Source of the DNA: Devosia marina
GTDB lineage: Bacteria; Pseudomonadota; Alphaproteobacteria; Rhizobiales; Devosiaceae
Reading direction: 5' to 3'
DNA: 64,000 nt
NCBI RefSeq assembly: GCF_009758415.1
Contig: NZ_WQRF01000001.1
Coordinates: 496,001 to 560,000 of the forward strand
Shown: positions 1 through 64,000 of the stretch, in pieces
How the letters are laid out: every line of letters starts with the position of its first letter
How positions within the stretch are numbered: position 1 is the stretch's first letter
The notes under the pieces: model-generated
What the model saw: only the letters and a program-made list of their open reading frames with translations
Told to the model about the DNA's origin: nothing
Databases searched by the model: none
Translations under genes and position numbers: made by a program

Positions 1-2
1 AG

Positions 3-56
3 GCCTTGGCGCAATTGTTGCGGGCCTATGTCGGATCGAGGATAGATCGCCGCTGA
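3..56 (+). CDS. possible C-terminal end of an upstream gene (partial)
   Basis: An open frame enters the window and stops at a TGA at 54-56. The 17 residues read like ordinary protein (ALAQLLRAYVGSRIDRR). It is too short to assign a family or to be sure that it is coding. Confidence 0.2.
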   Translation, partial: ALAQLLRAYVGSRIDRR

Positions 57-396
57 ACGCCCGCAATCAGCACACGCTTTTTCTTTCGGGCTCGCGTCTT
101 CGCGCCTACGACCATGCAATAGTTGCACACTAAGCCGAATATTCCGACCGACCGCGATGTCGGAGACAGCGCAGCCCCGTTTCGAGTTTGTCAGAGCAAG
201 GCGGCGTTACTTGTCTGGTGTTTAGCCACAATCTCGGGCCTTCGCAGCGCCAGGCCGCTTAGCCAGCCTGCAGGGCCAGGATATGCGCCTCCCTGAAGAA
301 CCCACGCGTCTTAAACATAACACTTTACCTAACAATTTTCATTAGAGTAGCCTTTGGTTAGCTAGAAAACAAAGAAGTTAGCTAACGGAGGGGAAG
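57..396. promoter_or_regulatory. leader of the carbohydrate locus with candidate LacI-type operators
   Basis: No gene is seen here. The last 80 bases become AT-rich, as a promoter would. The 10-bp palindrome GTTAGCTAAC lies at 377-386, a related GGTTAGCTAG at 356-365, and TTACCTAAC at 325-333. The same core recurs as an inverted pair before the lacI gene at 12304-12369. LacI-family repressors bind palindromes of this kind, so these are candidate operators for the regulator at 12385. The strong ribosome site GGAGGGG follows directly before the ATG at 397. Confidence 0.4.
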
Positions 397-2325
397 ATGA
401 GTCATATTAGCCGCAGGGCATTCATCGCGGCGTCGACCGCGTTTGCTGGGTCGCTCCTGATGTCAGGACTGGCGCGTGGTCAGTCCACGCCGGAGTCCGC
501 TTTTCTGCAGGCCGAGGTCGATTCCGGGGCATTGCCGCCTGTCGCCGAGCGCCTGCCGGTTAACCCGCTGGTGATTACTCCGCTGGAGCGGGCAGGGCAG
601 CAAGGCGGCGACTGGCAGCATGCGCTGGTGGGCGGGGGATCGCTCTCGATGCTGGTGCGATACCAGGGTTATGAACCGTTGGTCCGCTTTGATCCGGAAT
701 GGACCGGAGTCATTCCCAATGTGGCCGAAAGCTACGAAGTGAGCGCGGATTCAACAGAATACACCATCAAGCTGCGCGAGGGGCATAAATGGTCCGATGG
801 CCAGCCCTATACAACTGCCGATATCCAGTTCTGGTACGATGCCTATTTCACCGATGAGCAGACCAATCTTGGGCCCCAGTCATTCTGGGCGGTGGACGGC
901 GAAAAGGCCGTTCTTGAAGTGATCGACGAGACGACCTTCAAGGTCCGCTTCGCTGGCCCGAACGGCTTCTTCCTGCAGCAGCTTGCATGGGCTCAGAACG
1001 ATCAACTCACCCGCTGCCCCAAGCATTATCTCGAGCAGTTCCATATCCGTTACAATCCGGATGCCGACAAGCTGGCGCAGGAGGCCGGGATGGAAAGCTG
1101 GATCGCGCTTTTCCAGCGCGAGGTCGGCTTCCAGGATGACAATACCTTCTTCCAGAACGCCAATCGTCCAACCCTGAACGCCTGGTATTTCACCGAGGCG
1201 CCAGGGCAGAACACCGAAATATCGGTGGCTGTGCGCAATCCATTCTACTTCAAGGTCGACACGCAAGGCACACAACTGCCTTACTTCGATCGCGTGGTCT
1301 ATCAGATGGTCGCAGACCCCGAAGTGCTGCTGCTCAAGACTTTGCAGGGCGAAATCGACTTGATGGATCAGTACATCGCGACGCCTGCCAATAGGCCGAC
1401 CCTGTTTGATGGCATGGAAAGCGGCGATTACGGCTTCTACACCCTCAGGGAGACGGCTGCGAACGTCATGGTGTTCCAGCTCAATCTCAACCATACCGAT
1501 GCAACCAAGAACGAGTTGTTCAATACGGTCGAATTCCGCCAGGCGATGTCGCTTGCGGTAGATCGCCAGGCACTGATTGACGCAGTGTTTATCGGGCAGG
1601 GCAGCCCGGCACAGGCCTCGATCATTGAAGGCGATCCGCTTTACAATGAGCGCCTTGCCAAGGACTTCACCGAGTTCGATCCGGCACGGGCCAATGAGAT
1701 GCTCGATGCCATCGTGCCGGAAAAGGACGGGGAGGGCTACCGCCTCGACAAGGAAGGTCGCCGCCTGTCGATCATCTTCGAGATCGATCAGAGCCGGACA
1801 ACCTTCCTGGACATGTTCGAGCTGGCCATTCCCATGTTCCGCCAGGTGGGGCTGGATGTGCAAATGCGCACAATGGATCGATCGCTCTGGGAAGAACGGG
1901 TGCGGCGCGGTCGTGCCTTCGACGCCACGGCGCACCAGTTCGGCGCCAATTCTGGTCTCGCGGCCATGCTGGACGCGCGGTACTTTGTGCCGTTAAACGC
2001 CAATTCCCTCTATGCTCCCGGGTGGTCGCTCTACTTCACCCAGCCGGATAATCCTGACTCAATTGAGCCACCACCTGCCGTCAAGGCGCAACAAGATCTC
2101 TACCGTGAACTGACCGGCACAGGCGATGCGGCCCGGCAGCAAGAGATCATGGCGCAAATCCTTGAAAATGCTGCGGATCTGTTCATGACCTTCGGCGTCA
2201 GCCTGCCGGCCGATGGCTACGGCATCGTCAAGAACGACATGGTCAACGTGATGCAGTCCATGCCGAACTCGTTCGGCTGGCCGACGCCCGGACCTGCTCG
2301 ACCCGAGCAGTTCTTCAAGGGCTAG
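397..2325 (+). CDS. ABC transporter substrate-binding protein, SBP_bac_5 (oligopeptide/oligosaccharide) family, Tat-exported
   Basis: Periplasmic solute receptor of a DppA/OppA-type importer. The N-terminus carries a twin-arginine signal (SRRAFIAAS) and a hydrophobic segment ending near residue 28. The mature domain has family features, such as WSDGQPYTTADIQFWYDAY around residue 130. At 642 residues it is longer than DppA (about 535) and close to family members that bind oligosaccharides. It opens a locus of permeases, a double ATPase and two glycosidases, so a plant-type oligosaccharide is a more likely ligand than a peptide; that is inferred from neighbours only. The ATG at 397 has a strong ribosome site (GGAGGGG). 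Confidence 0.9.
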   Translation: MSHISRRAFIAASTAFAGSLLMSGLARGQSTPESAFLQAEVDSGALPPVAERLPVNPLVITPLERAGQQGGDWQHALVGGGSLSMLVRYQGYEPLVRFDPEWTGVIPNVAESYEVSADSTEYTIKLREGHKWSDGQPYTTADIQFWYDAYFTDEQTNLGPQSFWAVDGEKAVLEVIDETTFKVRFAGPNGFFLQQLAWAQNDQLTRCPKHYLEQFHIRYNPDADKLAQEAGMESWIALFQREVGFQDDNTFFQNANRPTLNAWYFTEAPGQNTEISVAVRNPFYFKVDTQGTQLPYFDRVVYQMVADPEVLLLKTLQGEIDLMDQYIATPANRPTLFDGMESGDYGFYTLRETAANVMVFQLNLNHTDATKNELFNTVEFRQAMSLAVDRQALIDAVFIGQGSPAQASIIEGDPLYNERLAKDFTEFDPARANEMLDAIVPEKDGEGYRLDKEGRRLSIIFEIDQSRTTFLDMFELAIPMFRQVGLDVQMRTMDRSLWEERVRRGRAFDATAHQFGANSGLAAMLDARYFVPLNANSLYAPGWSLYFTQPDNPDSIEPPPAVKAQQDLYRELTGTGDAARQQEIMAQILENAADLFMTFGVSLPADGYGIVKNDMVNVMQSMPNSFGWPTPGPARPEQFFKG

Positions 2326-2356
2326 CCAGCCGTTACTCCGCGTCCTCTCGACGCTG

Positions 2357-2380
2357 GCGCCGACCTCACGGGGTCGGCGC
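2357..2380. promoter_or_regulatory. intercistronic hairpin after the binding-protein gene
   Basis: A perfect 9-bp stem (GCGCCGACC / GGTCGGCGC) with a 6-nt loop lies between the binding-protein gene and the rest of the operon. No T-run follows, so it is not a classic terminator. Hairpins here commonly protect the upstream mRNA and give the binding protein higher expression than the permeases. Confidence 0.45.
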
Positions 2381-2409
2381 TCCTCTAAACTCGCACCCAA
2401 AAGATTGCC

Positions 2410-4518
2410 ATGCTCGACGCTGCACCCAAATCGACCGATCACCTGCGCACTCCGGACTGGTACCGGACGGCTACGCGCTGGACCCAGTTGACGCTGGCGG
2501 AAGACGATCCAATCCGTTTCGACCCGGCCTTTTGGGTGGACGTGTTCAAGCGGACGCAATCCAACGCCACGTGTATCAGTGCGGGCGGCTATGTGGCCTA
2601 TTATCCAAGCAAGGTCCCGCTGCACTATGTCAGCAAATTCCTCGGCGATACCGACCCGTTTGGGGCACTTGTCGAGGGCGCACGGCAGCTCGATATGCAC
2701 GTTATGGCTCGCGTCGATCCGCACGCCATCCATCAGGATGCCGCAGATGCCCATCCAGAGTGGGTGATGGTGGATCGGGCCGGCAATCGCATGCGGCACT
2801 GGGCTTTTCCGGATGTGTGGGTTACCTGCGCCTATTCGGATTACAACTTCAAGTTCATGCCCGAGGTGCTGCGGGAGATCACCGCGAACTACGACATCGA
2901 CGCCATTTTCGCCAACCGCTGGCAGGGCCACGGGGTGTGCTATTGCGACGCTTGCCGCACCGATTTCAGGGCTGCATCGGGGCATGAGCTACCATTGACC
3001 AATAGTCTCGATGACCCGGCCTGGCTGGCTTGGGGTGCATGGCGCCGCAGCAAGCTCAGCCGGCTCGTGGTTGAATGGGACGAGGCGATGAAGGCCATCA
3101 AGCCCCATACCAGCTTCATTCCGAACATGGGTTCGGTTTCGCTGATGGAATTCGACCTGCCGATAATCGAGAAATACTGTCCGTTCCTCTGCGTGGACGA
3201 TCAGGGCAGACAGGGGACCGAACCGGTCTGGATGAGCGGCCGGAACGGCAAGCGCATGCGCGCCACTTTCCGCGATCGTCCGGCCATTCTCATCACGTCT
3301 ATCGGCCCGGAGGAGGCTCATCGCTGGAAGGATGCGGTCACGCTCGGTCCCGAGATCCAGGCCTGGATCGATAGCGGCACCACACAGGGCCTGTTGTCCT
3401 GGTTCACCAAATTTAATGGCGTCGTCCCCGATGAGCGCTGGATTGCGCCAGTGGCCGACAGTTTCGCCCTGCACGCCCGGCTCGAGCCCGCATTGGCCGA
3501 AACAGTCCCGACGGCGGAGATCGCCATTCTAGATCCCACGACCACTCTCAGACATTACGATCACGCCTCGCGCCGTGAGGCCGAGGCCCATGACCTTGGA
3601 TTCTACCAGGCGCTGGTCGAGGCGCGGCTGCCATTCGAAATGCTTTCTGATGCCGCTATGACACCGGAGCGGATGGACCAGTACAAGGTTCTGATCCTGG
3701 CCAACTCGACCTGCCTTTCCCAAGAGCAGGCAGAGGCGATCAAGGCCTATGTGTCGCGTGGCGGGTCGCTGGTCGTGGCGCATGAAACGGGCACACGGAC
3801 GCCAGGCAATGAGGCACGCCAAAATCCGCTGCTGGCTGACCTGCTGGGTTACACGGTCACTCGCCCCGTGCGCGGACCGGTCAAGAACACCTATGTAGCA
3901 CTCAATGGCGAGCATCCGATCACCCGGGGCTTTGATGGGGCGGCCCGTATCATGGGCGGAACGCAACTGATCGGCGTGGACGCCGCACCAGACACCGTCC
4001 ATCCCTTTCTTTATGTACCGGACTTCCCTGATCTGCCAATGGAGGAGGTCTATCCGCGCCAGGCGCCCCAAGGTGCAGCCGTGATTGCGCGCGAGCATGA
4101 AGGCGGCGGGCGCACAGTCTATATTCCGTGGAATATCGGGGCGATCTTCTGGGAAGTCCTGGCGGGCGATCATGCGCGGCTGATCGCCAACAGCGTTCAT
4201 TGGGCGCTCGGCAAGAGACCCGATGTCGAACTCGAGGGCAGGGGCGTGGTCGACCTGTCGGTGCGTGAAGGCGAGGGGACACTGCTGGTCCTTATCAACA
4301 ACCTTACAAATCCGATGATGATGAAGGGACCGATCCGCGAGGTCTATCCGATCGGGCCGCTCACGGTCTCAGTTCGCGTCCCTGAAGGCCGTTCCCTTCG
4401 TCGGGCTCGTCGCGCCGCGAGTGGGGACGAGCTTGAATTCACGCTTGCCGAAGGCCGCGTTCGTGTCAGCATCGCACAATTGTCGAGCCTGGACGCGATT
4501 CAGTTCGACTGGAGCTGA
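2410..4518 (+). CDS. glycoside hydrolase, GHL6-like TIM barrel with beta-galactosidase-type trimerisation domain
   Basis: Probable cytoplasmic glycosidase; no signal peptide. Residues 1-360 read as a TIM barrel of the hypothetical glycosyl hydrolase (GHL6/amylase-like) type, with YDIDAIFANRWQGHG near residue 160 followed by a paired-cysteine segment (CYCDAC) that may bind zinc. Residues 370-600 resemble the glutamine-amidotransferase-like trimerisation domain of GH42 enzymes (YKVLILANSTCLSQEQ, YVSRGGSLVVAHETG). It lies inside the transporter operon, 84 bp after the receptor gene and 21 bp before the first permease. This suggests it hydrolyses the imported oligosaccharide. Exact family and linkage cannot be read from sequence alone. 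Confidence 0.7.
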   Translation: MLDAAPKSTDHLRTPDWYRTATRWTQLTLAEDDPIRFDPAFWVDVFKRTQSNATCISAGGYVAYYPSKVPLHYVSKFLGDTDPFGALVEGARQLDMHVMARVDPHAIHQDAADAHPEWVMVDRAGNRMRHWAFPDVWVTCAYSDYNFKFMPEVLREITANYDIDAIFANRWQGHGVCYCDACRTDFRAASGHELPLTNSLDDPAWLAWGAWRRSKLSRLVVEWDEAMKAIKPHTSFIPNMGSVSLMEFDLPIIEKYCPFLCVDDQGRQGTEPVWMSGRNGKRMRATFRDRPAILITSIGPEEAHRWKDAVTLGPEIQAWIDSGTTQGLLSWFTKFNGVVPDERWIAPVADSFALHARLEPALAETVPTAEIAILDPTTTLRHYDHASRREAEAHDLGFYQALVEARLPFEMLSDAAMTPERMDQYKVLILANSTCLSQEQAEAIKAYVSRGGSLVVAHETGTRTPGNEARQNPLLADLLGYTVTRPVRGPVKNTYVALNGEHPITRGFDGAARIMGGTQLIGVDAAPDTVHPFLYVPDFPDLPMEEVYPRQAPQGAAVIAREHEGGGRTVYIPWNIGAIFWEVLAGDHARLIANSVHWALGKRPDVELEGRGVVDLSVREGEGTLLVLINNLTNPMMMKGPIREVYPIGPLTVSVRVPEGRSLRRARRAASGDELEFTLAEGRVRVSIAQLSSLDAIQFDWS

Positions 4519-4539
4519 TGCGGGCGGGAGGAGACGCTC

Positions 4540-5526
4540 ATGTTGCGCTATGTCATCAAACGGATCCTGTACATGATCCCGACATTGTTCGGGCTGTCGC
4601 TGATCGCGTTCATGATTATCCAGCTGCCGCCTGGCGACTATGTGACCTCAATGATCGCGTCCATGCAGGACTCGGGGGCCAATGTTGACCCCCGTCAGGT
4701 CGAGCGGCTGCGCGAGATATACGGCTTTAATGACCCGATCTGGGTGCAGTATTTCAAGTGGATCAGCGGCATTCTGCTGCGCGGCGATTTTGGCTATTCC
4801 TTTGAGTGGAACCGGCCGGTTGCCGAGCTGATCTGGGAGCGCATGGGCTCGACGCTGGCGATTTCCATCGCCTCGCTGCTTTTCGTCTGGGCGGTGGCCC
4901 TGCCAATCGGCATCTATTCGGCGGTGCGCCGTCACACCGTCGGCGATTATTTCTTTACCTTGGTGGGCTTCGTCGGCCTCGCCGTGCCCAATTTCATCTT
5001 GGCGCTGGCGCTGATGTACTTCAGCTACCGTTATTTCGGCCAGAGCGTGGGTGGCTTGTTCTCGCCCGAATATGTCGAAGCGCCCTGGAGCTGGGGCAAA
5101 TTCGTGGACCTTCTGGGCCATCTGTGGATACCGATCATTGTCATCGGCACATCGGGAACGGCTGCCCTGATCCGGGTGTTGCGCGCTAACCTGTCGGACG
5201 AGTTGCACAAGCCCTACGTGATCACCGCCAAGGCAAAAGGTCTGCCGGGCTACAAGGTGGTGCTGAAGTATCCGGTGCGGATCGCGCTGAATCCATTCGT
5301 GTCAGCTATCGGCTGGGTGCTACCGGAACTGATTTCAGGCGTGACCATCACCGCCATTGTACTCAACCTGCCCACCGCCGGGCCGCTACTGCTGCGCTCC
5401 CTGATTAGCCAGGACATGTACTTGGCAGGCAGTTTCATCCTGCTCATGGGGGTGCTCACCCTGATCGGCATGCTGGTGTCCGACCTGCTGCTCGCCCTTC
5501 TCGATCCTCGAATCCGGTTCACATGA
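4540..5526 (+). CDS. ABC transporter permease, DppB/OppB type
   Basis: First membrane subunit of the importer. It starts with the typical MLRYVIKRILYMIPTLFGLS segment, has about six hydrophobic helices, and keeps the cytoplasmic coupling loop (DELHKPYVITAKAKGLP near residue 220). Length 328 is normal for DppB. It has a ribosome site GGGAGGAG just before the ATG, and its stop overlaps the next permease start. It forms a heterodimeric channel with the following gene product. Confidence 0.92.
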   Translation: MLRYVIKRILYMIPTLFGLSLIAFMIIQLPPGDYVTSMIASMQDSGANVDPRQVERLREIYGFNDPIWVQYFKWISGILLRGDFGYSFEWNRPVAELIWERMGSTLAISIASLLFVWAVALPIGIYSAVRRHTVGDYFFTLVGFVGLAVPNFILALALMYFSYRYFGQSVGGLFSPEYVEAPWSWGKFVDLLGHLWIPIIVIGTSGTAALIRVLRANLSDELHKPYVITAKAKGLPGYKVVLKYPVRIALNPFVSAIGWVLPELISGVTITAIVLNLPTAGPLLLRSLISQDMYLAGSFILLMGVLTLIGMLVSDLLLALLDPRIRFT

Positions 5527-6701
5527 TGACAGTTCATACCTTCATCGACGAGGAGCCCGAAACCGGGCCATCGACCACGCCGCTCAAGCCCAGCAAGGCG
5601 ACAAGCGATATGGGCGATGCAAACCAGTGGACGCTGATCTGGTACAAATTCTCGCGCAACAAGCTGGCGGTGGTTTCCGGTTTCGTTATCCTGTTCTTCT
5701 GCCTCGTGGGGCTGTTTGCAGAAGTGCTGGCGCCGTCCGTGCCGGATGCGTCGCGTCCGCAATTCACCAATGCACCGCCGCAGAACCTGGGCTTTTTCGT
5801 CACCGATGCGGACGGCTCCAGCCGCTTTCAGCTTCATGTGACCGGCTACACCATGGAAGTCGATCCCGCCTCCCTGCGCCGCAGCTACGTTGTCGATCCT
5901 GAGCAGATCGTTCCGGTCGGGCTGTTCGTCCAAGGCGCACCCTACAAAATGTGGGGGCTGTTTGACGCCAATATTCATCTGTTGGGGCCCGTCAACCACG
6001 ACGACACGATGTATCTGCTTGGCACCGACCGGCTCGGGCGCGATCTGCTGAGCCGGCTGATCCATGGCACCCGCATCTCCATGTCGATCGGTCTGGTCGG
6101 GGTCAGCATAAGCCTCGTGCTCGGAGTGATATTGGGGGCGCTGTCCGGCTTCTATGGCGGGGTGGTCGACACCGTGATCCAGCGCGTCATCGAGGTCATT
6201 TCCTCAATGCCCACCATTCCCCTCTGGCTCGGTCTGGCGGCGGCCATCCCCCTCACCTGGTCGCCATTAATGGTCTATTTCATTATTACTCTGATCGTGT
6301 CGCTTTTTGGCTGGACGGGCCTGGCGCGCGAGGTGCGCGGCCGGTTCTTCGCACTGCGCGGAGAAGACTTTGTCACCGCAGCCAAGCTTGACGGATCGAG
6401 CGAGCGGCGCGTCATATTCCGACACATCCTGCCATCGCTCACCAGCCACATCCTGGCAGTCGTGACGCTGGCGCTGCCAACCATGATCGTGGCCGAAACG
6501 GCGCTGAGTTTCCTTGGCATCGGCCTCAAGGCGCCAATCGTGTCTTGGGGCGTCCTGCTGCAGGAAGCGCAGAACGTGCGCACCATCGCCAATGCGTCCT
6601 GGCAACTCGTCTGGCCGGCAGGGGCCGTTGTCGTGACCGTGTTGGCCTATAACTTTCTTGGTGACGGTCTCCGCGATGCCGCCGACCCCTATGAGGCCTG
6701 A
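5523..6701 (+). CDS. ABC transporter permease, DppC/OppC type with enlarged periplasmic insertion
   Basis: Second membrane subunit. The N-terminal cytoplasmic stretch is followed by a first helix (residues 50-70) and then a long periplasmic insertion of about 100 residues before YLLGTDRLGRDLLSRLIHG. The C-terminal half has the coupling loop (RGEDFVTAAKLDGSSERR). The insertion makes it 392 residues, against about 300 for E. coli DppC; this longer form is known in oligosaccharide-type importers. It overlaps the upstream permease by 4 bp (ATGA), indicating translational coupling. Confidence 0.92.
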   Translation: MMTVHTFIDEEPETGPSTTPLKPSKATSDMGDANQWTLIWYKFSRNKLAVVSGFVILFFCLVGLFAEVLAPSVPDASRPQFTNAPPQNLGFFVTDADGSSRFQLHVTGYTMEVDPASLRRSYVVDPEQIVPVGLFVQGAPYKMWGLFDANIHLLGPVNHDDTMYLLGTDRLGRDLLSRLIHGTRISMSIGLVGVSISLVLGVILGALSGFYGGVVDTVIQRVIEVISSMPTIPLWLGLAAAIPLTWSPLMVYFIITLIVSLFGWTGLAREVRGRFFALRGEDFVTAAKLDGSSERRVIFRHILPSLTSHILAVVTLALPTMIVAETALSFLGIGLKAPIVSWGVLLQEAQNVRTIANASWQLVWPAGAVVVTVLAYNFLGDGLRDAADPYEA

Positions 6702-6704
6702 TCC

Positions 6705-8438
6705 ATGCTGACCAGTCCGGAAATGACCGCCAGAACCGCTGATCTCGACGAGGATGTTGTCCTTGAGGTCCAGGATCTCAGTCTCGACTTCCGCTTGCGC
6801 ACCGAAGTCTTGCACGCTGCCCGCAACGTTAACCTCAAGCTGCGCCGGGGCAAGACGCTGTGCCTGGTCGGCGAGAGCGGCTCGGGCAAGAGCGTCACGG
6901 CGCGGGCGCTCATGCATATTATCGACCGCAACGGCGCGATTGCCGGTGGCCGCATCCTGCTCAAGGACCAGAAGGGCGACATCGACATCGCCACACTGGA
7001 TGAACGCGGCAAAGAGCTGCTCTCGATCCGTGGCGGCCGCATAGGACTGATCTTTCAGGAACCGATGAGCTCGCTGTCACCGGTTCACACCATTGGCAGC
7101 CAGATCATCGAGGCGGTTCGGCTGCACAGCAGGATGAACAAGTCCGAGGCGCGCGAGCGCACCATCGACTTGCTGCGGCAGGTGGAAATCCCAAATCCCG
7201 ACAAGATGGTGGACCGCTACACGTTCGAGTTTTCCGGCGGTATGCGTCAGCGTGCCATGATCGCGATGGCTCTTGCTTCTGACCCTGACATTCTGATCGC
7301 CGACGAACCGACGACCGCGCTCGATGTCACGACGCAGGCTGAAATACTCGACCTCATCAAGAGGCTGCAGGAAAGCCGCAGCATGGCCATGCTGCTAATC
7401 ACCCATGACATGGGGGTGGTCGCCGAGGTCGCGGATGAAGTGGCGGTCATGCATTTCGGGCGCATTGTCGAGTTCGGCAGTGTCGATGAGATCTTCTACA
7501 CGCCCAAGCACGCCTATACCCAGCGCCTGCTGGATTCGACCGTAAAGCTGGAACAGAACCGCCGCGCGGCGACGCGAGTGGAAACGCCTGTGGGCCAAGA
7601 GATTATCCTTTCTGCTCGCAATTTGACCAAGGTGTATGGTGCGACAAAGGGCTGGCTCGGAGGCAAAAGTTTCGCGCTCAAGGCTGTCGACGATGTCAGC
7701 TTCGATCTACGCGCCGGAGAAAATCTGGGTATTGTGGGCGAAAGCGGGTCGGGCAAGACTACGCTGGGGCGGATGCTGCTGCGCACGGTTGAGCCGACCT
7801 CAGGCGATGTCACCTTCTTTGGGCAGGAGGCCCCGGTTGAGGTCACTGGACTGAGCAAGCGGGGACTGCGCGATTTTCATCGCCAGGTTCGGCTCGTTTT
7901 TCAGGATCCGTTCGCTTCGCTCAACCCGCGCATGACCGTTCGCGACATAGTTGGTGACCCCCTCGTGGTGGCCAGCACACTAAGTGGCAAGGCGCTGGAC
8001 GACCGGGTGGCCGAATTGCTTGAGCTTGTGGGTCTGGACCCCGCAATGCGCGAGCGATATCCGCATGCGTTCTCTGGGGGACAGCGGCAACGCATCGGCA
8101 TTGCGCGGGCGCTGGCGCTGGATCCACGGATTATCATCGCCGATGAAGCCACGGCGGCGCTCGACGTCTCGATCCGCGCGCAAATTCTGGACCTGCTGTT
8201 GTCGATCCAGAAGCGGCTCGACCTCAGCTTCATCTTCATCTCCCACGATATCTCAGTAGTCCGTTATTTCTGTGACCGGGTCGCGGTGATGCATCGCGGC
8301 AAACTGGTTGAGCTGGGAACGGCCGAACAGATCTGTACCGCACCTCGTGAGGCCTACACCAAGAGCCTGATCTCGGCGGTGCCCAACCCTGATCCGCGCA
8401 ACAAGCGGATGATGCATCGCACCCGGTTCCGTGCCTAG
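6705..8438 (+). CDS. fused double ABC ATPase (DppD-DppF type)
   Basis: Energising subunit of the importer with two nucleotide-binding domains in one chain. The first has Walker A GESGSGKS near residue 60, signature FSGGMRQR and Walker B ILIADEPTTALD. The second has GESGSGKT near residue 350, FSGGQRQR and IIIADEATAALD. The 577-residue fusion replaces separate DppD and DppF. It starts 3 bp after the second permease and is followed by sugar-acid enzymes. Confidence 0.93.
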   Translation: MLTSPEMTARTADLDEDVVLEVQDLSLDFRLRTEVLHAARNVNLKLRRGKTLCLVGESGSGKSVTARALMHIIDRNGAIAGGRILLKDQKGDIDIATLDERGKELLSIRGGRIGLIFQEPMSSLSPVHTIGSQIIEAVRLHSRMNKSEARERTIDLLRQVEIPNPDKMVDRYTFEFSGGMRQRAMIAMALASDPDILIADEPTTALDVTTQAEILDLIKRLQESRSMAMLLITHDMGVVAEVADEVAVMHFGRIVEFGSVDEIFYTPKHAYTQRLLDSTVKLEQNRRAATRVETPVGQEIILSARNLTKVYGATKGWLGGKSFALKAVDDVSFDLRAGENLGIVGESGSGKTTLGRMLLRTVEPTSGDVTFFGQEAPVEVTGLSKRGLRDFHRQVRLVFQDPFASLNPRMTVRDIVGDPLVVASTLSGKALDDRVAELLELVGLDPAMRERYPHAFSGGQRQRIGIARALALDPRIIIADEATAALDVSIRAQILDLLLSIQKRLDLSFIFISHDISVVRYFCDRVAVMHRGKLVELGTAEQICTAPREAYTKSLISAVPNPDPRNKRMMHRTRFRA

Positions 8439-8450
8439 AAGGATTATCTC

Positions 8451-9236
8451 GTGCCAAGATTTGCCGCCAATCTATCGTTTTTGTACCAGGAAGTCCCCCT
8501 TATCGAACGCATCGCCAAAGCCGCCGCAGACGGCTTCGGAGCCGTCGAATATGTTTCGCCATACGAACTGGACAAGCACGAAATCGCGGACGCTCTGGGC
8601 CAGGCCGGTGTCGGCCAGGCCCTATTCAACCTTCCTGCCGGGGATTGGGCTGCGGGTGAACGTGGCATTGCCTGCCTTCCCGATCGCATCGAAGAATTCC
8701 GGGCCGGTCTGGATAAGGCCGTGAGCTATGCCCGGACGTTGAATTGCCCGATGGTCAATTGCCTGGCCGGGCTTGCTCCGGAAGGAGCGGATGCAGCACT
8801 GCTGGACCGGACGTTGGCGGATAATCTTGCTTATGCGGCACCGCGTCTCGCCGATGCAGGCATCGCGCTGGTTTTTGAACCGATCAATCGCCGCGACATG
8901 CCGCGTTATCATGTGTCCACGACAAATCATGCCGAGACGATCATGGCCATGGCCGGCGTGGATAACCTCAAGATTCAGTATGATTTCTACCACATGCAGA
9001 TTTCGCAGGGGGATCTGGTCCCCACATTCGAACGCCTGTTCGACCGGATCGGTCATGTGCAGATCGCTGACAACCCGGGCCGCAACGAGCCTGGCACCGG
9101 TGAAATCAATTATGGCTTTGTGCTCGCTGCGCTCGACCGGCTGGGATACGCCGGTTGGGTGGGCTGCGAATACAAACCGGCGACAACCACAAGTGCGGGC
9201 CTGGACTGGATGGCTCCCTATCGGAAGGAGGGTTGA
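8451..9236 (+). CDS. hyi: hydroxypyruvate isomerase family protein (Hyi-like)
   Basis: A TIM-barrel sugar isomerase of the Hyi family, which interconverts hydroxypyruvate and tartronate semialdehyde. Family signatures are clear: FEPINRRDMPRY (metal-binding glutamate), YDFYHMQ, HVQIADNPGRNEPGTGEINY and a final GCEYKP. Length 261 matches. The GTG start at 8451 has AGAAGGA upstream and lies 12 bp after the ATPase stop. The reductase after it uses the product of this reaction, so the pair would send three-carbon sugar acids to D-glycerate. Other Hyi-like proteins isomerise different ketoses, so the substrate is uncertain. Confidence 0.8.
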   Translation: MPRFAANLSFLYQEVPLIERIAKAAADGFGAVEYVSPYELDKHEIADALGQAGVGQALFNLPAGDWAAGERGIACLPDRIEEFRAGLDKAVSYARTLNCPMVNCLAGLAPEGADAALLDRTLADNLAYAAPRLADAGIALVFEPINRRDMPRYHVSTTNHAETIMAMAGVDNLKIQYDFYHMQISQGDLVPTFERLFDRIGHVQIADNPGRNEPGTGEINYGFVLAALDRLGYAGWVGCEYKPATTTSAGLDWMAPYRKEG

Positions 9237-9239
9237 TCG

Positions 9240-10115
9240 ATGAAGATCGGCTTTATCGGACTGGGCGTCATGGGGCGCCCCATGGCCGGTCATTTGCTGG
9301 CCGCTGGACACGAACTGCTTGTACATCGCGTCAAGCCGGCGTCACAACATCTGGTCGACGCCGGTGCTGTGGCCAAGGAAAGTCCGCGGGCAGTGGCAGA
9401 GGCCGCTGACGTGGTTATCCTCATGGTGCCGGACACGCCCGACGTCGAAGCGGTGCTGTTTGGCCCCGAGGGCGTCGCGGAGGGTCTTTCCAAGGGCGAT
9501 CTTGTCATTGACATGAGCTCGATATCCCCGGTGGCGACGAAAGACTTTGCGGCAAGACTGGCGGCAATTGGCGTGGATTATCTTGATGCTCCTGTCTCAG
9601 GAGGAGAGGTGGGCGCCAGGAACGCCGCGCTCACGATCATGGTGGGTGGCAAGGAGGAGATCTTTGACCGCGCGCTGCCCCTGTTCCAGCTCATGGGCAA
9701 AAACATAAATCGTGTCGGCGGTGTCGGCGATGGGCAGACGGCCAAGGTTGCGAACCAGATTATTGTGGCTCTGACCATCGAGGCAGTCGCCGAAGCGCTG
9801 ACCTTTGCCAAGCAGGCCGGCGCCGATCCGGCCAAGGTGCGCGAGGCGCTGATGGGTGGGTTTGCCTCCTCTCGCATACTCGAACTGCATGGCGAGCGCA
9901 TGATCCAGCGCACATTCGACCCTGGGTTCCGCATCCGCCTGCATCGTAAGGACCTTGCCCTGGCACTTGACGCTGCCAGAACGCTGGAGGTGGCGCTGCC
10001 CAATACTGCCTCGACCGCTCAACTGATGAATGCCGCACTCGCATTGGGTGACGGCGATAAGGATCACTCGGGACTCATCCGCACTCTTGAGGCGCTGGCC
10101 GGCGCCAAGGGCTGA
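9240..10115 (+). CDS. garR: 2-hydroxy-3-oxopropionate (tartronate semialdehyde) reductase / beta-hydroxyacid dehydrogenase
   Basis: NAD(P)-dependent beta-hydroxyacid dehydrogenase. The Rossmann motif GFIGLGVMGRPMAGHLL is at the start, the substrate site DAPVSGGEVGA near residue 118, and the catalytic lysine region GDGQTAKVANQIIV near residue 167. These and the length of 291 fit GarR/GlxR. It follows the hyi-like gene by 3 bp. Together they suggest conversion of hydroxypyruvate/tartronate semialdehyde to glycerate, although another 3-hydroxyacid linked to the imported sugar is possible. Confidence 0.82.
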   Translation: MKIGFIGLGVMGRPMAGHLLAAGHELLVHRVKPASQHLVDAGAVAKESPRAVAEAADVVILMVPDTPDVEAVLFGPEGVAEGLSKGDLVIDMSSISPVATKDFAARLAAIGVDYLDAPVSGGEVGARNAALTIMVGGKEEIFDRALPLFQLMGKNINRVGGVGDGQTAKVANQIIVALTIEAVAEALTFAKQAGADPAKVREALMGGFASSRILELHGERMIQRTFDPGFRIRLHRKDLALALDAARTLEVALPNTASTAQLMNAALALGDGDKDHSGLIRTLEALAGAKG

Positions 10116-10187
10116 GCCATTCACATCACTGGAGCCAGCATCGGCGTTCTCACGCCGGACGGTATCCTATTGCCTGGAGACAGAATA

Positions 10188-12305
10188 ATGCCGCTTGATA
10201 AGCTTCCCCAGACGCCATTTGGTGCGGTCTATTTCCGCAAGTCCAACCCGCCGCGCGAAGATTGGGACAGGGACTATGGCGTGGCCTCGGAGGACGGCCT
10301 CAATGTCTTCCGCCACTGGTTCATGTGGTCGGCGATCGAACGCAAGCCGGGTCAGTATGACTGGGAGGATTATGACCGTCAGATGGATCTGGCCGCCAAG
10401 AGCGGCATGAAGACCATTATTGCCGAGCTGACCCATACGGTTCCAGACTGGGCCTATCGCAAGTTCGCGCACGCCAGACAGATCCGGTCCGACGGGCGCC
10501 CGTTGGAGGCTTCCATGGGGGTCAGTGCCGCGGTCGGAGGGTTTGCGCACAATGGCGGCGGGGCAGGGTCGCTCACAATGAACTGCCCGGAGGTCAAAGA
10601 AGCGGCCGGCGCATTCCTGACGGCATTGGCGACCCGATACAAGGGGCATCCCGGACTTCTGGGTTACGATGTCTGGAACGAGGTCAACTATTCGGCCGAT
10701 GTCGATTTCTCAGATTACATGCAGGCCGATTTCCGCCTGTGGCTGAAGGAAAAATATGGTGATCTCGAATCCCTGGCGGAGGCTTGGTATCGCTATTCCT
10801 ATGCCGACTGGGACGACATCGAGGCGCCGCGGGAAGTGGCTGCCTATCCGCAGAACCTGGATTGGCTCGAATTCAAGCGCGACAATTACTATGGCCAGAT
10901 GCAGTGGCGCATCGATACGATCCGGTCAGTCGATCAGGATTGCCTGATTGCGGCGCATGGCGTGGGCGGGGCCATTCCCAATATGGCCTCGAACGGTGCC
11001 GACGACTGGTTGGCCGCGTCCAAGGTTGAGCTTTACGGGCTCACATGGGTGCCGGGTCGCCGTGGCTTCAAGCCGTGGCAGAACTTCTTCGGTCCCGATC
11101 TGACTCGCGCGGCGGCGCGGGGCAAGAAATGGTGGCATGCCGAGCGTCCCGGCGGTCCGCTGTGGATGCAGCCCCAGGTACTTGGCCGGGACAAGGATGA
11201 CGCGCGGGTCATGGAACCCGAAGACATCCGGCTGTTGACCATGACCTCCTTCGCCGCCGGGGCGACCGGGGTGCTCAATCTGCGCTATCGCCCTCTGCTG
11301 GACGGTCCGCTATTCGGCGCCTTCGGGTCCTATGGCATGGATGGCAGCCGCACAAAACGCTCCGACATGGCCAGCACCATCGCCAAGTGGTCTAACGCAC
11401 CGGAGCAACAGGACCTGTTTTCGGCCCGGCCGGTCAAAGGAGATATCGGGATCCTCGTTATTCCCGAGGCGCAGGCCTGGGACTACCTGCTCAATCACAA
11501 GCACTGCCCGGAAACCTATCGACAAGCCATGTGGGGCGCCTATCGCGGCTTTTTCGACAATGGTGTGCAGGCCGATTGGGTGCATGTCGACGACATTGCC
11601 GACTATGACGTGCTCTATGCGCCTTATCCAATCAGCATGACCAGCCAGACGGCCAAGGCTCTTGCCGATTGGGTCGCAGCGGGCGGGACCCTGATATCGG
11701 AAGCGACGCCAGGCTATTTCGGCGACCGCGGCAAGGTCGGCACGGTTCAGCCCAATAATGGGCTGGATGCCGTGTTCGGCGCGCGGGAGGCCGAGGTCGA
11801 GTTCATGCCCGATATCGGCGATCGCATCACCTTCTCCTTTGCCGGGGTGACTGTTCGGGGCGGCGGATTCCTGCAGTCTTACGTACCAACGAGCGGACGT
11901 GTTCTGGGCAATTTCTCCGATGGTCGCGCCGCCATTGTTGAAAACAGCTTCGGTTCCGGCCGGAGTTTGCTGGTCGGCACGCATCCGGGTGTCGGCTATT
12001 TCACCAAGAGCGAGGCGGGCAATCTGAGCTACTTCGCTGAGGTGCTGGGATGGGCGGGACGCGCGCAGCGGGTCAAGCTATCGGACAACCGGCTGCAAGC
12101 CCGCCTGCACCAGGACGAGAATGGGCGAAAGGTTCTCTGGCTGCTCAATCCCACGCGCCAGGCCTTGCCAGTCAGTGTTCTGGTCGATGGCAGGCAGTTT
12201 TCACCTGGGCGGATCTATTGGGGCCAACCAAGCGAAGCCGGTCTGGGCGGCCAGATTAGCCTGCCGCCACGGGACTGCATAATTGCTTCTTGCTCACAGA
12301 TGTAA
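10188..12305 (+). CDS. GH42 family beta-galactosidase
   Basis: Cytoplasmic GH42 beta-galactosidase, 705 residues. The barrel shows the GH42 pattern of the FRHWFMWSAIERKPGQYDW type near residue 40. The likely acid/base glutamate is in GYDVWNEVN and the likely nucleophile in WWHAERPGGPLW. The trimerisation domain (DYDVLYAPYPISMTSQT, WVAAGGTLISEATPGYFGD) and a C-terminal beta domain follow. The ATG at 10188 is preferred over an in-frame TTG at 10170 because GGAGACAGA precedes it. It is the second glycosidase of the locus and probably removes terminal galactosides from the imported oligosaccharide. Confidence 0.88.
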   Translation: MPLDKLPQTPFGAVYFRKSNPPREDWDRDYGVASEDGLNVFRHWFMWSAIERKPGQYDWEDYDRQMDLAAKSGMKTIIAELTHTVPDWAYRKFAHARQIRSDGRPLEASMGVSAAVGGFAHNGGGAGSLTMNCPEVKEAAGAFLTALATRYKGHPGLLGYDVWNEVNYSADVDFSDYMQADFRLWLKEKYGDLESLAEAWYRYSYADWDDIEAPREVAAYPQNLDWLEFKRDNYYGQMQWRIDTIRSVDQDCLIAAHGVGGAIPNMASNGADDWLAASKVELYGLTWVPGRRGFKPWQNFFGPDLTRAAARGKKWWHAERPGGPLWMQPQVLGRDKDDARVMEPEDIRLLTMTSFAAGATGVLNLRYRPLLDGPLFGAFGSYGMDGSRTKRSDMASTIAKWSNAPEQQDLFSARPVKGDIGILVIPEAQAWDYLLNHKHCPETYRQAMWGAYRGFFDNGVQADWVHVDDIADYDVLYAPYPISMTSQTAKALADWVAAGGTLISEATPGYFGDRGKVGTVQPNNGLDAVFGAREAEVEFMPDIGDRITFSFAGVTVRGGGFLQSYVPTSGRVLGNFSDGRAAIVENSFGSGRSLLVGTHPGVGYFTKSEAGNLSYFAEVLGWAGRAQRVKLSDNRLQARLHQDENGRKVLWLLNPTRQALPVSVLVDGRQFSPGRIYWGQPSEAGLGGQISLPPRDCIIASCSQM

Positions 12306-12369
12306 CCTAACGCGATCAGTGTGAGTTATGTTGCGTTATGATGAAAGGATGTCTATCAGCAGTTAGGTT
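12304..12369. promoter_or_regulatory. inverted pair AACCTAAC / GTTAGGTT before lacI
   Basis: AACCTAAC at 12304-12311 and its exact complement GTTAGGTT at 12362-12369 flank the probable promoter of the LacI-type gene. The core resembles the palindrome before the first gene of the locus (377-386). This suggests autoregulation and control of the operon by the same repressor, possibly with looping. Confidence 0.4.
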
Positions 12370-12384
12370 TTCAGGAGAGCACTT

Positions 12385-13392
12385 TTGGCACGTGTCACAC
12401 TCGCCACGATAGCGAAGCAGACTGGCTTTTCCAAGTTCGCCGTATCCAGGGCGCTTTCGGGCAAGAGCGGTGTCAGCGAAGAAACACGCGTGATTGTGCA
12501 ACAGGCTGCGGCTGATCTGGGCTATCTGCGTCCAGTCAGCGCGGAGACACCCAATCTGCTGGGCATTGTTTTCCACGATGCCGACCTTGTGAACTCCGAG
12601 CTGCATCTATTGATACAGACCGGCTTTCAGGCCGAGGCCCAGCGCCGCGGCTATCAGGCGCGCATGATCTGGACCCATCTGGTCGACGAGATTGAAGCAT
12701 TTGCGCTCAACTGCGCCGGAGTCGCCATGGTTGGACCGCATATGCGCGAGAGCATGTACAAGGTGAAGGGGCTGGGCATTCCACTGGTGCGCAATGGTTG
12801 GATAGAACCGCTTGAGACCTTTGACATGGTACACGGGACCGACCACGAAGCCGGTGCGGCGGTTGCCAAATACCTTCTAGATCTTGGTCATCGCAGGATC
12901 GCCTATGTGCATGGCGCGCCGCATTATCGGGGCCGCCGGGAGCGGTTCTACGGACTGCGCGAGGTGCTGGAAATGCACCCGGACGTGCAGCTGCGGCAGA
13001 TGACATTCGATGCGGAATATCAGTTCCTCGACCGCTTGCGCGAGATTCAGGAAGAGGGGTTTGAACCCACCGCTTATTTCTGTGCGCATGACGGGCTGGC
13101 GCTGACCGCCATGTCACAATTGATGCATCTGGGCTACCGCATCCCGCAGGATGTCACCGTCATCGGATTCGGTGACTTCTCTGCTGCAACGCAGATCACC
13201 CCCAACCTGACGACGGTAAAGACGCTTGGGCAGGAGATCGGGGCAGGGCTCGCGCGACTACTAGACGACAGGGTTCACGACCGCAGCAATCCTGCGGTTC
13301 CGCTGCGAATCATGGTCACCGGACATTTGGTAGAACGCCATTCATCCGGACCGGCGCCTATCCGTGCGGTTGACGGAGCCTCCGGGCGGTAG
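12385..13392 (+). CDS. LacI family transcriptional regulator
   Basis: Probable repressor of the carbohydrate locus. The N-terminal HTH is typical (VTLATIAKQTGFSKFAVSRA, hinge near residue 50), followed by a periplasmic-binding-protein-like effector domain (VVHGTDHEAG-like and LGHRRIAYVHG segments; VIGFGDFSAA near residue 260). Length 335 is standard. The start is TTG at 12385 with AGGAGA 7 bp upstream. It closes the plus-strand locus, and its presumed operators share a GTTAG core. The inducer is likely the sugar released by the two glycosidases. Confidence 0.9.
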   Translation: MARVTLATIAKQTGFSKFAVSRALSGKSGVSEETRVIVQQAAADLGYLRPVSAETPNLLGIVFHDADLVNSELHLLIQTGFQAEAQRRGYQARMIWTHLVDEIEAFALNCAGVAMVGPHMRESMYKVKGLGIPLVRNGWIEPLETFDMVHGTDHEAGAAVAKYLLDLGHRRIAYVHGAPHYRGRRERFYGLREVLEMHPDVQLRQMTFDAEYQFLDRLREIQEEGFEPTAYFCAHDGLALTAMSQLMHLGYRIPQDVTVIGFGDFSAATQITPNLTTVKTLGQEIGAGLARLLDDRVHDRSNPAVPLRIMVTGHLVERHSSGPAPIRAVDGASGR

Positions 13393-13460
13393 GCGCGGGG
13401 CTTTAGCTGGGCCTGGTGGCGACTGAAGTTCGCGTCGCGCCAATCGGCCGCTGGAAGCTC

Positions 13461-14852
13461 TCACGGTTCGTGCATTGCAGCGGGTGCCAGTTCGCCCGCA
13501 ATGGTTGGGACCAATTCTGCGACCGTTGGATGGATGTGCATTGTGTTGGTGAGCGCATCCACCTTCGCCCCCATCTGGATCATGTCCAGGATGGAATGGA
13601 TCGCTTCATCTCCCCCCGGCCCGAATATTGCGCCACCCAGGATTGCGCGGGTTTCAGCGTCGACGACAATCTTCATCAGGCCCTGCGTTTCACCCTTTTC
13701 GACGGCGCGGCCCACCCGCGTCATCGGGCGTTTGCCGATCAGGACCTTGTGGCCATTCGCAAGGGCCTGGGCTTCCGACAGCCCGGTCCGGCCCAATGGC
13801 GGATCAATGTAGAGACCGTAGCTCATGACGCGGTCCGAGACCTTGCGGTCGCCGCCATCGAGCAGGTTGGACGCGACAATTTCAAAGTCATTATACGAGG
13901 TGTGGGTGAAGGCGCCTTTCCCGTTGCAGTCTCCCAGGGCCCATATGCCGGGGATGTTGGTTTCCAAGCGATCATTGACCCGAACAAAGCCGCGCTTGTC
14001 GCTTTCCACCCGCGTTTGCTCGAGACCCAGATCGTCGGTATTTGGCTGGCGGCCGACCGCGAGCAGGATGTGGGAACAGGCGATTTCGGGTTCGCCGGTG
14101 GTGCAATCCACCCCCACCACGGGCCCGGTCTCCGAGCGCGAAAAGTGGATACACTCGGCATTGGTCCGCACCGCAATGCCTTCTGCTTCCAGAACGTCGC
14201 GGATCGCCTCAGAGATTTCCGGATCCTCCTTGCCGGCCAGATGCGGGCCGCGCTCGATGATGGTCACGCGAGATCCGAAGCGCCGGAACATTTGCGCAAA
14301 CTCGAGCCCGATATAGCCACCGCCGACAATCGCCAGATGCTGAGGACGTTCCTTCAGCCAGAACAGGTCCGAATTGGTTAGCGCCTCGACCTGATCGAGA
14401 CCGGGGATATCGGGAATGGCGGCACGCGCGCCGACATTGAGAAAGATCTGATCGGCCTCATAGCTGTCGCCGCCCACGCTGATGCGCTTGGGTCCCGTAA
14501 AGCGCGCATGACCGCGCACAAGCGTCAACCCGACCATGCCATCGAGCCAGCTTTCCACGCTGCTGCGGGACTTTTCGCTGATCGCCATGGCCCGGCGCAG
14601 CACCGCATTGAAGTCAACTTCTGGGGTCGCACCGATGCTGACCCCGTATTCTTTCGCATGGGCAACCGAATGCGCGATCTTTGCGCTGGCCACCAAGGCC
14701 TTGGTTGGCGTGCAACCCGTGTTGACGCAGGTGCCATCCACCTGTTCGCGCTCGATCAGCGCCACGGTTTGGCCCGCCGCCGTCAATCGCGCGGCCAAGG
14801 GCGGACCGGCTTGACCCGCTCCGATGATGATCGCGTCAAAGGTCTTCGTCAT
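13461..14852 (-). CDS. FAD-dependent pyridine nucleotide-disulfide oxidoreductase (MerA-like subfamily)
   Basis: Class I flavoprotein disulfide reductase, 463 residues. It has the FAD motif FDAIIIGAGQAGPPLAARL, the redox pair GTCVNTGCTPTKAL, the NAD(P)H motif VGGGYIGLEFAQ, a second FAD segment IWALGDCNGKGAFTHT, and the C-terminal catalytic pair HIHPTVAEL. The N-terminal heavy-metal domain and C-terminal cysteine pair of true mercuric reductases are absent, so mercury is an unlikely substrate. It lies 64 bp after the LysR gene on the same strand, with a 7-bp-stem hairpin (14874-14892) between. Because it neighbours a sulfide-releasing pathway, a role in sulfur redox handling is possible but only inferred. 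The start is set at the ATG before FDAIIIG. Confidence 0.8.
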   Translation of the reverse strand: MTKTFDAIIIGAGQAGPPLAARLTAAGQTVALIEREQVDGTCVNTGCTPTKALVASAKIAHSVAHAKEYGVSIGATPEVDFNAVLRRAMAISEKSRSSVESWLDGMVGLTLVRGHARFTGPKRISVGGDSYEADQIFLNVGARAAIPDIPGLDQVEALTNSDLFWLKERPQHLAIVGGGYIGLEFAQMFRRFGSRVTIIERGPHLAGKEDPEISEAIRDVLEAEGIAVRTNAECIHFSRSETGPVVGVDCTTGEPEIACSHILLAVGRQPNTDDLGLEQTRVESDKRGFVRVNDRLETNIPGIWALGDCNGKGAFTHTSYNDFEIVASNLLDGGDRKVSDRVMSYGLYIDPPLGRTGLSEAQALANGHKVLIGKRPMTRVGRAVEKGETQGLMKIVVDAETRAILGGAIFGPGGDEAIHSILDMIQMGAKVDALTNTMHIHPTVAELVPTIAGELAPAAMHEP

Positions 14853-14916
14853 GGCACATGGTCCCCTTATCCGGCGGCTCTTACAGAGCCGCGCTGCGTT
14901 GTCATTGCAGGCACAA

Positions 14917-16077
14917 TCAGGGGGGCGCATGCATGGTTGCACGCCTGATCGTATCAAGAACCGCTATTCCGGCGGCTGAACGCCCCGCAGATCTGAGCCA
15001 GCAAAGCCAGTATTGCATGTCAAATGTCGACGGCAGAGGGATGCTGTGCAAGTCCGGGCGGATCGAGGCGACTGACGCCAAGGGCAGCACGGACGCGAAG
15101 CCGTAATGCAGCACCAGGTTGAGAATGACCGGGATCGAGTCGATCTCAACCAAGGTCAGCCGGTTCCTTTCGGTGTCGTCGAACGTCATGTCCAGCAGCG
15201 TGTCGATGCGCAGTCGCAGCCCGCTCCGTGGACTGGGCAAGGCAATCGGCCGGTCCTGCAACGCGGCCGCAATATCGTTGCCCTTGGCTCCCACGACCGC
15301 CAGTCCCGACGCCGCTATGGGCGCGCCTTCGAGATCCTCGGGCAATGTCTCGGTATCCAGGAGGACGACGTCGAAAGCACCGCTTTTAAGTCCCCGCAGC
15401 AGCTCCTCGGCCGTGGTGGAACTGATGAACAGCGGTTGCCGGGGGTGGGAGGCCGCCCAACCCGCCGTCAACTTTGCCAATTGCCGGGCGATCTCGCTTT
15501 CGTAGCCAAGCGGCATGATCGAGCCCAGCCTCACGGTCGTCTGGGCGCGACGAAACCGATCCTCTGAGGTTCTCGATATCTGACCCCAGAGCTGCAACAA
15601 CCGGCTGCAATCGTCCCAGACCCGGCGGCCCGTTTCCGTCAACACCGTGCCGCCGGGGCCCCGCTCGAGCAGCTTGTGCCCAAGGGCGGTTTCGAGATGA
15701 GCCAACTGCCTGGACAATTGCGGCTGTCCCAGCATCAAGGCCCGCGCTGCCTGCCGGATGCTGCCCCGTTCGGCCACCTCGACAAATCGTCCCAGCGCTT
15801 GCAGTCTCACCGGAGATGGGAAAGGATCGGTCCCGGCGGCGTAGAGGCAACGTGCCAGGCGGGCCGCTTCGGCGATTGACGGGGCGAGACGATTGGCCTC
15901 AAGGGTAAAAGCCAGTCCCGAGCCGGCCCGTTGGCAGAGACTGATCGAAAGCGCGCTTTCGCAGCGCGCCAAAGCGGCGGCGATGCTCGCTGCCGGGCGT
16001 CCCGAATGCCGCGCTGCGCCGCGCAGACTACGCTGGTGCAGAACAATATCGACCAGAAGCAAGGTCGAAGTGTCCAT
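14917..16077 (-). CDS. LysR-type regulator with two HTH domains
   Basis: Predicted regulator of the divergent ergothioneine operon. The second HTH (around residues 90-150) is a clear LysR domain (ERGSIRQAARALMLGQPQLS, LLERGPGGTVLTETGRRV). The first 75 residues form a degenerate copy (HQRSLRGAARHSGRPAASIA, LEANRLAPSIAEAARLA). The rest is a LysR effector domain. Total 386 residues against about 300 for the family, consistent with the extra domain. The ATG at 16077 is chosen because it directly precedes the first HTH; a longer frame to 16239 would run into the divergent gene. Confidence 0.8.
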   Translation of the reverse strand: MDTSTLLLVDIVLHQRSLRGAARHSGRPAASIAAALARCESALSISLCQRAGSGLAFTLEANRLAPSIAEAARLARCLYAAGTDPFPSPVRLQALGRFVEVAERGSIRQAARALMLGQPQLSRQLAHLETALGHKLLERGPGGTVLTETGRRVWDDCSRLLQLWGQISRTSEDRFRRAQTTVRLGSIMPLGYESEIARQLAKLTAGWAASHPRQPLFISSTTAEELLRGLKSGAFDVVLLDTETLPEDLEGAPIAASGLAVVGAKGNDIAAALQDRPIALPSPRSGLRLRIDTLLDMTFDDTERNRLTLVEIDSIPVILNLVLHYGFASVLPLASVASIRPDLHSIPLPSTFDMQYWLCWLRSAGRSAAGIAVLDTIRRATMHAPP

Positions 16078-16205
16078 CTCGATGCCTCTTTGTTGAGCAC
16101 ATAGTCGACGTGCCCACAGATAGAACATAGCCTGTTCAGCTTTTGGGATATCCCATGGTTCAAGATTTTCCAATAGCGTCGTCCTTGCAAGGAGACCCGG
16201 ACGAC
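16078..16205. promoter_or_regulatory. divergent control region between the LysR gene and the ergothionase gene
   Basis: A 128-bp region lies between the two divergent starts. It contains the palindrome GGGATATCCC at 16145-16154 and two ACATAG repeats (CACATAG near 16100 and AACATAG near 16127). This is the usual place for a LysR binding site and for promoters in both directions. The exact boxes cannot be assigned by eye. Confidence 0.4.
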
Positions 16206-17789
16206 GTGAACGCGCAAATCGCCATACCGACCGAAACAATCCGGCTTGAAGGCAAGCCGCTCAGCTTTGCTGATTTTGTCCGGATTGGTTCGCGCAGCGC
16301 GTTGATCGTGCCGGATGCCGCAGCGCTTGAGCGTGTGCACAAGGCCCGCCAGGTCATGGAAGAAGCCATCAATTCCGGGCAGCCGGTCTATGGGGCCACC
16401 ACTGGCGTGGGGGCAATGAAAGATGTTTCCTGGTCAGACGACGATCTTGATGCCTTCAGTACCGGCCTGGTACGCGCCCACCACTTCGGCACGGGCAATG
16501 CCTTTCCGCTTGAAGTCGTCCGCAACGCCTTGGCGATCCGGATCAATATGGCCCTGACCGGACGCGTCGGTTGCACACCGGAGCTGGTTTCGGCCTTTCA
16601 AAGGCTGCTTGAGGCGGACGTCATCCCGGTCGTGCGCCGCACCGGCTCCATCGGTTGCGCCGATATTGGATTGATGGGTCAGATCGGCGCCGTCTTGACC
16701 GGGGTCGGCGAGGCCTATCATTCAGGCGAACGCCTGCCCGCTGCCGAAGCCATGGCGCGCGCCGGCCTCAAGCCGTTCAAGCTGGCCCCGCGCGACAGCC
16801 TCGCCTCGGTCTCCACCAATGCCGTCGGCTACGCGGCCGCCATCCGAGCCATCCGTCAGGCCGCTACCACGGTGCGCGTTCTGCTGGCCACCGGCCTGAC
16901 CACGGCCGGAGCGCTGGGCGCCTCCCGCGACCCCTGGAAAGCGGTGGCCCATGTCGGGACCGAGCGGGAAGCCGGCGTCGGGGCCTGGCTCTATTTCAAC
17001 GCCATGGGCTGGGACTGGCCCACGGGCACCCATGTCCAGGACCCGCTCTCGATCCGCATGATGAGCCAGGTCTTCGCCACCGCCTTCGAGAGTCTTACGG
17101 TCGCCGGCCGCACGGTTCTGGCGGCCACAGGCCGCACTGATGACAATCCGGTGGTCGCTGGCGGTCAGGTGCTTACCTCAGGCGGCTCGCTGCCGCTCGA
17201 TGTCACGGTGTTCCTGCAGACCGCCCAACTGGCGCTGGCCCATGTCGCCCGCAATTCCTTCAATCGTTGCGTACTGCTGGGCAATGGCGGCCGGCGCGAT
17301 CTGCCGGTCAACCTTGTAACGCCGGGGGCAATCGCAACCGGGTTCGGACCGGTCATCAAGCTGGCGGGCGAACTGTTCGTGCGCTGCCTGTCGCTTTCCA
17401 ACGCGATCTCCGCGCAGTCTCTCGTTGTTGCCAATGGTCTTGAGGATGAGGCGGCCTTTCTCCCGTTGGTCGTCGAGCGGTTCGAACGTCAGGCCGGGGC
17501 GCTGCGCCGCCTTGCAGCCCTTGAGGGCCTGCTCGCTGCCCAGGCGATGGATATTTCGGGGGACAATCCGGGCAATGTGCCGGGTATGGTCTATGAGCTG
17601 GTGCGCCGGCACGCGGCCTTCTACCGCGAGGACCGCCCCCTCTCGGCCGAAGTCGAGGCGGTGGAAGCCGCTCTGGCGTCCGATGACTTTGTTGGCGAAC
17701 TGATTTCACATTCCGCCATTATGGAGTTGGACGAGTATTTTGCACTCGGCCCACAGACGGGGACTGAAACAACCACTGTCATGAACTGA
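16206..17789 (+). CDS. ergothionase (HAL/PAL-family lyase lacking the MIO tripeptide)
   Basis: Predicted to eliminate trimethylamine from ergothioneine, giving thiourocanate. The fold is that of histidine/phenylalanine ammonia-lyases: the tyrosine loop is VYGATTGVG and the core reads RRTGSIGCADIGLMGQIG. The canonical Ala-Ser-Gly that cyclises to the MIO cofactor is replaced by Cys-Ala-Asp at about residues 151-153 (16656-16664), so it cannot be an ordinary HutH. Ergothionases are HAL relatives that need no MIO because trimethylamine is a good leaving group. It heads the operon containing all later pathway enzymes. The GTG at 16206 has AAGGAG upstream and gives a HutH-like N-terminus; ATG at 16155 and TTG at 16143 are in-frame alternatives with poor ribosome sites. 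Confidence 0.8.
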   Translation: MNAQIAIPTETIRLEGKPLSFADFVRIGSRSALIVPDAAALERVHKARQVMEEAINSGQPVYGATTGVGAMKDVSWSDDDLDAFSTGLVRAHHFGTGNAFPLEVVRNALAIRINMALTGRVGCTPELVSAFQRLLEADVIPVVRRTGSIGCADIGLMGQIGAVLTGVGEAYHSGERLPAAEAMARAGLKPFKLAPRDSLASVSTNAVGYAAAIRAIRQAATTVRVLLATGLTTAGALGASRDPWKAVAHVGTEREAGVGAWLYFNAMGWDWPTGTHVQDPLSIRMMSQVFATAFESLTVAGRTVLAATGRTDDNPVVAGGQVLTSGGSLPLDVTVFLQTAQLALAHVARNSFNRCVLLGNGGRRDLPVNLVTPGAIATGFGPVIKLAGELFVRCLSLSNAISAQSLVVANGLEDEAAFLPLVVERFERQAGALRRLAALEGLLAAQAMDISGDNPGNVPGMVYELVRRHAAFYREDRPLSAEVEAVEAALASDDFVGELISHSAIMELDEYFALGPQTGTETTTVMN

Positions 17790-17810
17790 CAGTGCTCACA
17801 GGGTAGGGAC

Positions 17811-17828
17811 AGCCGGAAGCTTCCGGCT
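17811..17828. promoter_or_regulatory. 18-nt palindrome before the binding-protein gene
   Basis: AGCCGGAAGCTTCCGGCT is a perfect palindrome able to form a 7-bp hairpin with a 4-nt loop. It ends just before the ribosome site (AAAGGAGAG) of the substrate-binding protein gene. It may be an mRNA-stability or processing element within the operon. Confidence 0.4.
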
Positions 17829-17844
17829 CACAAAGGAGAGAGTC

Positions 17845-18756
17845 ATGCGCCTAACGAAAACGCTGATGGGTGCGGCCACCGCGCTCGCATTGACCATGAC
17901 GGCCGCGCAGGCACAGGTGGTCGTATCGTCCAAGATCGACACTGAGGGCGGTGTCCTTGGTAACATCATCAAGCAGATGCTCGAAGCCAACGAAATTCCG
18001 GTCGAAGACCGGATCCAGCTCGGCGGCACGCCGATCGTGCGCGAAGCCATCACCGCGGGCGAAATCGACATTTATCCCGAATACACCGGCAACGCGGCCT
18101 TCTTCTTCGAACGGGCCGACGATCCGCTCTGGAACAATGCCCAGTCGGCTTACGAGGAAGCCAAGAAGCTCGATTACGACGCCAACCAGATCGTCTGGCT
18201 GACCCCGTCGCCCGCCAACAACACTTGGGCCGTGGCCATCCGACAGGATGTAGCCGAGGCCAATGGCCTGGATACCTTCACCCAGTTCGGCGAATATGTT
18301 GCCAGTGATGGCGAAGTGGTGCTGGCAGCTTCTGCCGAGTTCGTGAACTCGCCTGCCGCCTTGCCCAAATTCCAGGAAGTCTATGGCTTCACCCTCTCGC
18401 CCGACCAGTTGATCACCCTTTCGGGTGGCGACACCGCGGCCACCATCGCGGCAGCGGCCCAGGGCACCAATGGCGCCAACGCCGCCATGGTCTACGGCAC
18501 CGATGGCGGTATCGCCCCTTCGGGCCTCAAGGTTCTCGAGGACGATAAGGGCGTGCAGCCGGTTTATCAGCCCGCCCCGATCATTCGTGAGGAAGTGCTC
18601 AACCAATACCCGCAGATTGAGGAACTTCTGGCGCCGGTCTTCGAGGCCCTGACGCTCGAAACCCTGCAGGAGCTCAATGGTCGGGTGCAGGTTGGCGGCG
18701 AGGCAGCGTCCAGCGTGGCCACCGATTTCCTGACAACCAACGGCTTTCTGAGCTGA
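17845..18756 (+). CDS. substrate-binding protein of an OpuC/YehZ-type ABC importer (predicted ergothioneine receptor)
   Basis: Periplasmic receptor of the quaternary-amine uptake class (OpuAC/OsmF family). A Sec signal peptide spans about residues 1-24 (LALTMTAAQAQ). The mature part shows VVSSKIDTEGGVLGNIIKQM, the ligand-domain segment EIDIYPEYTGNAAFFF, and the late segment NGRVQVGGEAASSVATDFL. Length 303 fits OsmF/YehZ. Ergothioneine is a trimethylated betaine, and receptors of this class in other bacteria (EgtU) bind it. Being the second gene of an operon with all five degradation enzymes, this is most likely the ergothioneine receptor; glycine betaine is the alternative. Confidence 0.82.
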   Translation: MRLTKTLMGAATALALTMTAAQAQVVVSSKIDTEGGVLGNIIKQMLEANEIPVEDRIQLGGTPIVREAITAGEIDIYPEYTGNAAFFFERADDPLWNNAQSAYEEAKKLDYDANQIVWLTPSPANNTWAVAIRQDVAEANGLDTFTQFGEYVASDGEVVLAASAEFVNSPAALPKFQEVYGFTLSPDQLITLSGGDTAATIAAAAQGTNGANAAMVYGTDGGIAPSGLKVLEDDKGVQPVYQPAPIIREEVLNQYPQIEELLAPVFEALTLETLQELNGRVQVGGEAASSVATDFLTTNGFLS

Positions 18757-18789
18757 GCCGTCGGCCTTCGCCGCTGGCGGAGGCCATGC

Positions 18790-18829
18790 CCGCCGGGGTG
18801 GCGATGCCAGATGCGCGCCACCCCGCCGG
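18790..18829. promoter_or_regulatory. strong intercistronic hairpin after the binding-protein gene
   Basis: A 14-bp stem with one mismatch (18790-18803 pairing with 18816-18829) and a 12-nt loop sits in the 155-bp gap between the receptor gene and the first permease. There is no T-run. As at 2357-2380, it probably stabilises the receptor mRNA and lowers expression of the membrane genes. Confidence 0.5.
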
Positions 18830-18911
18830 TCGCGGACAGCCTCGATATGCCGGGGCGATCCAGACAGCGTCCAAGTGACGTTTTGCCTTCCACCAGCAGC
18901 GAGGGGGCCTT

Positions 18912-20102
18912 ATGACGACCGCCGATATCACGAGCCAAAGCCGCACCGCATGGCTGGCATTTGACAAGCTCGGCGTGCTGATCGCACTTATCGCTGCAGC
19001 CGGGGTGTTCCTTCCCTTCGCTGTTTACCGCGCCAATCGCATTGTCCTGGGCGAGGGAGTGCTGATTTCATCCGCCCTCAATGCGCCCTGGGCAATCCTG
19101 CTCGGCCTGGTCCTGCTTGTTGGCGTCGGGATGATGCTCCTGCGCGTCAATCCTCTCGCCAAGCTCGGTGTCGGCTTCGTGGTGCTGGCCACGCTCTTCG
19201 TCCTGATCGGCCAGTCGGCGACGTTTCTAACACCCCCTGACAACACCTTTTCTCGAGTGTCGCCCGGCGCCGGGTTCTGGCTGTTGACCTTTGCCTTTGC
19301 GCTGATGGTCACCGACGCTCTTACGCGGCTCAAATTCGGGCCATGGCAGCGCATCGGTATCCTCGCAGCGGTTGGGGTGGCGATGGCAGCGCTGCTCTGG
19401 AGTGGCGCCTGGAACGATCTATCGATTCTCAAGGAATTCGCCACTCGCGCGCCGGCTTTCTGGGCCGAGGCCCGCACCCATCTGCTTCTGGCTTTCGGGT
19501 CAGTCGCTATCGCCATTTTTGCCGGTGTGCCACTGGGCATCCTGCTCTACCGGGTCAAGCCGCTGCGCGCCGCCGTGCTCAACACCCTCAATATCGTCCA
19601 GACCATCCCATCGATCGCCCTTTTCGGGCTGCTGATCGCGCCGCTGGCCTGGGTCGCTGCCAATGTGCCGGGTGCGGCGGCCATCGGCATCTCGGGCATA
19701 GGCGTCGCTCCCGCCATGGTTGCGCTCTTTGCCTATTCGCTGCTGCCCATCGTCTCCAATACCGTGGTGGGCCTCGTCAACGTGCCCGAGGCTGCCAATG
19801 ACGCGGCGCGGGGCATGGGCATGACCAATCGCCAGCGCCTGTTCTCCGTGGAACTGCCGCTGGCCTTTCCCGTGATCCTCACCGGTATTCGCATCGTGCT
19901 GGTCCAGAATATCGGCCTTGCCACCATCGCCGCGCTGATCGGCGGCGGCGGCTTTGGCGTCTTCGTCTTCCAGGGCATCGGCCAGACGGCCATGGATCTG
20001 GTGCTGCTCGGCGCCGTCCCTACCGTGGCCCTGGCCTTCGCCGCCGCAGTGGTCCTCGATGCCTTTGTTGAAATGGTCAGCACCAGGGAGCGTGCCCAAT
20101 GA
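18912..20102 (+). CDS. ABC transporter permease, YehY-like (long form)
   Basis: Membrane subunit of the OpuC/Yeh-type importer. It has 396 residues with four or five extra N-terminal hydrophobic helices (residues 15-165) before the standard permease domain. The coupling loop is EAANDAARGMGMTNRQRLFS near residue 300. The long N-terminus matches YehY rather than the short OpuCB/YehW type. It has an RBS (GAGGGGG) before ATG 18912 and overlaps the ATPase gene by 4 bp. Confidence 0.88.
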   Translation: MTTADITSQSRTAWLAFDKLGVLIALIAAAGVFLPFAVYRANRIVLGEGVLISSALNAPWAILLGLVLLVGVGMMLLRVNPLAKLGVGFVVLATLFVLIGQSATFLTPPDNTFSRVSPGAGFWLLTFAFALMVTDALTRLKFGPWQRIGILAAVGVAMAALLWSGAWNDLSILKEFATRAPAFWAEARTHLLLAFGSVAIAIFAGVPLGILLYRVKPLRAAVLNTLNIVQTIPSIALFGLLIAPLAWVAANVPGAAAIGISGIGVAPAMVALFAYSLLPIVSNTVVGLVNVPEAANDAARGMGMTNRQRLFSVELPLAFPVILTGIRIVLVQNIGLATIAALIGGGGFGVFVFQGIGQTAMDLVLLGAVPTVALAFAAAVVLDAFVEMVSTRERAQ

Positions 20103-21031
20103 TCGAAATCCAAGAGCTGACCAAGGTCTATGGCGAGACAACGGTGGTCGACAGGGTTTCCCTGACCATCGGCGCGGGTGAACTCTGCGCCATTGTGGGC
20201 ACCTCCGGTTCGGGCAAGACCACGCTGATGCGCATGGTCAACCGGCTGGTCGAGCCGACCTCTGGCACGGTGCTGATTGACGGGCAGGACACGCGCGAGG
20301 TTCCCGCCTATGAACTGCGCCGCCGCATCGGCTACGCCATTCAGGGCCATGGCCTGTTTCCCCACCGCACCGTGGGACAGAATATCGGCACGGTTCCGCA
20401 TCTGCTCGGCTGGGACAAGTCCCGCATTGCCAATCGGGTAGACGAACTGCTTTCGCTGTTTCAACTCGACCCGGGTCAATTCCGTGACCGCATGCCCAAT
20501 GAACTCTCGGGCGGGCAGCAGCAGCGCGTCGGCGTGGCGCGTGCCCTGGCCGCCGAGCCCAATATCCTGCTGATGGATGAACCCTTCGGCGCGCTCGACC
20601 CGGTCATCCGCTCCAAGGCTCAGGACGATCTTCTCGCCATCCAGAAGCGGTTCAAAACCACTGTGGTGCTGGTGACGCACGACATGGAAGAGGCCATCCA
20701 TTTAGGCTCTCGCATTGCTGTCATGGATGGCGGCAAGCTGCTGCAATACGCGGCTCCCGAAGAAATCATTGCCAATCCGGCCACCGATTTCGTCGCCGAA
20801 CTCATTGGTGGGGACAGGCCCTTCCGCATGCTCTCGCTGGCGAAAGTGCTTTCCCTGGTTGAACCTGGCGAAGCTGCGGGCGATCCGATCTCCGCTGGCG
20901 CCAGCCTCCGCGAAGCCTATGCCGAATGCCTCTGGACGGGGCGGGAAGCCTTGCCGGTCATCGAAGACGGCAAGCTGATTGGTCGCATCAGCCGAAACGA
21001 GCTGGCCAAGTGCGCCGCGAGGCCGTCATGA
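20099..21031 (+). CDS. ABC transporter ATPase, OpuCA/YehX-like
   Basis: ATP-binding subunit. It shows Walker A GTSGSGKTT near residue 37, Q-loop IGYAIQGHGLFPHRTV, signature LSGGQQQRVGVARAL, Walker B ILLMDEPFGALDP and the switch histidine in LVTHDMEEA. The C-terminal 60 residues look like a shortened regulatory (CBS-like) region. Its start overlaps the previous permease stop, and its stop overlaps the next permease start (both ATGA), so the three are translated as a unit. Confidence 0.92.
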   Translation: MIEIQELTKVYGETTVVDRVSLTIGAGELCAIVGTSGSGKTTLMRMVNRLVEPTSGTVLIDGQDTREVPAYELRRRIGYAIQGHGLFPHRTVGQNIGTVPHLLGWDKSRIANRVDELLSLFQLDPGQFRDRMPNELSGGQQQRVGVARALAAEPNILLMDEPFGALDPVIRSKAQDDLLAIQKRFKTTVVLVTHDMEEAIHLGSRIAVMDGGKLLQYAAPEEIIANPATDFVAELIGGDRPFRMLSLAKVLSLVEPGEAAGDPISAGASLREAYAECLWTGREALPVIEDGKLIGRISRNELAKCAARPS

Positions 21032-21780
21032 GCATTGGCCTCGTCATCCGCCTCCTCGTCCTGGCCTTGCTGGTGGCTTTCCTGGTCAGCCCGGAGAGCT
21101 TCGCCTTTGTCTTCGAGCCGCTGACCAAGAACAATCAGCCGGTCATCTACAATCAGGGCAGCCTGCTCGACCTGACACTCAATCACCTTTTGATCGTTGC
21201 CATTGCGACAGCACTGGCGACCACGGTCGCCGTCGGCCTCGCCATTCTGGTAACGCGTCCCTTTGGCGCTGAATTCCTGCCATTGTCACGCAGTCTCGCC
21301 AATGTCGGACAAACCTTTCCGCCGGTGGCCGTATTGGCGCTGGCCGTCCCCATGCTCGGTTTCGGTACCGCGCCCACTCTCGTGGCACTCTTTCTCTATG
21401 GCCTCCTGCCGATCTTCGAAAACACCCTGACCGGCCTCACGGGCCTTCCACCCACGGTCACCGAGGCCGCCCGGGGCATGGGCATGACCGGCAGGCAGCG
21501 CCTGGTCCGCGTCGAACTGCCCTTGGCCCTGCCGGTTATTCTTGCCGGCATACGCCTTTCCACGGTGATTTCACTGGCCACAGCCACCATCGGATCCACC
21601 GTCGCGGCGCGCACGCTCGGTGAAGTCATCATCGCCGGGCTCCTGTCCAGCAATACCGCCTTCGTGCTGCAGGGCGGGCTCATCGTGGGCACGCTCGCCG
21701 TGCTGATTTACGACGGCCTCTCGGCCATCGAGCGGGCGCTGACCCGCCGCACCGGCCAGGGCGCTCGCGCCAACGCCTGA
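21028..21780 (+). CDS. ABC transporter permease, YehW/OpuCB-like (short form)
   Basis: Second membrane subunit, 250 residues with about six helices. The coupling loop is EAARGMGMTGRQRLVRVELP near residue 150, closely similar to that of the longer partner permease. The ATG at 21028 overlaps the ATPase stop; a longer upstream frame lies inside the ATPase gene and is rejected. With the preceding genes it completes a YehZYXW-order importer. Confidence 0.9.
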   Translation: MSIGLVIRLLVLALLVAFLVSPESFAFVFEPLTKNNQPVIYNQGSLLDLTLNHLLIVAIATALATTVAVGLAILVTRPFGAEFLPLSRSLANVGQTFPPVAVLALAVPMLGFGTAPTLVALFLYGLLPIFENTLTGLTGLPPTVTEAARGMGMTGRQRLVRVELPLALPVILAGIRLSTVISLATATIGSTVAARTLGEVIIAGLLSSNTAFVLQGGLIVGTLAVLIYDGLSAIERALTRRTGQGARANA

Positions 21781-21800
21781 CTAGGGAAAGACTACAGAGC

Positions 21801-23162
21801 ATGTCCGACTTCGACCTCAGCCTCTCCGGCACCGTCATCCTCCCGGACCGCGTCATCGAGCGTGGCCATGTTGCCGTGCGCGATGGCAAGGTCGCTTTGG
21901 TCGGTGAAGGCATAGGCCCAGAGGCCCGCGAGCGACATGATCTCGGCAAAGCCATGATCCTGCCTGGCGCCATCGACGCCCAGACCCACTCGCTCAGTCA
22001 GAAGGATCAGGAAGACTTCATCTGGTCCACGCGCTCGGCGGCGGCCGGCGGCGTCACCACCATTGTCGACATGCCCTATGATGAAGGCAATCTCGTCTGC
22101 TCCGCCGAAGCGGTGCGTATCAAGGTCGATCATGCGAGCCCGCAGGCGCGTGTCGATTTCGCTCTCTACGGCACGATCAATCCAGAGGAGGGAGCCTCGC
22201 GCATTGCCGAACAGGCCGAAGCCGGCGTTGCTGCCTTCAAATTCTCGACCTTCGGCACCGATCCGATCCGCTTTCCGCGCATCCCCCCTGCACTGTTGGA
22301 ACAATGCTTTGCTGCCGTCGCCAAAACCGGCCTGACGGCCGGCGTCCACAACGAAGACGATGAAATGGTCCGCGCGGCCATAGCCAAGGTCAAGGCGGCC
22401 GGGATCACCGATTATCGCGCACATGGCCTCAGCCGCCCGCCGCTGACCGAACTTCTGGCCTCGCTGCAGATTTATGAGACCGGCGCGCAGACCAATTGCC
22501 CGGCCCATGTCGTCCATTGTTCGCTGGCACGCGGCTACGAGATCGCCCGCACCTACCGCGACCAGGGTTTCGCCGCCACCATCGAGTGCTGCATTCACTA
22601 TCTGACGCTGGATGAGGAAAACGACGTCGCCCGGCTCGGCGGCAAGGCCAAGATCAATCCCCCAATCCGCCCGCGCGCCGAAGTGGAAAAACTCTGGCAG
22701 CATGTCGCGGCCGGCAATGTCACTCTCGTCTCGACCGATCACGTCAGCTGGTCCGAGGATCGCAAGACCAATCCGGACATGCTCGCCAACGCTTCGGGCG
22801 TCCCCGGCCTAGAAGTCATGGTGCCGCTGTTCATCAAGGGGGCCCTGGACCATGGCGTGCCCCTGACCTGGGCCGCCAAACTGATGGCCGAAAACCCCGC
22901 ACGCCACTTCCGCCTCGACCACGTCAAGGGCGCGCTCGAGCTCGGCAAGGACGCCGACATCACCGTTCTGGTCGACCGCCGCCAGGTCTATGACGCGGCC
23001 CGCAGTGGTTACAATGTCGTCGGCTGGAGCCCCTATAACGGCATCGAACTGCCCTGGACGGTCGCCGGCACCTGGTTGCGTGGCCAGCAGGTGTTTGATG
23101 GAACAGATGTTTTGTCGGCGCCCGGAACCGGCCGCTTCGTGCGGCCCGAGACACGCGCATGA
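21801..23162 (+). CDS. cyclic amidohydrolase, predicted hydantoin-5-propionate hydrolase (hydantoinase/allantoinase family)
   Basis: Predicted to open hydantoin-5-propionate to N-carbamoyl-L-glutamate. It has 453 residues of the dihydropyrimidinase/allantoinase type: LPGAIDAQTHSLS near residue 60, the lysine segment AAFKFSTFG, GVHNEDDEMV, HVVHCSLARGYE and the aspartate in LVSTDHVSW. The first metal histidine of the usual HxH motif is glutamine (Gln61-Thr-His63), which is odd for this family. Its stop overlaps the carbamoylase start by 4 bp, and that coupling supports successive steps. Confidence 0.82.
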   Translation: MSDFDLSLSGTVILPDRVIERGHVAVRDGKVALVGEGIGPEARERHDLGKAMILPGAIDAQTHSLSQKDQEDFIWSTRSAAAGGVTTIVDMPYDEGNLVCSAEAVRIKVDHASPQARVDFALYGTINPEEGASRIAEQAEAGVAAFKFSTFGTDPIRFPRIPPALLEQCFAAVAKTGLTAGVHNEDDEMVRAAIAKVKAAGITDYRAHGLSRPPLTELLASLQIYETGAQTNCPAHVVHCSLARGYEIARTYRDQGFAATIECCIHYLTLDEENDVARLGGKAKINPPIRPRAEVEKLWQHVAAGNVTLVSTDHVSWSEDRKTNPDMLANASGVPGLEVMVPLFIKGALDHGVPLTWAAKLMAENPARHFRLDHVKGALELGKDADITVLVDRRQVYDAARSGYNVVGWSPYNGIELPWTVAGTWLRGQQVFDGTDVLSAPGTGRFVRPETRA

Positions 23163-24412
23163 CCCGAAATTTGCCCACCAGCTCCGCGCGGATCGAAGAA
23201 GACATTTCGGCCCTCGCCGCAATCACCGAACCCGACCGCCCTTACACCCGCCGCGCCTTCACCCCAATGTTCCTCAAGGGCCGCAACTGGCTGGCGCAGC
23301 GCTTCCAGGCCGCCGGCCTCACCACTCACATCGACGCAGCCGGCAACCTCATCGGCTCGCGAAAGGGCCGGAAACCTGGCCTTGGTACTATCATGCTGGG
23401 TTCGCACACCGACACGGTTCCCGACGGTGGGCGCTATGACGGCATCGCGGGGGTATCCGCCGCCCTGGAGGTGGCACGTGCCCTTGAGAACCAGGGCATA
23501 GCACTCGACCACAATCTTGAAATCGTTGACTTTCTCGCCGAGGAGGTCTCCATTTTCGGCGTGTCCTGCGTTGGCAGTCGCGGCATCTCCGGGACACGTC
23601 CCGACGAATGGCTCAGCCGCGAAAGCGCTGGCCTTGCGCTTGCCGATGCCATAGCCGAAGTCGGCGGCAACGCGGCCGCTCAGCGAACACGTAGCGACAT
23701 CGCCGCGTTTCTGGAACTCCACATCGAACAGGGACCGGTGCTGGAAAGCGAGGAGCTCGACGTCGGTGTCGTCACCGCCATCGCCGGGATCACCCGCATC
23801 GAAATCGTGGTCGAGGGGCGCGCTGATCATGCCGGCACCACACCCATGGGCAGCCGCAAGGACGCTCTATCCGCAGCGGCCTGGATCGCGCTGGCGGTCG
23901 AGCGCTTTGCCACCGATCTGGCGGCGGGCGAATACCACTTCGCGGCCACGGTCGGCGAATTCCGCGTGGAACCCAATGCCGCCAATGTAGTGCCCTCGCG
24001 CGTCACTATGCTGATCGATGTGCGCGCCGAGCGCCGCGCCGACATGGAGCATTTTCTCGCTGAACTGCGCGAAGGCGTGGCGGGCATCGCCTCACAGACC
24101 GGCGTCACCGTGCCGGAGCCGCGCGTCCTTTCGGACAATATGCCGACGCCCTGCGATGCCGATGTCCTCACTGCGCTCGATAACGCCTGCGACGCCAACG
24201 GCGCCCGCCATTGCCGCATGGCCTCCGGGGCCGGACATGACACGGCCTGGATGGCGCGCATCACCAAGGCCGCCATGATCTTCGTGCCTTGTGTCGAGGG
24301 CCGTAGCCACGCACCGGAAGAATCCGCCAGCGCCGAGGACATCGCGCTTGGTGCCGCCGTGCTGCTCGACGCGGTGCAGCGGCTCGATAAAGACTTGCAG
24401 GAGACAGCATGA
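23159..24412 (+). CDS. M20 family Zn-dependent carbamoylase, predicted N-carbamoyl-L-glutamate amidohydrolase
   Basis: Predicted last step: N-carbamoylglutamate to glutamate, CO2 and ammonia. It is a classic hydantoinase/carbamoylase (AmaB/HyuC-like) protein of 417 residues: MLGSHTDTVPDGGRYDGIAG (metal ligands His and Asp), the acidic pair in DFLAEEVSIFG, the dimer-domain histidine in FLELHIEQGPVLE, HAGTTPMGSRKD, and SGAGHDTAWMA near the end. It overlaps both its neighbours by 4 bp (ATGA). Confidence 0.88.
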   Translation: MTRNLPTSSARIEEDISALAAITEPDRPYTRRAFTPMFLKGRNWLAQRFQAAGLTTHIDAAGNLIGSRKGRKPGLGTIMLGSHTDTVPDGGRYDGIAGVSAALEVARALENQGIALDHNLEIVDFLAEEVSIFGVSCVGSRGISGTRPDEWLSRESAGLALADAIAEVGGNAAAQRTRSDIAAFLELHIEQGPVLESEELDVGVVTAIAGITRIEIVVEGRADHAGTTPMGSRKDALSAAAWIALAVERFATDLAAGEYHFAATVGEFRVEPNAANVVPSRVTMLIDVRAERRADMEHFLAELREGVAGIASQTGVTVPEPRVLSDNMPTPCDADVLTALDNACDANGARHCRMASGAGHDTAWMARITKAAMIFVPCVEGRSHAPEESASAEDIALGAAVLLDAVQRLDKDLQETA

Positions 24413-25500
24413 TGGGACGCATCCTTACCGAGAATGACGTGGAAGCGGCCGTCAAAGGCGGCTCGGTCTATGCGGCAGGCGGCGGCGGCTGGGCCGATCA
24501 CGGCCGTATGCTGGGCTATGCGGCGGTCTCGATCGGCAAGCCCGAACTGGTCTCGGTGGAGGAAATGGCCGACAACGACTGGATCGCAACCGCGGCTGCC
24601 ATCGGCGCACCGGCCTCGACCACGCCCTGGGAAATGCGCGGCGTTGACTACATCAAGGCGGTGCAGCTGCTCCAGGACGCGCTGGGCGAGAAGCTGGCAG
24701 GCTTGATGGTTGGTCAGAATGGCAAGTCCTCGACACTCAATGGCTGGCTGCCTTCGGCCGCGCTTGGGCTGAAGGTGGTTGACGCCGTTGGCGACATCCG
24801 GGCGCATCCCACAGGTGACATGGGCTCGATCGGCTTGGCCGGTTCGCCCGAACCGATGATCCAGACCGCCGTGGGCGGCAATCGCGACGAAAACCGCTAT
24901 ATCGAGCTGGTCACACGCGGCGCCACCGCCAAGGTGTCCCCGATCCTCCGCACCGCCTCGGACATGTCCGGGGGGTTTATTGCCTCCTGCCGCAACCCGG
25001 TGCGCGCCAGCTATGTCCGCGACCATGCAGCCCTGGGTGGCATTTCGCTGGCGCTCAAGCTCGGCGAGGCGATCATCGCGGCCGAAGGCAAGGGCGGCAG
25101 CGCAATCATCGAAGCCATCGTCAAGACCACGGGCGGGGCGATCTTGGTCGACGGCAAGATCACCAAAAAGGCGGTGACCTATACCAGCGAGGCCTTCGAC
25201 GTCGGGACTGTCACGCTCGAAAGTGGCGCCGTGCTGCATGTCATGAATGAATATATGGCTGTCGATACCCGCGATGGCGCCCGCCAGGCGACCTTCCCCG
25301 ACGTCATCACCACGCTTTCGAGCGAGGGTGAGCCGCTCAGCGTCGGCCAGCTTGAGGAGGGCATGCAGATCTTTGTGCTGCATGTCCCCAAATCCATCAT
25401 TCCACTGTCTTCGAGCGTGCTCGATCCATCCGTCTATCCGCATGTCGAAAAGACTATGGGCATAGATCTGGCGTCCTACGCCCTGTCCAAGGAGGGCTGA
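24409..25500 (+). CDS. DUF917 / S-methyl-thiohydantoin desulfurase family, predicted thiohydantoin-propionate desulfhydrase
   Basis: Predicted to remove sulfur from 3-(5-oxo-2-thioxoimidazolidin-4-yl)propionate, giving hydantoin-5-propionate and sulfide. The 363-residue protein has DUF917 features: the glycine-rich start VYAAGGGGWADHGR, the segment GDMGSIGLAGSPEPM, and the C-terminal small domain. The family is now named for a thiohydantoin desulfurase activity. Its place between the carbamoylase and the urocanase-like gene fits the pathway. The ATG at 24409 overlaps the upstream stop; ATG at 24412 is an equal alternative. Confidence 0.82.
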   Translation: MMGRILTENDVEAAVKGGSVYAAGGGGWADHGRMLGYAAVSIGKPELVSVEEMADNDWIATAAAIGAPASTTPWEMRGVDYIKAVQLLQDALGEKLAGLMVGQNGKSSTLNGWLPSAALGLKVVDAVGDIRAHPTGDMGSIGLAGSPEPMIQTAVGGNRDENRYIELVTRGATAKVSPILRTASDMSGGFIASCRNPVRASYVRDHAALGGISLALKLGEAIIAAEGKGGSAIIEAIVKTTGGAILVDGKITKKAVTYTSEAFDVGTVTLESGAVLHVMNEYMAVDTRDGARQATFPDVITTLSSEGEPLSVGQLEEGMQIFVLHVPKSIIPLSSSVLDPSVYPHVEKTMGIDLASYALSKEG

Positions 25501-25503
25501 GAC

Positions 25504-27165
25504 ATGCCGACCTCCAATCCCCGTCACCCGCGCTTCCCCATTCCCGGTGGCAATGAAATCCGCGCGCGCGGCTGGCGCCAGGAAGCTCTGTTGCGGCTGC
25601 TCGAAAACGTGCTCAGCGTCGGTGAGGACCCGGACAATCTCGTCGTCTATGCCGCCCTGGGCAAGGCGGCCCGCAACTGGGCCAGCCACGACGCCATCGT
25701 TCATGCGCTCAAGACCATGGACGAGGATCAAACGCTCATCATCCAGTCGGGCAAGCCGATTGGCTTGGTCAAAACCCACGCCAAAGCGCCGCTGGTCATC
25801 ATGGCCAATTGCAACATCGTCGGGCAATGGGCAAAGGCCGAAGTGTTCTACGAACTGGAACGCAAGGGCCTGATCTGCTGGGGCGGACTGACCGCCGGCG
25901 CCTGGCAATATATTGGCAGCCAGGGCGTCATCCAGGGCACCTACGAAATCTTCATGCGCATTGCAGAGAACCGCTTTGACGGCGATCTGGCGGGGCGTTT
26001 TGTCCTGACTGCAGGCTTGGGTGGCATGGGTGGCGCGCAGCCGCTGGCGGGTCGCATGGCGGGCGCGGCGATCCTCTGCGTCGATATCGACCCCGAGCGC
26101 GCGGCCATGCGCAAGGAAATCGGCTATCTCGAAGAGATCGCGCCCGATCTCGACGCAGCGCTCGAAATGATCGCGGCTGCGGTCCGCGAAAAGCGTGCGA
26201 CGTCCATTGGCCTGGTCGGCAATGCCGCCGACATCTATCCCGAGATTGCGCGACGCGGCATCACGCCCGACATCGTCACCGACCAGACCTCGGCCCATGA
26301 CCTGGTCTATGGCTATGTGCCCAAGGCCTATTCGCTCGAACAGGTGCGCGAGATGCGCAAGTCCAATCCTGCCGAACTGATGGCGGCCAGCCGAGCCTCC
26401 ATTGTCGACCATGTTCGCGCCATGCTCGCTTTCCAGGAGCGCGGCGCCGAGGTTTTCGACAATGGCAATCTGATCCGAACCCACGCCAAGGACGGCGGAG
26501 TCGAGAACGCCTTTGATATCCGCATTTTCACCGAGGCTTATCTGCGCCCGCTCTTTGCCCGCGCCATCGGCCCCTTCCGCTGGATGGCCCAATCCGGTGA
26601 TCCCGAGGATATCCGCAAGATCGACGATCGCCTGTTGCAGATGTTCCCGGACAACCGCATCGTCACCAACTGGATCCAGCTTGCCCGGCGCCACGTACCG
26701 TTTGAGGGGCTGCCATCGCGCATCGCCTGGCTTGGCCATGGCGAGCGCACCGAACTGGCGCTGGCGGTCAATGATATGGTGCAAAAGGGCGAACTCGCCG
26801 GCCCGATCACCTTCAGCCGCGATCATCTTGACGCGGGGGCCATGGCGCACCCCAACATCATGACCGAGCGCATGCAGGACGGCTCGGACGCCATTGCCGA
26901 CTGGCCAATCCTCGACGCCATGCTGCTGTGTTCTTCAATGGCCGATCTGGTTGTCGTCCATTCGGGCGGTGGTGGCTATGCCGGCTACATGACCTCGGCC
27001 GGTGTGACTGTCGTTGCTGATGGCACTGCAGCGGGTTCCGAACGGCTCTCTCATGCGCTCACCAATGACACCGCACTCGGCGTCATGCGCTATGCTGACG
27101 CCGGCTACGAGGAAAGCCGGGATGAGATTGCCCGCCGGTCAATTGGATATATCGACTTGGCCTGA
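25504..27165 (+). CDS. urocanase-family hydratase, predicted thiourocanate hydratase
   Basis: Predicted to hydrate thiourocanate, the ergothionase product. The urocanase core is plain: QSGKPIGLVKTHAKAP, the NAD-binding VLTAGLGGMGGAQPLAG, VTDQTSAHD, GPFRWMAQSG, RDHLDAGAMA and GTAAGSERL. Length 553 matches HutU. The segment that holds the catalytic-region cysteine of HutU (RICWVG, Cys410 in Pseudomonas putida) reads RIAWLG here, with alanine at 408 (26725-26727). The change argues against ordinary histidine degradation and fits a sulfur-containing substrate. It is the last gene of the operon, 3 bp after the DUF917 gene. Confidence 0.82.
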   Translation: MPTSNPRHPRFPIPGGNEIRARGWRQEALLRLLENVLSVGEDPDNLVVYAALGKAARNWASHDAIVHALKTMDEDQTLIIQSGKPIGLVKTHAKAPLVIMANCNIVGQWAKAEVFYELERKGLICWGGLTAGAWQYIGSQGVIQGTYEIFMRIAENRFDGDLAGRFVLTAGLGGMGGAQPLAGRMAGAAILCVDIDPERAAMRKEIGYLEEIAPDLDAALEMIAAAVREKRATSIGLVGNAADIYPEIARRGITPDIVTDQTSAHDLVYGYVPKAYSLEQVREMRKSNPAELMAASRASIVDHVRAMLAFQERGAEVFDNGNLIRTHAKDGGVENAFDIRIFTEAYLRPLFARAIGPFRWMAQSGDPEDIRKIDDRLLQMFPDNRIVTNWIQLARRHVPFEGLPSRIAWLGHGERTELALAVNDMVQKGELAGPITFSRDHLDAGAMAHPNIMTERMQDGSDAIADWPILDAMLLCSSMADLVVVHSGGGGYAGYMTSAGVTVVADGTAAGSERLSHALTNDTALGVMRYADAGYEESRDEIARRSIGYIDLA

Positions 27166-27906
27166 CAAATGGGATTTCGGCTTTGACCAATAGCGGCTGG
27201 GCCGAGCGACACGCGCCTTGGCGCAGTCACGACTGCAACCGAGACCCAGACACTAGAACCGTTCTGAATGGCTATGACGCCACTGCCGAACCGCCTGTCT
27301 TGATCGTTCTCTGTTCGGCGAATGTTGACTGAAGGAGAACAGCAAAGGCTGTCGCACGGCATAGCTTTGCCACCGGAGGCTGGCCGACAGGGACGGCCTG
27401 TCGACTAATCCGAACACAGCGCTCCCAAGAATTCGGCCACCCTCTTTGTCTGTTTGGGTCGCGGTGGGTAGATCTCGTGCTTCGCAGCCATTCTGCCCAC
27501 CAGATGGTTGACGCCGCTTCAAGCCACCTACACTCGCCCCCACCCGGTCGCCATGGCGGCAGTGGGTGACTAACAAGTCAGGCGTCATTTGTTCATGGTC
27601 GGAGGGCAAGAAGCCTCTGGTATGTCGACCAGCTAGATAGAAGCTGGGGATCAAATGTTGATGCACATCTCGAAGAAGTCCTACGCTGAGCTGCAGCAGC
27701 TTAGCCGATGTCTGACATGCCTCGATCGTGTGTAGATTGCCTCGTTGCGGCGAAGCCGCCGGTCACATCGTCGATCTGATCAACTCAATAACGGTAGATG
27801 TCGTGCGCAGTCGAAAAAAAACTATCGCGGACACCGTTGCGCGACCAACCAGCTTTGGCTAGTTTGCGCGCGTTCAGGCGGGGCGCGATCCCCGACAGTT
27901 GCGTAT
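27166..27906. other. 740-bp region without a convincing gene
   Basis: Only short or composition-driven frames occur between the hydratase and tRNA-Arg. A minus-strand frame at 27253-27666 has no start context or family likeness. The lower coding character and broken frames could mark decayed sequence next to a tRNA integration hotspot, but no transposase or named fragment was recognised. Confidence 0.5.
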
Positions 27907-27983
<77 letters not shown>

Positions 27984-28124
27984 AGAAAATCAATAACTTA
28001 AGGCTGCTCAGCCTTGCTATCCCACAATTCCTTCCCACACAGTGGTGCGCGCAGGGCCTCATCCGGCCCTTGCGGCAAGGCCGGAATGGCTTAGCTTTCG
28101 CTCCAAGGACGAGTGGGGGCACAA

Positions 28125-28688
28125 ATGAGTCGAGACGAGTTAGTCGATCCGGATCCGTGGATTGTCGCCAGCTTAGTGGTGGCGACAGCAGCGATGATTG
28201 GGCAGTACGCTCAAATCGCGATCGATTGGAATGTTCGAAGGAAAGCCGATCGTTTGTTGCCGCCACTGAGAACGGTCAAGGCTCACCTTAGAGACGGACT
28301 GGAGAATTCCATCTCCGATGTAGAAAAGATTATTCGTCTTCTACCGCGACTCGAGGGGTGCGAAATTGACCCTTTGGTCCGCCCTTTCTCGTATGGCCAA
28401 ACCTCACTCTACATGACGAAACTAGCGCTGCACGAATACAGCGCCAAGGTCGAGGTTCTGGCCATTGGCTTAGGGCACCTGAACAAGCTTTCGACCGCTC
28501 TAATTGCCGATGACCCGGAGCTGGCCGCTCAGATAGGCTCGGAAATAACCGCGTCTTTCGGACGGATTGACGCCAAAATCAACGGTTTCTACCGCGACGC
28601 GCCCCCAATCGGCGACGTTCTTTCGGATTGCTTGGCGATCCTTAGGGAGTGTGAGCGAATTCTGGTGCGTATCGAGAACAGCAACTAA
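28125..28688 (+). CDS. hypothetical protein with N-terminal membrane anchor
   Basis: A 187-residue protein of unknown function, first gene inside the element. Residues 10-28 form one hydrophobic segment ([18 protein letters not shown]). The rest is helical, with repeated hydrophobic heptads ([20 protein letters not shown]). A G-rich ribosome site precedes the ATG at 28125; an in-frame GTG lies at 28113. No family recognised. As near-att cargo it could belong to host-interaction genes, but nothing specific supports that. Confidence 0.55.
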
Positions 28689-28698
28689 GCGAGGTCCG

Positions 28699-29205
28699 TC
28701 AGTTGCACCAAAATTCCCGGCCATTTGGCCAGCGTCTAGCCAGCCCCTCGGCAATCAAAATGTCTCCAACATCGCGCCCATTGATCCAGATTGTCGCCAA
28801 AGTGCGCCGGCTGCTGGTGCTGTCGTAGCCAAAGCGCTCGATCGTCCATTCATTGCCGTTCAGCAGGTCGAGCAGCCTGGCGCTGGCCTGATGGGACAGA
28901 GCAACTTCCGCGGCGCCACCGCATATCTGGGTCTGCGGCTCGGGCGTGTCGAAGTCTTTGAGCCGAATGTTCTCGCCGTTGAGCCAGAGCGTATCGCCGT
29001 CGACCACGCAGGTCTTGTCCGCCGTGTTCGGTCGGTTTCCGCACATTTCGAGCGGCGCGGCAGTGGCCGGAAAGGTCAAGGCGACCATCGCGAAAAGGAC
29101 GGCGAGACTGCGGATCAACATTCTCTTGGCCTGCCTGGCCTTTAGCGCGCGGTCAATAACGAACCGGAGGGCGTCTTTTTCCGAATTGCTGGGCTTGTTC
29201 GGCAT
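28699..29205 (-). CDS. secreted thermonuclease-like (SNase family) protein
   Basis: Small staphylococcal-nuclease-like protein. The domain shows the family order CVVDGDTLWLNGENIRLKDFDTPE, then VALSHQASARLLDLL, and RTLATIWINGRDVGDILIAEGLARRW, with a final cysteine. A hydrophobic segment at residues 29-50 (MLIRSLAVLFAMVALTFPATAAP) is a signal peptide or anchor. An ATG at 29121 would begin exactly there and has AAGAGA upstream, while the ATG at 29205 adds a 28-residue cytoplasmic tail that also looks coding. It may be exported and act on extracellular DNA. It converges on the upstream cargo gene. Confidence 0.75.
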   Translation of the reverse strand: MPNKPSNSEKDALRFVIDRALKARQAKRMLIRSLAVLFAMVALTFPATAAPLEMCGNRPNTADKTCVVDGDTLWLNGENIRLKDFDTPEPQTQICGGAAEVALSHQASARLLDLLNGNEWTIERFGYDSTSSRRTLATIWINGRDVGDILIAEGLARRWPNGREFWCN

Positions 29206-29338
29206 AAGTCGGATTATCCTGATGTGGCGGCGGCATAGGGCCGGGAGGTTTATTAGGTTGCTGAAAAAGGCGTTTCCGTAAGCGTGCCTACCTTGAGCTT
29301 AGCGCACTAGCGTGTAACGTCAGCACAAAAGGGAGAAG

Positions 29339-30403
29339 ATGTTGGCGTCCGACAATATGATCAGTGCAATGCGGCGCCGGGTCCCCTGGCATGTCGGTCA
29401 GAAGATCTTGGCAGAAAACGGCTTGCCCAGAAGTATGGGCTGGGACCGGACGGTGAAATCTATTGCTGAAAACGCTCTTTCTGCCGAGCAGGAGGCTCTA
29501 GCTACGAATGCCATGAAGGAGCACATTCTTTGTGGTGAGAAGCTCGTCCAGTTCTTCAGCCTTAGCAGGGATGATGTCGCTTCGTTGAGAGCCGCTGCTC
29601 TCGCGCTCCCAATCCCAGAGAGCGAATTTCAAAAGGCATACCCGTCGCTGCTGGCCGAAGCGGACTTGAGAAAAGCACCGAATATTCCGACGCTCGTCGC
29701 CAGAGAGAATGGTGAGGACGGAGTTGGCCTCATATTCGCCTCCGTGCGGGTTGTAACTGTTCGCGAAGAGCTAAACGTGGGCGATCTGGGTGACGAGGCC
29801 GCCGATGCATTGTCCGACTTCGATGAGGTTGTTGGGGTTCGAAACATTAGACTGCAAGCCCTAGACGTTGTGTGGATTCCACACGAGGGTGCGTCCGTTG
29901 ATACCAGAACGGATTACCCCAAGGGCATGCACAGCGACGTAGCCTATGTTGCTGCCGATCGGCTGCGAGAGGCGTTTAATGCCGCGGTAGGATATGAAGC
30001 GCTTGTCATGCCGGAAAATCTGTTTCCGCTGATCAACAGCATGTACCGTGACAAGGATGAGGGGCATGTAGTCGAGCTTGGGTTCGGCACCACCACGAAG
30101 TCCTTAAAGGATGAAAAGATGCGGGGGCGCAACTCGGACTTGAGGAAGGAGCCCTACCATATCGGCGGCAAAGGTAACCTTCAGACCGAGATAGAACCAT
30201 TCAGGATCAGCGTTGCTTGGGACCGAAGCATCGGGCCCAAGCGGACGTCCACGCCCGAATTGAGCATTCACGGCAATTCTCGCATAGGTCTTTCCGACAA
30301 TCCGATTATCACTGCTGCCATTGTTCGACGCTGCATGGGCCTAGCAGACTTCGAACACGTCAGATCCCGCGTTAACAAGCACTTGGCCGCGATAGCCGAA
30401 TAG
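29339..30403 (+). CDS. hypothetical protein, first gene of a three-gene operon (candidate defence cargo)
   Basis: A 354-residue soluble protein with no recognised family. The N-terminus (VPWHVGQKILAENGLPRSMG) looks like a small helical domain and the C-terminal part is mixed (VELGFGTTTKSLKDEKMRG). A good ribosome site (GGGAGA) precedes the ATG. The next two genes follow at 13 bp and with a 4-bp overlap, so all three are co-transcribed. Since the third resembles a nuclease and the operon sits near the element's end, a restriction or abortive-infection type system is a reasonable guess, not a demonstrated one. Confidence 0.7.
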   Translation: MLASDNMISAMRRRVPWHVGQKILAENGLPRSMGWDRTVKSIAENALSAEQEALATNAMKEHILCGEKLVQFFSLSRDDVASLRAAALALPIPESEFQKAYPSLLAEADLRKAPNIPTLVARENGEDGVGLIFASVRVVTVREELNVGDLGDEAADALSDFDEVVGVRNIRLQALDVVWIPHEGASVDTRTDYPKGMHSDVAYVAADRLREAFNAAVGYEALVMPENLFPLINSMYRDKDEGHVVELGFGTTTKSLKDEKMRGRNSDLRKEPYHIGGKGNLQTEIEPFRISVAWDRSIGPKRTSTPELSIHGNSRIGLSDNPIITAAIVRRCMGLADFEHVRSRVNKHLAAIAE

Positions 30404-30416
30404 CTGGAAGAAGGTC

Positions 30417-30830
30417 ATGTCAGTCGTCGACTTGAAACGTAAGATCTCCACAGAGTGGGCCGGACAGCCTGCGGCGGAGCTTTGCTTACGGATCGTCGAC
30501 TATCTGACCGCCCGATCGAGCCAACAGCTTAAGATGCTGACGTTCCAAACGCTCGCCAAAGCAGCGCAACGTGCTGAAGTCGACAGTGATGTGCTGACGG
30601 CCATTCAGATACTGACCAGCACTAAATTGGCGATTTTGGACTCCAAGGCCATGTTCGTAGATGACGACAGCGAAGAGCATGAACTCACGGACGATGAGTT
30701 CGCCGAGGTCATGCGTACCGGTGAATTTGTGCATCCAGAAACCGGAGAACTGGTTCCTGATTACGCCCGCCATGTGTTTCCGTTTTTCGTCCCGACCGCC
30801 GAGTTCCTAGCGGAAAAGACTGACGATTGA
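30417..30830 (+). CDS. hypothetical protein, second gene of the three-gene operon
   Basis: A 137-residue acidic protein. Residues 25-85 could form a winged helix (LTFQTLAKAAQRAEVDSDVL, AIQILTSTKLAILDS), and an acidic tail follows (DDDSEEHELTDDEFAEV). No family recognised. The ribosome site GGAAGAAGG precedes ATG 30417. The stop overlaps the TTG start of the next gene, which points to translational coupling and fixed stoichiometry with it. Confidence 0.65.
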   Translation: MSVVDLKRKISTEWAGQPAAELCLRIVDYLTARSSQQLKMLTFQTLAKAAQRAEVDSDVLTAIQILTSTKLAILDSKAMFVDDDSEEHELTDDEFAEVMRTGEFVHPETGELVPDYARHVFPFFVPTAEFLAEKTDD

Positions 30831-31453
30831 CCGAGAAGCTATACAGTCTCGAAGAAGTATACGGGTTGCTTGGCAGGTCTGATGCCGGGCAAATTCACCT
30901 ACGCATGATCCTGGCGAAGAGCCACGCAGATCAACTATCGGCAGTCGAAGCTGCAGTTGATTGGGCAGGTTCCGAGATGACCAAGAATCGTCATGTGAAA
31001 CTCGATCATTCCGAAGACGCCCTGTCGATCGACTTGGTCACCTCTTTGAAGGCGATGGGCTTTCAAGCTTCACATGATACCCAATACGGGGGGCACTGTG
31101 ACATTGTGGTGGAAGCGAAGGGTCAGTTCTTGTGGATCGCCGAATGCAAGATTCATAGCAGTTACGACTGGCTACTCAAGGGTTTCGCGCAGTTGGATAC
31201 CCGATACTCGACCGGGTTGCCGGGCCAAGACGCTGGCGAAATGATCATATATTCAAGGAATCAGCGCGCTGACCAGGGGATGGCCAGTTGGAAGGAACGT
31301 CTTAAGGAAGCTAGGCCTGACGTCGAATTCCATGATGGTGACGCCAAGCTTATGTTCCGCACCACTCACACGCACGAGCTTACTGGCGCGACGTTTCGGG
31401 TTCGGCATATTTGCGTCCCGCTCTATTTCAAGCCCGTCGACCGCGACCTCTGA
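30827..31453 (+). CDS. PD-(D/E)XK nuclease-like protein, third gene of the three-gene operon
   Basis: A 208-residue protein with a restriction-endonuclease-like core. The pattern HCDIVVEAKGQFLWIAECK near residue 92 gives the D...ExK spacing of PD-(D/E)XK enzymes, and DTRYSTGLPGQDAGEMIIYS follows. The N-terminus contains a helical region with SMVTSLKAMGF-like packing (DLVTSLKAMGF). It starts with TTG at 30827, inside the stop of the previous gene (TTGA overlap). Likely the effector of the operon. The target and trigger are unknown. Confidence 0.7.
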   Translation: MTEKLYSLEEVYGLLGRSDAGQIHLRMILAKSHADQLSAVEAAVDWAGSEMTKNRHVKLDHSEDALSIDLVTSLKAMGFQASHDTQYGGHCDIVVEAKGQFLWIAECKIHSSYDWLLKGFAQLDTRYSTGLPGQDAGEMIIYSRNQRADQGMASWKERLKEARPDVEFHDGDAKLMFRTTHTHELTGATFRVRHICVPLYFKPVDRDL

Positions 31454-31532
31454 ACAGAAGATGATCATGCGCCTGCCCTCTTCGTTATGGCCGCCGTCGA
31501 GGGTTTAAAGCAGGAATTCCGCTGCTAGCGCC

Positions 31533-33134
31533 CTATCGTCGACCCGAAGAGCCGACCAGCGTCCGCCCGGTGCGCTCGTTGGTGAAGCTGCCGTTGGCGT
31601 TGGCGACATAGGTATCGCCGCCCATCGAGTAGCGCTGGCCCGCGTTGTAGGTCCGGCCCGACGAAACACCCTGGAAGCTGCCAGCCCCCGAAGACCCGCC
31701 GCCATCCCCACCGCTCGATTGCCCACCACTGCCGAAGCTCCGGGCGATTGCAGATGTGGCGGCATTGGCCGGCGCCGAAGCTCGGGGCTGGATATAAGAC
31801 ATTGCCGAAGAGGCCGGTCGCTGGGACAGCGGCGTGGGCATCGAAAACGGCACTCGCCGCGGCGGCTGCGTGACCGCAACCCGTGCGCTCTGCTGAGTTT
31901 GCTGGGGCCGCTGACTGACCGGTGTGGGCATTGTCACGTTCGCCACCTGGGGGTGTTCGACAATCCCGTGCATTTCGGCGACCTGGCGGCTGTTGCGGTC
32001 GATGATGGCCGTGTTGGTCAGGCGCCGCTGATCCTTGTCGTTGTTCACCGAGTTGGCCGCATAGGGAACGCCGCTCGCGGGAATGGGCGCTCCATAGACG
32101 TCCAGTGTCGGGGCGCCAAAGCCGAACATGGCGGCGGTGCGGGCAGCGGCCTCGCGCAAGGCCACCGAGTCGCGCGATTGGGGATTAGCAACGGGGCGGC
32201 CGGCAGTCTGTCGAGTTTGCCCATTGTCCGCACGGATTTGGGCAGTGGTCATCTGAGGCGCGGCCTGCCGGGGAACCGGGACGCTCTGAACGGTGCGTGT
32301 GGCCGGCGGCTGGCCGACGCCGCTGGAAGGCTGGCGCAGCGGAATGATTGTCCCTTCCACCCATTCGCCCCGGTCGTCGCCATTCATTGCGTGCATGGCT
32401 GGGCGCGGCGCCGCTGCGTCCTGGGCGGCGTAGGTCTGGCGCACACCGGTGGTCATCGGGGCCTTTGGCCGGACGAACGCCTCGAGCAAATCGGCCAGGC
32501 CCTTCGGCGCCGCGCTGGCGCCCCGATTGTGGGAATCGACAATGCCGGACCCGAAGACCATGTCATTCGAGGCGATGGAGCGCGGCGCGCTCTGGCTGCG
32601 CTGGACATATTCGTCGAGGCCGGCAGCGGTGTCCTGGCGTTGGCCACTTCCGTCGAAGCTGCCGGCGAACATGGCGGCGATCTGGTCCATCGGACTCGCT
32701 GGCCGAGCGCGCGGCAAGGGGGCGTTCCGGGTCTCGGGCACCAGAAGCCGCGCCAAGGCCTCTGCCGGCACTGGTTGAGATGCGTAGAAGTCGTGTCGGC
32801 CAAAACTACCGGTGCTGGGCATCTCGGCAGCCCAATACGGGCTCACATTGTCGGCGTGATAGTGATCGGCACCGTTCGTCGGATCACCAGGGCGGCGCGC
32901 AAGTTCCCACGCGGCCTCGGCGGCCGAGATCACGCGCGGATCCTTCTGGGCGGCAACAGCCGCGGGGCCAGGAGCCGAAAAGCCGGTGTACTGGTACGGC
33001 TGGCGTACGACCTGCTCGGGTGTCAAACCCCGGATGGCGGCGCGGTTCAGGATCGTTTCACCGACGCGGCGCATGCCCTCGGGGCCTTCGCCCAGCGCTT
33101 CGGCGATTATCGTCATCAAGACATCTTCTGCCAT
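31533..33134 (-). CDS. phage peptidoglycan hydrolase, SleB-type (Hydrolase_2), with long Gln/Pro/Ser-rich tail
   Basis: Virion-associated or lytic cell-wall hydrolase. Residues 1-120 match the SleB/cell-wall hydrolase pattern: IIAEALGEGPEGMRRVGETI with the catalytic glutamate, then LTPEQVVRQPYQYTGFS and the zone GADHYHADNVSPYW. Residues 150-533 are low-complexity linker and end in a Gly/Ser-rich segment plus a short domain (GRTYNAGQRYSMGGDTYVAN). It is the last gene of the minus-strand ejection cassette, 4 bp after the 961-residue protein. T7-like podoviruses carry a similar muralytic function in their ejection proteins. Confidence 0.72.
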   Translation of the reverse strand: MAEDVLMTIIAEALGEGPEGMRRVGETILNRAAIRGLTPEQVVRQPYQYTGFSAPGPAAVAAQKDPRVISAAEAAWELARRPGDPTNGADHYHADNVSPYWAAEMPSTGSFGRHDFYASQPVPAEALARLLVPETRNAPLPRARPASPMDQIAAMFAGSFDGSGQRQDTAAGLDEYVQRSQSAPRSIASNDMVFGSGIVDSHNRGASAAPKGLADLLEAFVRPKAPMTTGVRQTYAAQDAAAPRPAMHAMNGDDRGEWVEGTIIPLRQPSSGVGQPPATRTVQSVPVPRQAAPQMTTAQIRADNGQTRQTAGRPVANPQSRDSVALREAAARTAAMFGFGAPTLDVYGAPIPASGVPYAANSVNNDKDQRRLTNTAIIDRNSRQVAEMHGIVEHPQVANVTMPTPVSQRPQQTQQSARVAVTQPPRRVPFSMPTPLSQRPASSAMSYIQPRASAPANAATSAIARSFGSGGQSSGGDGGGSSGAGSFQGVSSGRTYNAGQRYSMGGDTYVANANGSFTNERTGRTLVGSSGRR

Positions 33135-33138
33135 CGCT

Positions 33139-36024
33139 CTACCTTGCTACCGCGTCGATGATGTTGTCCTCGTCGGCCTCAACCACGATGCGCAACGGTT
33201 CGCGCCTGTCCTCGATATTCGGCCCGTCTTCCTCGTCGGTCTGGTCGAGCAGATTTACGAAAGTGGACGCTTCATTGCCCAGCCATGTACGAGCTTTCCT
33301 CGCCAACGCGGCGCGGTTTGCCGGGTTGTTCTCCTTGAGCAGTTCGGCGGCGAACTCCGGATTGAGCAGCGCCTTATCGGTCAGCCGTTCAATAGCGTCC
33401 GACTGAGCGTTGCGAACCGCTCGGCGGGCCACAACCGCAGCGATGGACGTGGCCAAATAGGTGCCGCTGACCTGACCCCGCATATAGGCGTAGAAGCGGC
33501 TTTGCAGTGTCTCGGGTGTGAGCACGGGATTGACACTTTGCGCCGTGCCAGACGAAGCCGGCGCACGGGCCCGAACCCGTAGATCGGTGTTGTCGAGGAC
33601 GTTCGCGATGTCGCGGATGTTGGCCAGATGCTCAGGGTTGTCGCGGTAGAGCCGTTCGGCCACAGCCGCCGTCGCAGGCTTGTCCAGAAACGACTTGAGC
33701 CAGTCGCCGCGCCATACTCTTTCCCCGCCAACTGACCTCTCGGCACTTCGGCTTTCGCTCTGCAGTTTCTGCCAGAAGGCCGCACGAGCGCCCTCTACGG
33801 CGCTGGGGTTGTCGCCGATAAAGGACAGAAGCTCGTCAGCGGCCGCTGCCGGATCCTTGGCGCTCAAGACCTCGGAGATGGCGCGCTCGGAGTTGGCGTC
33901 GGAATATTGCAGATACCGCCCGACGGTACCCTTGCCAGCCTGGGCGTTATCCGCCGAACCAAGATCACGCACCAGCGCCGACTCGGCTGCATTGGCATCC
34001 TCGAGGCCGCGCCCAGCCTGCACCGCGCCTTCGATTTCATCCCGAAGATCGGGGAACTGGTCGAAGGCGCGGGTGAACTGGCTCAGATGGTGTTCAAGCC
34101 CGGCTGGCGTTACACCATTACGCCGAATACCAGCCAGAATTTCATCCTTCACGGCTTCGCGCACCGAGCCGCCATGCGAGGTCAGATCGGTGGTGGCCAA
34201 CAGCCGGTCGATATTGGACGCCTGCTTGTTGTCGGGCTGGACGAAGCGCGGGCCAACGGCGCTGTCGGGCAGGTCCGGGCGGCCCTCACTTCGCGCCAGG
34301 GTCTGGGTGATCGGGTCATTCGATCGGTTGAACTGCTCATTGACGTCGCGCGACACGGTGCGGGCGTCGTCGAACTGAGCACGCAGGGCCGGGTCGATCG
34401 CGTCACTGTCCATATATGCATTGATGTCGTCGATCAGGCTGCCGATGGCATTGGCGCGGTTCCGATCCGGCTGCTGGCCGGACAGGGCGATGCGCTGCTC
34501 ATCCAATAGCTTGGAGCGCATGTCGATCAGTTCGCGGACCTGCACTTCCGTGACGGGCTCGTCGGCTGTGCCGGCGAGGCTGCGCGGAATGTCGACGGTC
34601 TGGTTGAGATCAGAAACGGCCTGCTGCCGGGCGGTTGTGAGATTACCGCGCGTGCTGTCGAGAGTATCGGCCAGCGGGCCGGGGTCGACAGTGCCATCGA
34701 GCCCTTCCCAAGCCATGCTCTCAAGCTCACGGGCGCTGCGGTTGGCGTTCTCGAGCCCGGAGCGGATCGTTGCGCCGCGTTCCTCGGCCAACATGCGGGG
34801 CTGCAGGTTCTGGATGATCTGGTTGAACTGGCTCTCCGCGCTGCTGACCTGATCGGCAGCGGCGGCAAGACGAAGGTCACGCTGGGCCTCAAGCTCGGAG
34901 CGGAACGCGCCCGGCGTCTGCTCGGGCGCAAGCAATTCCATGACCTGGTCAACCGCTTCGTTATTGGCGCTGCGGCGTGTGGTGAACATGCCAGCGTTGG
35001 GGCCAGACTGCCGGCCATACTCAAATGCCGCGAGCCCAGGATTGGCGGTGACATCAGCGACGCTCTCCTGGAACCCTGGAATAACGTCGGATGGGCGCTG
35101 AGTTCCGCCGCGCGTGATCAGTTCGACGAGCTCGTCTGTGTCGATCGGGCGGTCGGTCCCATCTAGACCGGCGGCTGTACCGAGTCGGTCAACTACCGCG
35201 TCCTTTACGGTCTGATCGATGTAGTTCGGGTTCTGGCGAATGGCGTTGAACGCCTGACCTAAACCCCGGCTCAAGGTGGCTCCAACACCGTAGAGACCAG
35301 CGCCACCAAGGGCACCCAACATGTCGGCGACTTGGCCGCCCGTTGTATTTCGATCTGCGAACATGTTGGCGATGCCTGCACCCATGCCGGCAGCGGTCGC
35401 GCCCGCGGCTTCTGAGCCGATGAATTTGCTGGGCGAAGCTGCGGCGGGGGCAACCAAATTCTGGACGAACCAGTTGGAGCTATCGCGCGCTGCTTTCGCC
35501 CCGATACGCCCGCCCGCAGCGGCCAGGCCCGTGATCGGCAGCGCCGAAGCACCAAGTTCTTCCCCAACTCGACCAAAGATAGCCTGAAACCAGTCTTCCG
35601 CCTCGGGGGCTTTGTAGTCCACTAGGCCCGCACCGGTACGGATATGGTTCAGGCTCTCGCTACCGCCGAGCGGGTTGCTGCTGGTCTTGAGCCAGGACTG
35701 ATCACCAGGTAGCACGGCGTCAGTTCCGCGGAAGATGCCCTCAATAGCAAGGTTTGCGGCATCTACAGGAAGCCCCGCCACGTTCGCCATACCCTCGCCG
35801 AAGCGGTCGGCGCCGATCTGGGCCGTCTTGCCGGCATAGCCAAGCGCGCCGAGCACATTGTCCATGAAGGACGGCTCGGCGGCTTCCGGCTCGCGATTGA
35901 ACACTTGGCTCATCTCGCTCGCGCGGGCCAGGGATTCGTCGTACGCGCCGGGCTCCTGCTGGACAGGGACGCCGCCGAAACGATTGCCTGTGCTGACGGG
36001 GATGCCGTTGAAGCGCGGGGCCAT
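33139..36024 (-). CDS. large internal virion / ejection-type protein
   Basis: A 961-residue protein rich in Ala, Asp, Arg and Gln. Long helical stretches are interrupted by Gly/Ala-rich hydrophobic segments (around residues 175-270), typical of podovirus ejection proteins that form a channel through the envelope. The final residues are acidic (EDGPNIEDRREPLRIVVEAD). No enzymatic motif was seen. Its ATG overlaps the stop of the 478-residue gene (ATGA at 36024), and the hydrolase follows at 4 bp. The family call rests on size, composition and gene order. Confidence 0.55.
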   Translation of the reverse strand: MAPRFNGIPVSTGNRFGGVPVQQEPGAYDESLARASEMSQVFNREPEAAEPSFMDNVLGALGYAGKTAQIGADRFGEGMANVAGLPVDAANLAIEGIFRGTDAVLPGDQSWLKTSSNPLGGSESLNHIRTGAGLVDYKAPEAEDWFQAIFGRVGEELGASALPITGLAAAGGRIGAKAARDSSNWFVQNLVAPAAASPSKFIGSEAAGATAAGMGAGIANMFADRNTTGGQVADMLGALGGAGLYGVGATLSRGLGQAFNAIRQNPNYIDQTVKDAVVDRLGTAAGLDGTDRPIDTDELVELITRGGTQRPSDVIPGFQESVADVTANPGLAAFEYGRQSGPNAGMFTTRRSANNEAVDQVMELLAPEQTPGAFRSELEAQRDLRLAAAADQVSSAESQFNQIIQNLQPRMLAEERGATIRSGLENANRSARELESMAWEGLDGTVDPGPLADTLDSTRGNLTTARQQAVSDLNQTVDIPRSLAGTADEPVTEVQVRELIDMRSKLLDEQRIALSGQQPDRNRANAIGSLIDDINAYMDSDAIDPALRAQFDDARTVSRDVNEQFNRSNDPITQTLARSEGRPDLPDSAVGPRFVQPDNKQASNIDRLLATTDLTSHGGSVREAVKDEILAGIRRNGVTPAGLEHHLSQFTRAFDQFPDLRDEIEGAVQAGRGLEDANAAESALVRDLGSADNAQAGKGTVGRYLQYSDANSERAISEVLSAKDPAAAADELLSFIGDNPSAVEGARAAFWQKLQSESRSAERSVGGERVWRGDWLKSFLDKPATAAVAERLYRDNPEHLANIRDIANVLDNTDLRVRARAPASSGTAQSVNPVLTPETLQSRFYAYMRGQVSGTYLATSIAAVVARRAVRNAQSDAIERLTDKALLNPEFAAELLKENNPANRAALARKARTWLGNEASTFVNLLDQTDEEDGPNIEDRREPLRIVVEADEDNIIDAVAR

Positions 36025-37460
36025 CAGGGTTTCCTATACTGCTTTCCGTCGTCGGGATCGATGTAGAGCGCCCCCGGCGGCAATGCGTCGAAATCAGCTT
36101 GTGTCTGGGGCGTTGGCAGGACGTTGCCGGAGGATGGGGCCGGACGGGCGCCACCGATTGCATCAACGCCATCTGTCCGAGCCTCCCGAAGGATTCGCTC
36201 CTGGCTCTCGATCTGGGCGATCGCCTGATCAAGTCGCGCAAGGGAACTCGCTTGGTTTGCCGTCAAGCCATCGAGGCCAAGAGCCGCGCGGGTTGTCTGC
36301 AGCATCTCATTGGATAGCCGCTCGCCCGTCGTGGTTTTGGCGTACTGGAAGGCCAGCAAGTTCGCGAGAAGCTCGATCGCAGGAATGTTGGTGTCGAAGG
36401 CGCCTGCCAGGTTCTGATCCTCAAGGCCGCTGCTAATGCGCTCTTGGATCGCCTCAACGTCGCCACCGAAGTACTGGCCGAGCTCGCCGCCGGTTTGAAT
36501 GAAGTTCTGTGCGGTACCACGAAGCCAACCGACAGCGCCCTGCGAGGCGGGAGATTCCGCAATCTTGTCTCGAAGGGCGACCGCGGTGTCTTTGGCCACC
36601 GCAATATCCAAAAGCTGCTGTTCGATCTGCGACCCGGTGGGCTTAGAGACCATCCCGATTTCTTCTGCGGTGCCCTGCGCTTGCGGAGTCGCGAAAATCT
36701 GGATGTCGGAGGGCAATTCTTCGCCCGTCTGAGCATGTCTCCAGCGCCCGTCACGATCTTGAACCGCTGGAACGCGTGAGCCATCCCGCAGCACGGCAAC
36801 GCCATTTGTCGGCTTGGCTTCGGCGCCGGGGTTGAAGTAGGGCTCGGCGCCATGCGCCTGATCGCGTGGAACGGTCATCGGTCGCCCATTGGGGCCGACA
36901 ATGTTCTCGACGGGCACGTCCCCCATAACCGTACTAATTAGGTTCGCATCAGTGAGCTGACCGTCGTCGATCAGTCGCTGGGTCTGACCGCCGAGCACCT
37001 GATCCTGAGTGAGCGGCTTGGGCGCGCCTACAACTTGGGGCAGCTCCGGAAGCGCAAACGCTGAGGCAATGTCGCCGGGCAGTGCGGGACGAATCTGACC
37101 CTGATCAAGCGTGTCGAACATGTTGCTGATCAGGGTCGTGCGGTTGGTGTCGGCGTTGTTGGCCCGTGATGTGGCCGCCGTGATGTCCTGACCGCGCCGG
37201 TTGGTGGCATCATCCATCTGAACGCGCGTGAAAGACTGGGTCGGGTCGAACAGATCGGCCAAGATGGCCTGGTGGTCGAAGCCTTGGTATTTCGGATCGG
37301 CCGCCAGTTGCGCGACGATGTTCGACTTCTGATTGTTGGCGCGGGCCGTGCTATAGGCGGCGAGTTCGCCAGCGCTCGGCGGCGCAAACATCGCAGCGAT
37401 GTTCTGTGCTGCCTGACCGAGCGCTGGGTTGTTATATGCGCCGCTGGACTGAATGGTCAT
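36024..37460 (-). CDS. phage structural/ejection protein, second large component
   Basis: A 478-residue Gln- and Ala-rich protein with helical C-terminal repeats (DQAIAQIESQERILREARTD near residue 430). It lies between the gp14-like gene (2 bp away) and the 961-residue protein (overlap), a gene order seen in podovirus ejection cassettes. The middle part carries a peptide (VPRDQAHGAEPYFNPGAEAK) that may be structural. There are no catalytic signatures and no reliable family match by eye. Confidence 0.5.
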   Translation of the reverse strand: MTIQSSGAYNNPALGQAAQNIAAMFAPPSAGELAAYSTARANNQKSNIVAQLAADPKYQGFDHQAILADLFDPTQSFTRVQMDDATNRRGQDITAATSRANNADTNRTTLISNMFDTLDQGQIRPALPGDIASAFALPELPQVVGAPKPLTQDQVLGGQTQRLIDDGQLTDANLISTVMGDVPVENIVGPNGRPMTVPRDQAHGAEPYFNPGAEAKPTNGVAVLRDGSRVPAVQDRDGRWRHAQTGEELPSDIQIFATPQAQGTAEEIGMVSKPTGSQIEQQLLDIAVAKDTAVALRDKIAESPASQGAVGWLRGTAQNFIQTGGELGQYFGGDVEAIQERISSGLEDQNLAGAFDTNIPAIELLANLLAFQYAKTTTGERLSNEMLQTTRAALGLDGLTANQASSLARLDQAIAQIESQERILREARTDGVDAIGGARPAPSSGNVLPTPQTQADFDALPPGALYIDPDDGKQYRKP

Positions 37461-37462
37461 AG

Positions 37463-38146
37463 TCAGACCCCGTAATAAAGGTTGGCGGGTAGACCGAGGG
37501 ACGGCCCGGTCAGGCCAGGAACGAAGCCCGTGGATCCCTGACCGAACATGCTCGCAATAGAGCCGCCGCCGATGCCGGCGCCGGTCGCAACCGTGCCGCC
37601 GAGACGCAGCAGATCGCCAAAGAATTTTGCACCGTCGCCGGCTCGATTGGCTTCATCGAGTTCGTATGGGACCAGACCCTGCGAGCCGATCTTGAAGCCG
37701 CCTAATTGCCCGACCTTCGCCGTATCGCGGCCCTGCAGCAGTGAGGTCTCGCCCAGCAGATCGCCGAAGGACCGCATGTTCGCAAGGGCGCCGGACTGCT
37801 GATCGACGAACTCCTGGGCGTCGGCTTTCCGCTTCGCAGTTTCATTGTTGACGATATTGCTGGCCGACGTGGGCAGCATTGCCGACATGTTCGGGTCATC
37901 AACCGATGAGGCGAACATGCTGGCCAGGTCATCGGCCCGCGCGTCCTGCTGGCCTTCCCAATCGACAAAGCGGTCCTGGGATTGCGTGTTCAGGTCGTTG
38001 ATCTGTGCGTCATAGCCCTGCTGCCGGGAAAGCTCAGCGTGGAGCACGTCATTTCGGGCTGTGTCGATCTGACTCTGAGCGACCGAATTGGCCACCATGC
38101 TGCCGGCGGTGAGGGCGAGGCCAGCGACAATTAAGGGGGTGCACAA
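37463..38146 (-). CDS. internal virion protein, gp14-like
   Basis: A 227-residue protein starting MCTPLIVAGLALTAGSMVAN, followed by a coiled region rich in Gln/Asp and a Gly-rich hydrophobic C-terminus (GTVATGAGIGGGSIASMFGQ). T7-like gp14 proteins share the short MC start, the single hydrophobic N-terminal segment and the Gly/Ala-rich end. In T7, gp14 inserts into the outer membrane during DNA ejection. It lies between the 206- and 478-residue genes with 2-12 bp gaps. Confidence 0.6.
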   Translation of the reverse strand: MCTPLIVAGLALTAGSMVANSVAQSQIDTARNDVLHAELSRQQGYDAQINDLNTQSQDRFVDWEGQQDARADDLASMFASSVDDPNMSAMLPTSASNIVNNETAKRKADAQEFVDQQSGALANMRSFGDLLGETSLLQGRDTAKVGQLGGFKIGSQGLVPYELDEANRAGDGAKFFGDLLRLGGTVATGAGIGGGSIASMFGQGSTGFVPGLTGPSLGLPANLYYGV

Positions 38147-38158
38147 TCCTCAACCCTC

Positions 38159-38779
38159 CTACGTGTTCACGACCGCGCCGGGGCGCGAGCCAAAGAGGCC
38201 GGTGGAAACCGCCGGGCGTGGGCCCGCACCGTAAGCAAAGGCCTTTTCGGCTGCGGCCTGCTGGCCAAGGGCGGTAGTGAAGTCGGAAAATGCCTGCGCG
38301 ATGGGGCTGTAGGCCACTGGCTGGGAGAGAACCTTGGCGCGGGCGTTGGCGCTGTTGACAGTGGCGTCGACATCGCCCGTGGCGTTGAGTGTGTTGATCA
38401 GGTCCGACCGCGCGCCCTCAACACCGGCCATGGCGTCGGTCTTGAACTGGTTGGCCTTGTCCTTGATCTCGGTGCTCAGAAGGGCCTTTCTCTTGCCCAA
38501 GTCGGCCTCGAGGCTCGAGCGCGATGTGCTGTCGAGCGCGCCACGACGATCCAGTGAGTAGGTCAACTGCTTGGCGGCGTTCTTGAACTGGTCATCCAAT
38601 TGCGGATTGGCAAAGTCCAGATAGCTCTGCGCCTGCTTGTCGTAGAAGGCGTCATCGAACTGGTCGCCAAACATGTCCTCGATGCGCTTGGTGCCGGTGC
38701 GAACTCGCTCCTGGCGTGCAGCTTCATCGTCTCGGATCTGCTGGGTGTAGTTATTGGTGTTTCCGCCACCGCCCCACAT
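38159..38779 (-). CDS. phage structural protein, first gene of the ejection cassette
   Basis: A 206-residue protein starting MWGGGGNTNNYTQQIRDDEA, mostly helical (DQFKNAAKQLTYSLDRRG, LEADLGKRKALLSTEIKDKA), with a Gly/Pro-rich tail (GAGPRPAVSTGLFGSRPG). The Gly/Asn start is common in phage internal or tail-adaptor proteins. It begins the minus-strand run of five tightly spaced genes, 12 bp before the gp14-like gene. No precise function is assignable. Confidence 0.55.
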   Translation of the reverse strand: MWGGGGNTNNYTQQIRDDEAARQERVRTGTKRIEDMFGDQFDDAFYDKQAQSYLDFANPQLDDQFKNAAKQLTYSLDRRGALDSTSRSSLEADLGKRKALLSTEIKDKANQFKTDAMAGVEGARSDLINTLNATGDVDATVNSANARAKVLSQPVAYSPIAQAFSDFTTALGQQAAAEKAFAYGAGPRPAVSTGLFGSRPGAVVNT

Positions 38780-38990
38780 TCACGCACCATACCCTCGTCG
38801 CATGAGGGCCGCTTTGAAGACCTTGGAGGGCTATACGCCGCTACTCGGGGTCAATTCTGTTTGCGTTGCCACCAAATGGGCGGCGGTGATTGCGGCTTCA
38901 CGAATGCCGCGGAATGCGTGGAGATTTGAGAATAGACGATTTTCCTGCCGATCACGAGCAGAAAACGCCAAACTGTCCAGGACTTCGGGG

Positions 38991-39572
38991 CTATGCTGCA
39001 TCGACGTGCCCCGGCGCTGTCATGGATCGGATAAAGAGCTTCATCGCCGCTGTCGAATCCACCGGCAGGCCGCGCGACTTCACAGGCGGCGCGTCGGTCA
39101 TCATATCGGCGGCCAAGCCTTCCTGGACCCGATTCAACAGGTTGGCGTTGTGCATGTGGTTGCGCAGCACTCGGGCTAAATCGCGAAGGCGCCCGGCCAT
39201 CGTTGATGATGCGGCCCGGGTCTCGTCGGGCAGCGCCCAGAAAATCAAAAGCTGCGAAACGAGCAGCAGCCCGCTCATGACCTGCGCATTGGAAAGCCCG
39301 GCCGGCGGGTTTGCATAGGCGCGCGCACTTGCCGTTGAAAGGGCGGAAGATAGCACTCGATACTCGTCAGTGTTGAGTTGCTGCGCTGTCCTGCCAAGGG
39401 CGTTTCGCTCAAGCAGGGCCAGCGCGTTATCGAGACGAAAGGCAATGTTGTCTTGGTCCGGCCCGGCGTGCTGCAACTCATGCGCGAGAAAGCCAATCAT
39501 GTCGTCTCGCCCCATCGCTCCATTGGAGGATGGTGAGTGAATGGCGTCTTGCTCTTCCTTGCCGATGTACAT
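38991..39572 (-). CDS. hypothetical protein with HExxH-type motif
   Basis: A 193-residue protein from the ATG at 39572. The segment MIGFLAHELQHAGPDQDN contains HELQH, a possible zinc-protease motif, and a hydrophobic helix occurs around LLLVSQLLIFWAL. The rest is helical and resembles neither a known phage protease nor a holin. The open frame continues to 39854, but the added part is Pro/Arg-rich and looks non-coding. It is separated from the ejection cassette by 211 bp. A chance HExxH cannot be ruled out. Confidence 0.45.
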   Translation of the reverse strand: MYIGKEEQDAIHSPSSNGAMGRDDMIGFLAHELQHAGPDQDNIAFRLDNALALLERNALGRTAQQLNTDEYRVLSSALSTASARAYANPPAGLSNAQVMSGLLLVSQLLIFWALPDETRAASSTMAGRLRDLARVLRNHMHNANLLNRVQEGLAADMMTDAPPVKSRGLPVDSTAAMKLFIRSMTAPGHVDAA

Positions 39573-40028
39573 CGCTTCGCATCTGTTGACGACTTGGTAC
39601 ACAAGCAAAATTAGAGGGGCCCGCTGCTCGAAAAAACAGGAAAGTTTCGACGACAAAACGCGCAAATTGGGCTGTGAGCCTGATCTGACAACATGTCCCC
39701 AAAAGTTGGGAGAACTGCAAATTTGTTTTGGGGTGGCCCACGCACCCATTTGATGCGTTTCGGAGTATCCGGGGGGCGGGTGGCGGGGTTGCGCCGCCCC
39801 ACCGTTCCCGCTCTTCCTCTTCGGCGGCCCAGGCCCGCTGAGAGGCCTCTTCATTGCCTCGGCCTTGCGGAAGTGATCAGAACCAAAAGTGCGTCGAAAA
39901 AGGCGCGTACTAGATTAGTAATACAGTGGCTTTGCCATTGCGCCCAAGGGTTTAAGCGTGGCGGTTGGGCGCATGTTGAGCGCAAACCGCCAAAAACAAC
40001 GATTATGTGGGACGTCAGGACGCGAAAA

Positions 40029-40046
40029 GGGGCGCCGAAGCGCCCC
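40029..40046 (-). terminator. rho-independent terminator
   Basis: The stem GGGGCGC / GCGCCCC has a CGAA loop (TTCG on the minus strand). On the minus strand it is followed by TTTT. It lies 6 bp after the stop of the 40053-40379 gene, so it ends that transcript. Confidence 0.75.
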
Positions 40047-40052
40047 ATTTAA

Positions 40053-40379
40053 TCAAGCTGCCTGGATCGCAAAGCCGAGGGTCTTGCAAAGGTCTCGGAG
40101 GGCAAGTGCGCTGGCATAGGTCACATAGCCTTCTGCCCAATACCGCCCGTCGGGTTCTTCGGCCAGTTCCGCGGGAAGCGCCTTTATCTCGTTGCCGGAG
40201 GCGCGGCGCGCCTCGGCTATGTGCTGGAACATATCGGCGGCGGTTTCGAAATCGCCGAGAACGCCGACACTAACAATGTCAGACGGCAGCGGTCTTCTCA
40301 GGTCGCCGAAGATCGTGAAGGTGCAGGCAGATGCTCTGCGAGCCGCGCGCACGGCGGCCAGGTCGATAACGTTGTTCAT
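40053..40379 (-). CDS. hypothetical protein, small phage accessory
   Basis: A 108-residue protein starting MNNVIDLAAVRAARRA, a start often seen in small alphaproteobacterial phage proteins. The remaining sequence is helical (DFETAADMFQHIAEARRASG, YVTYASALALRDLCKTLG). The start is set at ATG 40379; the upstream in-frame part is unlike protein. Its own terminator follows. Function unknown. Confidence 0.55.
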   Translation of the reverse strand: MNNVIDLAAVRAARRASACTFTIFGDLRRPLPSDIVSVGVLGDFETAADMFQHIAEARRASGNEIKALPAELAEEPDGRYWAEGYVTYASALALRDLCKTLGFAIQAA

Positions 40380-40605
40380 TGTCTGTGGCTCCGAACTCGC
40401 TTTGCAGGCGAGTGTCCTTATCCGGGGTTGCAAAGCCGGCCACAGCGACGGCCCCGCATGCCTTTAGCCTTGCGGCTTGGACATTCGCACACGGACCCCG
40501 GACATCTGGAAAGAAATGAAGCATCGTCACTCTGTGGCATCAAAAGGCTTTGCAGGCCTAAGATCAGTTAAAGAGATTAAAGCGCATACGTCAAGCATAA
40601 TTCGC

Positions 40606-40644
40606 TGTATCATTTGTATGGTGCCAGTTGTTACAAATGATACA
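40606..40644. repeat. perfect 13-bp inverted repeat with 13-nt spacer upstream of the internal integrase
   Basis: TGTATCATTTGTA (40606-40618) and its exact complement TACAAATGATACA (40632-40644) lie in an unusually AT-rich 300-bp gap, 86 bp before the integrase gene at 40730. It could be a repressor operator or a recombinase core site. No gene is seen between 40434 and 40729. Confidence 0.7.
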
Positions 40645-40729
40645 CGAACAATACTACAGAATATATACCAGTCTTGTTTATAGATATCTGTCATTTTGCG
40701 GAGGGGCGACTTAGGAGGGTCATTCTTTC

Positions 40730-41731
40730 GTGGGCAAACAGACAGCCATAAACTACCTGACAGGACTATTAAGCGAATTAGGCGGGGACACTGTCGATTT
40801 ATGCGTTGCGGCTGCTTGGGACACATATCGATGGCAGCACGTCGAGCCAAATCTTGCCGCAAAGCAGCAAGCGGACTGGTGCTGGAACAACCTTGAACGC
40901 CATTTCGGTCAAGTCAGCGTTCGCGAGATCGACCAGATAATGGTGAACCGGTATGTCGCCGCGCGGGTCAAAGGGGCTATTGGCCGGCCTAGTAAGCCTT
41001 CCAGCGCCAGGAGAGAGCTTTCGTACCTCCGCGCAGCTCTTCGGTACGCCTCCGGCCCCCACGCACAGCTTTTCCCCCGATCCATGTTGCCGATTTTCGA
41101 GTTGCCCAAGGCCAGCCCGCCGCGGGAGCGATGGGTAACGCTATCGGAGTTCCAGAGCCTGCTTGACGCGGCGCGCACAATGCGCCGGGGCGCTCGGCTA
41201 TCGAAACTTGAAATATTTCTATGGCTGAGCATCGAAACCGGCGGGCGTCGACAAGCTTTGCTCGACCTAACGTGGGGCCAGGTCGACTTCGAAATCGGCG
41301 TCGTCCATTTGGACATCCCAGGCCAAGTCCGCACACACAAGCGTCGCGCTTCAGTGCCGATGTCGCGCAACCTGCGCATGGTGCTCGAGCGGGCTCACTC
41401 AGAACGACAAAACTACCTGGTATTGGGAAACGCGAATTCGGGTCTTTGGCGTAGCTTGCAGGTCGCGGCGATCAAGGCAGGATTTTCGGACCAACAAATC
41501 GTCCGGGGTAAGAAACCAAAGGCCACTGGCATCTCACCGCATGCGTTCAGGCGATCGGCGGCTACGCTCATGGCCCGAAACGGCGTGTCATTTTACACGA
41601 TCGGCCAAGTGCTGGGCATCAGCGCCGCAACTGCCGAACGGCACTACGCGAAACACGCGCCAGTGCCAGCCTCTCAGTCCACTGACTTCATCACCGGGTC
41701 AGCCGCGTCTGTTGTCGTCCCTGCTGATTAG
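40730..41731 (+). CDS. tyrosine recombinase (internal integrase)
   Basis: A 333-residue phage-type integrase. The catalytic domain shows the first arginine in ETGGRRQALLDLTW, a lysine-bearing strand near THKRRASVP, HAFRRSAATLMARNG for the H-x-x-R box, and the nucleophile tyrosine in TAERHYAKHAP. It starts with GTG at 40730 behind a strong AGGAGGG. It is the only large plus-strand gene in the middle of the element, between the ejection genes and the replication genes. A second integrase inside an element suggests fusion or nesting of two elements. Confidence 0.88.
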   Translation: MGKQTAINYLTGLLSELGGDTVDLCVAAAWDTYRWQHVEPNLAAKQQADWCWNNLERHFGQVSVREIDQIMVNRYVAARVKGAIGRPSKPSSARRELSYLRAALRYASGPHAQLFPRSMLPIFELPKASPPRERWVTLSEFQSLLDAARTMRRGARLSKLEIFLWLSIETGGRRQALLDLTWGQVDFEIGVVHLDIPGQVRTHKRRASVPMSRNLRMVLERAHSERQNYLVLGNANSGLWRSLQVAAIKAGFSDQQIVRGKKPKATGISPHAFRRSAATLMARNGVSFYTIGQVLGISAATAERHYAKHAPVPASQSTDFITGSAASVVVPAD

Positions 41732-41891
41732 CTGCTGACCGCAGAATGGGGGTGGCTAGGAGACCAACGAGCCAGCCGACTGTTGCCGGGATTGCAGCGA
41801 ACAACATACAGGCAACGGCAGCAAGGATCAGGGCTGCCTGGAGCGAAACCGCAATGGCGATAGCTGCTACCAAAAGTGAAAGCACGTCCAT
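41691..41891 (-). CDS. small two-helix membrane protein, holin-like
   Basis: A 66-residue protein with two hydrophobic helices (about residues 4-28 and 31-49) and a charged tail (NQQGRQQTRLTR). This size and topology are those of class II holins. An excellent ribosome site (GGAGGG) precedes the ATG at 41891. Its 3' end overlaps the convergent integrase by 41 bp. If it is a holin, it would help the SleB-type hydrolase reach the wall, though that gene is 8 kb away. Confidence 0.5.
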   Translation of the reverse strand: MDVLSLLVAAIAIAVSLQAALILAAVACMLFAAIPATVGWLVGLLATPILRSAANQQGRQQTRLTR

Positions 41892-41966
41892 GGTCCCTCC
41901 AATGGGGGTCGGTGGTCGCGGCGCTTTTGCAGGAGCACCTTACTCGTTTTTGCCAGCGAAGAAAGC

Positions 41967-42314
41967 CTAGTCAAAAACGGAGGCGCTGGTTCCGGGCGCG
42001 GGGGTCTCGATCCTGCGAGCGGCGCCCTCGATTTTGGGCCGCGACCTCTCCAGGGTTTCCCGGCGCAATCGATCAATGTTCCGCTGCAGTTCGTCGGCAG
42101 ACATCTCCCAAGGCTCCAACGGCTTGTCGCCACCCGCCTTGACGTCCAGCCGTCCACTCGCACGCAACGCCGTGACTATCAAATTTGACCGCGCCGTATG
42201 CGGGGTCTTCGGGTCTTCCAGCCCCTTTATAAGCTGATCCATGGCGATCTCGGCGGCCACCAGGCTTTTTTCATCGAGTGCGAGCAGGCGTTGGGCGCGT
42301 TCTTCGTTGGTCAT
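41967..42314 (-). CDS. hypothetical phage protein, coupled to the HGG-motif gene
   Basis: A 115-residue hydrophilic protein (MTNEERAQRLLALDEKSLVA; NLIVTALRASGRLDV in the middle; a Pro-rich end). The ATG at 42314 overlaps the stop of the upstream gene (ATGA), so the two are translated together. In many alphaproteobacterial phages a pair like this lies next to the packaging genes, which are absent here. No function assignable. Confidence 0.6.
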   Translation of the reverse strand: MTNEERAQRLLALDEKSLVAAEIAMDQLIKGLEDPKTPHTARSNLIVTALRASGRLDVKAGGDKPLEPWEMSADELQRNIDRLRRETLERSRPKIEGAARRIETPAPGTSASVFD

Positions 42315-42877
42315 CCAAAAACTCCTAGTCGTTGTTCCATCGCATGATGGGATTCCCATGCGCGCTTCTCGGCTTGGAGCGCGTCGATCATGGCCTGCAG
42401 TTCAGTGACGCTTAGATCGGACAACTGCCGGGGCGCAGCGCCGTCGATCGCCGAAAGCAATTTGGTACCCACTCGATCGTCCTTGGATCCGGGGCGCCTG
42501 GCGCTCAACCATTTGCCATACCGAGCACGCTCGTCTGGTGTCATGGCAGCCAAGCGGGCCTCGCGCTCCGCTTCCGCGCGTTCCACCCACTTGGCCTTGG
42601 CGGCCTGCCGCCGTGCGACAACTGGCGAAGGGTTATCAGACCACTGCCGGAGCCCCCAAGTCTCGCCGGCCGTACTCGCGCCACCATGGTAGTGGCAACG
42701 CCCGCCACGCCCTGATCCTGGTTGCTGGCACGGCAACCCCGTCGACTTCGCTTTCGCCCCGCACCGGGGCATTGCTCGGATCAACTCGATATTCTCCAGG
42801 GCGCGCTGGCGAAGGATGTTTTGTCCTTCCTCTGACATTGACCAGGCCAGCAGTGGATTTTGCTGCGGAGTGATCAT
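42311..42877 (-). CDS. HGG-motif phage protein
   Basis: A 188-residue protein with a Cys/His cluster, CGAKAKSTGLPCQQPGSG followed by CHYHGGAST. This HGGxST signature is widespread in small phage proteins encoded near terminase genes. The remaining part is charged and helical (AEREARLAAMTPDERARYG). No terminase was found next to it, which supports loss or absence of packaging genes in this element. Confidence 0.7.
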   Translation of the reverse strand: MITPQQNPLLAWSMSEEGQNILRQRALENIELIRAMPRCGAKAKSTGLPCQQPGSGRGGRCHYHGGASTAGETWGLRQWSDNPSPVVARRQAAKAKWVERAEAEREARLAAMTPDERARYGKWLSARRPGSKDDRVGTKLLSAIDGAAPRQLSDLSVTELQAMIDALQAEKRAWESHHAMEQRLGVFG

Positions 42878-43010
42878 GCCGGTCGCTCGAAAAGGCAGAA
42901 ACGGGGGATGGCCCTATAAGGTCTGGTTCCTGGGAGACCGCCCAGACGTTCTGTCCTTTGTTGCGTTGGTCCTCCCTTTGCCCCCTCTAGGCCATTTGCC
43001 CCAGTCGCCC

Positions 43011-43224
43011 ACTCCAGTTGCTCAGTCCCCCTAAAGGGAGGACTGGAGCACTGGAGCACTGGAGCTGCTACAGTTGGTTTTGCTCCAGTTGTTTTGCGAC
43101 TGGAGCACTGGAGCAAAGCCCAGATTTGCAGGGGTTTCAGCCGCTCCAGTGCGTAGCGCACTATAGGCCGAAACAGGCTGACTGGAGCGGTGCAAAGTCT
43201 GCTCCAGTCAGACGCGACTGGAGC
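43011..43224. repeat. iteron-like array of CTGGAGC, candidate replication origin
   Basis: CTGGAGC occurs seven times on the plus strand (43043, 43051, 43059, 43100, 43108, 43182, 43218), most with the form ACTGGAGCA and an 8-bp period. It occurs three times inverted as GCTCCAG (43082, 43143, 43201), with a near match at 43011. The array lies in the 379-bp gene-free stretch directly after the 3' end of the primase/helicase gene. P4-like elements have their origin repeats next to the replication gene, so this is probably the element's origin. Confidence 0.7.
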
Positions 43225-43256
43225 AATCATGTTAAGCCCTTGATAGTGCACGGTTT

Positions 43257-45704
43257 TCACTGCTCGCAGACCTTTACAAAGGTTCGGTGCACTCTTTTGG
43301 CATCTGGGCGTCTGACGGTTGTTATGAGGCGCGCAGCCTTGAGTTCGCGAAGCCGAGCGACGATCACCGCTTTGTCGTCTTCGTCTTTGGGCTCCAGACC
43401 TAGAACCTTTGCCACTGCATTTCCTGACCAGTCCGGTGAGCGGGGGTCGTCCCGATAGTCGCCGCTACGGAGCTCGTCGAGAATTGCGGCGGTGTCATCG
43501 TCGCTGGTGTAGCTTACTACAGCCAAGGGCTTGTGCTCGGCGACTACGCCGATGCTGTCACCGGCTGGATAGTTGGGGGTGGCGTTGCCAAGGTGCTGGC
43601 TCTTGAGCGTCATCCACTTGGTGTCTTTTCCGGCCGGCGCGGTGAGGTTCGATTTGCCGTCGCCGAAGCGGAAGAAGCTGCGCCTGTCGCCGTCGGGGCT
43701 GATCGACCGGAGTTCTTTGTCGCTCGCTGGCCGGGTCAAGGTGCGGACATCGCGCGCGGCGTCTACTAGGGCGCCACCGCCGCGGGCGTCTTCGGCCGTC
43801 ACTTCCCTGCCGCCGAGCTTCCTGGCGTGATGCACTAGCTCTATGCTGATGTTGAGCTCGTCGGCTATCTGAGCCCAACTGCGGGCAACCATGGCCATGG
43901 CGTCGTTGTCGTTCTCAGTGACACGGTGCGAACTGACGAATGGGTCGATCGACAATACCGAGATCGAGCGTGCACGAATGGCGGCCTTTATCGCCTTGAA
44001 GTCGGGCTCGTGAATGGTGACACCGTCCTTAGTCTGTCTGGCGATGGTCAACGGCGTGCTTCGCCCGCTGTCGTAAAAGAAGCGGCCCTCGATCTCACTT
44101 CGCTCAATGCCGTAGTAGAGCATCACCGCGTGGACACGTCGCTTGATCTCGTCGAACGGGTCCTCACCGTTCCAGTACCAGCAATTATAGCGACCATGAG
44201 GCATCACACCCAAGAGGGCGCGTTGCGTTGCCATTGCCATGTTCTCTACGAGGACTAGGCTCGACTTGCCCAAGCTGCCGGGCGCGACTGTGGCGCTGAT
44301 GAACTTGCGCAGATAGTGGCCCCCGTACAGCCATTCGCGAGGCGGTATTGTAGCAGGGTCCTCCCAGACGAACGGGGTTGGCACGATGACCCGCTCGGCA
44401 GACTGCGTGGCCGGCTCTTCCTCGATTTCCTCGAAGAAGTCGCTGACCTTCATGCGGATATGAAAAGTCTGGCCGCCGTGAGCTTGGCTCTCAATCCGTG
44501 TGTCCCCTCCACCGTTGAGGATGATCGCCACGTTTCTCCCCGCCCCGTATTCTGGCTCGAGCGGATCCGGGCACGTTTGGCCGGCATACCGGCCAGGCGC
44601 CTGGCTGATCTCCCGTGCCGTGACGAGCCGCCCATCGTCCAGAAGGATGGGGAAGTCGCCCTGCAATATGTCCTTCTCCACTGCCTGATTGTGGTCTTCG
44701 TTGAAATCCGCGAAGCCAGATGGCTGGATGTTAGGGACACGACCGCGCATACGTTGCTTGTGGTCGAGCCTCACCCGTTCAGCCTCGTCGGCCTTCTCAG
44801 CGCGAAGCTCAAATTCGATCCGGTTAAGCTCGGCGCGCTCTGCGTCCGAAAGGTCTGGCAACAGGCTTGTGTCAAGAAAGCCGCCAGCCCGAACTACGGC
44901 CTTGCGAGCGTCCGGGACAAATTCGAGCTCGTCGGACTCCAGGATCGCTTTGCCCTCGTACCAAACTCTCGACTGGTCGGTTGTGGCGTTGAAATCTATG
45001 ATCGTCTTGATCAAGACGCGGCCGGCAGCGGTCACATGGGGCCAGCCCCAGCCGTTGAGGACCAGCCGATCGCGTACCACGCGGGCAAATCGGGGTACAT
45101 CCTGCCCGTCCTTGGCGATGAAATACCGATGAAGCCCACCCTGTTTCGGCGTCTCAGTACCAGTTCCTTTGTGTCTGATGCCGGTGGACATCGAGGGGCG
45201 CGAGACGTCGGCCGCCTCTGCGAAAGCTGGAAAGATCGCTTCTAGCGGAGTACGCAGCGAGTCCAGCCGAGCCTTTATGCTGCTCGGAAATTCCTTTGTG
45301 TCGAAGTCCAGGGGGCAAAGTCCTGGACCCTCGGGCGCCTGGAAGAACCGTTTGGTGCGCGAGATCGAGCCCTCAACCTCATCTACCTTATCATCAACGA
45401 CCAGCCGCCAAGTCACTTGCCCCTCCGGCGGCGGCGCGCAGATCAGCACCTGATTGACATCCAGCGTCTCCAGCGTGGCTGCCAATTGCGAGGCCATTTC
45501 GGCGGCGTTGCCGATGAGAAAAGAGGTTGTCGCGTGCCCTGAAGAAAGTGGCGCGTCGCTGCTGCGCTTTGTCGGCTTTCCCGCGATTGCGGCGAACCTT
45601 TTCGCGATTGGCCGGTCGCTTGTCGCAATAGTGTATTGGACCTCTGCCGCCGCTGCGGAAGCCCCGGAAACCTTGGCTTCCGTGAAGAGTTCTGGTACGT
45701 TCAT
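43257..45704 (-). CDS. replication protein: primase-like N-terminus fused to RepA/AAA_25 helicase
   Basis: An 815-residue replication protein. The N-terminal third has primase-polymerase-like features (PLDFDTKEF acid pair, GLHRYFIAKDG). The helicase domain has a P-loop in APGSLGKSSLVLVE, the segment YWNGEDPFDEIKRRVHAVML, a Walker B-like VLSIDPFVSSH, and ELVHHARKLGGREVTAEDA as in RepA-like ATPases. ATG 45704 is chosen; the longer frame to 45887 has no protein-like start. It is the largest gene of the early minus-strand operon, and iterons follow its stop. Confidence 0.75.
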   Translation of the reverse strand: MNVPELFTEAKVSGASAAAAEVQYTIATSDRPIAKRFAAIAGKPTKRSSDAPLSSGHATTSFLIGNAAEMASQLAATLETLDVNQVLICAPPPEGQVTWRLVVDDKVDEVEGSISRTKRFFQAPEGPGLCPLDFDTKEFPSSIKARLDSLRTPLEAIFPAFAEAADVSRPSMSTGIRHKGTGTETPKQGGLHRYFIAKDGQDVPRFARVVRDRLVLNGWGWPHVTAAGRVLIKTIIDFNATTDQSRVWYEGKAILESDELEFVPDARKAVVRAGGFLDTSLLPDLSDAERAELNRIEFELRAEKADEAERVRLDHKQRMRGRVPNIQPSGFADFNEDHNQAVEKDILQGDFPILLDDGRLVTAREISQAPGRYAGQTCPDPLEPEYGAGRNVAIILNGGGDTRIESQAHGGQTFHIRMKVSDFFEEIEEEPATQSAERVIVPTPFVWEDPATIPPREWLYGGHYLRKFISATVAPGSLGKSSLVLVENMAMATQRALLGVMPHGRYNCWYWNGEDPFDEIKRRVHAVMLYYGIERSEIEGRFFYDSGRSTPLTIARQTKDGVTIHEPDFKAIKAAIRARSISVLSIDPFVSSHRVTENDNDAMAMVARSWAQIADELNISIELVHHARKLGGREVTAEDARGGGALVDAARDVRTLTRPASDKELRSISPDGDRRSFFRFGDGKSNLTAPAGKDTKWMTLKSQHLGNATPNYPAGDSIGVVAEHKPLAVVSYTSDDDTAAILDELRSGDYRDDPRSPDWSGNAVAKVLGLEPKDEDDKAVIVARLRELKAARLITTVRRPDAKRVHRTFVKVCEQ

Positions 45705-45792
45705 TTTCGTGCAATGACCTTTTCGAGGCCGGGTCACCCTTGCCGGGGTGCTCGGCCTTTTTGCTGTGCGGGGGCGAACCGCGGCTGCCGCC

Positions 45793-46047
45793 TCATTTCG
45801 AAATTCTTGTGTTGTCGACGATGAGTCGAAGACTTGGCCGTGGTGTGGCCCCAACGTCCTGCAGCGACCGCTTCGCCACGGCCACACTCCTTGCTGTCAC
45901 CATTGCCCGGCGCGGTGTGGATGAAGGGTGCTTTTCGAGGCGCCGCATTGTCATCTGGTCGCGAACCCATGTGCTTGAGCGCCCCAACGCAGCCGCGGCC
46001 TGCGCCACTGTGAGCGGCGCGTCGTCTTCTTTCTGAACTAGCCTCAT
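45793..46047 (-). CDS. small HTH regulator or excisionase-like protein
   Basis: An 84-residue protein. LTVAQAAAALGRSSTWVRDQ is a typical excisionase/MerR-like HTH, and a basic stretch follows (HPSSTPRRAMVTARS). ATG 46047 has GGAG upstream; an in-frame ATG at 46152 would add 35 unlikely residues. It lies just before the replication gene and may control it or take part in excision. Confidence 0.6.
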   Translation of the reverse strand: MRLVQKEDDAPLTVAQAAAALGRSSTWVRDQMTMRRLEKHPSSTPRRAMVTARSVAVAKRSLQDVGATPRPSLRLIVDNTRISK

Positions 46048-46154
46048 GACGATCTCCGAGTTCTGGTGGCCATGTTGCTCTGGCAGGTTGCGCGAATATA
46101 CGTTGCCAGACGGCGTGAAAAACGAGCAACTACCTTGCTGGTGATCGTCCATGA

Positions 46155-46946
46155 TCAGGCCGCCTCGGCCCCAGTATGCCGGAGATAGGTGGTCAACATG
46201 CCTGGGTGTCTATCAATGGCGTCGACCAGCGCTTTGCCCGATAGGCCACGAAAGCGCTGCACCACACTCGCCTTCGCCTCTATTTCCAAGAGCACCGCGA
46301 CCCGTTCACGCCAATAGCCAAAATGCGCTTTCAGGACTGCGTTCTGGTGAGCCTCATCAAAGCGATTAACAATGCGCAGGAGGCTGTTGAGAAACGCCTT
46401 TTCCGCCCGTCGAACGTGGTTTCTGTTCACGCCGTAGTTGTTCGCTTCGCCGACGGGGATGCCGCGGGAAAGGAGCTTTGCAGTTAGCTCGTCGAGAGCG
46501 TTCTCGGTCTTGCCGGCGTGCTGAGCGCGCAGAGCAGACTTTGTGAAATAGATGATTGCATTCGCTGGCTGAATGCCAGGAGGGGAGGGCATCTCGTCGA
46601 TCACGTCGTAGAAGGACTTCAAGGCGACCCGCTGCAACTGCATGAGATGATTGATCACGGCTTCGACGTGCGGATGATCATAACTTCCTGCCAACTCCGG
46701 GCGTACGATCTTGTCGACCATGGCGGTCGCTGTGGCGCGCCGAACGTTCTCGGCCTGGCGCAGCGCCGGGTTCTGCAGCGCCCAATATCGCTTGGCCGAG
46801 GGTTCGACGCTCTCGAGGTCCTGGGGTGGAATCCAGAGCGGTAAGGCGGGCCCCTCCTGATGGGCAAGCCGTTCATGCCCGGCCATCAAGAAGGCCGCCG
46901 TGCTCTTCTCATGAGGATTGCGGCTTGTGGCTCGCCAGTGGGTCAC
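46155..46946 (-). CDS. hypothetical protein of the replication operon
   Basis: A 263-residue, mainly helical protein (ENVRRATATAMVDKIVRPEL; IINHLMQLQRVALKSFYDVI-like repeats). GTG 46946 overlaps the stop of the HNH gene (GTGA), which sets the start and shows coupling. No recognised family. Position among replication and regulatory genes suggests a role in element replication or control. Confidence 0.6.
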   Translation of the reverse strand: MTHWRATSRNPHEKSTAAFLMAGHERLAHQEGPALPLWIPPQDLESVEPSAKRYWALQNPALRQAENVRRATATAMVDKIVRPELAGSYDHPHVEAVINHLMQLQRVALKSFYDVIDEMPSPPGIQPANAIIYFTKSALRAQHAGKTENALDELTAKLLSRGIPVGEANNYGVNRNHVRRAEKAFLNSLLRIVNRFDEAHQNAVLKAHFGYWRERVAVLLEIEAKASVVQRFRGLSGKALVDAIDRHPGMLTTYLRHTGAEAA

Positions 46947-47527
46947 GATCTTGCCCCCCCCGCGCAATTGGTCGCTGCGGTGACGCGGGCAAATTCACCC
47001 TGTATTTTCAGAGCCGCCTCTTCACGGGCCGCCCGAGCCTGTTCAAGGGTATCGAAGCTTCCGACGTAGAAATACTGACCTCGATTTCTGACGCAGGCAT
47101 AGAACCTGCCATTGGGCAGTTGGTACACACCGACGACACCCGTTTTGTTGACAGCGCGTCGCGTGATCATGGTGTCGGAGCGGGTCTGTTCTCTAAGGTT
47201 CACGATCCGATCGTCTGACACTATGCCATTGCGGTGCCCGACCTCGGCTTTCGGCCATTCGCCGTGGTAGAGCGCCCAAATCACCCGAGCGCGACTTAGC
47301 CCATACCGAATGCCATTGACCGTGATACGCCCCGAGCACCGTCCCCGAACCTGAACGGTTAAGGCTTCCCGCCCAACCCAATTCGAATTGTAGTTGTTGA
47401 AGCCCCGATCCGAGTCGAATTGAGAACGGGGGCGCTCAGCGTAGACGACCGTGCCGGCCTCATAGTCAGGGACAAAAATCTCCCTGATCACGTCCAGAGG
47501 CAGATGACCTGGCAAGAGCTTCCCCAT
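46943..47527 (-). CDS. HNH homing-type endonuclease with AP2-like DNA-binding domain
   Basis: A 194-residue protein. Residues 65-120 look like an HNH_3 domain (SRARVIWALYHGEWPKAEVG, then HRNGIVSDDRIVNLRE). Residues 130-180 look like an AP2/ISDra2-type DNA-binding domain (KTGVVGVYQLPNGRFYACV, YFYVGSFDTLEQARAA). This pairing is common in free-standing phage endonucleases. It lies in the early operon and may be a selfish passenger. Confidence 0.85.
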   Translation of the reverse strand: MGKLLPGHLPLDVIREIFVPDYEAGTVVYAERPRSQFDSDRGFNNYNSNWVGREALTVQVRGRCSGRITVNGIRYGLSRARVIWALYHGEWPKAEVGHRNGIVSDDRIVNLREQTRSDTMITRRAVNKTGVVGVYQLPNGRFYACVRNRGQYFYVGSFDTLEQARAAREEAALKIQGEFARVTAATNCAGGARS

Positions 47528-47558
47528 TAGTCCATCTCCATTTTGATTTGGCTCGCCG

Positions 47559-47918
47559 TCATGCCGCGAAGTCGGGGGTTCGTCCTGCGTCGAGCTCGGT
47601 CACGATTCGGCGGAAGTCAGCGTTTCGGCGAAGTTCGCGTTTGACCGCCCACGCGCAATTCGATGCGCTCAGCTTCCGTCTGGTGGGTGGAACCACGATC
47701 AACTGGTAGTACATGATGCCGTTGGGCCACCGGCGCACCAGCTTCATGGCGCCAGGGCGATGCTGCAGATGCGGGTGGGGCAAGTCCGTGTCGAGGGCCG
47801 GCCGCATCTGCCATTCCTCGGTGACGCCATTTGGGAAGTAGAGAGCGTCGCCTACAGCCCAGAGGTCGGTGGACTGGCCGAAAACGTGGTAGTGGTCGCC
47901 ACGGTCGATTACCGGCAT
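47559..47918 (-). CDS. hypothetical protein of the early operon
   Basis: A 119-residue protein (MPVIDRGDHYHVFGQSTDLW start; IMYYQLIVVPPTRRKLSASN in the middle). The ATG at 47918 is preceded by GGAGGG inside the end of the AlpA-like gene, so it is coupled to it. No family recognised. Confidence 0.5.
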   Translation of the reverse strand: MPVIDRGDHYHVFGQSTDLWAVGDALYFPNGVTEEWQMRPALDTDLPHPHLQHRPGAMKLVRRWPNGIMYYQLIVVPPTRRKLSASNCAWAVKRELRRNADFRRIVTELDAGRTPDFAA

Positions 47919-47923
47919 AGCGC

Positions 47924-48190
47924 TCAACCCTCCCAAGCGGCATTCGCTCGCCCTGATCGGGCGGCAGTTGCGTTCTTGGTTTTTGGTGAGGGCGTCCAGT
48001 CTTCCAGTTGAGCGTCGGCGAAGCGTTGAAAGTCCTCGGTCTTTGCTACGGTGCGGCCTCGGAAACTGTAGAGCTTGATCAGCCCTTCCTTTGCAGCGCT
48101 GTAGATGGTGGCCGGGCTTCGATCGAGGACTTGGGCCATAACCGGCACGGTCAAGTACTTCCGGCTCGGCCAGTCAACAATATCGGACAT
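47924..48190 (-). CDS. AlpA/HTH_17-like regulator or excisionase
   Basis: An 88-residue DNA-binding protein: KYLTVPVMAQVLDRSPATIY forms the HTH, followed by a wing (SFRGRTVAKTEDFQRFAD) and a basic tail. It is the first gene of the minus-strand early operon, 200 bp from the integrase. Excisionases and AlpA-like activators sit here in P4-like elements and would switch the element between integration and excision. Confidence 0.72.
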   Translation of the reverse strand: MSDIVDWPSRKYLTVPVMAQVLDRSPATIYSAAKEGLIKLYSFRGRTVAKTEDFQRFADAQLEDWTPSPKTKNATAARSGRANAAWEG

Positions 48191-48323
48191 TTCGATAGTC
48201 TCCTGAAATCATCGGCGCACATTTGTTCGCCTCTGACTAATTGGGTACTATCGAACGATCGTGGTCGTCCAGCATGTTGTCGGACGTCAGATGAAAAATA
48301 ATCCTGCGAAATCAGGCACTTGA

Positions 48324-48390
48324 CGGACAAGTTGTCCGGATTTGACCTTGGTTGTTTTGTATGTCGCTGTATTGCAAAGCGACATACAAA
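48324..48390. promoter_or_regulatory. control region between integrase and early operon, with two inverted repeats
   Basis: CGGACAAGTTGTCCG (48324-48338) is a 15-bp near-palindrome suitable for a repressor. A perfect 13-bp inverted repeat (48356-48368 and 48378-48390, 9-nt spacer) abuts the integrase stop and could terminate its transcript or bind a regulator. The AlpA-like gene starts 134 bp away. Confidence 0.5.
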
Positions 48391-49707
48391 CTACAACGAT
48401 AATACTCCGAGACGCGCAATTTCGTCCGTGAACTCAGTGATATACCTGCCATAGTGCGCTTCGATCATCTCCGTACTTGTGTCGTGAAGAGAGGCGACTA
48501 TTCGAATTGGAATGTTTTTGCGCAGACTTCGCACGATCGAACTGTGGCGTAGGCTGTACGGGATCGCTCCTGCTGGCGCGCCGGCCTTTTTGACCGTCGC
48601 CGCCCACATCTCGTCGAGTTGGTTCGGGTCAGTCCAGCGAACGCGCTTGTCGCGTTCCCAGCCGATTCCCTTGCCGCGTTTGAAGCCCCAGCGCTCAAGC
48701 AAAGGCGCGTCCGGGTCGCGGCCTGCGGCGGCCGGCGCCAGCAAGTCGATAATGGTTTGGTCGAGTGGAACCGCTGCCGGCGGCTTCGGTCGAGCGCGCC
48801 GGCCTTTCTTCGCGCCGGGCACCATCAGGCGCTTGGCACCGATCTGTAGGTCGACCACGTTAAGCCCCGCAGCCTGGTTGAACCGAGGACCAGTCGCCAG
48901 GACGGCGATCATGCGGCCGAAGTCACCTTCGGGATCGATCTCGGGATCTTGCGCGGCCCTGACAATGGCGAGCACCTGGGCATCGCTCAGGATCTGTTTG
49001 CGGGCCGTCTCGCCCAGCGGCAAAGCTCTCGTGCCGATTTTGATCTCGGCAACGACATGTGCGGGCAATTCGCGTCGATAGCGTTCGGCCGCACGGTTCA
49101 ACGCAGCGCGCAAGTCTGACGCCAGGCGGTTGAATGTTGCCCGGCTGATGATCGGCGTCTCGGCCTCGTCGGCGGCGCTGGTGCCCTCGATGGGCAGCTT
49201 GTCGCGCCAAGCATCAAAATGCGGTTCTCTCAACTTCGCCAGCGGCCGCGCGCTGAACACGCGATCGGCAAGAACGTGTTTGCGAAGTCGACCAGAGGCG
49301 TTCGCACCTTCTCGCGCCGATCGGCCGGTGCGGTAAATGACATATTCGCTGATGGCGGATTCGACGGTGGGCACCTTGCTTTGGCGTGCGCCCGCGGCAT
49401 CTTCGATCTCGGCGTGCTTCCGCTTTGCCCATTCCAGAGCCGACGTCACTGCCGATCGGAAGGGCAGGGCTCCGGCCTCGGCGCCGTCATCATCGGCAGC
49501 GGCTAGGCGCTCTTCCGTGCGCTTGCCATCGAAGACAATCTTGCCGATCCACACGCCGGGGCCGACACTTCTTCTGTAACCGAGGCTTACGCCGCCGCGC
49601 CCGCCGCCAATACCTTGCCAGTATGGGTTGCGCCGGGGCGCCAGTTTGGCTCGCTTCGATGGAGTGTCGATAAGGGAGGTTGGCTGCTTTCCCACAGATG
49701 TTCCCAC
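48391..49707 (-). CDS. int: tyrosine recombinase, integrase of the tRNA-Arg element
   Basis: A 438-residue phage integrase placed just inside the right attachment site. The N-terminal arm-binding part (GVSLGYRRSVGPGVWIGKIV) is followed by a core-binding domain and the catalytic domain: arginine in LATGPRFNQAAGLNV, lysine near MVPGAKKGRRARP, SLRHSSIVRSLR for the RHxxx box, and the nucleophile in EAHYGRYITEF. It reads inward from attR. It is the best candidate for the enzyme that integrated the element into the tRNA. Confidence 0.92.
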   Translation of the reverse strand: MGTSVGKQPTSLIDTPSKRAKLAPRRNPYWQGIGGGRGGVSLGYRRSVGPGVWIGKIVFDGKRTEERLAAADDDGAEAGALPFRSAVTSALEWAKRKHAEIEDAAGARQSKVPTVESAISEYVIYRTGRSAREGANASGRLRKHVLADRVFSARPLAKLREPHFDAWRDKLPIEGTSAADEAETPIISRATFNRLASDLRAALNRAAERYRRELPAHVVAEIKIGTRALPLGETARKQILSDAQVLAIVRAAQDPEIDPEGDFGRMIAVLATGPRFNQAAGLNVVDLQIGAKRLMVPGAKKGRRARPKPPAAVPLDQTIIDLLAPAAAGRDPDAPLLERWGFKRGKGIGWERDKRVRWTDPNQLDEMWAATVKKAGAPAGAIPYSLRHSSIVRSLRKNIPIRIVASLHDTSTEMIEAHYGRYITEFTDEIARLGVLSL

Positions 49708-49801
49708 AGAGACGTTGCTGACGTTGATGAGGTATCTATCAGCAGAGCGCTGAAAATGCTAGCGTCACAGACGTCAGGCAAATCGAGCAGGCACGTTTCC
49801 T

Positions 49802-49851
49802 CTGCACTCCGAAGGCAGAGGCCACAAGTTCGAATCTTGTCGGGTGCGCCA
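49802..49851 (+). repeat. attR, displaced 3' half of tRNA-Arg
   Basis: It matches 27934-27983 except at four positions. Two of the changes are compensatory in the T-stem (CAAG/CTTG in place of CAGG/CCTG), so the copy still folds as a tRNA arm and probably came in from another tRNA-Arg allele. One difference (A for C in the anticodon stem) is not compensated. Confidence 0.92.
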
Positions 49852-49982
49852 TCACTTCCCCTAAGTACTTGATGTAAAACATTAAGTTTGGGACAGGTTT
49901 TGGGACAACGCATCTCATCGAATCGGTTTGTGCCTTGCCAGAGTGTCGAGGACCTTTTCGCCACCAAGCGAAAGACCGACAC

Positions 49983-51137
49983 ATGCCGACCATCAAACTC
50001 GACGGCGAAAATTACATCTATGAACGCATTTCCGCCGATGGCCGCCTGACCTCCTACCAGGTCAAAATCCGGCGCAAAGGCTTCCCGCAGCACAATACCA
50101 GTTTCGATGACCTGGACGAGGCGCGCCGTTTTGTTCGGCAGGTGCTGGGCGATCAGGATCGCGGCCACAAGGTCGATCGGCTGGCTGGCCATCGCAACAC
50201 GGTCGGCGATGTGATCGACGGTGCAGTAAAGTCGCTCGAAGCAGGCAAGCGTCGTGTCAAGGGCGCGCAAAGTGAGCTTTACCGGCTCCGGGCCTTTCGC
50301 CGAAATAATTTGGTCCTCTGCTCGACCGCCCTTTCAGACGTGACAGAAGACCACTTCGAAGACTGGATCGTCGAACGCCTCGAGGAGGTGAAACCCAACA
50401 CGGTGAAACGCGATCTCCGCCTGCTCAAGCCAATCTTTGAGGCGGCCACCTGGCAATACGACCTGAGGCGCTCGCCGCTCGAGCGGGTTCGAGCCCCCTC
50501 GGCTATTGATGAGCGGATCCGGCGTATCAGCGAAGATGAGGAGGCCTTGCTGTTTGCCGAACTGGTCATGGCCGAAAATCCAATTGTGCCCTTGGCGGCC
50601 GAGTTTGCGCTCGAGACAGGCTGCCGCCGGAGCGAGCAGTTGCGCATCGAGTGGAAGGACTATGACCGGCGCGGCGGCACGGTGTGGTTGGCAGACGCGA
50701 AGAACGGCAGGGGTCGCCACATTCTGTTGTCAGAGCGCGCGGTTCAAATCCTGGAGGCGCTGCCCGGTCGCGCAGCGGGCGGCAAGATCTTCAAGATCTC
50801 CGGCAATGCCCTCAAGAAAGCCTTCGAATATGCCCGCGCACGCGCCGCTCGCCGGGCCCGGAGCATGGGCCGGGAGGACCTGATGTCGGTGGGGACGCTG
50901 CGTTGGCATGACTTCCGTCACGAGGCTATTTCACGCTGCTTCGATGCCGGCTGGACGAGTGAACAGGTCATGGATTTTTCCGGCCATGTCGATATCAAAT
51001 CGCTGCTCCGATACCGCCATCCCAAGGTCGACCAGAGTGTTGCGCGCCTGCGTGCGATGAAGGCTAACGGACAGCGCACCTTGCCGATGCCGGGTGTGAT
51101 CGAAGCCAGTGTGGTTGGGAACGACCCGAAATCCTGA
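49983..51137 (+). CDS. int: tyrosine recombinase (second integrase, outside attR)
   Basis: A 384-residue integrase. The N-terminal part is an arm-binding region (MPTIKLDGENYIYERISADG) and the catalytic domain is complete: ETGCRRSEQLRIEW, the lysine of ADAKNGRGRHI, WHDFRHEAISRCFDAG, FSGHVDIKSLLRYRHPK with the nucleophile. ATG 49983 is preferred to the frame start at 49935. It begins 131 bp beyond attR and points away from the first element, as the integrase of a neighbouring element would. Confidence 0.9.
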   Translation: MPTIKLDGENYIYERISADGRLTSYQVKIRRKGFPQHNTSFDDLDEARRFVRQVLGDQDRGHKVDRLAGHRNTVGDVIDGAVKSLEAGKRRVKGAQSELYRLRAFRRNNLVLCSTALSDVTEDHFEDWIVERLEEVKPNTVKRDLRLLKPIFEAATWQYDLRRSPLERVRAPSAIDERIRRISEDEEALLFAELVMAENPIVPLAAEFALETGCRRSEQLRIEWKDYDRRGGTVWLADAKNGRGRHILLSERAVQILEALPGRAAGGKIFKISGNALKKAFEYARARAARRARSMGREDLMSVGTLRWHDFRHEAISRCFDAGWTSEQVMDFSGHVDIKSLLRYRHPKVDQSVARLRAMKANGQRTLPMPGVIEASVVGNDPKS

Positions 51138-51160
51138 TGGCCGGACCGCCGAGTCTGGCA

Positions 51161-51207
51161 GGTAACACTTTTCCCGAGCCGAGAGGCGGTGCGGGAAAAG
51201 TGTTACC
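51161..51207. repeat. perfect 16-bp inverted repeat after the second integrase
   Basis: GGTAACACTTTTCCCG (51161-51176) and CGGGAAAAGTGTTACC (51192-51207) with a 15-nt spacer lie 23 bp after the integrase stop. Further GTTACC-like motifs follow at about 51212 and 51305. There is no T-run. It may be a recombinase or repressor site rather than a terminator. Confidence 0.7.
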
Positions 51208-51321
51208 GCGCGCGCAAGAGACGTTACCCGCTCCACCAGAAGGCCAACAGCGATTGTTCCTTGCCAGACCTTGAACGAGAAATTGGGCGACAAATTTCCG
51301 TCGAGTAACGGGTAAACACAG

Positions 51322-52260
51322 ATGGATAGAGTGGATGGCCTGGGAAATCTGGTGACCCGGCAGGACAGTACCGCAATCGAATATCTGCAACGCGTTGACA
51401 TGCTGATGCGTCGTGCCGGGGAGGCGATTGGTCGCCCTGCGACGCTGTTGGAAGCGATCAGCTATCTCGGCGGGCGGCACAACGAATACCGGCCAGCCAG
51501 CATCCGCAAATATTACGCGGCACTGGCAGTGGCAGTCGATGAGGCATTGGCGACTGGCGCTATCCTTCCGAAGCAGGAAGCCGCGTATCGTGACGCTCTC
51601 AAGGATCGGCCGCGTCCGCGGGCTAGAAGCGCCGAATCCCGGACGTCCGCAAAAAAGCGGAAGAGCGTCTCTATGACAGAGGTTAGAACGGTCTGCCGAT
51701 ATTTGTGGACACGCGGAAAGCCCGACGACAAGCTGCTCGTCCGCCTGATCAAGCATGGCGTTTTCCTTGGCCTGCGACCGTCTGAATACTCCGATGCCGA
51801 TCGGCAGGGGGATTTGTTGGTCGTGCGCACCCGTAAAACGACTAACGGACGCGGTCTGTGTGCGTTCAGGGAACTTGACCTTGTCGATATTGCGCCTGGC
51901 GAAGCGGCCTCCCTTGATCAGTTGATCGTGGATTTTGCGAGGGCAAGTTCTGGCGACCTGGAGAGACTGATCGATCGCCTTGGCGCACGCTTGCGGCGGG
52001 CGTGTCATCATGTCGGGCTGGCGCCATTTGCCCTCTATACGACGCGCCACCAGGCGATTGCCAATCTTAAGGCGGCCGGCAAGTCGGCGGCGGAAATTGC
52101 GGCAGTCGCCGGACACAAGTCACTCTATACGGCGGGCAAGGCCTATGCCGGTCGCCGGTCCGGCTGGAAAGCGGTCCCGACAGCAAAAGCCACCAGCGCC
52201 ATGCTGGCGAAATTCGAGGTACAACCGACGCCGCAAAGGCCGTGGTCTCCGAAAATCTAG
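51322..52260 (+). CDS. tyrosine recombinase-like protein, partly divergent active site
   Basis: A 312-residue recombinase-like protein. The first arginine is in FLGLRPSEYSDAD, the lysine in VRTRKTTNGRG, then YTTRHQAIANLKAAG, AVAGHKSLYTAGKAYAGRR with a possible nucleophile. In the RHxxR box the usual first histidine is tyrosine, so activity may be reduced. It follows the 16-bp inverted repeat by 114 bp and forms a recombinase pair with the gene at 49983. Confidence 0.72.
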   Translation: MDRVDGLGNLVTRQDSTAIEYLQRVDMLMRRAGEAIGRPATLLEAISYLGGRHNEYRPASIRKYYAALAVAVDEALATGAILPKQEAAYRDALKDRPRPRARSAESRTSAKKRKSVSMTEVRTVCRYLWTRGKPDDKLLVRLIKHGVFLGLRPSEYSDADRQGDLLVVRTRKTTNGRGLCAFRELDLVDIAPGEAASLDQLIVDFARASSGDLERLIDRLGARLRRACHHVGLAPFALYTTRHQAIANLKAAGKSAAEIAAVAGHKSLYTAGKAYAGRRSGWKAVPTAKATSAMLAKFEVQPTPQRPWSPKI

Positions 52261-52418
52261 CGGGTCAATTTGTGCTTTGCCAGTGATGGTGCGAAGGTGA
52301 CCACGTGCCCCTTGTGCCCCTCAAGACACTGTATGACGTTTCCAATGTGCTTGGCCTGGATACGGTCAACCGCGTCTGGGCCACTTATGATGATCGCCAA
52401 GGGTGTGATGCTGGTCGA

Positions 52419-52775
52419 TCACTCCGCCTTGCGCAGGGCCGATTTTGGTGAGGGCGTAAGCGATTTTCGACCGCGACCGGTGGGTAGCGGGTCGGAGAAT
52501 GTTGGCATCCGTTTTTGAGTTCCACGACCGACCCTGGCGTTCTTGGAAATCGCGCGATTTTGGTGGGAACGGTTGTTTCCGGGTGAAGTCTCTACCAACG
52601 GCGTAACCGCGGATGCGTGGATCCAGGCCTCAATGTCTTCGGGTCGGTACAACGCCTTGTCAGTGGGCTTGTAGTAACGCGGCCCCCGCCCTGTCGACGC
52701 CAACTTGGCCAAAGTGTGCTCCGAAATTGGGTAGCGCTCGGCCACCTGGCGGCGGGTGAGGTAGAGTTGGGTCAC
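52419..52775 (-). CDS. AlpA/HTH_17 family regulator
   Basis: A 118-residue protein. LYLTRRQVAERYPISEHTLA is a clear AlpA-type HTH, with the wing RGPRYYKPTDKALYRPEDIE. The last 60 residues are a basic, low-complexity tail. Probable excisionase or activator for the nearby recombinases. Confidence 0.75.
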   Translation of the reverse strand: MTQLYLTRRQVAERYPISEHTLAKLASTGRGPRYYKPTDKALYRPEDIEAWIHASAVTPLVETSPGNNRSHQNRAISKNARVGRGTQKRMPTFSDPLPTGRGRKSLTPSPKSALRKAE

Positions 52776-52917
52776 GGCTAGTCATCCGGTCAATGGTGAT
52801 CCTACGATCCGGCCAGATGACGAAAGTCACAAACGGTTTTGCTTTGTAGAATGTGATGGTTTTGGAACGCCCTTGGCAACGATACCTATCAGAGCCCAAA
52901 ACTGGATGTACGGGCCT

Positions 52918-53109
52918 ATGACGGACTGCCCACCATTTGCAAGCCATCAGTCAACAAAGCACGACGATCGCTATGACAAAGACTGGCCCTGGTATATCGG
53001 CCAGATTTCATTCTCGCTCGCCCCACGGTTTGCGGTCATGCTGGCAATCGAGCGAGCAAGAGTGATCGCATGCTGGCTAGACAGCAAGCTAGCACGCGAT
53101 CTCAATTAA
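52918..53109 (+). CDS. possible small protein in the 330-bp gap before the partition genes
   Basis: A 63-residue frame (MTDCPPFASHQSTKHDDRYD start; PRFAVMLAIERARVIACWL near the end) lies in the otherwise empty 52776-53105 stretch and converges on the RHH gene. The residues look protein-like, but the ribosome site is weak and no family is known. Confidence 0.25.
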   Translation: MTDCPPFASHQSTKHDDRYDKDWPWYIGQISFSLAPRFAVMLAIERARVIACWLDSKLARDLN

Positions 53110-53315
53110 TTATCGACCTGCAGCTTCGCGAGGAGGTCTCCCAGGGCTTCATCGAGAAGGCCCTGCAGGTTGGTGCGGCGGTCGAGCGCAAGGCGGTGCA
53201 GCATGTCGCGTTTCTCCCGAGAGAGCCGATAGCAGATCTGGACGCGTGCTTCACCTTCGTCAGCCAAGTCGGCGGCGCTGGCCGTTGCGCGCAGGGGAGG
53301 TTTCAGTGGAGACAC
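53106..53315 (-). CDS. small ribbon-helix-helix-type partner of ParA
   Basis: A 69-residue protein from a GTG at 53315 that shares one base with the parA stop (TAGTG). The sequence ARVQICYRLSREKRDMLHRL and TNLQGLLDEALGDLLAKL is the strand-helix-helix pattern of small RHH partition/repressor proteins such as ParG. It would bind a centromere-like site and ParA. The coupling to parA supports the pairing. Confidence 0.7.
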   Translation of the reverse strand: MSPLKPPLRATASAADLADEGEARVQICYRLSREKRDMLHRLALDRRTNLQGLLDEALGDLLAKLQVDN

Positions 53316-53959
53316 TAGTTGTTCCTTTCGCAAATCGCCGACCACAGACGTGCGTAGTCGGAGCGGGCCGGCGCATCGATTGGCAGGTCGGCGACGGTCA
53401 TTCCGCGGAATATGAGCTCCGGATAGATCAGCCGATGCGTGATCTGGTGGCGCCAGGGAGTGGCGCCGGCGGCCTTCAAGCGCTCGCGTGCGAGACGAAT
53501 GGTCGGGGGCGCCATACCATGACGCAATGGCGGCGCTGCGATGAGTGCCACGAGAGGCTTCGCGTGGGCGTGTTTCAAGAAGTCGACCCACTCGAGAGCC
53601 AACGTGAGATCAAACCTGAAAGGTCTTGCACAAACGATCGAAATTCCGGCGGCCTGGGCTATGGCGTGTGAGCCGCGATAGGGGGCAGGCGGATTGTCGA
53701 TGATCACCGCGTCATAGCGTAATTTGGCCCTACCCAGAAGCGTGGCAACCGCGCCCACTTCCGTGCTGTGAACGTTGAACGTCGGGTTCCTGCTCATGGT
53801 ATGAAATTCACTGGCCGAACGCTGCGGGTCGGCGTCGAGGACAACGGTGCGGCGGCCCTCGGCCGCCGCCAGGCCTGCGAGGGCAATTGCGGTCGACGTC
53901 TTGCCGGCACCGCCCTTACCCCAGAGCGCAAGCACGATAGAAGCGGCGGTTTTGGTCAT
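53315..53959 (-). CDS. parA: ParA-family partition ATPase
   Basis: A 214-residue Walker-type ATPase. The deviant Walker A is LWGKGGAGKTSTAIALA, followed by VVLDADPQRSASEF and VIIDNPPAPYRGSHA. The short length without an N-terminal HTH marks the small ParA/ParF class, which works with an RHH partner like the one encoded next. It suggests plasmid-like or excised-circle maintenance of this region. ATG 53959 is chosen because it directly precedes the P-loop strand. Confidence 0.88.
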   Translation of the reverse strand: MTKTAASIVLALWGKGGAGKTSTAIALAGLAAAEGRRTVVLDADPQRSASEFHTMSRNPTFNVHSTEVGAVATLLGRAKLRYDAVIIDNPPAPYRGSHAIAQAAGISIVCARPFRFDLTLALEWVDFLKHAHAKPLVALIAAPPLRHGMAPPTIRLARERLKAAGATPWRHQITHRLIYPELIFRGMTVADLPIDAPARSDYARLWSAICERNN

Positions 53960-54041
53960 AGTGCATCCCTTTCCCCCGCACTGTCGAAGCAAGCCTGGCA
54001 AGGAACAAATCGCGCCTGCGAAGGCAGGCAAGGAGCGCGAT

Positions 54042-54079
54042 TGCTATCAAGCGAGCTAGCTCGAATGCTCGCTTGATAG
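54042..54079. repeat. 13-bp inverted repeat upstream of parA, candidate parS/operator
   Basis: GCTATCAAGCGAG (54042-54054) and CTCGCTTGATAGC (54067-54079) are perfect complements. The palindrome CGAGCTAGCTCG (54051-54062) overlaps the left arm and spacer. The repeat lies 82 bp before the parA start, in the gap after the small conserved gene. It may be the partition site or an operator for ParA and RHH. Confidence 0.65.
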
Positions 54080-54130
54080 CGCCAGGCCCGCATCAAGGAG
54101 CATGCGCACCGGCGGCACGGGTCGCCCTCA

Positions 54131-54439
54131 CTAGCTTTTGTCGGGTATCTCCAGAGCCAGCGGCTCGGCCAGGCGATAGAGACGACTAACCGTGCGCGCC
54201 CAACGATGATGCGGGTCCATGACGAGGACGACGCTGGTCGTGCACCATCCTGGATCCAAAAGCGGATGCCCGCTGACGTTCCCCACAAGACAATGAAGGC
54301 CTGAGCCTACCTCGGACAGCACCCACTGAGATAGAACGGGCGCTGCATCAAGCTGGGCCCGCGTGGGGAGCTTTCCATTCTGGATTTGGATCGCGGCGCG
54401 CAGACCTTTCTGCAAGCTTGCTTTTGTCAATTTCGCCAT
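54131..54439 (-). CDS. conserved small protein (DUF6634-like)
   Basis: A 102-residue protein (LTKASLQKGLRAAIQIQNGK; GLHCLVGNVSGHPLLDPGW; TSVVLVMDPHHRWARTVSRL). The pattern resembles a small domain of unknown function found on alphaproteobacterial mobile elements, probably DUF6634, though that name is from memory. It begins 2 bp after the stop of the AAA+/M41 protease, so it is co-transcribed with module A and with parA downstream. Confidence 0.6.
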   Translation of the reverse strand: MAKLTKASLQKGLRAAIQIQNGKLPTRAQLDAAPVLSQWVLSEVGSGLHCLVGNVSGHPLLDPGWCTTSVVLVMDPHHRWARTVSRLYRLAEPLALEIPDKS

Positions 54440-54441
54440 CG

Positions 54442-56373
54442 CTACACCTGCTGACCGACCGTGGGCTCGGCGACAAGGCGGGACATCCGCTTCGTTTCCA
54501 GCTTCATTGCATCAAGCGGTCCAGCTCCAAGAAGTTTGATGACCTCGGCGCCTGACAGCACTTTGAATTCGGCGAGCCGTTCTGCCAGCATGATCGCGAG
54601 TTCGCGTTCCGCTTCCACCATACCCATCGCGCGGCGAAGGAGAATCGGCAGCTCGTTTGCGACTGCAGAAATCGTGACTGCGCTGGGTTTTCCTGTCGCG
54701 GCAGGGCCGAAGAGCAGGCTCTGTCCCAGCCCCTGCTTCTCATGCGCGTCAATCAGCAGCCGCGTGGCACCCTCAAGATCACTTGCAGCCCCGGAATTGG
54801 CACCACGACCCAGGACAAGATCGGCCGCTCGACCGCCAAGCATGATCGTCGCCATATCCCGGATGTGCGCCAAGGTCGGAACGAGGGTGGGGAAGGCGCT
54901 GCGAATGTGGCCACCTGTCGTGCCCTGCGGGACGATGGATATCAAGTCGACCTTATGACCGAGGCGATGGGCGATCAGTGCGTGGCCGGCCTCGTGGAGG
55001 GCTATGGCCTGGATATCGGATGGGAGGCGATTGTCTTCCGGGATGATCCGCGCGAGGACGTCGTCAATCGACAACGGCCGCCCCGCACCGCGCGCCGCAG
55101 CGCGGGCTTCACGCACCCAGCCCTCGACCATGGCGGGCGTTGCGCCAAGGCCGAGCTGCGCCAGGGGGAGGAGATCGGCCTCGGCCAGGTCTGATCCGAG
55201 GTAGAAACGGAAGACGTCCAGGATCTCCTCGCGAGTGTGGGGCGCTCGTACGGCGATGCGCTGCTGCAGCCGACCTGGACGGATCAGCGCCGCATCAAGA
55301 CGTTCAAAAAAGTTCGTTGCGCCGAGCAACAGGACACGTGTTCGTGACGCCCGCAACCGGTCGATCTCCGTTAGAAACAGTGTGATGATCGGCACCCACC
55401 AATCGCGGCCACGGGCATCCATAGTGGCGCGGTTTGGCAGCGCATCGAGTTCGTCCAGAAACGCGACCGCCGGTTCGGCGGCCATCGCACGGTCGATAAA
55501 AGCCTTGAGATTCTTGGCGACGCTGCCAAGGTTGCTATCTCCAGACGTGAACCACTCGCCAACCGACGTCGAAACGAAGGTCCAGCCGGAGCTTTCAGCG
55601 AGAGAGCGTGCCAGAAGCGTCTTGCCTGAGCCGGGCTCGCCCTCAAGCACGCCAAAGATGAGTGCGTCCGGCCCAAGGTACTTGGCCTTCACCGCCTCCA
55701 GCTCGGCCAGCGTCGAATCCGCCCACTGACGCAAATCCTCAGCCAGTGGCAAATCGGCCAAAGGCGGCACTGCGGAGGTGGTCTTTGCCTGCGGCGGCAG
55801 AATGGAGCGCTGAAGGTTGGCGACGCATTCCCTGGCGGAAATGCCGGGTCGAATGGCGGTGACAATGGCGGTTATGGGCAAAGCCGCCATGTCAGGGGTC
55901 ACACCCCGAGCCCTGCCGCCGGTCACACTCTTGATGACCTTGCGCAGCAATGCGGTCGTGGGCGGAGCAATAGTGACCACCATATCGGCCGCTGTGAGCA
56001 CTGCAGCGTCCAGGATGCCTTGAGGATCCTGCGAGATGAAGATGAGGCAGCGGCCCCGTTGAACCGCATGCAGCGCATTCGCGCCGACGTCACCTTCGGT
56101 CCTTTTGGCCGAGTTCCGTTCAGTGGCGGTGTAGACGGTAACCGTGCTGGCCAGCTTGACAGCCGGCCTCACGATGACTTCCACCCATTCGGCGTCAGGC
56201 ACCTTGAGGATGATGATACTCGATCCGCGAGTGATGAGGCCCTTGGCCTTGGCGCTGAGAGACTTGGTCAGCACCTCCTTGGCAAGGCAGTCCGGGGCGT
56301 TGGGCGCGGACTTGGCGAGGGCTTCGAGATCGGCGGGGGTGAAGGCTTCGTCGTCAATGTCATTTTCGGCCAT
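54442..56373 (-). CDS. soluble AAA+ ATPase with M41 (FtsH-like) zinc protease domain, module A
   Basis: A 643-residue ATP-dependent protease without membrane helices. Residues 1-220 are a private N-terminal domain. The AAA+ domain has Walker A GEPGSGKT near 245, Walker B FLDELDALPNR near 305, and an arginine-finger region LDAALIRPGRLQQRI near 365. The M41 domain has HEAGH near 460 and SGAASDLEGATRLL with the expected third zinc ligand. FtsH proteins carry two N-terminal transmembrane helices, which are absent here. ATG 56373 has GGAG upstream; ATG 56388 is the alternative. It follows the GIY-YIG gene on the same strand. Confidence 0.88.
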   Translation of the reverse strand: MAENDIDDEAFTPADLEALAKSAPNAPDCLAKEVLTKSLSAKAKGLITRGSSIIILKVPDAEWVEVIVRPAVKLASTVTVYTATERNSAKRTEGDVGANALHAVQRGRCLIFISQDPQGILDAAVLTAADMVVTIAPPTTALLRKVIKSVTGGRARGVTPDMAALPITAIVTAIRPGISARECVANLQRSILPPQAKTTSAVPPLADLPLAEDLRQWADSTLAELEAVKAKYLGPDALIFGVLEGEPGSGKTLLARSLAESSGWTFVSTSVGEWFTSGDSNLGSVAKNLKAFIDRAMAAEPAVAFLDELDALPNRATMDARGRDWWVPIITLFLTEIDRLRASRTRVLLLGATNFFERLDAALIRPGRLQQRIAVRAPHTREEILDVFRFYLGSDLAEADLLPLAQLGLGATPAMVEGWVREARAAARGAGRPLSIDDVLARIIPEDNRLPSDIQAIALHEAGHALIAHRLGHKVDLISIVPQGTTGGHIRSAFPTLVPTLAHIRDMATIMLGGRAADLVLGRGANSGAASDLEGATRLLIDAHEKQGLGQSLLFGPAATGKPSAVTISAVANELPILLRRAMGMVEAERELAIMLAERLAEFKVLSGAEVIKLLGAGPLDAMKLETKRMSRLVAEPTVGQQV

Positions 56374-56447
56374 AGGGGCACGCTCCATGAACCGGATGGC
56401 TCGCGCGGCGAGCGATCCGTCTGGTGAAGGATGGATTGGGTAGTGCC

Positions 56448-57722
56448 TTAAGCGGCGATCAGCGCGGGGGTCGCAGGATCAATGCCGCCGTCGGGGTCGA
56501 TAGCGACCCAGCTGTCGCGCGTACGGCCCTTGGAGCCGACACAGAACTGGGCCGCCCCACTGCCGCTGCTAAAGACGAGGTCGCGGGTCGTGACAAAGCT
56601 GCGGCCATCAGCTGAGAGCTCGAGCAGGCCGGCGTGCAGCCAGGCAGAGCGCAGGAAGCGGACACTCGAATTGGCGCTTGCCGCAGTCTCTATGCGAATG
56701 TCGGAGCCCTCGAGCACAATCCAGCGATTGTCGCTCTGACGAGCGGCCAGAGCAACAAGGCCGTTATCGAAGCAGAGCTCCATGCAGGTTCCGTCCGGCA
56801 TTTCGTTGAATGGACGCAGTGGGGCGACGCGACCGGCTTCCTGGCGCGGACCTGACAGTACCGCACGGGCCGCGCCATGGGTGAACATCACGCCGTGGTG
56901 GCGCAACGCCAGGCAGGCCCGGCCGAGAAAGCCGTCAAGCTCACTATAGCGCTGGGCATCGATAGCGGCGCCCATCGGCAGCTCGTTCATCACTGCGAAT
57001 GCGCGGGTCGCCTCAATGCGCGCGAAGAGCATCCGCTCGGCGGCGCGGGCGTCCTCATCGCAAAGTGTATCGTTCGTGTCAGTAATGACCACGATATGCT
57101 TGATGTCGCCGATCGGCTGCTGGCCGGAGGCGACACGGGTTCCCACGGAAGCGCTGGCGCCGACATAGACCTGACGCTCCCCAATCAGGGCATAGATCCC
57201 GGGACGATTGAGAGCACTAAGCTTGCCAAGACCGCGGCGCGCCTCACCCGCAGCCACAACAACCGTGGGAACAAGGGGCGAGGTCGCCAACTGTTCGATA
57301 CCGGTGGGCAGGGCGGCGTCGCTTGTCGTTGTGGAGATGGAGTTCACCTCAAGAGATTCGCAGCCAAAGGTACTCGGGCGGCGGGCCTCGGCCTCGGCGT
57401 CAACCGGGCCAGGCGTTTCCGGCGCGCGACGCACCACAGAATGCTGATCGATGACGTCGGTATAGTCGATCACCAGGATTTCCAGGTCGACCATCACCAA
57501 AACGGCGCCGGTAGGATCGGGATGATCGCCCAGTCCTTCGGCAATATCCCCAAGACTGGCACTGCCGGTCTCGTCAACAATGCGCAGGATAGTCAGCTGC
57601 GTAGGGCCCGCAACGAGCTCGTGCTGCACCAACCCGGCGACCAGCGCCGGCGGGGAATAGGGCATGAAAGAGGAATAGGACTTGCCCGACGCGTTTGCGT
57701 CGGTAGAAAAGGCATTAGCCAT
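56448..57722 (-). CDS. GIY-YIG nuclease-like protein with C-terminal DUF4357, module A
   Basis: A 424-residue protein. Residues 40-105 form a winged-helix-like domain (ILRIVDETGSASLGDIAEGL). A GIY-YIG domain follows near residue 175 (RPGIYALIGERQVYVGAS, an arginine in VGTRVASG and a glutamate in ARAAERMLFARI). The C-terminus resembles DUF4357 (NRWIVLEGSDIRIET and SGSGAAQFCVGSKGRTRDSW), a usual partner of GIY-YIG domains. ATG 57722 aligns with the start of the module B paralogue. The protease gene follows at 74 bp. A nuclease with sequence-specific targeting is likely; the target is unknown. Confidence 0.82.
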   Translation of the reverse strand: MANAFSTDANASGKSYSSFMPYSPPALVAGLVQHELVAGPTQLTILRIVDETGSASLGDIAEGLGDHPDPTGAVLVMVDLEILVIDYTDVIDQHSVVRRAPETPGPVDAEAEARRPSTFGCESLEVNSISTTTSDAALPTGIEQLATSPLVPTVVVAAGEARRGLGKLSALNRPGIYALIGERQVYVGASASVGTRVASGQQPIGDIKHIVVITDTNDTLCDEDARAAERMLFARIEATRAFAVMNELPMGAAIDAQRYSELDGFLGRACLALRHHGVMFTHGAARAVLSGPRQEAGRVAPLRPFNEMPDGTCMELCFDNGLVALAARQSDNRWIVLEGSDIRIETAASANSSVRFLRSAWLHAGLLELSADGRSFVTTRDLVFSSGSGAAQFCVGSKGRTRDSWVAIDPDGGIDPATPALIAA

Positions 57723-58257
57723 GTCATCACCTGTTAGAGCAGGAGGTTTCATGGTCAGGTCGACGGAAGGTTTGCAGACCTCCGTCGGCCGCTCCTTGCA
57801 GGGAACGTTCCGACCATATCGGGCCATTTGGCACCGACGCTGCAAAGATGAGCATCCCCGCCGATCTTGCAAGGTGATCCTCGATCGCGTGGTTAATGTC
57901 GGACGAATCTCGGCAGCAGGGATTCAAAGTTTTACGGTTCCGGCGTTATCGGTCATTTGCCGGATTTCCGGTCCTCTCAAAGCGTCCGAATCGCGCAAAA
58001 CCGGGCCCGTTCCAGGCAATTGGCCTGGCCATCCTCGAGGCGCGTTAACCAAGAAGAACAAAGCGCCAACATCGGCGTTGACAGCCAGAAGAACTTCGGC
58101 TCTCCTGATCAGCGTCGGTTCCATTCCGGGCCGATCCCGAGGCCGCGTCTCCGCATGAGACGCTGGTTCGCCCAGGCGAACCAGAGGCGGCTGACAGTGT
58201 GTTGGAGCACACTGCCAGCCTAACCAAGGGGCAACCTGCCGTAACAGGAGAAACCCA
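57723..58257. promoter_or_regulatory. divergent control region between the two nuclease-protease modules
   Basis: A 535-bp stretch without a gene between divergent starts. On the module A side an imperfect hairpin lies at 57758-57790. On the module B side three stem-loops follow one another at 58145-58220. It presumably carries both promoters and may encode a structured leader or small RNA. Confidence 0.5.
58145..58220 (+). other. three consecutive stem-loops upstream of the module B nuclease
   Basis: Stem 1 is GCGTCTC/GAGACGC (58145-58163, 5-nt loop). Stem 2 is CTGGTTCGCC/GGCGAACCAG (58163-58184, 2-nt loop as DNA). Stem 3 is a 13-bp arm with one mismatch (58189-58201 and 58208-58220). The last arm ends 37 bp before the ATG. 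The density of structure is unusual and suggests an RNA leader, an operator cluster or a recombination site. Confidence 0.55.
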
Positions 58258-59415
58258 ATGGCTGATGCCATTCTGGGCGCGGATGCGCCCGCCCGCAAGC
58301 TCGCTTCGAGCGATTTCCCCCACACCCGTCAGATGATGGCCCTCGAAGGGCTCGTCGCCGATCCGCATATTGATCTCGACAGCCAGATCGCCATCCTGGC
58401 CGCGATCGACGAGACCGGTTCGGCCAGTCTGGGCGATCTCATGGCCCTGCTGCCCGATCACCCCAGCCCCGGCCAGGCGATCATGGCGCTGATCCGCGAG
58501 GGCGCGCTCGTCATCACCTCTTCCGGTCTCATCGATGCCCATAGCCAGGTGGCGCGCCGGGTCAATCCGCCCTTGCGCCAGAAGGCATCGACCTCCGAGG
58601 CCCCCAAAAAGGGCGTGCAGCACCTCAAGGTCATTGCGCCTGAGCCCGATATCTTCTTTGCTTCGGGCATCGACCGCACCTATTTCGTCAAGGAGCCGCG
58701 GCTGCGGCAGAAGGGCATCTACCTCGCCCTTTATGGCAGCGCGGTCTATGTCGGCCGTTCCGGGGACACGGCCTGCCGCATTGCCTGGGGCGCGCATTTG
58801 AGGCGCAATGGCCTGCCCAACCGCATCATCGCCGCGGTCGACAAGCACCAGGTCCTCGATGACGCCCAGGCCCGCGTGGCCGAGCGTCTTGCCGCCCGCA
58901 TGGTCAATAAGCATCCCGGCCTTACACTCCTCAATAATGCCTTTCCGGCCGGCGATCGGCTCGCTTCCGGTCCTTATGCGGCCACGGACCGCTTCGTCAC
59001 CTCCTTTTTCGAACGCGTGGAACGGGCCGGGCTTCTCGAGCCCACCACCCCCAACTGCATGCCCACCGAACCGATCGAAGGGGCGCCAAACGAAGTGGAG
59101 GAGGACCAGCTCCTTACCATGGAAAGCTGCGGCGTCACCGCCAGGGCCAGGATTGAGGACGGCAAGTTCTGGGTTTTGGCCGGCAGCCAGGTCCGGCTCG
59201 ATCCGGTTCCCTCGGCCGGCAGCGCGGCGCTCAAGGATCGTCAGGACCTGCTCCACGATGGTGGCTTGGTCCATAAGGGCGATCATCTGGTCCTGACCGT
59301 GGATGTCGGTTTCGACACGCCATCGGGCGCCGCCAATTTCGTGGCCGGCTCAAGGGTCAAACCCGAGCATTGGCGGCCATTGGCCGAGGCACAGGGCATA
59401 GGTCCCAGGGCATAG
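58258..59415 (+). CDS. GIY-YIG nuclease-like protein with C-terminal DUF4357, module B
   Basis: A 385-residue paralogue of the module A protein. The winged-helix-like domain (residues 40-100) shares the ten residues DETGSASLGD. The GIY-YIG domain near residue 153 reads KGIYLALYGSAVYVGRSGD, with an arginine in TACRIAWG and a glutamate in ARVAERLAARM. The C-terminal part is DUF4357-like (GKFWVLAGSQVRLDP, TPSGAANFVAGSRVKPEHW). It is on the opposite strand to its paralogue and is followed at 122 bp by the second protease. Confidence 0.82.
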   Translation: MADAILGADAPARKLASSDFPHTRQMMALEGLVADPHIDLDSQIAILAAIDETGSASLGDLMALLPDHPSPGQAIMALIREGALVITSSGLIDAHSQVARRVNPPLRQKASTSEAPKKGVQHLKVIAPEPDIFFASGIDRTYFVKEPRLRQKGIYLALYGSAVYVGRSGDTACRIAWGAHLRRNGLPNRIIAAVDKHQVLDDAQARVAERLAARMVNKHPGLTLLNNAFPAGDRLASGPYAATDRFVTSFFERVERAGLLEPTTPNCMPTEPIEGAPNEVEEDQLLTMESCGVTARARIEDGKFWVLAGSQVRLDPVPSAGSAALKDRQDLLHDGGLVHKGDHLVLTVDVGFDTPSGAANFVAGSRVKPEHWRPLAEAQGIGPRA

Positions 59416-59537
59416 GCCTCAATACTTAGGTCCAAGACCTGAAGCCCGTGCTCTGACGGGTGGCATTGGCCACCCGCATCCTCCTTTTCACCATTCAAAA
59501 CCGCGGCGCGAGAAGCGCGTCCGCGAAAGGAACCCCC

Positions 59538-61502
59538 ATGTCCAATCTTGCCAATATGACGCTCGTCCTCGATGACGACGAGTTCGACACTGCTGAGGCG
59601 GCTGACGCGGCCGAGGCCAAGCCCATGCGACCGGATCGTGCTCTGGTCCGCGCCCTCCTTTCGGGCAGGACAGCACCCATCCGCAAAGCACTGCGCTCTG
59701 ACGTGGCTCAGGTCATCCAGATCATAGCGCCGACGCCTGCCTGGGCGCGCGCCATCAGCAAGGAAATCCAGCGCAGCCATCCTGAGGTGAAAACTCTGAG
59801 CCTCACTGAGACCAAGAAGGACCGGAATGACTGGGTCGTGCCGCAAGTGCTGTCGCAGCTGATCTCTGGAGTGCACAGCGTGTTCTGCACCACCAATGCC
59901 CCCGAAATCCTGCCCGCCGAGATCGAGGGAACGACTGATCTGCGCCTCGACCTGCCCGAGATCGATGCTGCCGTCGTCAAGCGCGCCATCCGTGACTTCT
60001 GCGGGCAACGTCCGGTTGGGCTTGGGGACGAAGATGTCGAACATCTCGACTTCTTCGATCTGGTCATGGCCATGCGTCCCGGCAGTTCGGCACGCGATTG
60101 CGTCAGGCGCATCAAGGCCCTGGCCGAGAAGCAGCGCAGGGCCAGGATCGTCATGCATCGCACGATTGGGTCGCGTGTCGAGGACCTTCCGCTGCCCATG
60201 CCGGTTCGGAGCTGGGCCATGACCTGCCTCGACGAACTTAATCTGGTCGCCGAGGGGTCTCTGCCGGCCAGTCAATTGCGCTTTGCCGTGCTCGAAGGGG
60301 CGCCGGGGACCGGTAAGACGCTTTTGGCCGAGGCCCTGGCCCGCTCTGCCGGGTGGCGCACGGTCTCGGCGACCATGGGCGACTGGTTCAACCGGAGCGA
60401 CGGGCATCTGGGAGGGGTCAGCAAGGCCATCGTCCGCTTTTTCGACACGCTGCTTGAGGACGACAAAACAATCGGCTTTATCGACGAGATCGACGGCCTG
60501 CCCGATCGCGCCAGTCTAGATGCGCGGGACCGGCAATGGTGGACCCCGGTCGTCAACCTTTTCCTCAAGCAGATCGACCGAATTCGCACCTCCGGCAGGC
60601 CGATCATGCTCATCGGCGCCACGAACTATTATTCGCGCCTCGACGCAGCGATGGTGCGCCCGGGGCGCCTGGAACAGCGTGTCCACATCCCCGTCCCCCA
60701 AACAGAGGACGAGCTCCGAGCCATCTTCGCGCACTACCTGGCCCCTGATATTCCGGCAAGCGAACTCGAACCGGTGGCCCGCCTCGCCCTCGGGGCCACG
60801 CCCGCCCTTATTGAGGCCTGGGTCAAACAGGCGCGCGGCCTGGCCCGGCATGATCAGCGGGTCCTGACGGTGGAAGATGTGATCGATGTGATTGCTCCGC
60901 CCGATGACCGTGCCCCCAACGAAATTCGGGCCGTCGCAATCCATGAAGCCGGCCATGCCTTTGTTGCGACGCGTTTGGGCATCGGGGTCAGGCATGTCTC
61001 GATCATTGCGCGTGGTGCCAGCGGCGGGTTCACGCAGACGGTGCCGCCAGGCGGGATCCTCAGCCGTCAACACCTCGAGGATCACGTCACGATCATGATG
61101 GCCGGACGTGCGGCCGATCTGATCCTGGGCGATATGGGTGCGCACTCCGGTGCGGCCATCGATATCGAAATGGCGACATCCCTTCTGACGCGGGGCTATT
61201 GCGAATGGGGGCTCTATGAAAGTTTGGGGCATCTCGACCCCAATAGCGAGGCGGCCTTCGATTTTGCCGACAGGGCGATCAAGCGTCTGCTGAACCGGGC
61301 CATCAAGCTCATCACCCAAAACCGTTCGCAGGTCCTGGCCCTCGCCACTGAGCTCCAGACGCGCCGCTTTCTCAAAGGCCATGAGATCAAGCCTATCCTT
61401 GATCATCACGCCGATGACCCGGCACCTACCAAGACCGCAGAACGCCCGTCCACTAGGCGCGGACGGAAGGCCGAAGCCAATGCGCAGGTGGCCCCGAAAT
61501 GA
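59538..61502 (+). CDS. soluble AAA+ ATPase with M41 (FtsH-like) zinc protease domain, module B
   Basis: A 654-residue paralogue of the module A protease. The N-terminal domain of about 240 residues shares the motif MRPGSSARDCVRRIK with its partner (IRPGISARECVANLQ in A). AAA+: GAPGTGKT near 254, FIDEIDGLPDR near 314, LDAAMVRPGRLEQRV near 368. M41: HEAGH near 469 and SGAAIDIEMATSLL for the third ligand. There are no membrane helices, unlike FtsH. A charged 40-residue tail ends the protein. Its stop overlaps the recombinase start (ATGA at 61499). ATG 59538 has AAAGGA upstream. Confidence 0.88.
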   Translation: MSNLANMTLVLDDDEFDTAEAADAAEAKPMRPDRALVRALLSGRTAPIRKALRSDVAQVIQIIAPTPAWARAISKEIQRSHPEVKTLSLTETKKDRNDWVVPQVLSQLISGVHSVFCTTNAPEILPAEIEGTTDLRLDLPEIDAAVVKRAIRDFCGQRPVGLGDEDVEHLDFFDLVMAMRPGSSARDCVRRIKALAEKQRRARIVMHRTIGSRVEDLPLPMPVRSWAMTCLDELNLVAEGSLPASQLRFAVLEGAPGTGKTLLAEALARSAGWRTVSATMGDWFNRSDGHLGGVSKAIVRFFDTLLEDDKTIGFIDEIDGLPDRASLDARDRQWWTPVVNLFLKQIDRIRTSGRPIMLIGATNYYSRLDAAMVRPGRLEQRVHIPVPQTEDELRAIFAHYLAPDIPASELEPVARLALGATPALIEAWVKQARGLARHDQRVLTVEDVIDVIAPPDDRAPNEIRAVAIHEAGHAFVATRLGIGVRHVSIIARGASGGFTQTVPPGGILSRQHLEDHVTIMMAGRAADLILGDMGAHSGAAIDIEMATSLLTRGYCEWGLYESLGHLDPNSEAAFDFADRAIKRLLNRAIKLITQNRSQVLALATELQTRRFLKGHEIKPILDHHADDPAPTKTAERPSTRRGRKAEANAQVAPK

Positions 61503-62389
61503 CCGCTCATTGGCTCAAGCACATCGATCGGCTCGATGGCGCCTTTTCCGATCATACGCTCCGGTCCTATCGGAGCGACTTCGGGCTCTTTGCCGCCTGG
61601 TGCCGCAAGCGCCGGGTGCCCTTCCTGCCAGCAACCAGCGAGACGGTTGCCGCTTATATCGAGACCGAGCGAATGCGCCTCAAGCCCGGGACGTTGAAAC
61701 GTCGCCTTGCTGCCATCCGCAAGCTCCATCACCTGGCAGAGGAGGGCGATCCTACCCGGGACGCCGATGTTGATCTGGCCATACGGCGCGCCAGCCGGGC
61801 CCAGCCATCCCGTCCCCAGCAGGCGCTGGGCATCACGGCCGAAAGGCGGGATCGCCTCCTCGCCCAATGCACCGATGATCTCATTGGTTTACGAGATAAG
61901 GTTCTAGTCTGCGTCGGTTTCGATACTTTGTGTCGCCGGGGCGAATTGGTGGCCTTGTCAGTCACCGATTTCACCAAACGCGATGATGGACGCTACAGCG
62001 TCCTCATTCGCCGGGCCAAGAACGATCCTGAAGGTGCCGGCCGAACTGCCCAACTCTCGACGCGCAGCAGCCAGCTCGTGGACGAATGGCTCGCCGCCAC
62101 CGGTGCGACCAGAGGGCCGCTGCTGCGCCCAGTCTATCGGAACCGGGCGCTGGCACTCTATCTCGAACCGCTCACCATTGGTCGCGTACTTAAGAAGCTG
62201 TCGAACCGGGCGGAGTTACAGATGGACGGACCATCCAAAGTGTCGGGCCATTCGCTCCGCGTCGGAGCCGCGCAGCAACTGGTGCTGAACGGGCGAGGCA
62301 TCCTCCAGGTCATGAGGGCGGGGGGATGGCGGTCGATGAACGTCGTGGCCCGCTATGTAGAGAATGTCGATCTGGACGTTTGGAGTTAG
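61499..62389 (+). CDS. tyrosine recombinase coupled to the module B protease
   Basis: A 296-residue XerC/D-like recombinase with an N-terminal core-binding domain (SDHTLRSYRSDFGLFAAWCR). Catalytic residues are present: arginine in FDTLCRRGELVAL, lysine in IRRAKNDPEGAG, HSLRVGAAQQL, tryptophan in GGWRSMNVV and the nucleophile in ARYVENVD. Its ATG lies within the protease stop, so both are made together. It may move the nuclease-protease cassette or resolve its circular form. Confidence 0.88.
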   Translation: MTAHWLKHIDRLDGAFSDHTLRSYRSDFGLFAAWCRKRRVPFLPATSETVAAYIETERMRLKPGTLKRRLAAIRKLHHLAEEGDPTRDADVDLAIRRASRAQPSRPQQALGITAERRDRLLAQCTDDLIGLRDKVLVCVGFDTLCRRGELVALSVTDFTKRDDGRYSVLIRRAKNDPEGAGRTAQLSTRSSQLVDEWLAATGATRGPLLRPVYRNRALALYLEPLTIGRVLKKLSNRAELQMDGPSKVSGHSLRVGAAQQLVLNGRGILQVMRAGGWRSMNVVARYVENVDLDVWS

Positions 62390-62786
62390 TCTATATTCAT
62401 GAACATCGAGATTGACACCGTGGTCCATGGCTGCAGCGTAGTTTGGACGCCCCCTGGTCTGTGAGGATCACTTGCACCTTGTGTTTCGCGTCCGTCCGGT
62501 TGGCATGATCCCCGGCGTTCGGGTCCGGATGACATGGTCAAGTCCGTACTCGATGGCGGGGGCAAGCCGAGGCGGGACTCGATCAATCGATCAGCTTGGC
62601 TGCACGTTTCTAGCTGGTGATGAAGTGACCGGGAAATCCAGGGCCCTCTCGCTAGGCGCTACATTCGGGTGTCCGTCGAACTTTATTTTCTTGTCCTTTT
62701 TGCCTCCACTGGCCGCCCTCATAACCTCTTGGCTTGCCTTCGCGATTGCGCAGAGGTAGATCATCAAACATCGACAGACCGGAGAT
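62390..62786. other. 397-bp boundary region without a gene
   Basis: No supported gene, repeat or att-like copy of the tRNA was seen between the recombinase and rfbB. Base composition changes toward lower GC near 62660-62760, as expected of the rfbB promoter or an island edge. Confidence 0.5.
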
Positions 62787-63851
62787 ATGGCATTGCAGAT
62801 TTTGGTTACTGGTGGCGCCGGCTTTATTGGTTCAGCTGTCGTGCGATTACTTGCCGAACGTGACGATGCAGTTGTCGTCAATGTGGATAAGCTCACCTAT
62901 GCAGGCAATCTGAGCTCGGTCGCGAGCGCACAAACCTCGGGGCGATATCGATTTTATCAAGCCGACATTTGCGACCGCGATGCCATGCTCGACATCATGC
63001 GGCAGGAAGACATTACCCATGTGATGCATCTGGCGGCCGAAAGTCACGTCGACCGGTCAATCGACGGCCCGGCAGCATTTATCGAAACCAACGTGGTGGG
63101 AACGTTTCGTCTGCTTGACGCGGCGCTGACCCATTGGCGGGGCTTGTCTAGTGACCGTCAGGAGGCTTTCCGATTCCACCATATCTCCACCGATGAAGTG
63201 TTCGGCGACCTGCCCTTCGATAGCGGTGTCTTCACCGAAACAACGCCCTATGCCCCATCGTCGCCCTATTCGGCGTCCAAGGCAGGGTCCGATCACCTGG
63301 TGCGCGCCTGGCACCACACCTATGGACTGCCCGCGGTCTTGTCGAACTGCTCGAACAACTACGGCCCTTACCACTTCCCCGAGAAGCTGATCCCGTTGGT
63401 GATCCTGAACGCCCTGCATGAAAAGCCCCTACCCATCTACGGCAAGGGCGCCAATGTACGCGACTGGCTTTACGTCGAGGACCACGCCCGTGCCTTGGCG
63501 CTGGTTGCGACCAGTGGCGTTCCTGGCGAGAGCTACAATATCGGTGGCCGCGCTGAGCGCACCAACCTTTCGGTGGTCCAGACCATTTGCGACTTGCTCG
63601 ATGCCAAGCGTCCACGGGCGGCTGGCAAGAGCTATCGAGACCTGATGACGTTCGTTACCGATCGCCCGGGCCATGACCGACGCTATGCCATCGACGCCAG
63701 CAAAATCGAGCGCGAGTTGGGCTGGCTCCCCGTGGAGACCTTCGACAGTGGCCTGTCCAAGACCATCGACTGGTATCTCGCTAACGAAGCTTGGTGGCGG
63801 CCTATCCGCGAGAAGACCTACGCTGGCGAGCGCTTGGGTCAGGTGGCCTGA
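62787..63851 (+). CDS. rfbB: dTDP-glucose 4,6-dehydratase
   Basis: Second step of dTDP-L-rhamnose synthesis for cell-surface polysaccharide. NAD motif [16 protein letters not shown] at the start; catalytic HISTDEVFG near residue 130 and the YSASKAG motif near 165; [20 protein letters not shown] and YVEDHARAL follow. Length 354 is normal. The reductase gene rfbD follows at 1 bp. Chromosomal housekeeping function outside the mobile region. Confidence 0.95.
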
Positions 63852-63852
63852 C

Positions 63853-64000
63853 ATGGCAACCAAGCTTCTTGTCATCGGCCAGGATGGCCAGGTTGCACGG
63901 GCCATGGCATTTGTCGGGTCGGCCGACAACATTGTCACATGCGTTGGCCGTCCCGAACTCGATTTGACCGACCCTGCCTCGGTTCGCGCCGCCATTGATC
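63853..64000 (+). CDS. rfbD: dTDP-4-dehydrorhamnose reductase, N-terminal part (runs off window)
   Basis: Only 49 residues are inside the window. The start reads KLLVIGQDGQVARAM, followed by LDLTDPASVRAAI, the usual nucleotide-binding N-terminus and the segment that aligns with RfbD. It starts 1 bp after rfbB, which strengthens the call. Confidence 0.85.
   Translation, partial: MATKLLVIGQDGQVARAMAFVGSADNIVTCVGRPELDLTDPASVRAAID

Follow-up and report, generated by a model that had tools for sequence, protein, structure and literature searches.

Two back-to-back copies of a mobile nuclease–AAA+ protease module in Devosia marina and a conserved leader that may encode an antisense hairpin RNA

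The locus analysed here is best read as two independent copies of a mobile effector module set back to back, in each of which a GIY-YIG-type nuclease is paired with an AAA+-M41 protease that is soluble. The locus lies in a window of 64,000 nucleotides of the Devosia marina genome (positions 496,001-560,000 of the contig; genome of 3.86 Mb). The explanation that we favour, at a probability of about 0.45, is that two mobile nuclease–AAA+ protease effectors act in DNA conflict and are restrained through their leaders. No description of a module made of a GIY nuclease and a soluble AAA+-M41 protease was found in the parts of the literature searched, PMC9519451 included, in agreement with the sequence-only reading, which knew of no such system. 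Likewise, the literature searched yielded no paper on DUF6634. The greatest novelty of the locus lies in the leader. If the interpretation is true, the effectors of mobile elements gain a nuclease that is paired with a soluble AAA+ zinc protease, unrelated nuclease–AAA+ operons have one leader RNA in common, and a new class of regulatory RNA is added together with a regulon of conflict effectors.

Gene content and independence of the two modules

The minus-strand arm carries the RHH-like, ParA, DUF6634, M41a and GIYa genes, and the plus-strand arm carries the GIYb, M41b and XerC-like genes. These profile matches bear out the earlier description of one arm with a small conserved gene and ParA/RHH and of the other with a recombinase. 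The features are as follows.

49802..49853, plus strand: partial copy of the 3' half of a tRNA-Arg(CCG) gene, matching the tRNA-Arg at 27907-27983; edge of the type A island
49935..51137, plus strand: tyrosine integrase of the type A island (Phage_integrase 1.4e-16; collinear with L088)
51322..52260, plus strand: weak integrase-like protein (Phage_integrase E 0.031, below cutoff; collinear with L088)
52419..52775, minus strand: small gene, HTH/excisionase-like by eye only (no match in the NCBIfam search; partly conserved in L088)
53106..53318, minus strand: RHH-like small protein (Antitox_RHH 20.1 bits, below cutoff; homologues adjoin ParA in other modules)
53315..53959, minus strand: ParA-type partition ATPase (CbiA and AAA_31; ParA_partition 7.9e-27, below the curated cutoff; start codon chosen by inspection)
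54131..54439, minus strand: DUF6634 protein (PF20339 4e-14, above cutoff)
54442..56388, minus strand: M41a, soluble AAA+-M41 protease (AAA 9.4e-24, Peptidase_M41 5e-12; HEAGH at 465)
56448..57722, minus strand: GIYa, wHTH–GIY-YIG–DUF4357-like protein (PDC-S14 about 2.5e-20 to 2.9e-20; wHTH 4.3e-23; start taken as 57722, the start in the ORF list being 57872)
57723..57912, minus strand: leader A of GIYa (DNA homology to solitary type A modules up to 57909-57913)
57753..57790, plus strand: hairpin H2 of module A on the antisense strand (R2 model 49.0 bits, E 5e-06; covariation)
57940..58257, plus strand: leader B of GIYb (DNA homology to L038 and L085 from 57940-57943)
58189..58225, minus strand: hairpin H2 of module B on the antisense strand (R2 model 37.4 bits, E 0.00067; covariation)
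58258..59415, plus strand: GIYb, wHTH–GIY-YIG–DUF4357-like protein (PDC-S14 1e-23; invariant Y155, Y164, R174 and E209; structure model)
59538..61502, plus strand: M41b, soluble AAA+-M41 protease (AAA 5.5e-22, Peptidase_M41 9.8e-20; model pLDDT 88.8; open frame runs from 59460)
61499..62389, plus strand: XerC-like tyrosine recombinase, overlapping M41b by 4 bases (Phage_integrase 1e-13; type B homology stops at its stop codon)

The H2 sequences of both modules were among those used to build the R2 model that scores them.

The two nuclease-like proteins are 32% identical and the two proteases 37%. Residues Y155, Y164, R174 and E209 of GIYb, which we take to be the GIY-YIG active-site set, were invariant in 32 aligned homologues and are kept in GIYa too; variable nuclease residues had been named beforehand as an argument against the system. 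GIYa and GIYb are thus likely DNA-cutting enzymes, judged by these residues. Both matched the PADLOC candidate PDC-S14 (PDLC04925) over their GIY and DUF4357 parts. The GIYb structure model (pLDDT 75.9) gave middling structure matches for the winged helix and GIY part, and Foldseek with this model returned nothing at E <=0.001. All matches to the GIY winged-helix profile up to E 1 fell in GIY, TnsA-like or TnsA clusters (6753 ORFs). In L142, a type I restriction operon has a GIY–DUF4357 relative lying between its HsdS and HsdR genes. Two further loci, L143 and L144, have gene lengths equal to those of L142.

Both proteases contain an AAA domain and an M41 domain with HExxH and the third ligand. 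The Walker A glycines and lysine, D316/E317, R374/R377, H469/E470/H473 and D542 of M41b were invariant in 74 aligned homologues. A membrane anchor was absent from both (hydropathy maxima of 1.56 and 1.22 in M41a/M41b versus 2.26 in an FtsH-like protein of the same genome). The earlier proposal that each pair joins a wHTH/GIY-YIG-type nuclease to a membrane-free AAA+-M41 protease with its Walker, arginine and zinc residues kept therefore stands. The M41b model (mean pLDDT 88.8) has an alpha/beta N-domain at residues 32-208, and in the structure comparison FtsH chains ranked top from residue 207 onward. This N-domain is probably a degenerate, inactive first AAA domain; it aligned in register with AAA by hhalign (probability 11.5%, E 0.0026), and one p97 structure covered residues 37-453 of M41b at an rmsd of 17.9.

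The modularity of the locus was revealed by comparison with solitary copies. The DNA of 49,802-57,913 is collinear with the solitary type A island of L088, likewise situated at a tRNA-Arg(CCG) gene, and the tRNA-Arg copy in the window matches the tRNA-Arg of the L088 and L092 type A islands as well. Solitary type B modules (L038, L085) match the DNA of 57,940-62,390 up to the recombinase stop codon. Because the homology to the separate modules breaks within the 536-bp intergenic region, stopping at 57,913 and restarting at 57,940, this region is read as two leaders. Type A then has the order GIY–M41–DUF6634–ParA–RHH and is carried by an integrase island at tRNA-Arg, while type B is GIY–M41–XerC.

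Downstream of 39 wHTH-GIY genes from 37 fetched loci, the window pair being counted among them, M41 was found in 36/39, XerC in 13/39, DUF6634 in 13/39, and XerC with DUF6634 together in 0/39. The three genes lacking M41 were two at contig edges (L096, L100) and one at a decayed locus (L104). Loci L038-L077 were picked by M41 similarity, which biases M41 adjacency there; in loci picked by GIY alone (L085-L104), M41 was downstream in 17/20. The modules also swap partners: on the M41 tree the partner genes have a scattered distribution, and XerC-linked proteases fall in several separate groups. Of the synteny expected earlier, the GIY–M41 pairing was conserved, and constant doubling was not seen, since the window was the only one of the 37 loci with two wHTH-GIY genes.

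The idea that two copies were kept because they cooperate has to be given up as the main reading: the halves occur alone, with DUF6634(-ParA-RHH) or with XerC and never with both, and a dedicated doubled system is not supported. Separate occurrence of the pairs had been named beforehand as an outcome that would refute the idea. That the two diverged pairs form one heteromeric machine is accordingly very improbable, with a single double locus among 37 and each half common alone. In its favour, beside the intact A|B locus of the window, decayed remains of this junction are seen in genome G005, where GIYa of L100 adjoins a 107-bp XerC end (80% identical). Further, a TnsA-like gene lies between two diverged M41 genes in L063, L064 and L068, and the two sets of M41 genes form distinct clades.

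M41 matches at E <=1e-45 were present in 25/61 genomes, namely the own genome and 24/36 of the genus, and in 0/24 other genomes of the order. Matches to the GIY alignment at E <=1e-8 were obtained in 42/136 genomes of the family and 20/297 of the order. TnsB-type (Mu-transpos_C), TniB- and TniQ-type genes lay near M41 in 12/41 loci (the third M41 copy of the own genome included), and a Bosea homologue has annotated Tns genes alongside. These Tn7-like genes, together with the tRNA-Arg islands, indicate that the modules are mobile. Plasmid homologues in named Alphaproteobacteria adjoin metallophosphoesterase, DUF6634 or Tns genes.

The conserved leader and its opposite-strand hairpin

A hairpin-forming repeat precedes all 32 examinable ATG-start GIY genes and begins 62-73 nt upstream of the start; in L099, whose start is misassigned, it begins 40 nt upstream. 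Counted back from the start codon, the hairpin occupies about nt 35-73. When the long MAFFT alignment was given to RNAalifold, just 4 pairs and no covariation came out; the hairpin was therefore aligned anew by itself. Pairing was then 82.2% of cells on the gene strand versus 96.3% on the opposite strand, and in the opposite-strand reading 7/10 pairs had changed on both sides. Double-changed cells numbered 35 against 7.8 in shuffles, which overstate the significance as the leader sequences are related, and slid controls dropped to 16-53% paired. Over the first ten pairs of 31 leaders, 253 cells were Watson-Crick, 1 was a sense G-T, 44 were A-C and 12 others; the A-C mismatches of the gene strand become G-U pairs on the opposite strand. 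The opposite strand folded better in 31/32 leaders. It was also better in 21/22 hairpins from outside model building (G-U 45 vs 2), which were found with the antisense model R2 itself and include several weak ones (E up to 0.41).

It is difficult to account for such strand-specific covariation unless an RNA is involved, and the hairpin points to an undescribed regulatory RNA. Reading it as a DNA palindrome with no RNA role is weakened by the one-sided mismatches. An operator for the winged helix was also considered as the reason for the hairpin; it is weakened by hairpins before short GIY genes with no recognised wHTH (L066, L069, L059) and before operons with no GIY gene. Both strands of the leader may be structured. 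Among the best-scoring stems picked upstream of the hairpin, P0 (22 to 6) and P1 (11 to 4) favour the gene strand and P3 (14 to 13) is balanced, and the whole-leader z-scores were -5.42 (opposite) and -4.68 (gene strand) for GIYb, and -4.74 and -2.78 for GIYa. The only Rfam match at gathering score was tRNA in the five sources searched; the best match of the leader region alone was the R1162 antisense RNA at chance level (E 0.49).

The leader model gave 39 matches at E <0.01 in 63 loci, each upstream of a GIY gene and ten of them outside the model, and its best E over 504 kb of control and plasmid loci was 0.49. Searching 75 Devosia genomes yielded 40 matches in 33 genomes. Thirty stood at GIY genes or at remnants of them; among the remaining ten, which were retrieved, 8 precede a Lon-like AAA ATPase and 2 precede M41–DUF6634. 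A CoiA-type protein follows within the stretch in 7/8 of the ATPase operons, counted with LonAAA and CoiA profiles built from five and four of these same loci and with independent support from Pfam. Ten weaker matches comprised four before ATPase–CoiA, two cut off and four with no recognised operon. The model matched at the expected place in 4/5 GIY–M41 loci from other families (E 0.012, 0.029, 0.14, 0.41), the locus with no match being L136. In yet another family, L156 has the leader, an upstream ORF, a GIY protein and a Lon-like ATPase of 623 residues in which no protease domain was recognised.

Upstream of the leader genes, TTAACC, which we take to resemble a CtrA half site, occurred at 151-214 nt in 38/45 leader entries (L099 counted twice) versus 9/1240 control windows, each 320 nt long. 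The first 14 codons, which are conserved, form a free-standing upstream ORF of 25-51 codons in most non-GIY operons and are fused to the nuclease in Devosia GIY genes. In the first-codon regions, CAA at 39-41 is nearly fixed (30, 32 and 32 of 33, non-redundant) and keeps its position out of phase in L128, L129 and L099. On the opposite strand it reads TTG, with an A-rich stretch 16-17 nt further, and this arrangement fits an antisense promoter. A consensus promoter scan of 57,600-58,400 found none. Terminator-like sites after the antisense hairpin were not conserved (7/44 leaders vs 117/2000 control windows).

We tentatively propose, at somewhat less than even odds, that a conserved leader common to families of Hyphomicrobiales encodes an opposite-strand hairpin RNA controlling mix-and-match nuclease–AAA+ operons, and that the first 14 codons are conserved as they hold the antisense promoter. 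The controlled set would comprise GIY-YIG with AAA-M41, a CoiA-type nuclease with a Lon-like ATPase, GIY-YIG with a Lon-like ATPase, and M41 with DUF6634. A shared leader RNA would make the regulation directly testable, the conflict genes being either silenced by antisense RNA or not, and the leader model offers a sequence handle for further unrecognised effector operons.

Proposed function and rival explanations

The module is probably a DNA-conflict effector of mobile elements, and antisense RNA perhaps restrains it. Type A would have arrived on the tRNA-Arg integrase island with DUF6634 and ParA/RHH, and type B would come with a XerC-like recombinase of its own. DNA may be found by the winged helix together with the DUF4357-like part, the AAA+ protease may unfold or degrade a protein bound there, and the nuclease would then cut, giving restriction or element exclusion. 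Less certainly, the antisense-strand hairpin RNA of the leader would cover the ribosome-binding site and restrain the module. The PDC-S14 match and the GIY–DUF4357 relative in the type I restriction operon make the module a candidate for defence. Against the conflict reading, no enrichment of known defence genes was seen around the modules: a sample of 110 neighbours, out of 375, gave 6 PADLOC families with one member each, and the control gave 34 families in 110 proteins (of 322), 25 of the 34 being listed.

The XerC, ParA and Tns partners fit mobility control as well, and this is the chief rival, though we regard it as unlikely. The protease would remodel or destroy the recombination, transposition or partition complexes of its carrier, brought to the DNA by its nuclease-winged-helix partner; ClpX acts on MuA in a comparable way. 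The co-operonic partners, namely XerC with its short overlap, ParA/RHH or TnsA-TnsB-TnsC-TniQ, support such a role, as does the weak resemblance of the GIY winged helix to the C-terminal part of TnsA-like proteins (5.8e-05 to 0.8). However, many modules have no such partners (L087, L092-L095 and L098, for example), and the same leader stands before Lon-like ATPase–CoiA operons with no such genes in the stretches read. A stability module controlled by antisense RNA, akin to type I toxin–antitoxin or plasmid-addiction systems, in which the nuclease or protease is harmful unless a labile antisense RNA is made, is improbable. The hairpin RNA predicted opposite the start region and the frequent gene decay (frame breaks in L040, L050, L052, L055 and L104) would suit it, but neither a consensus promoter nor a conserved terminator was found for the predicted antisense RNA, and the operons are large for such systems.

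Comparison with known systems

FtsH shares with M41a and M41b the AAA domain and the M41 domain with its zinc ligands. The present proteases differ in having no transmembrane segment and a different N-domain, and their FtsH model scores of 120.7 and 126.3 are far under the cutoff of 600. PDC-S14 is presumably listed as a single gene, judging by its name; the GIY proteins here add a winged helix and an obligate-looking M41 neighbour, and the M41 adjacency argues for a pair rather than a single-gene defence. IetAS consists of an AAA ATPase and a subtilisin-like protease. Its AAA domain is related (PADLOC IetA 8.9e-18) and the ATPase-plus-protease logic is alike; here, however, the protease is an M41 domain fused to AAA and a nuclease partner is added, and no S8 protease was present among the ten locus proteins scanned. 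Tn7-like transposons (TnsABC-TniQ) adjoin part of the M41 loci, as counted above, and the winged helix is weakly similar to theirs, whereas the window locus gave no matches in the Tns profile search. Antisense RNAs control plasmid replication and type I toxin–antitoxin systems. The likeness to these lies in the predicted structured RNA opposite the ribosome-binding site; here the controlled genes would be nuclease–AAA+ operons.

Region flanked by tRNA-Arg and the partial tRNA-Arg

Judged by position and length, the region at 27907-49853 of the window, bounded by tRNA-Arg and the partial tRNA-Arg copy, resembles a prophage that carries an integrase gene of its own.

Window 48391-49707: presumed integrase of the putative prophage

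GIY and M41 genes in other settings

A GIY-YIG/DUF4357 gene was found inside a type I restriction operon (L142:4696-5610), with HsdS on one side and HsdR on the other; L143 and L144 show identical gene lengths. The protein P0038, in which a GIY-type N-terminus is joined to a recombinase, is probably a deletion remnant of a type B module. A further protease of the window's own genome was also located.

G000:C10:1578350-1580131: soluble M41 protease, the third in this genome (loci L003 and L006)

Its neighbours are Tn7-like genes of the TnsA/TnsB/TnsC/TniQ types, together with one small gene that is conserved. In three loci (L063, L064 and L068) a TnsA-like gene, with TnsB absent nearby, is flanked by two diverged M41 genes, which possibly constitute a true pair.

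Leader and its sequence elements

In the window's own genome the leader also precedes genes for a Lon-like ATPase and a CoiA-type protein (L131, G000:C10:1092839), where the upstream ORF has 25 codons.

Window 58083-58064, minus strand: hairpin and T run resembling a terminator, lying downstream of the module B antisense hairpin

This hairpin is present in L038 too; across the leaders checked, it was not conserved in most. Most leaders upstream of GIY carry TTAACC near -151 to -214 (for example, window 58040-58050), which resembles a CtrA half site.
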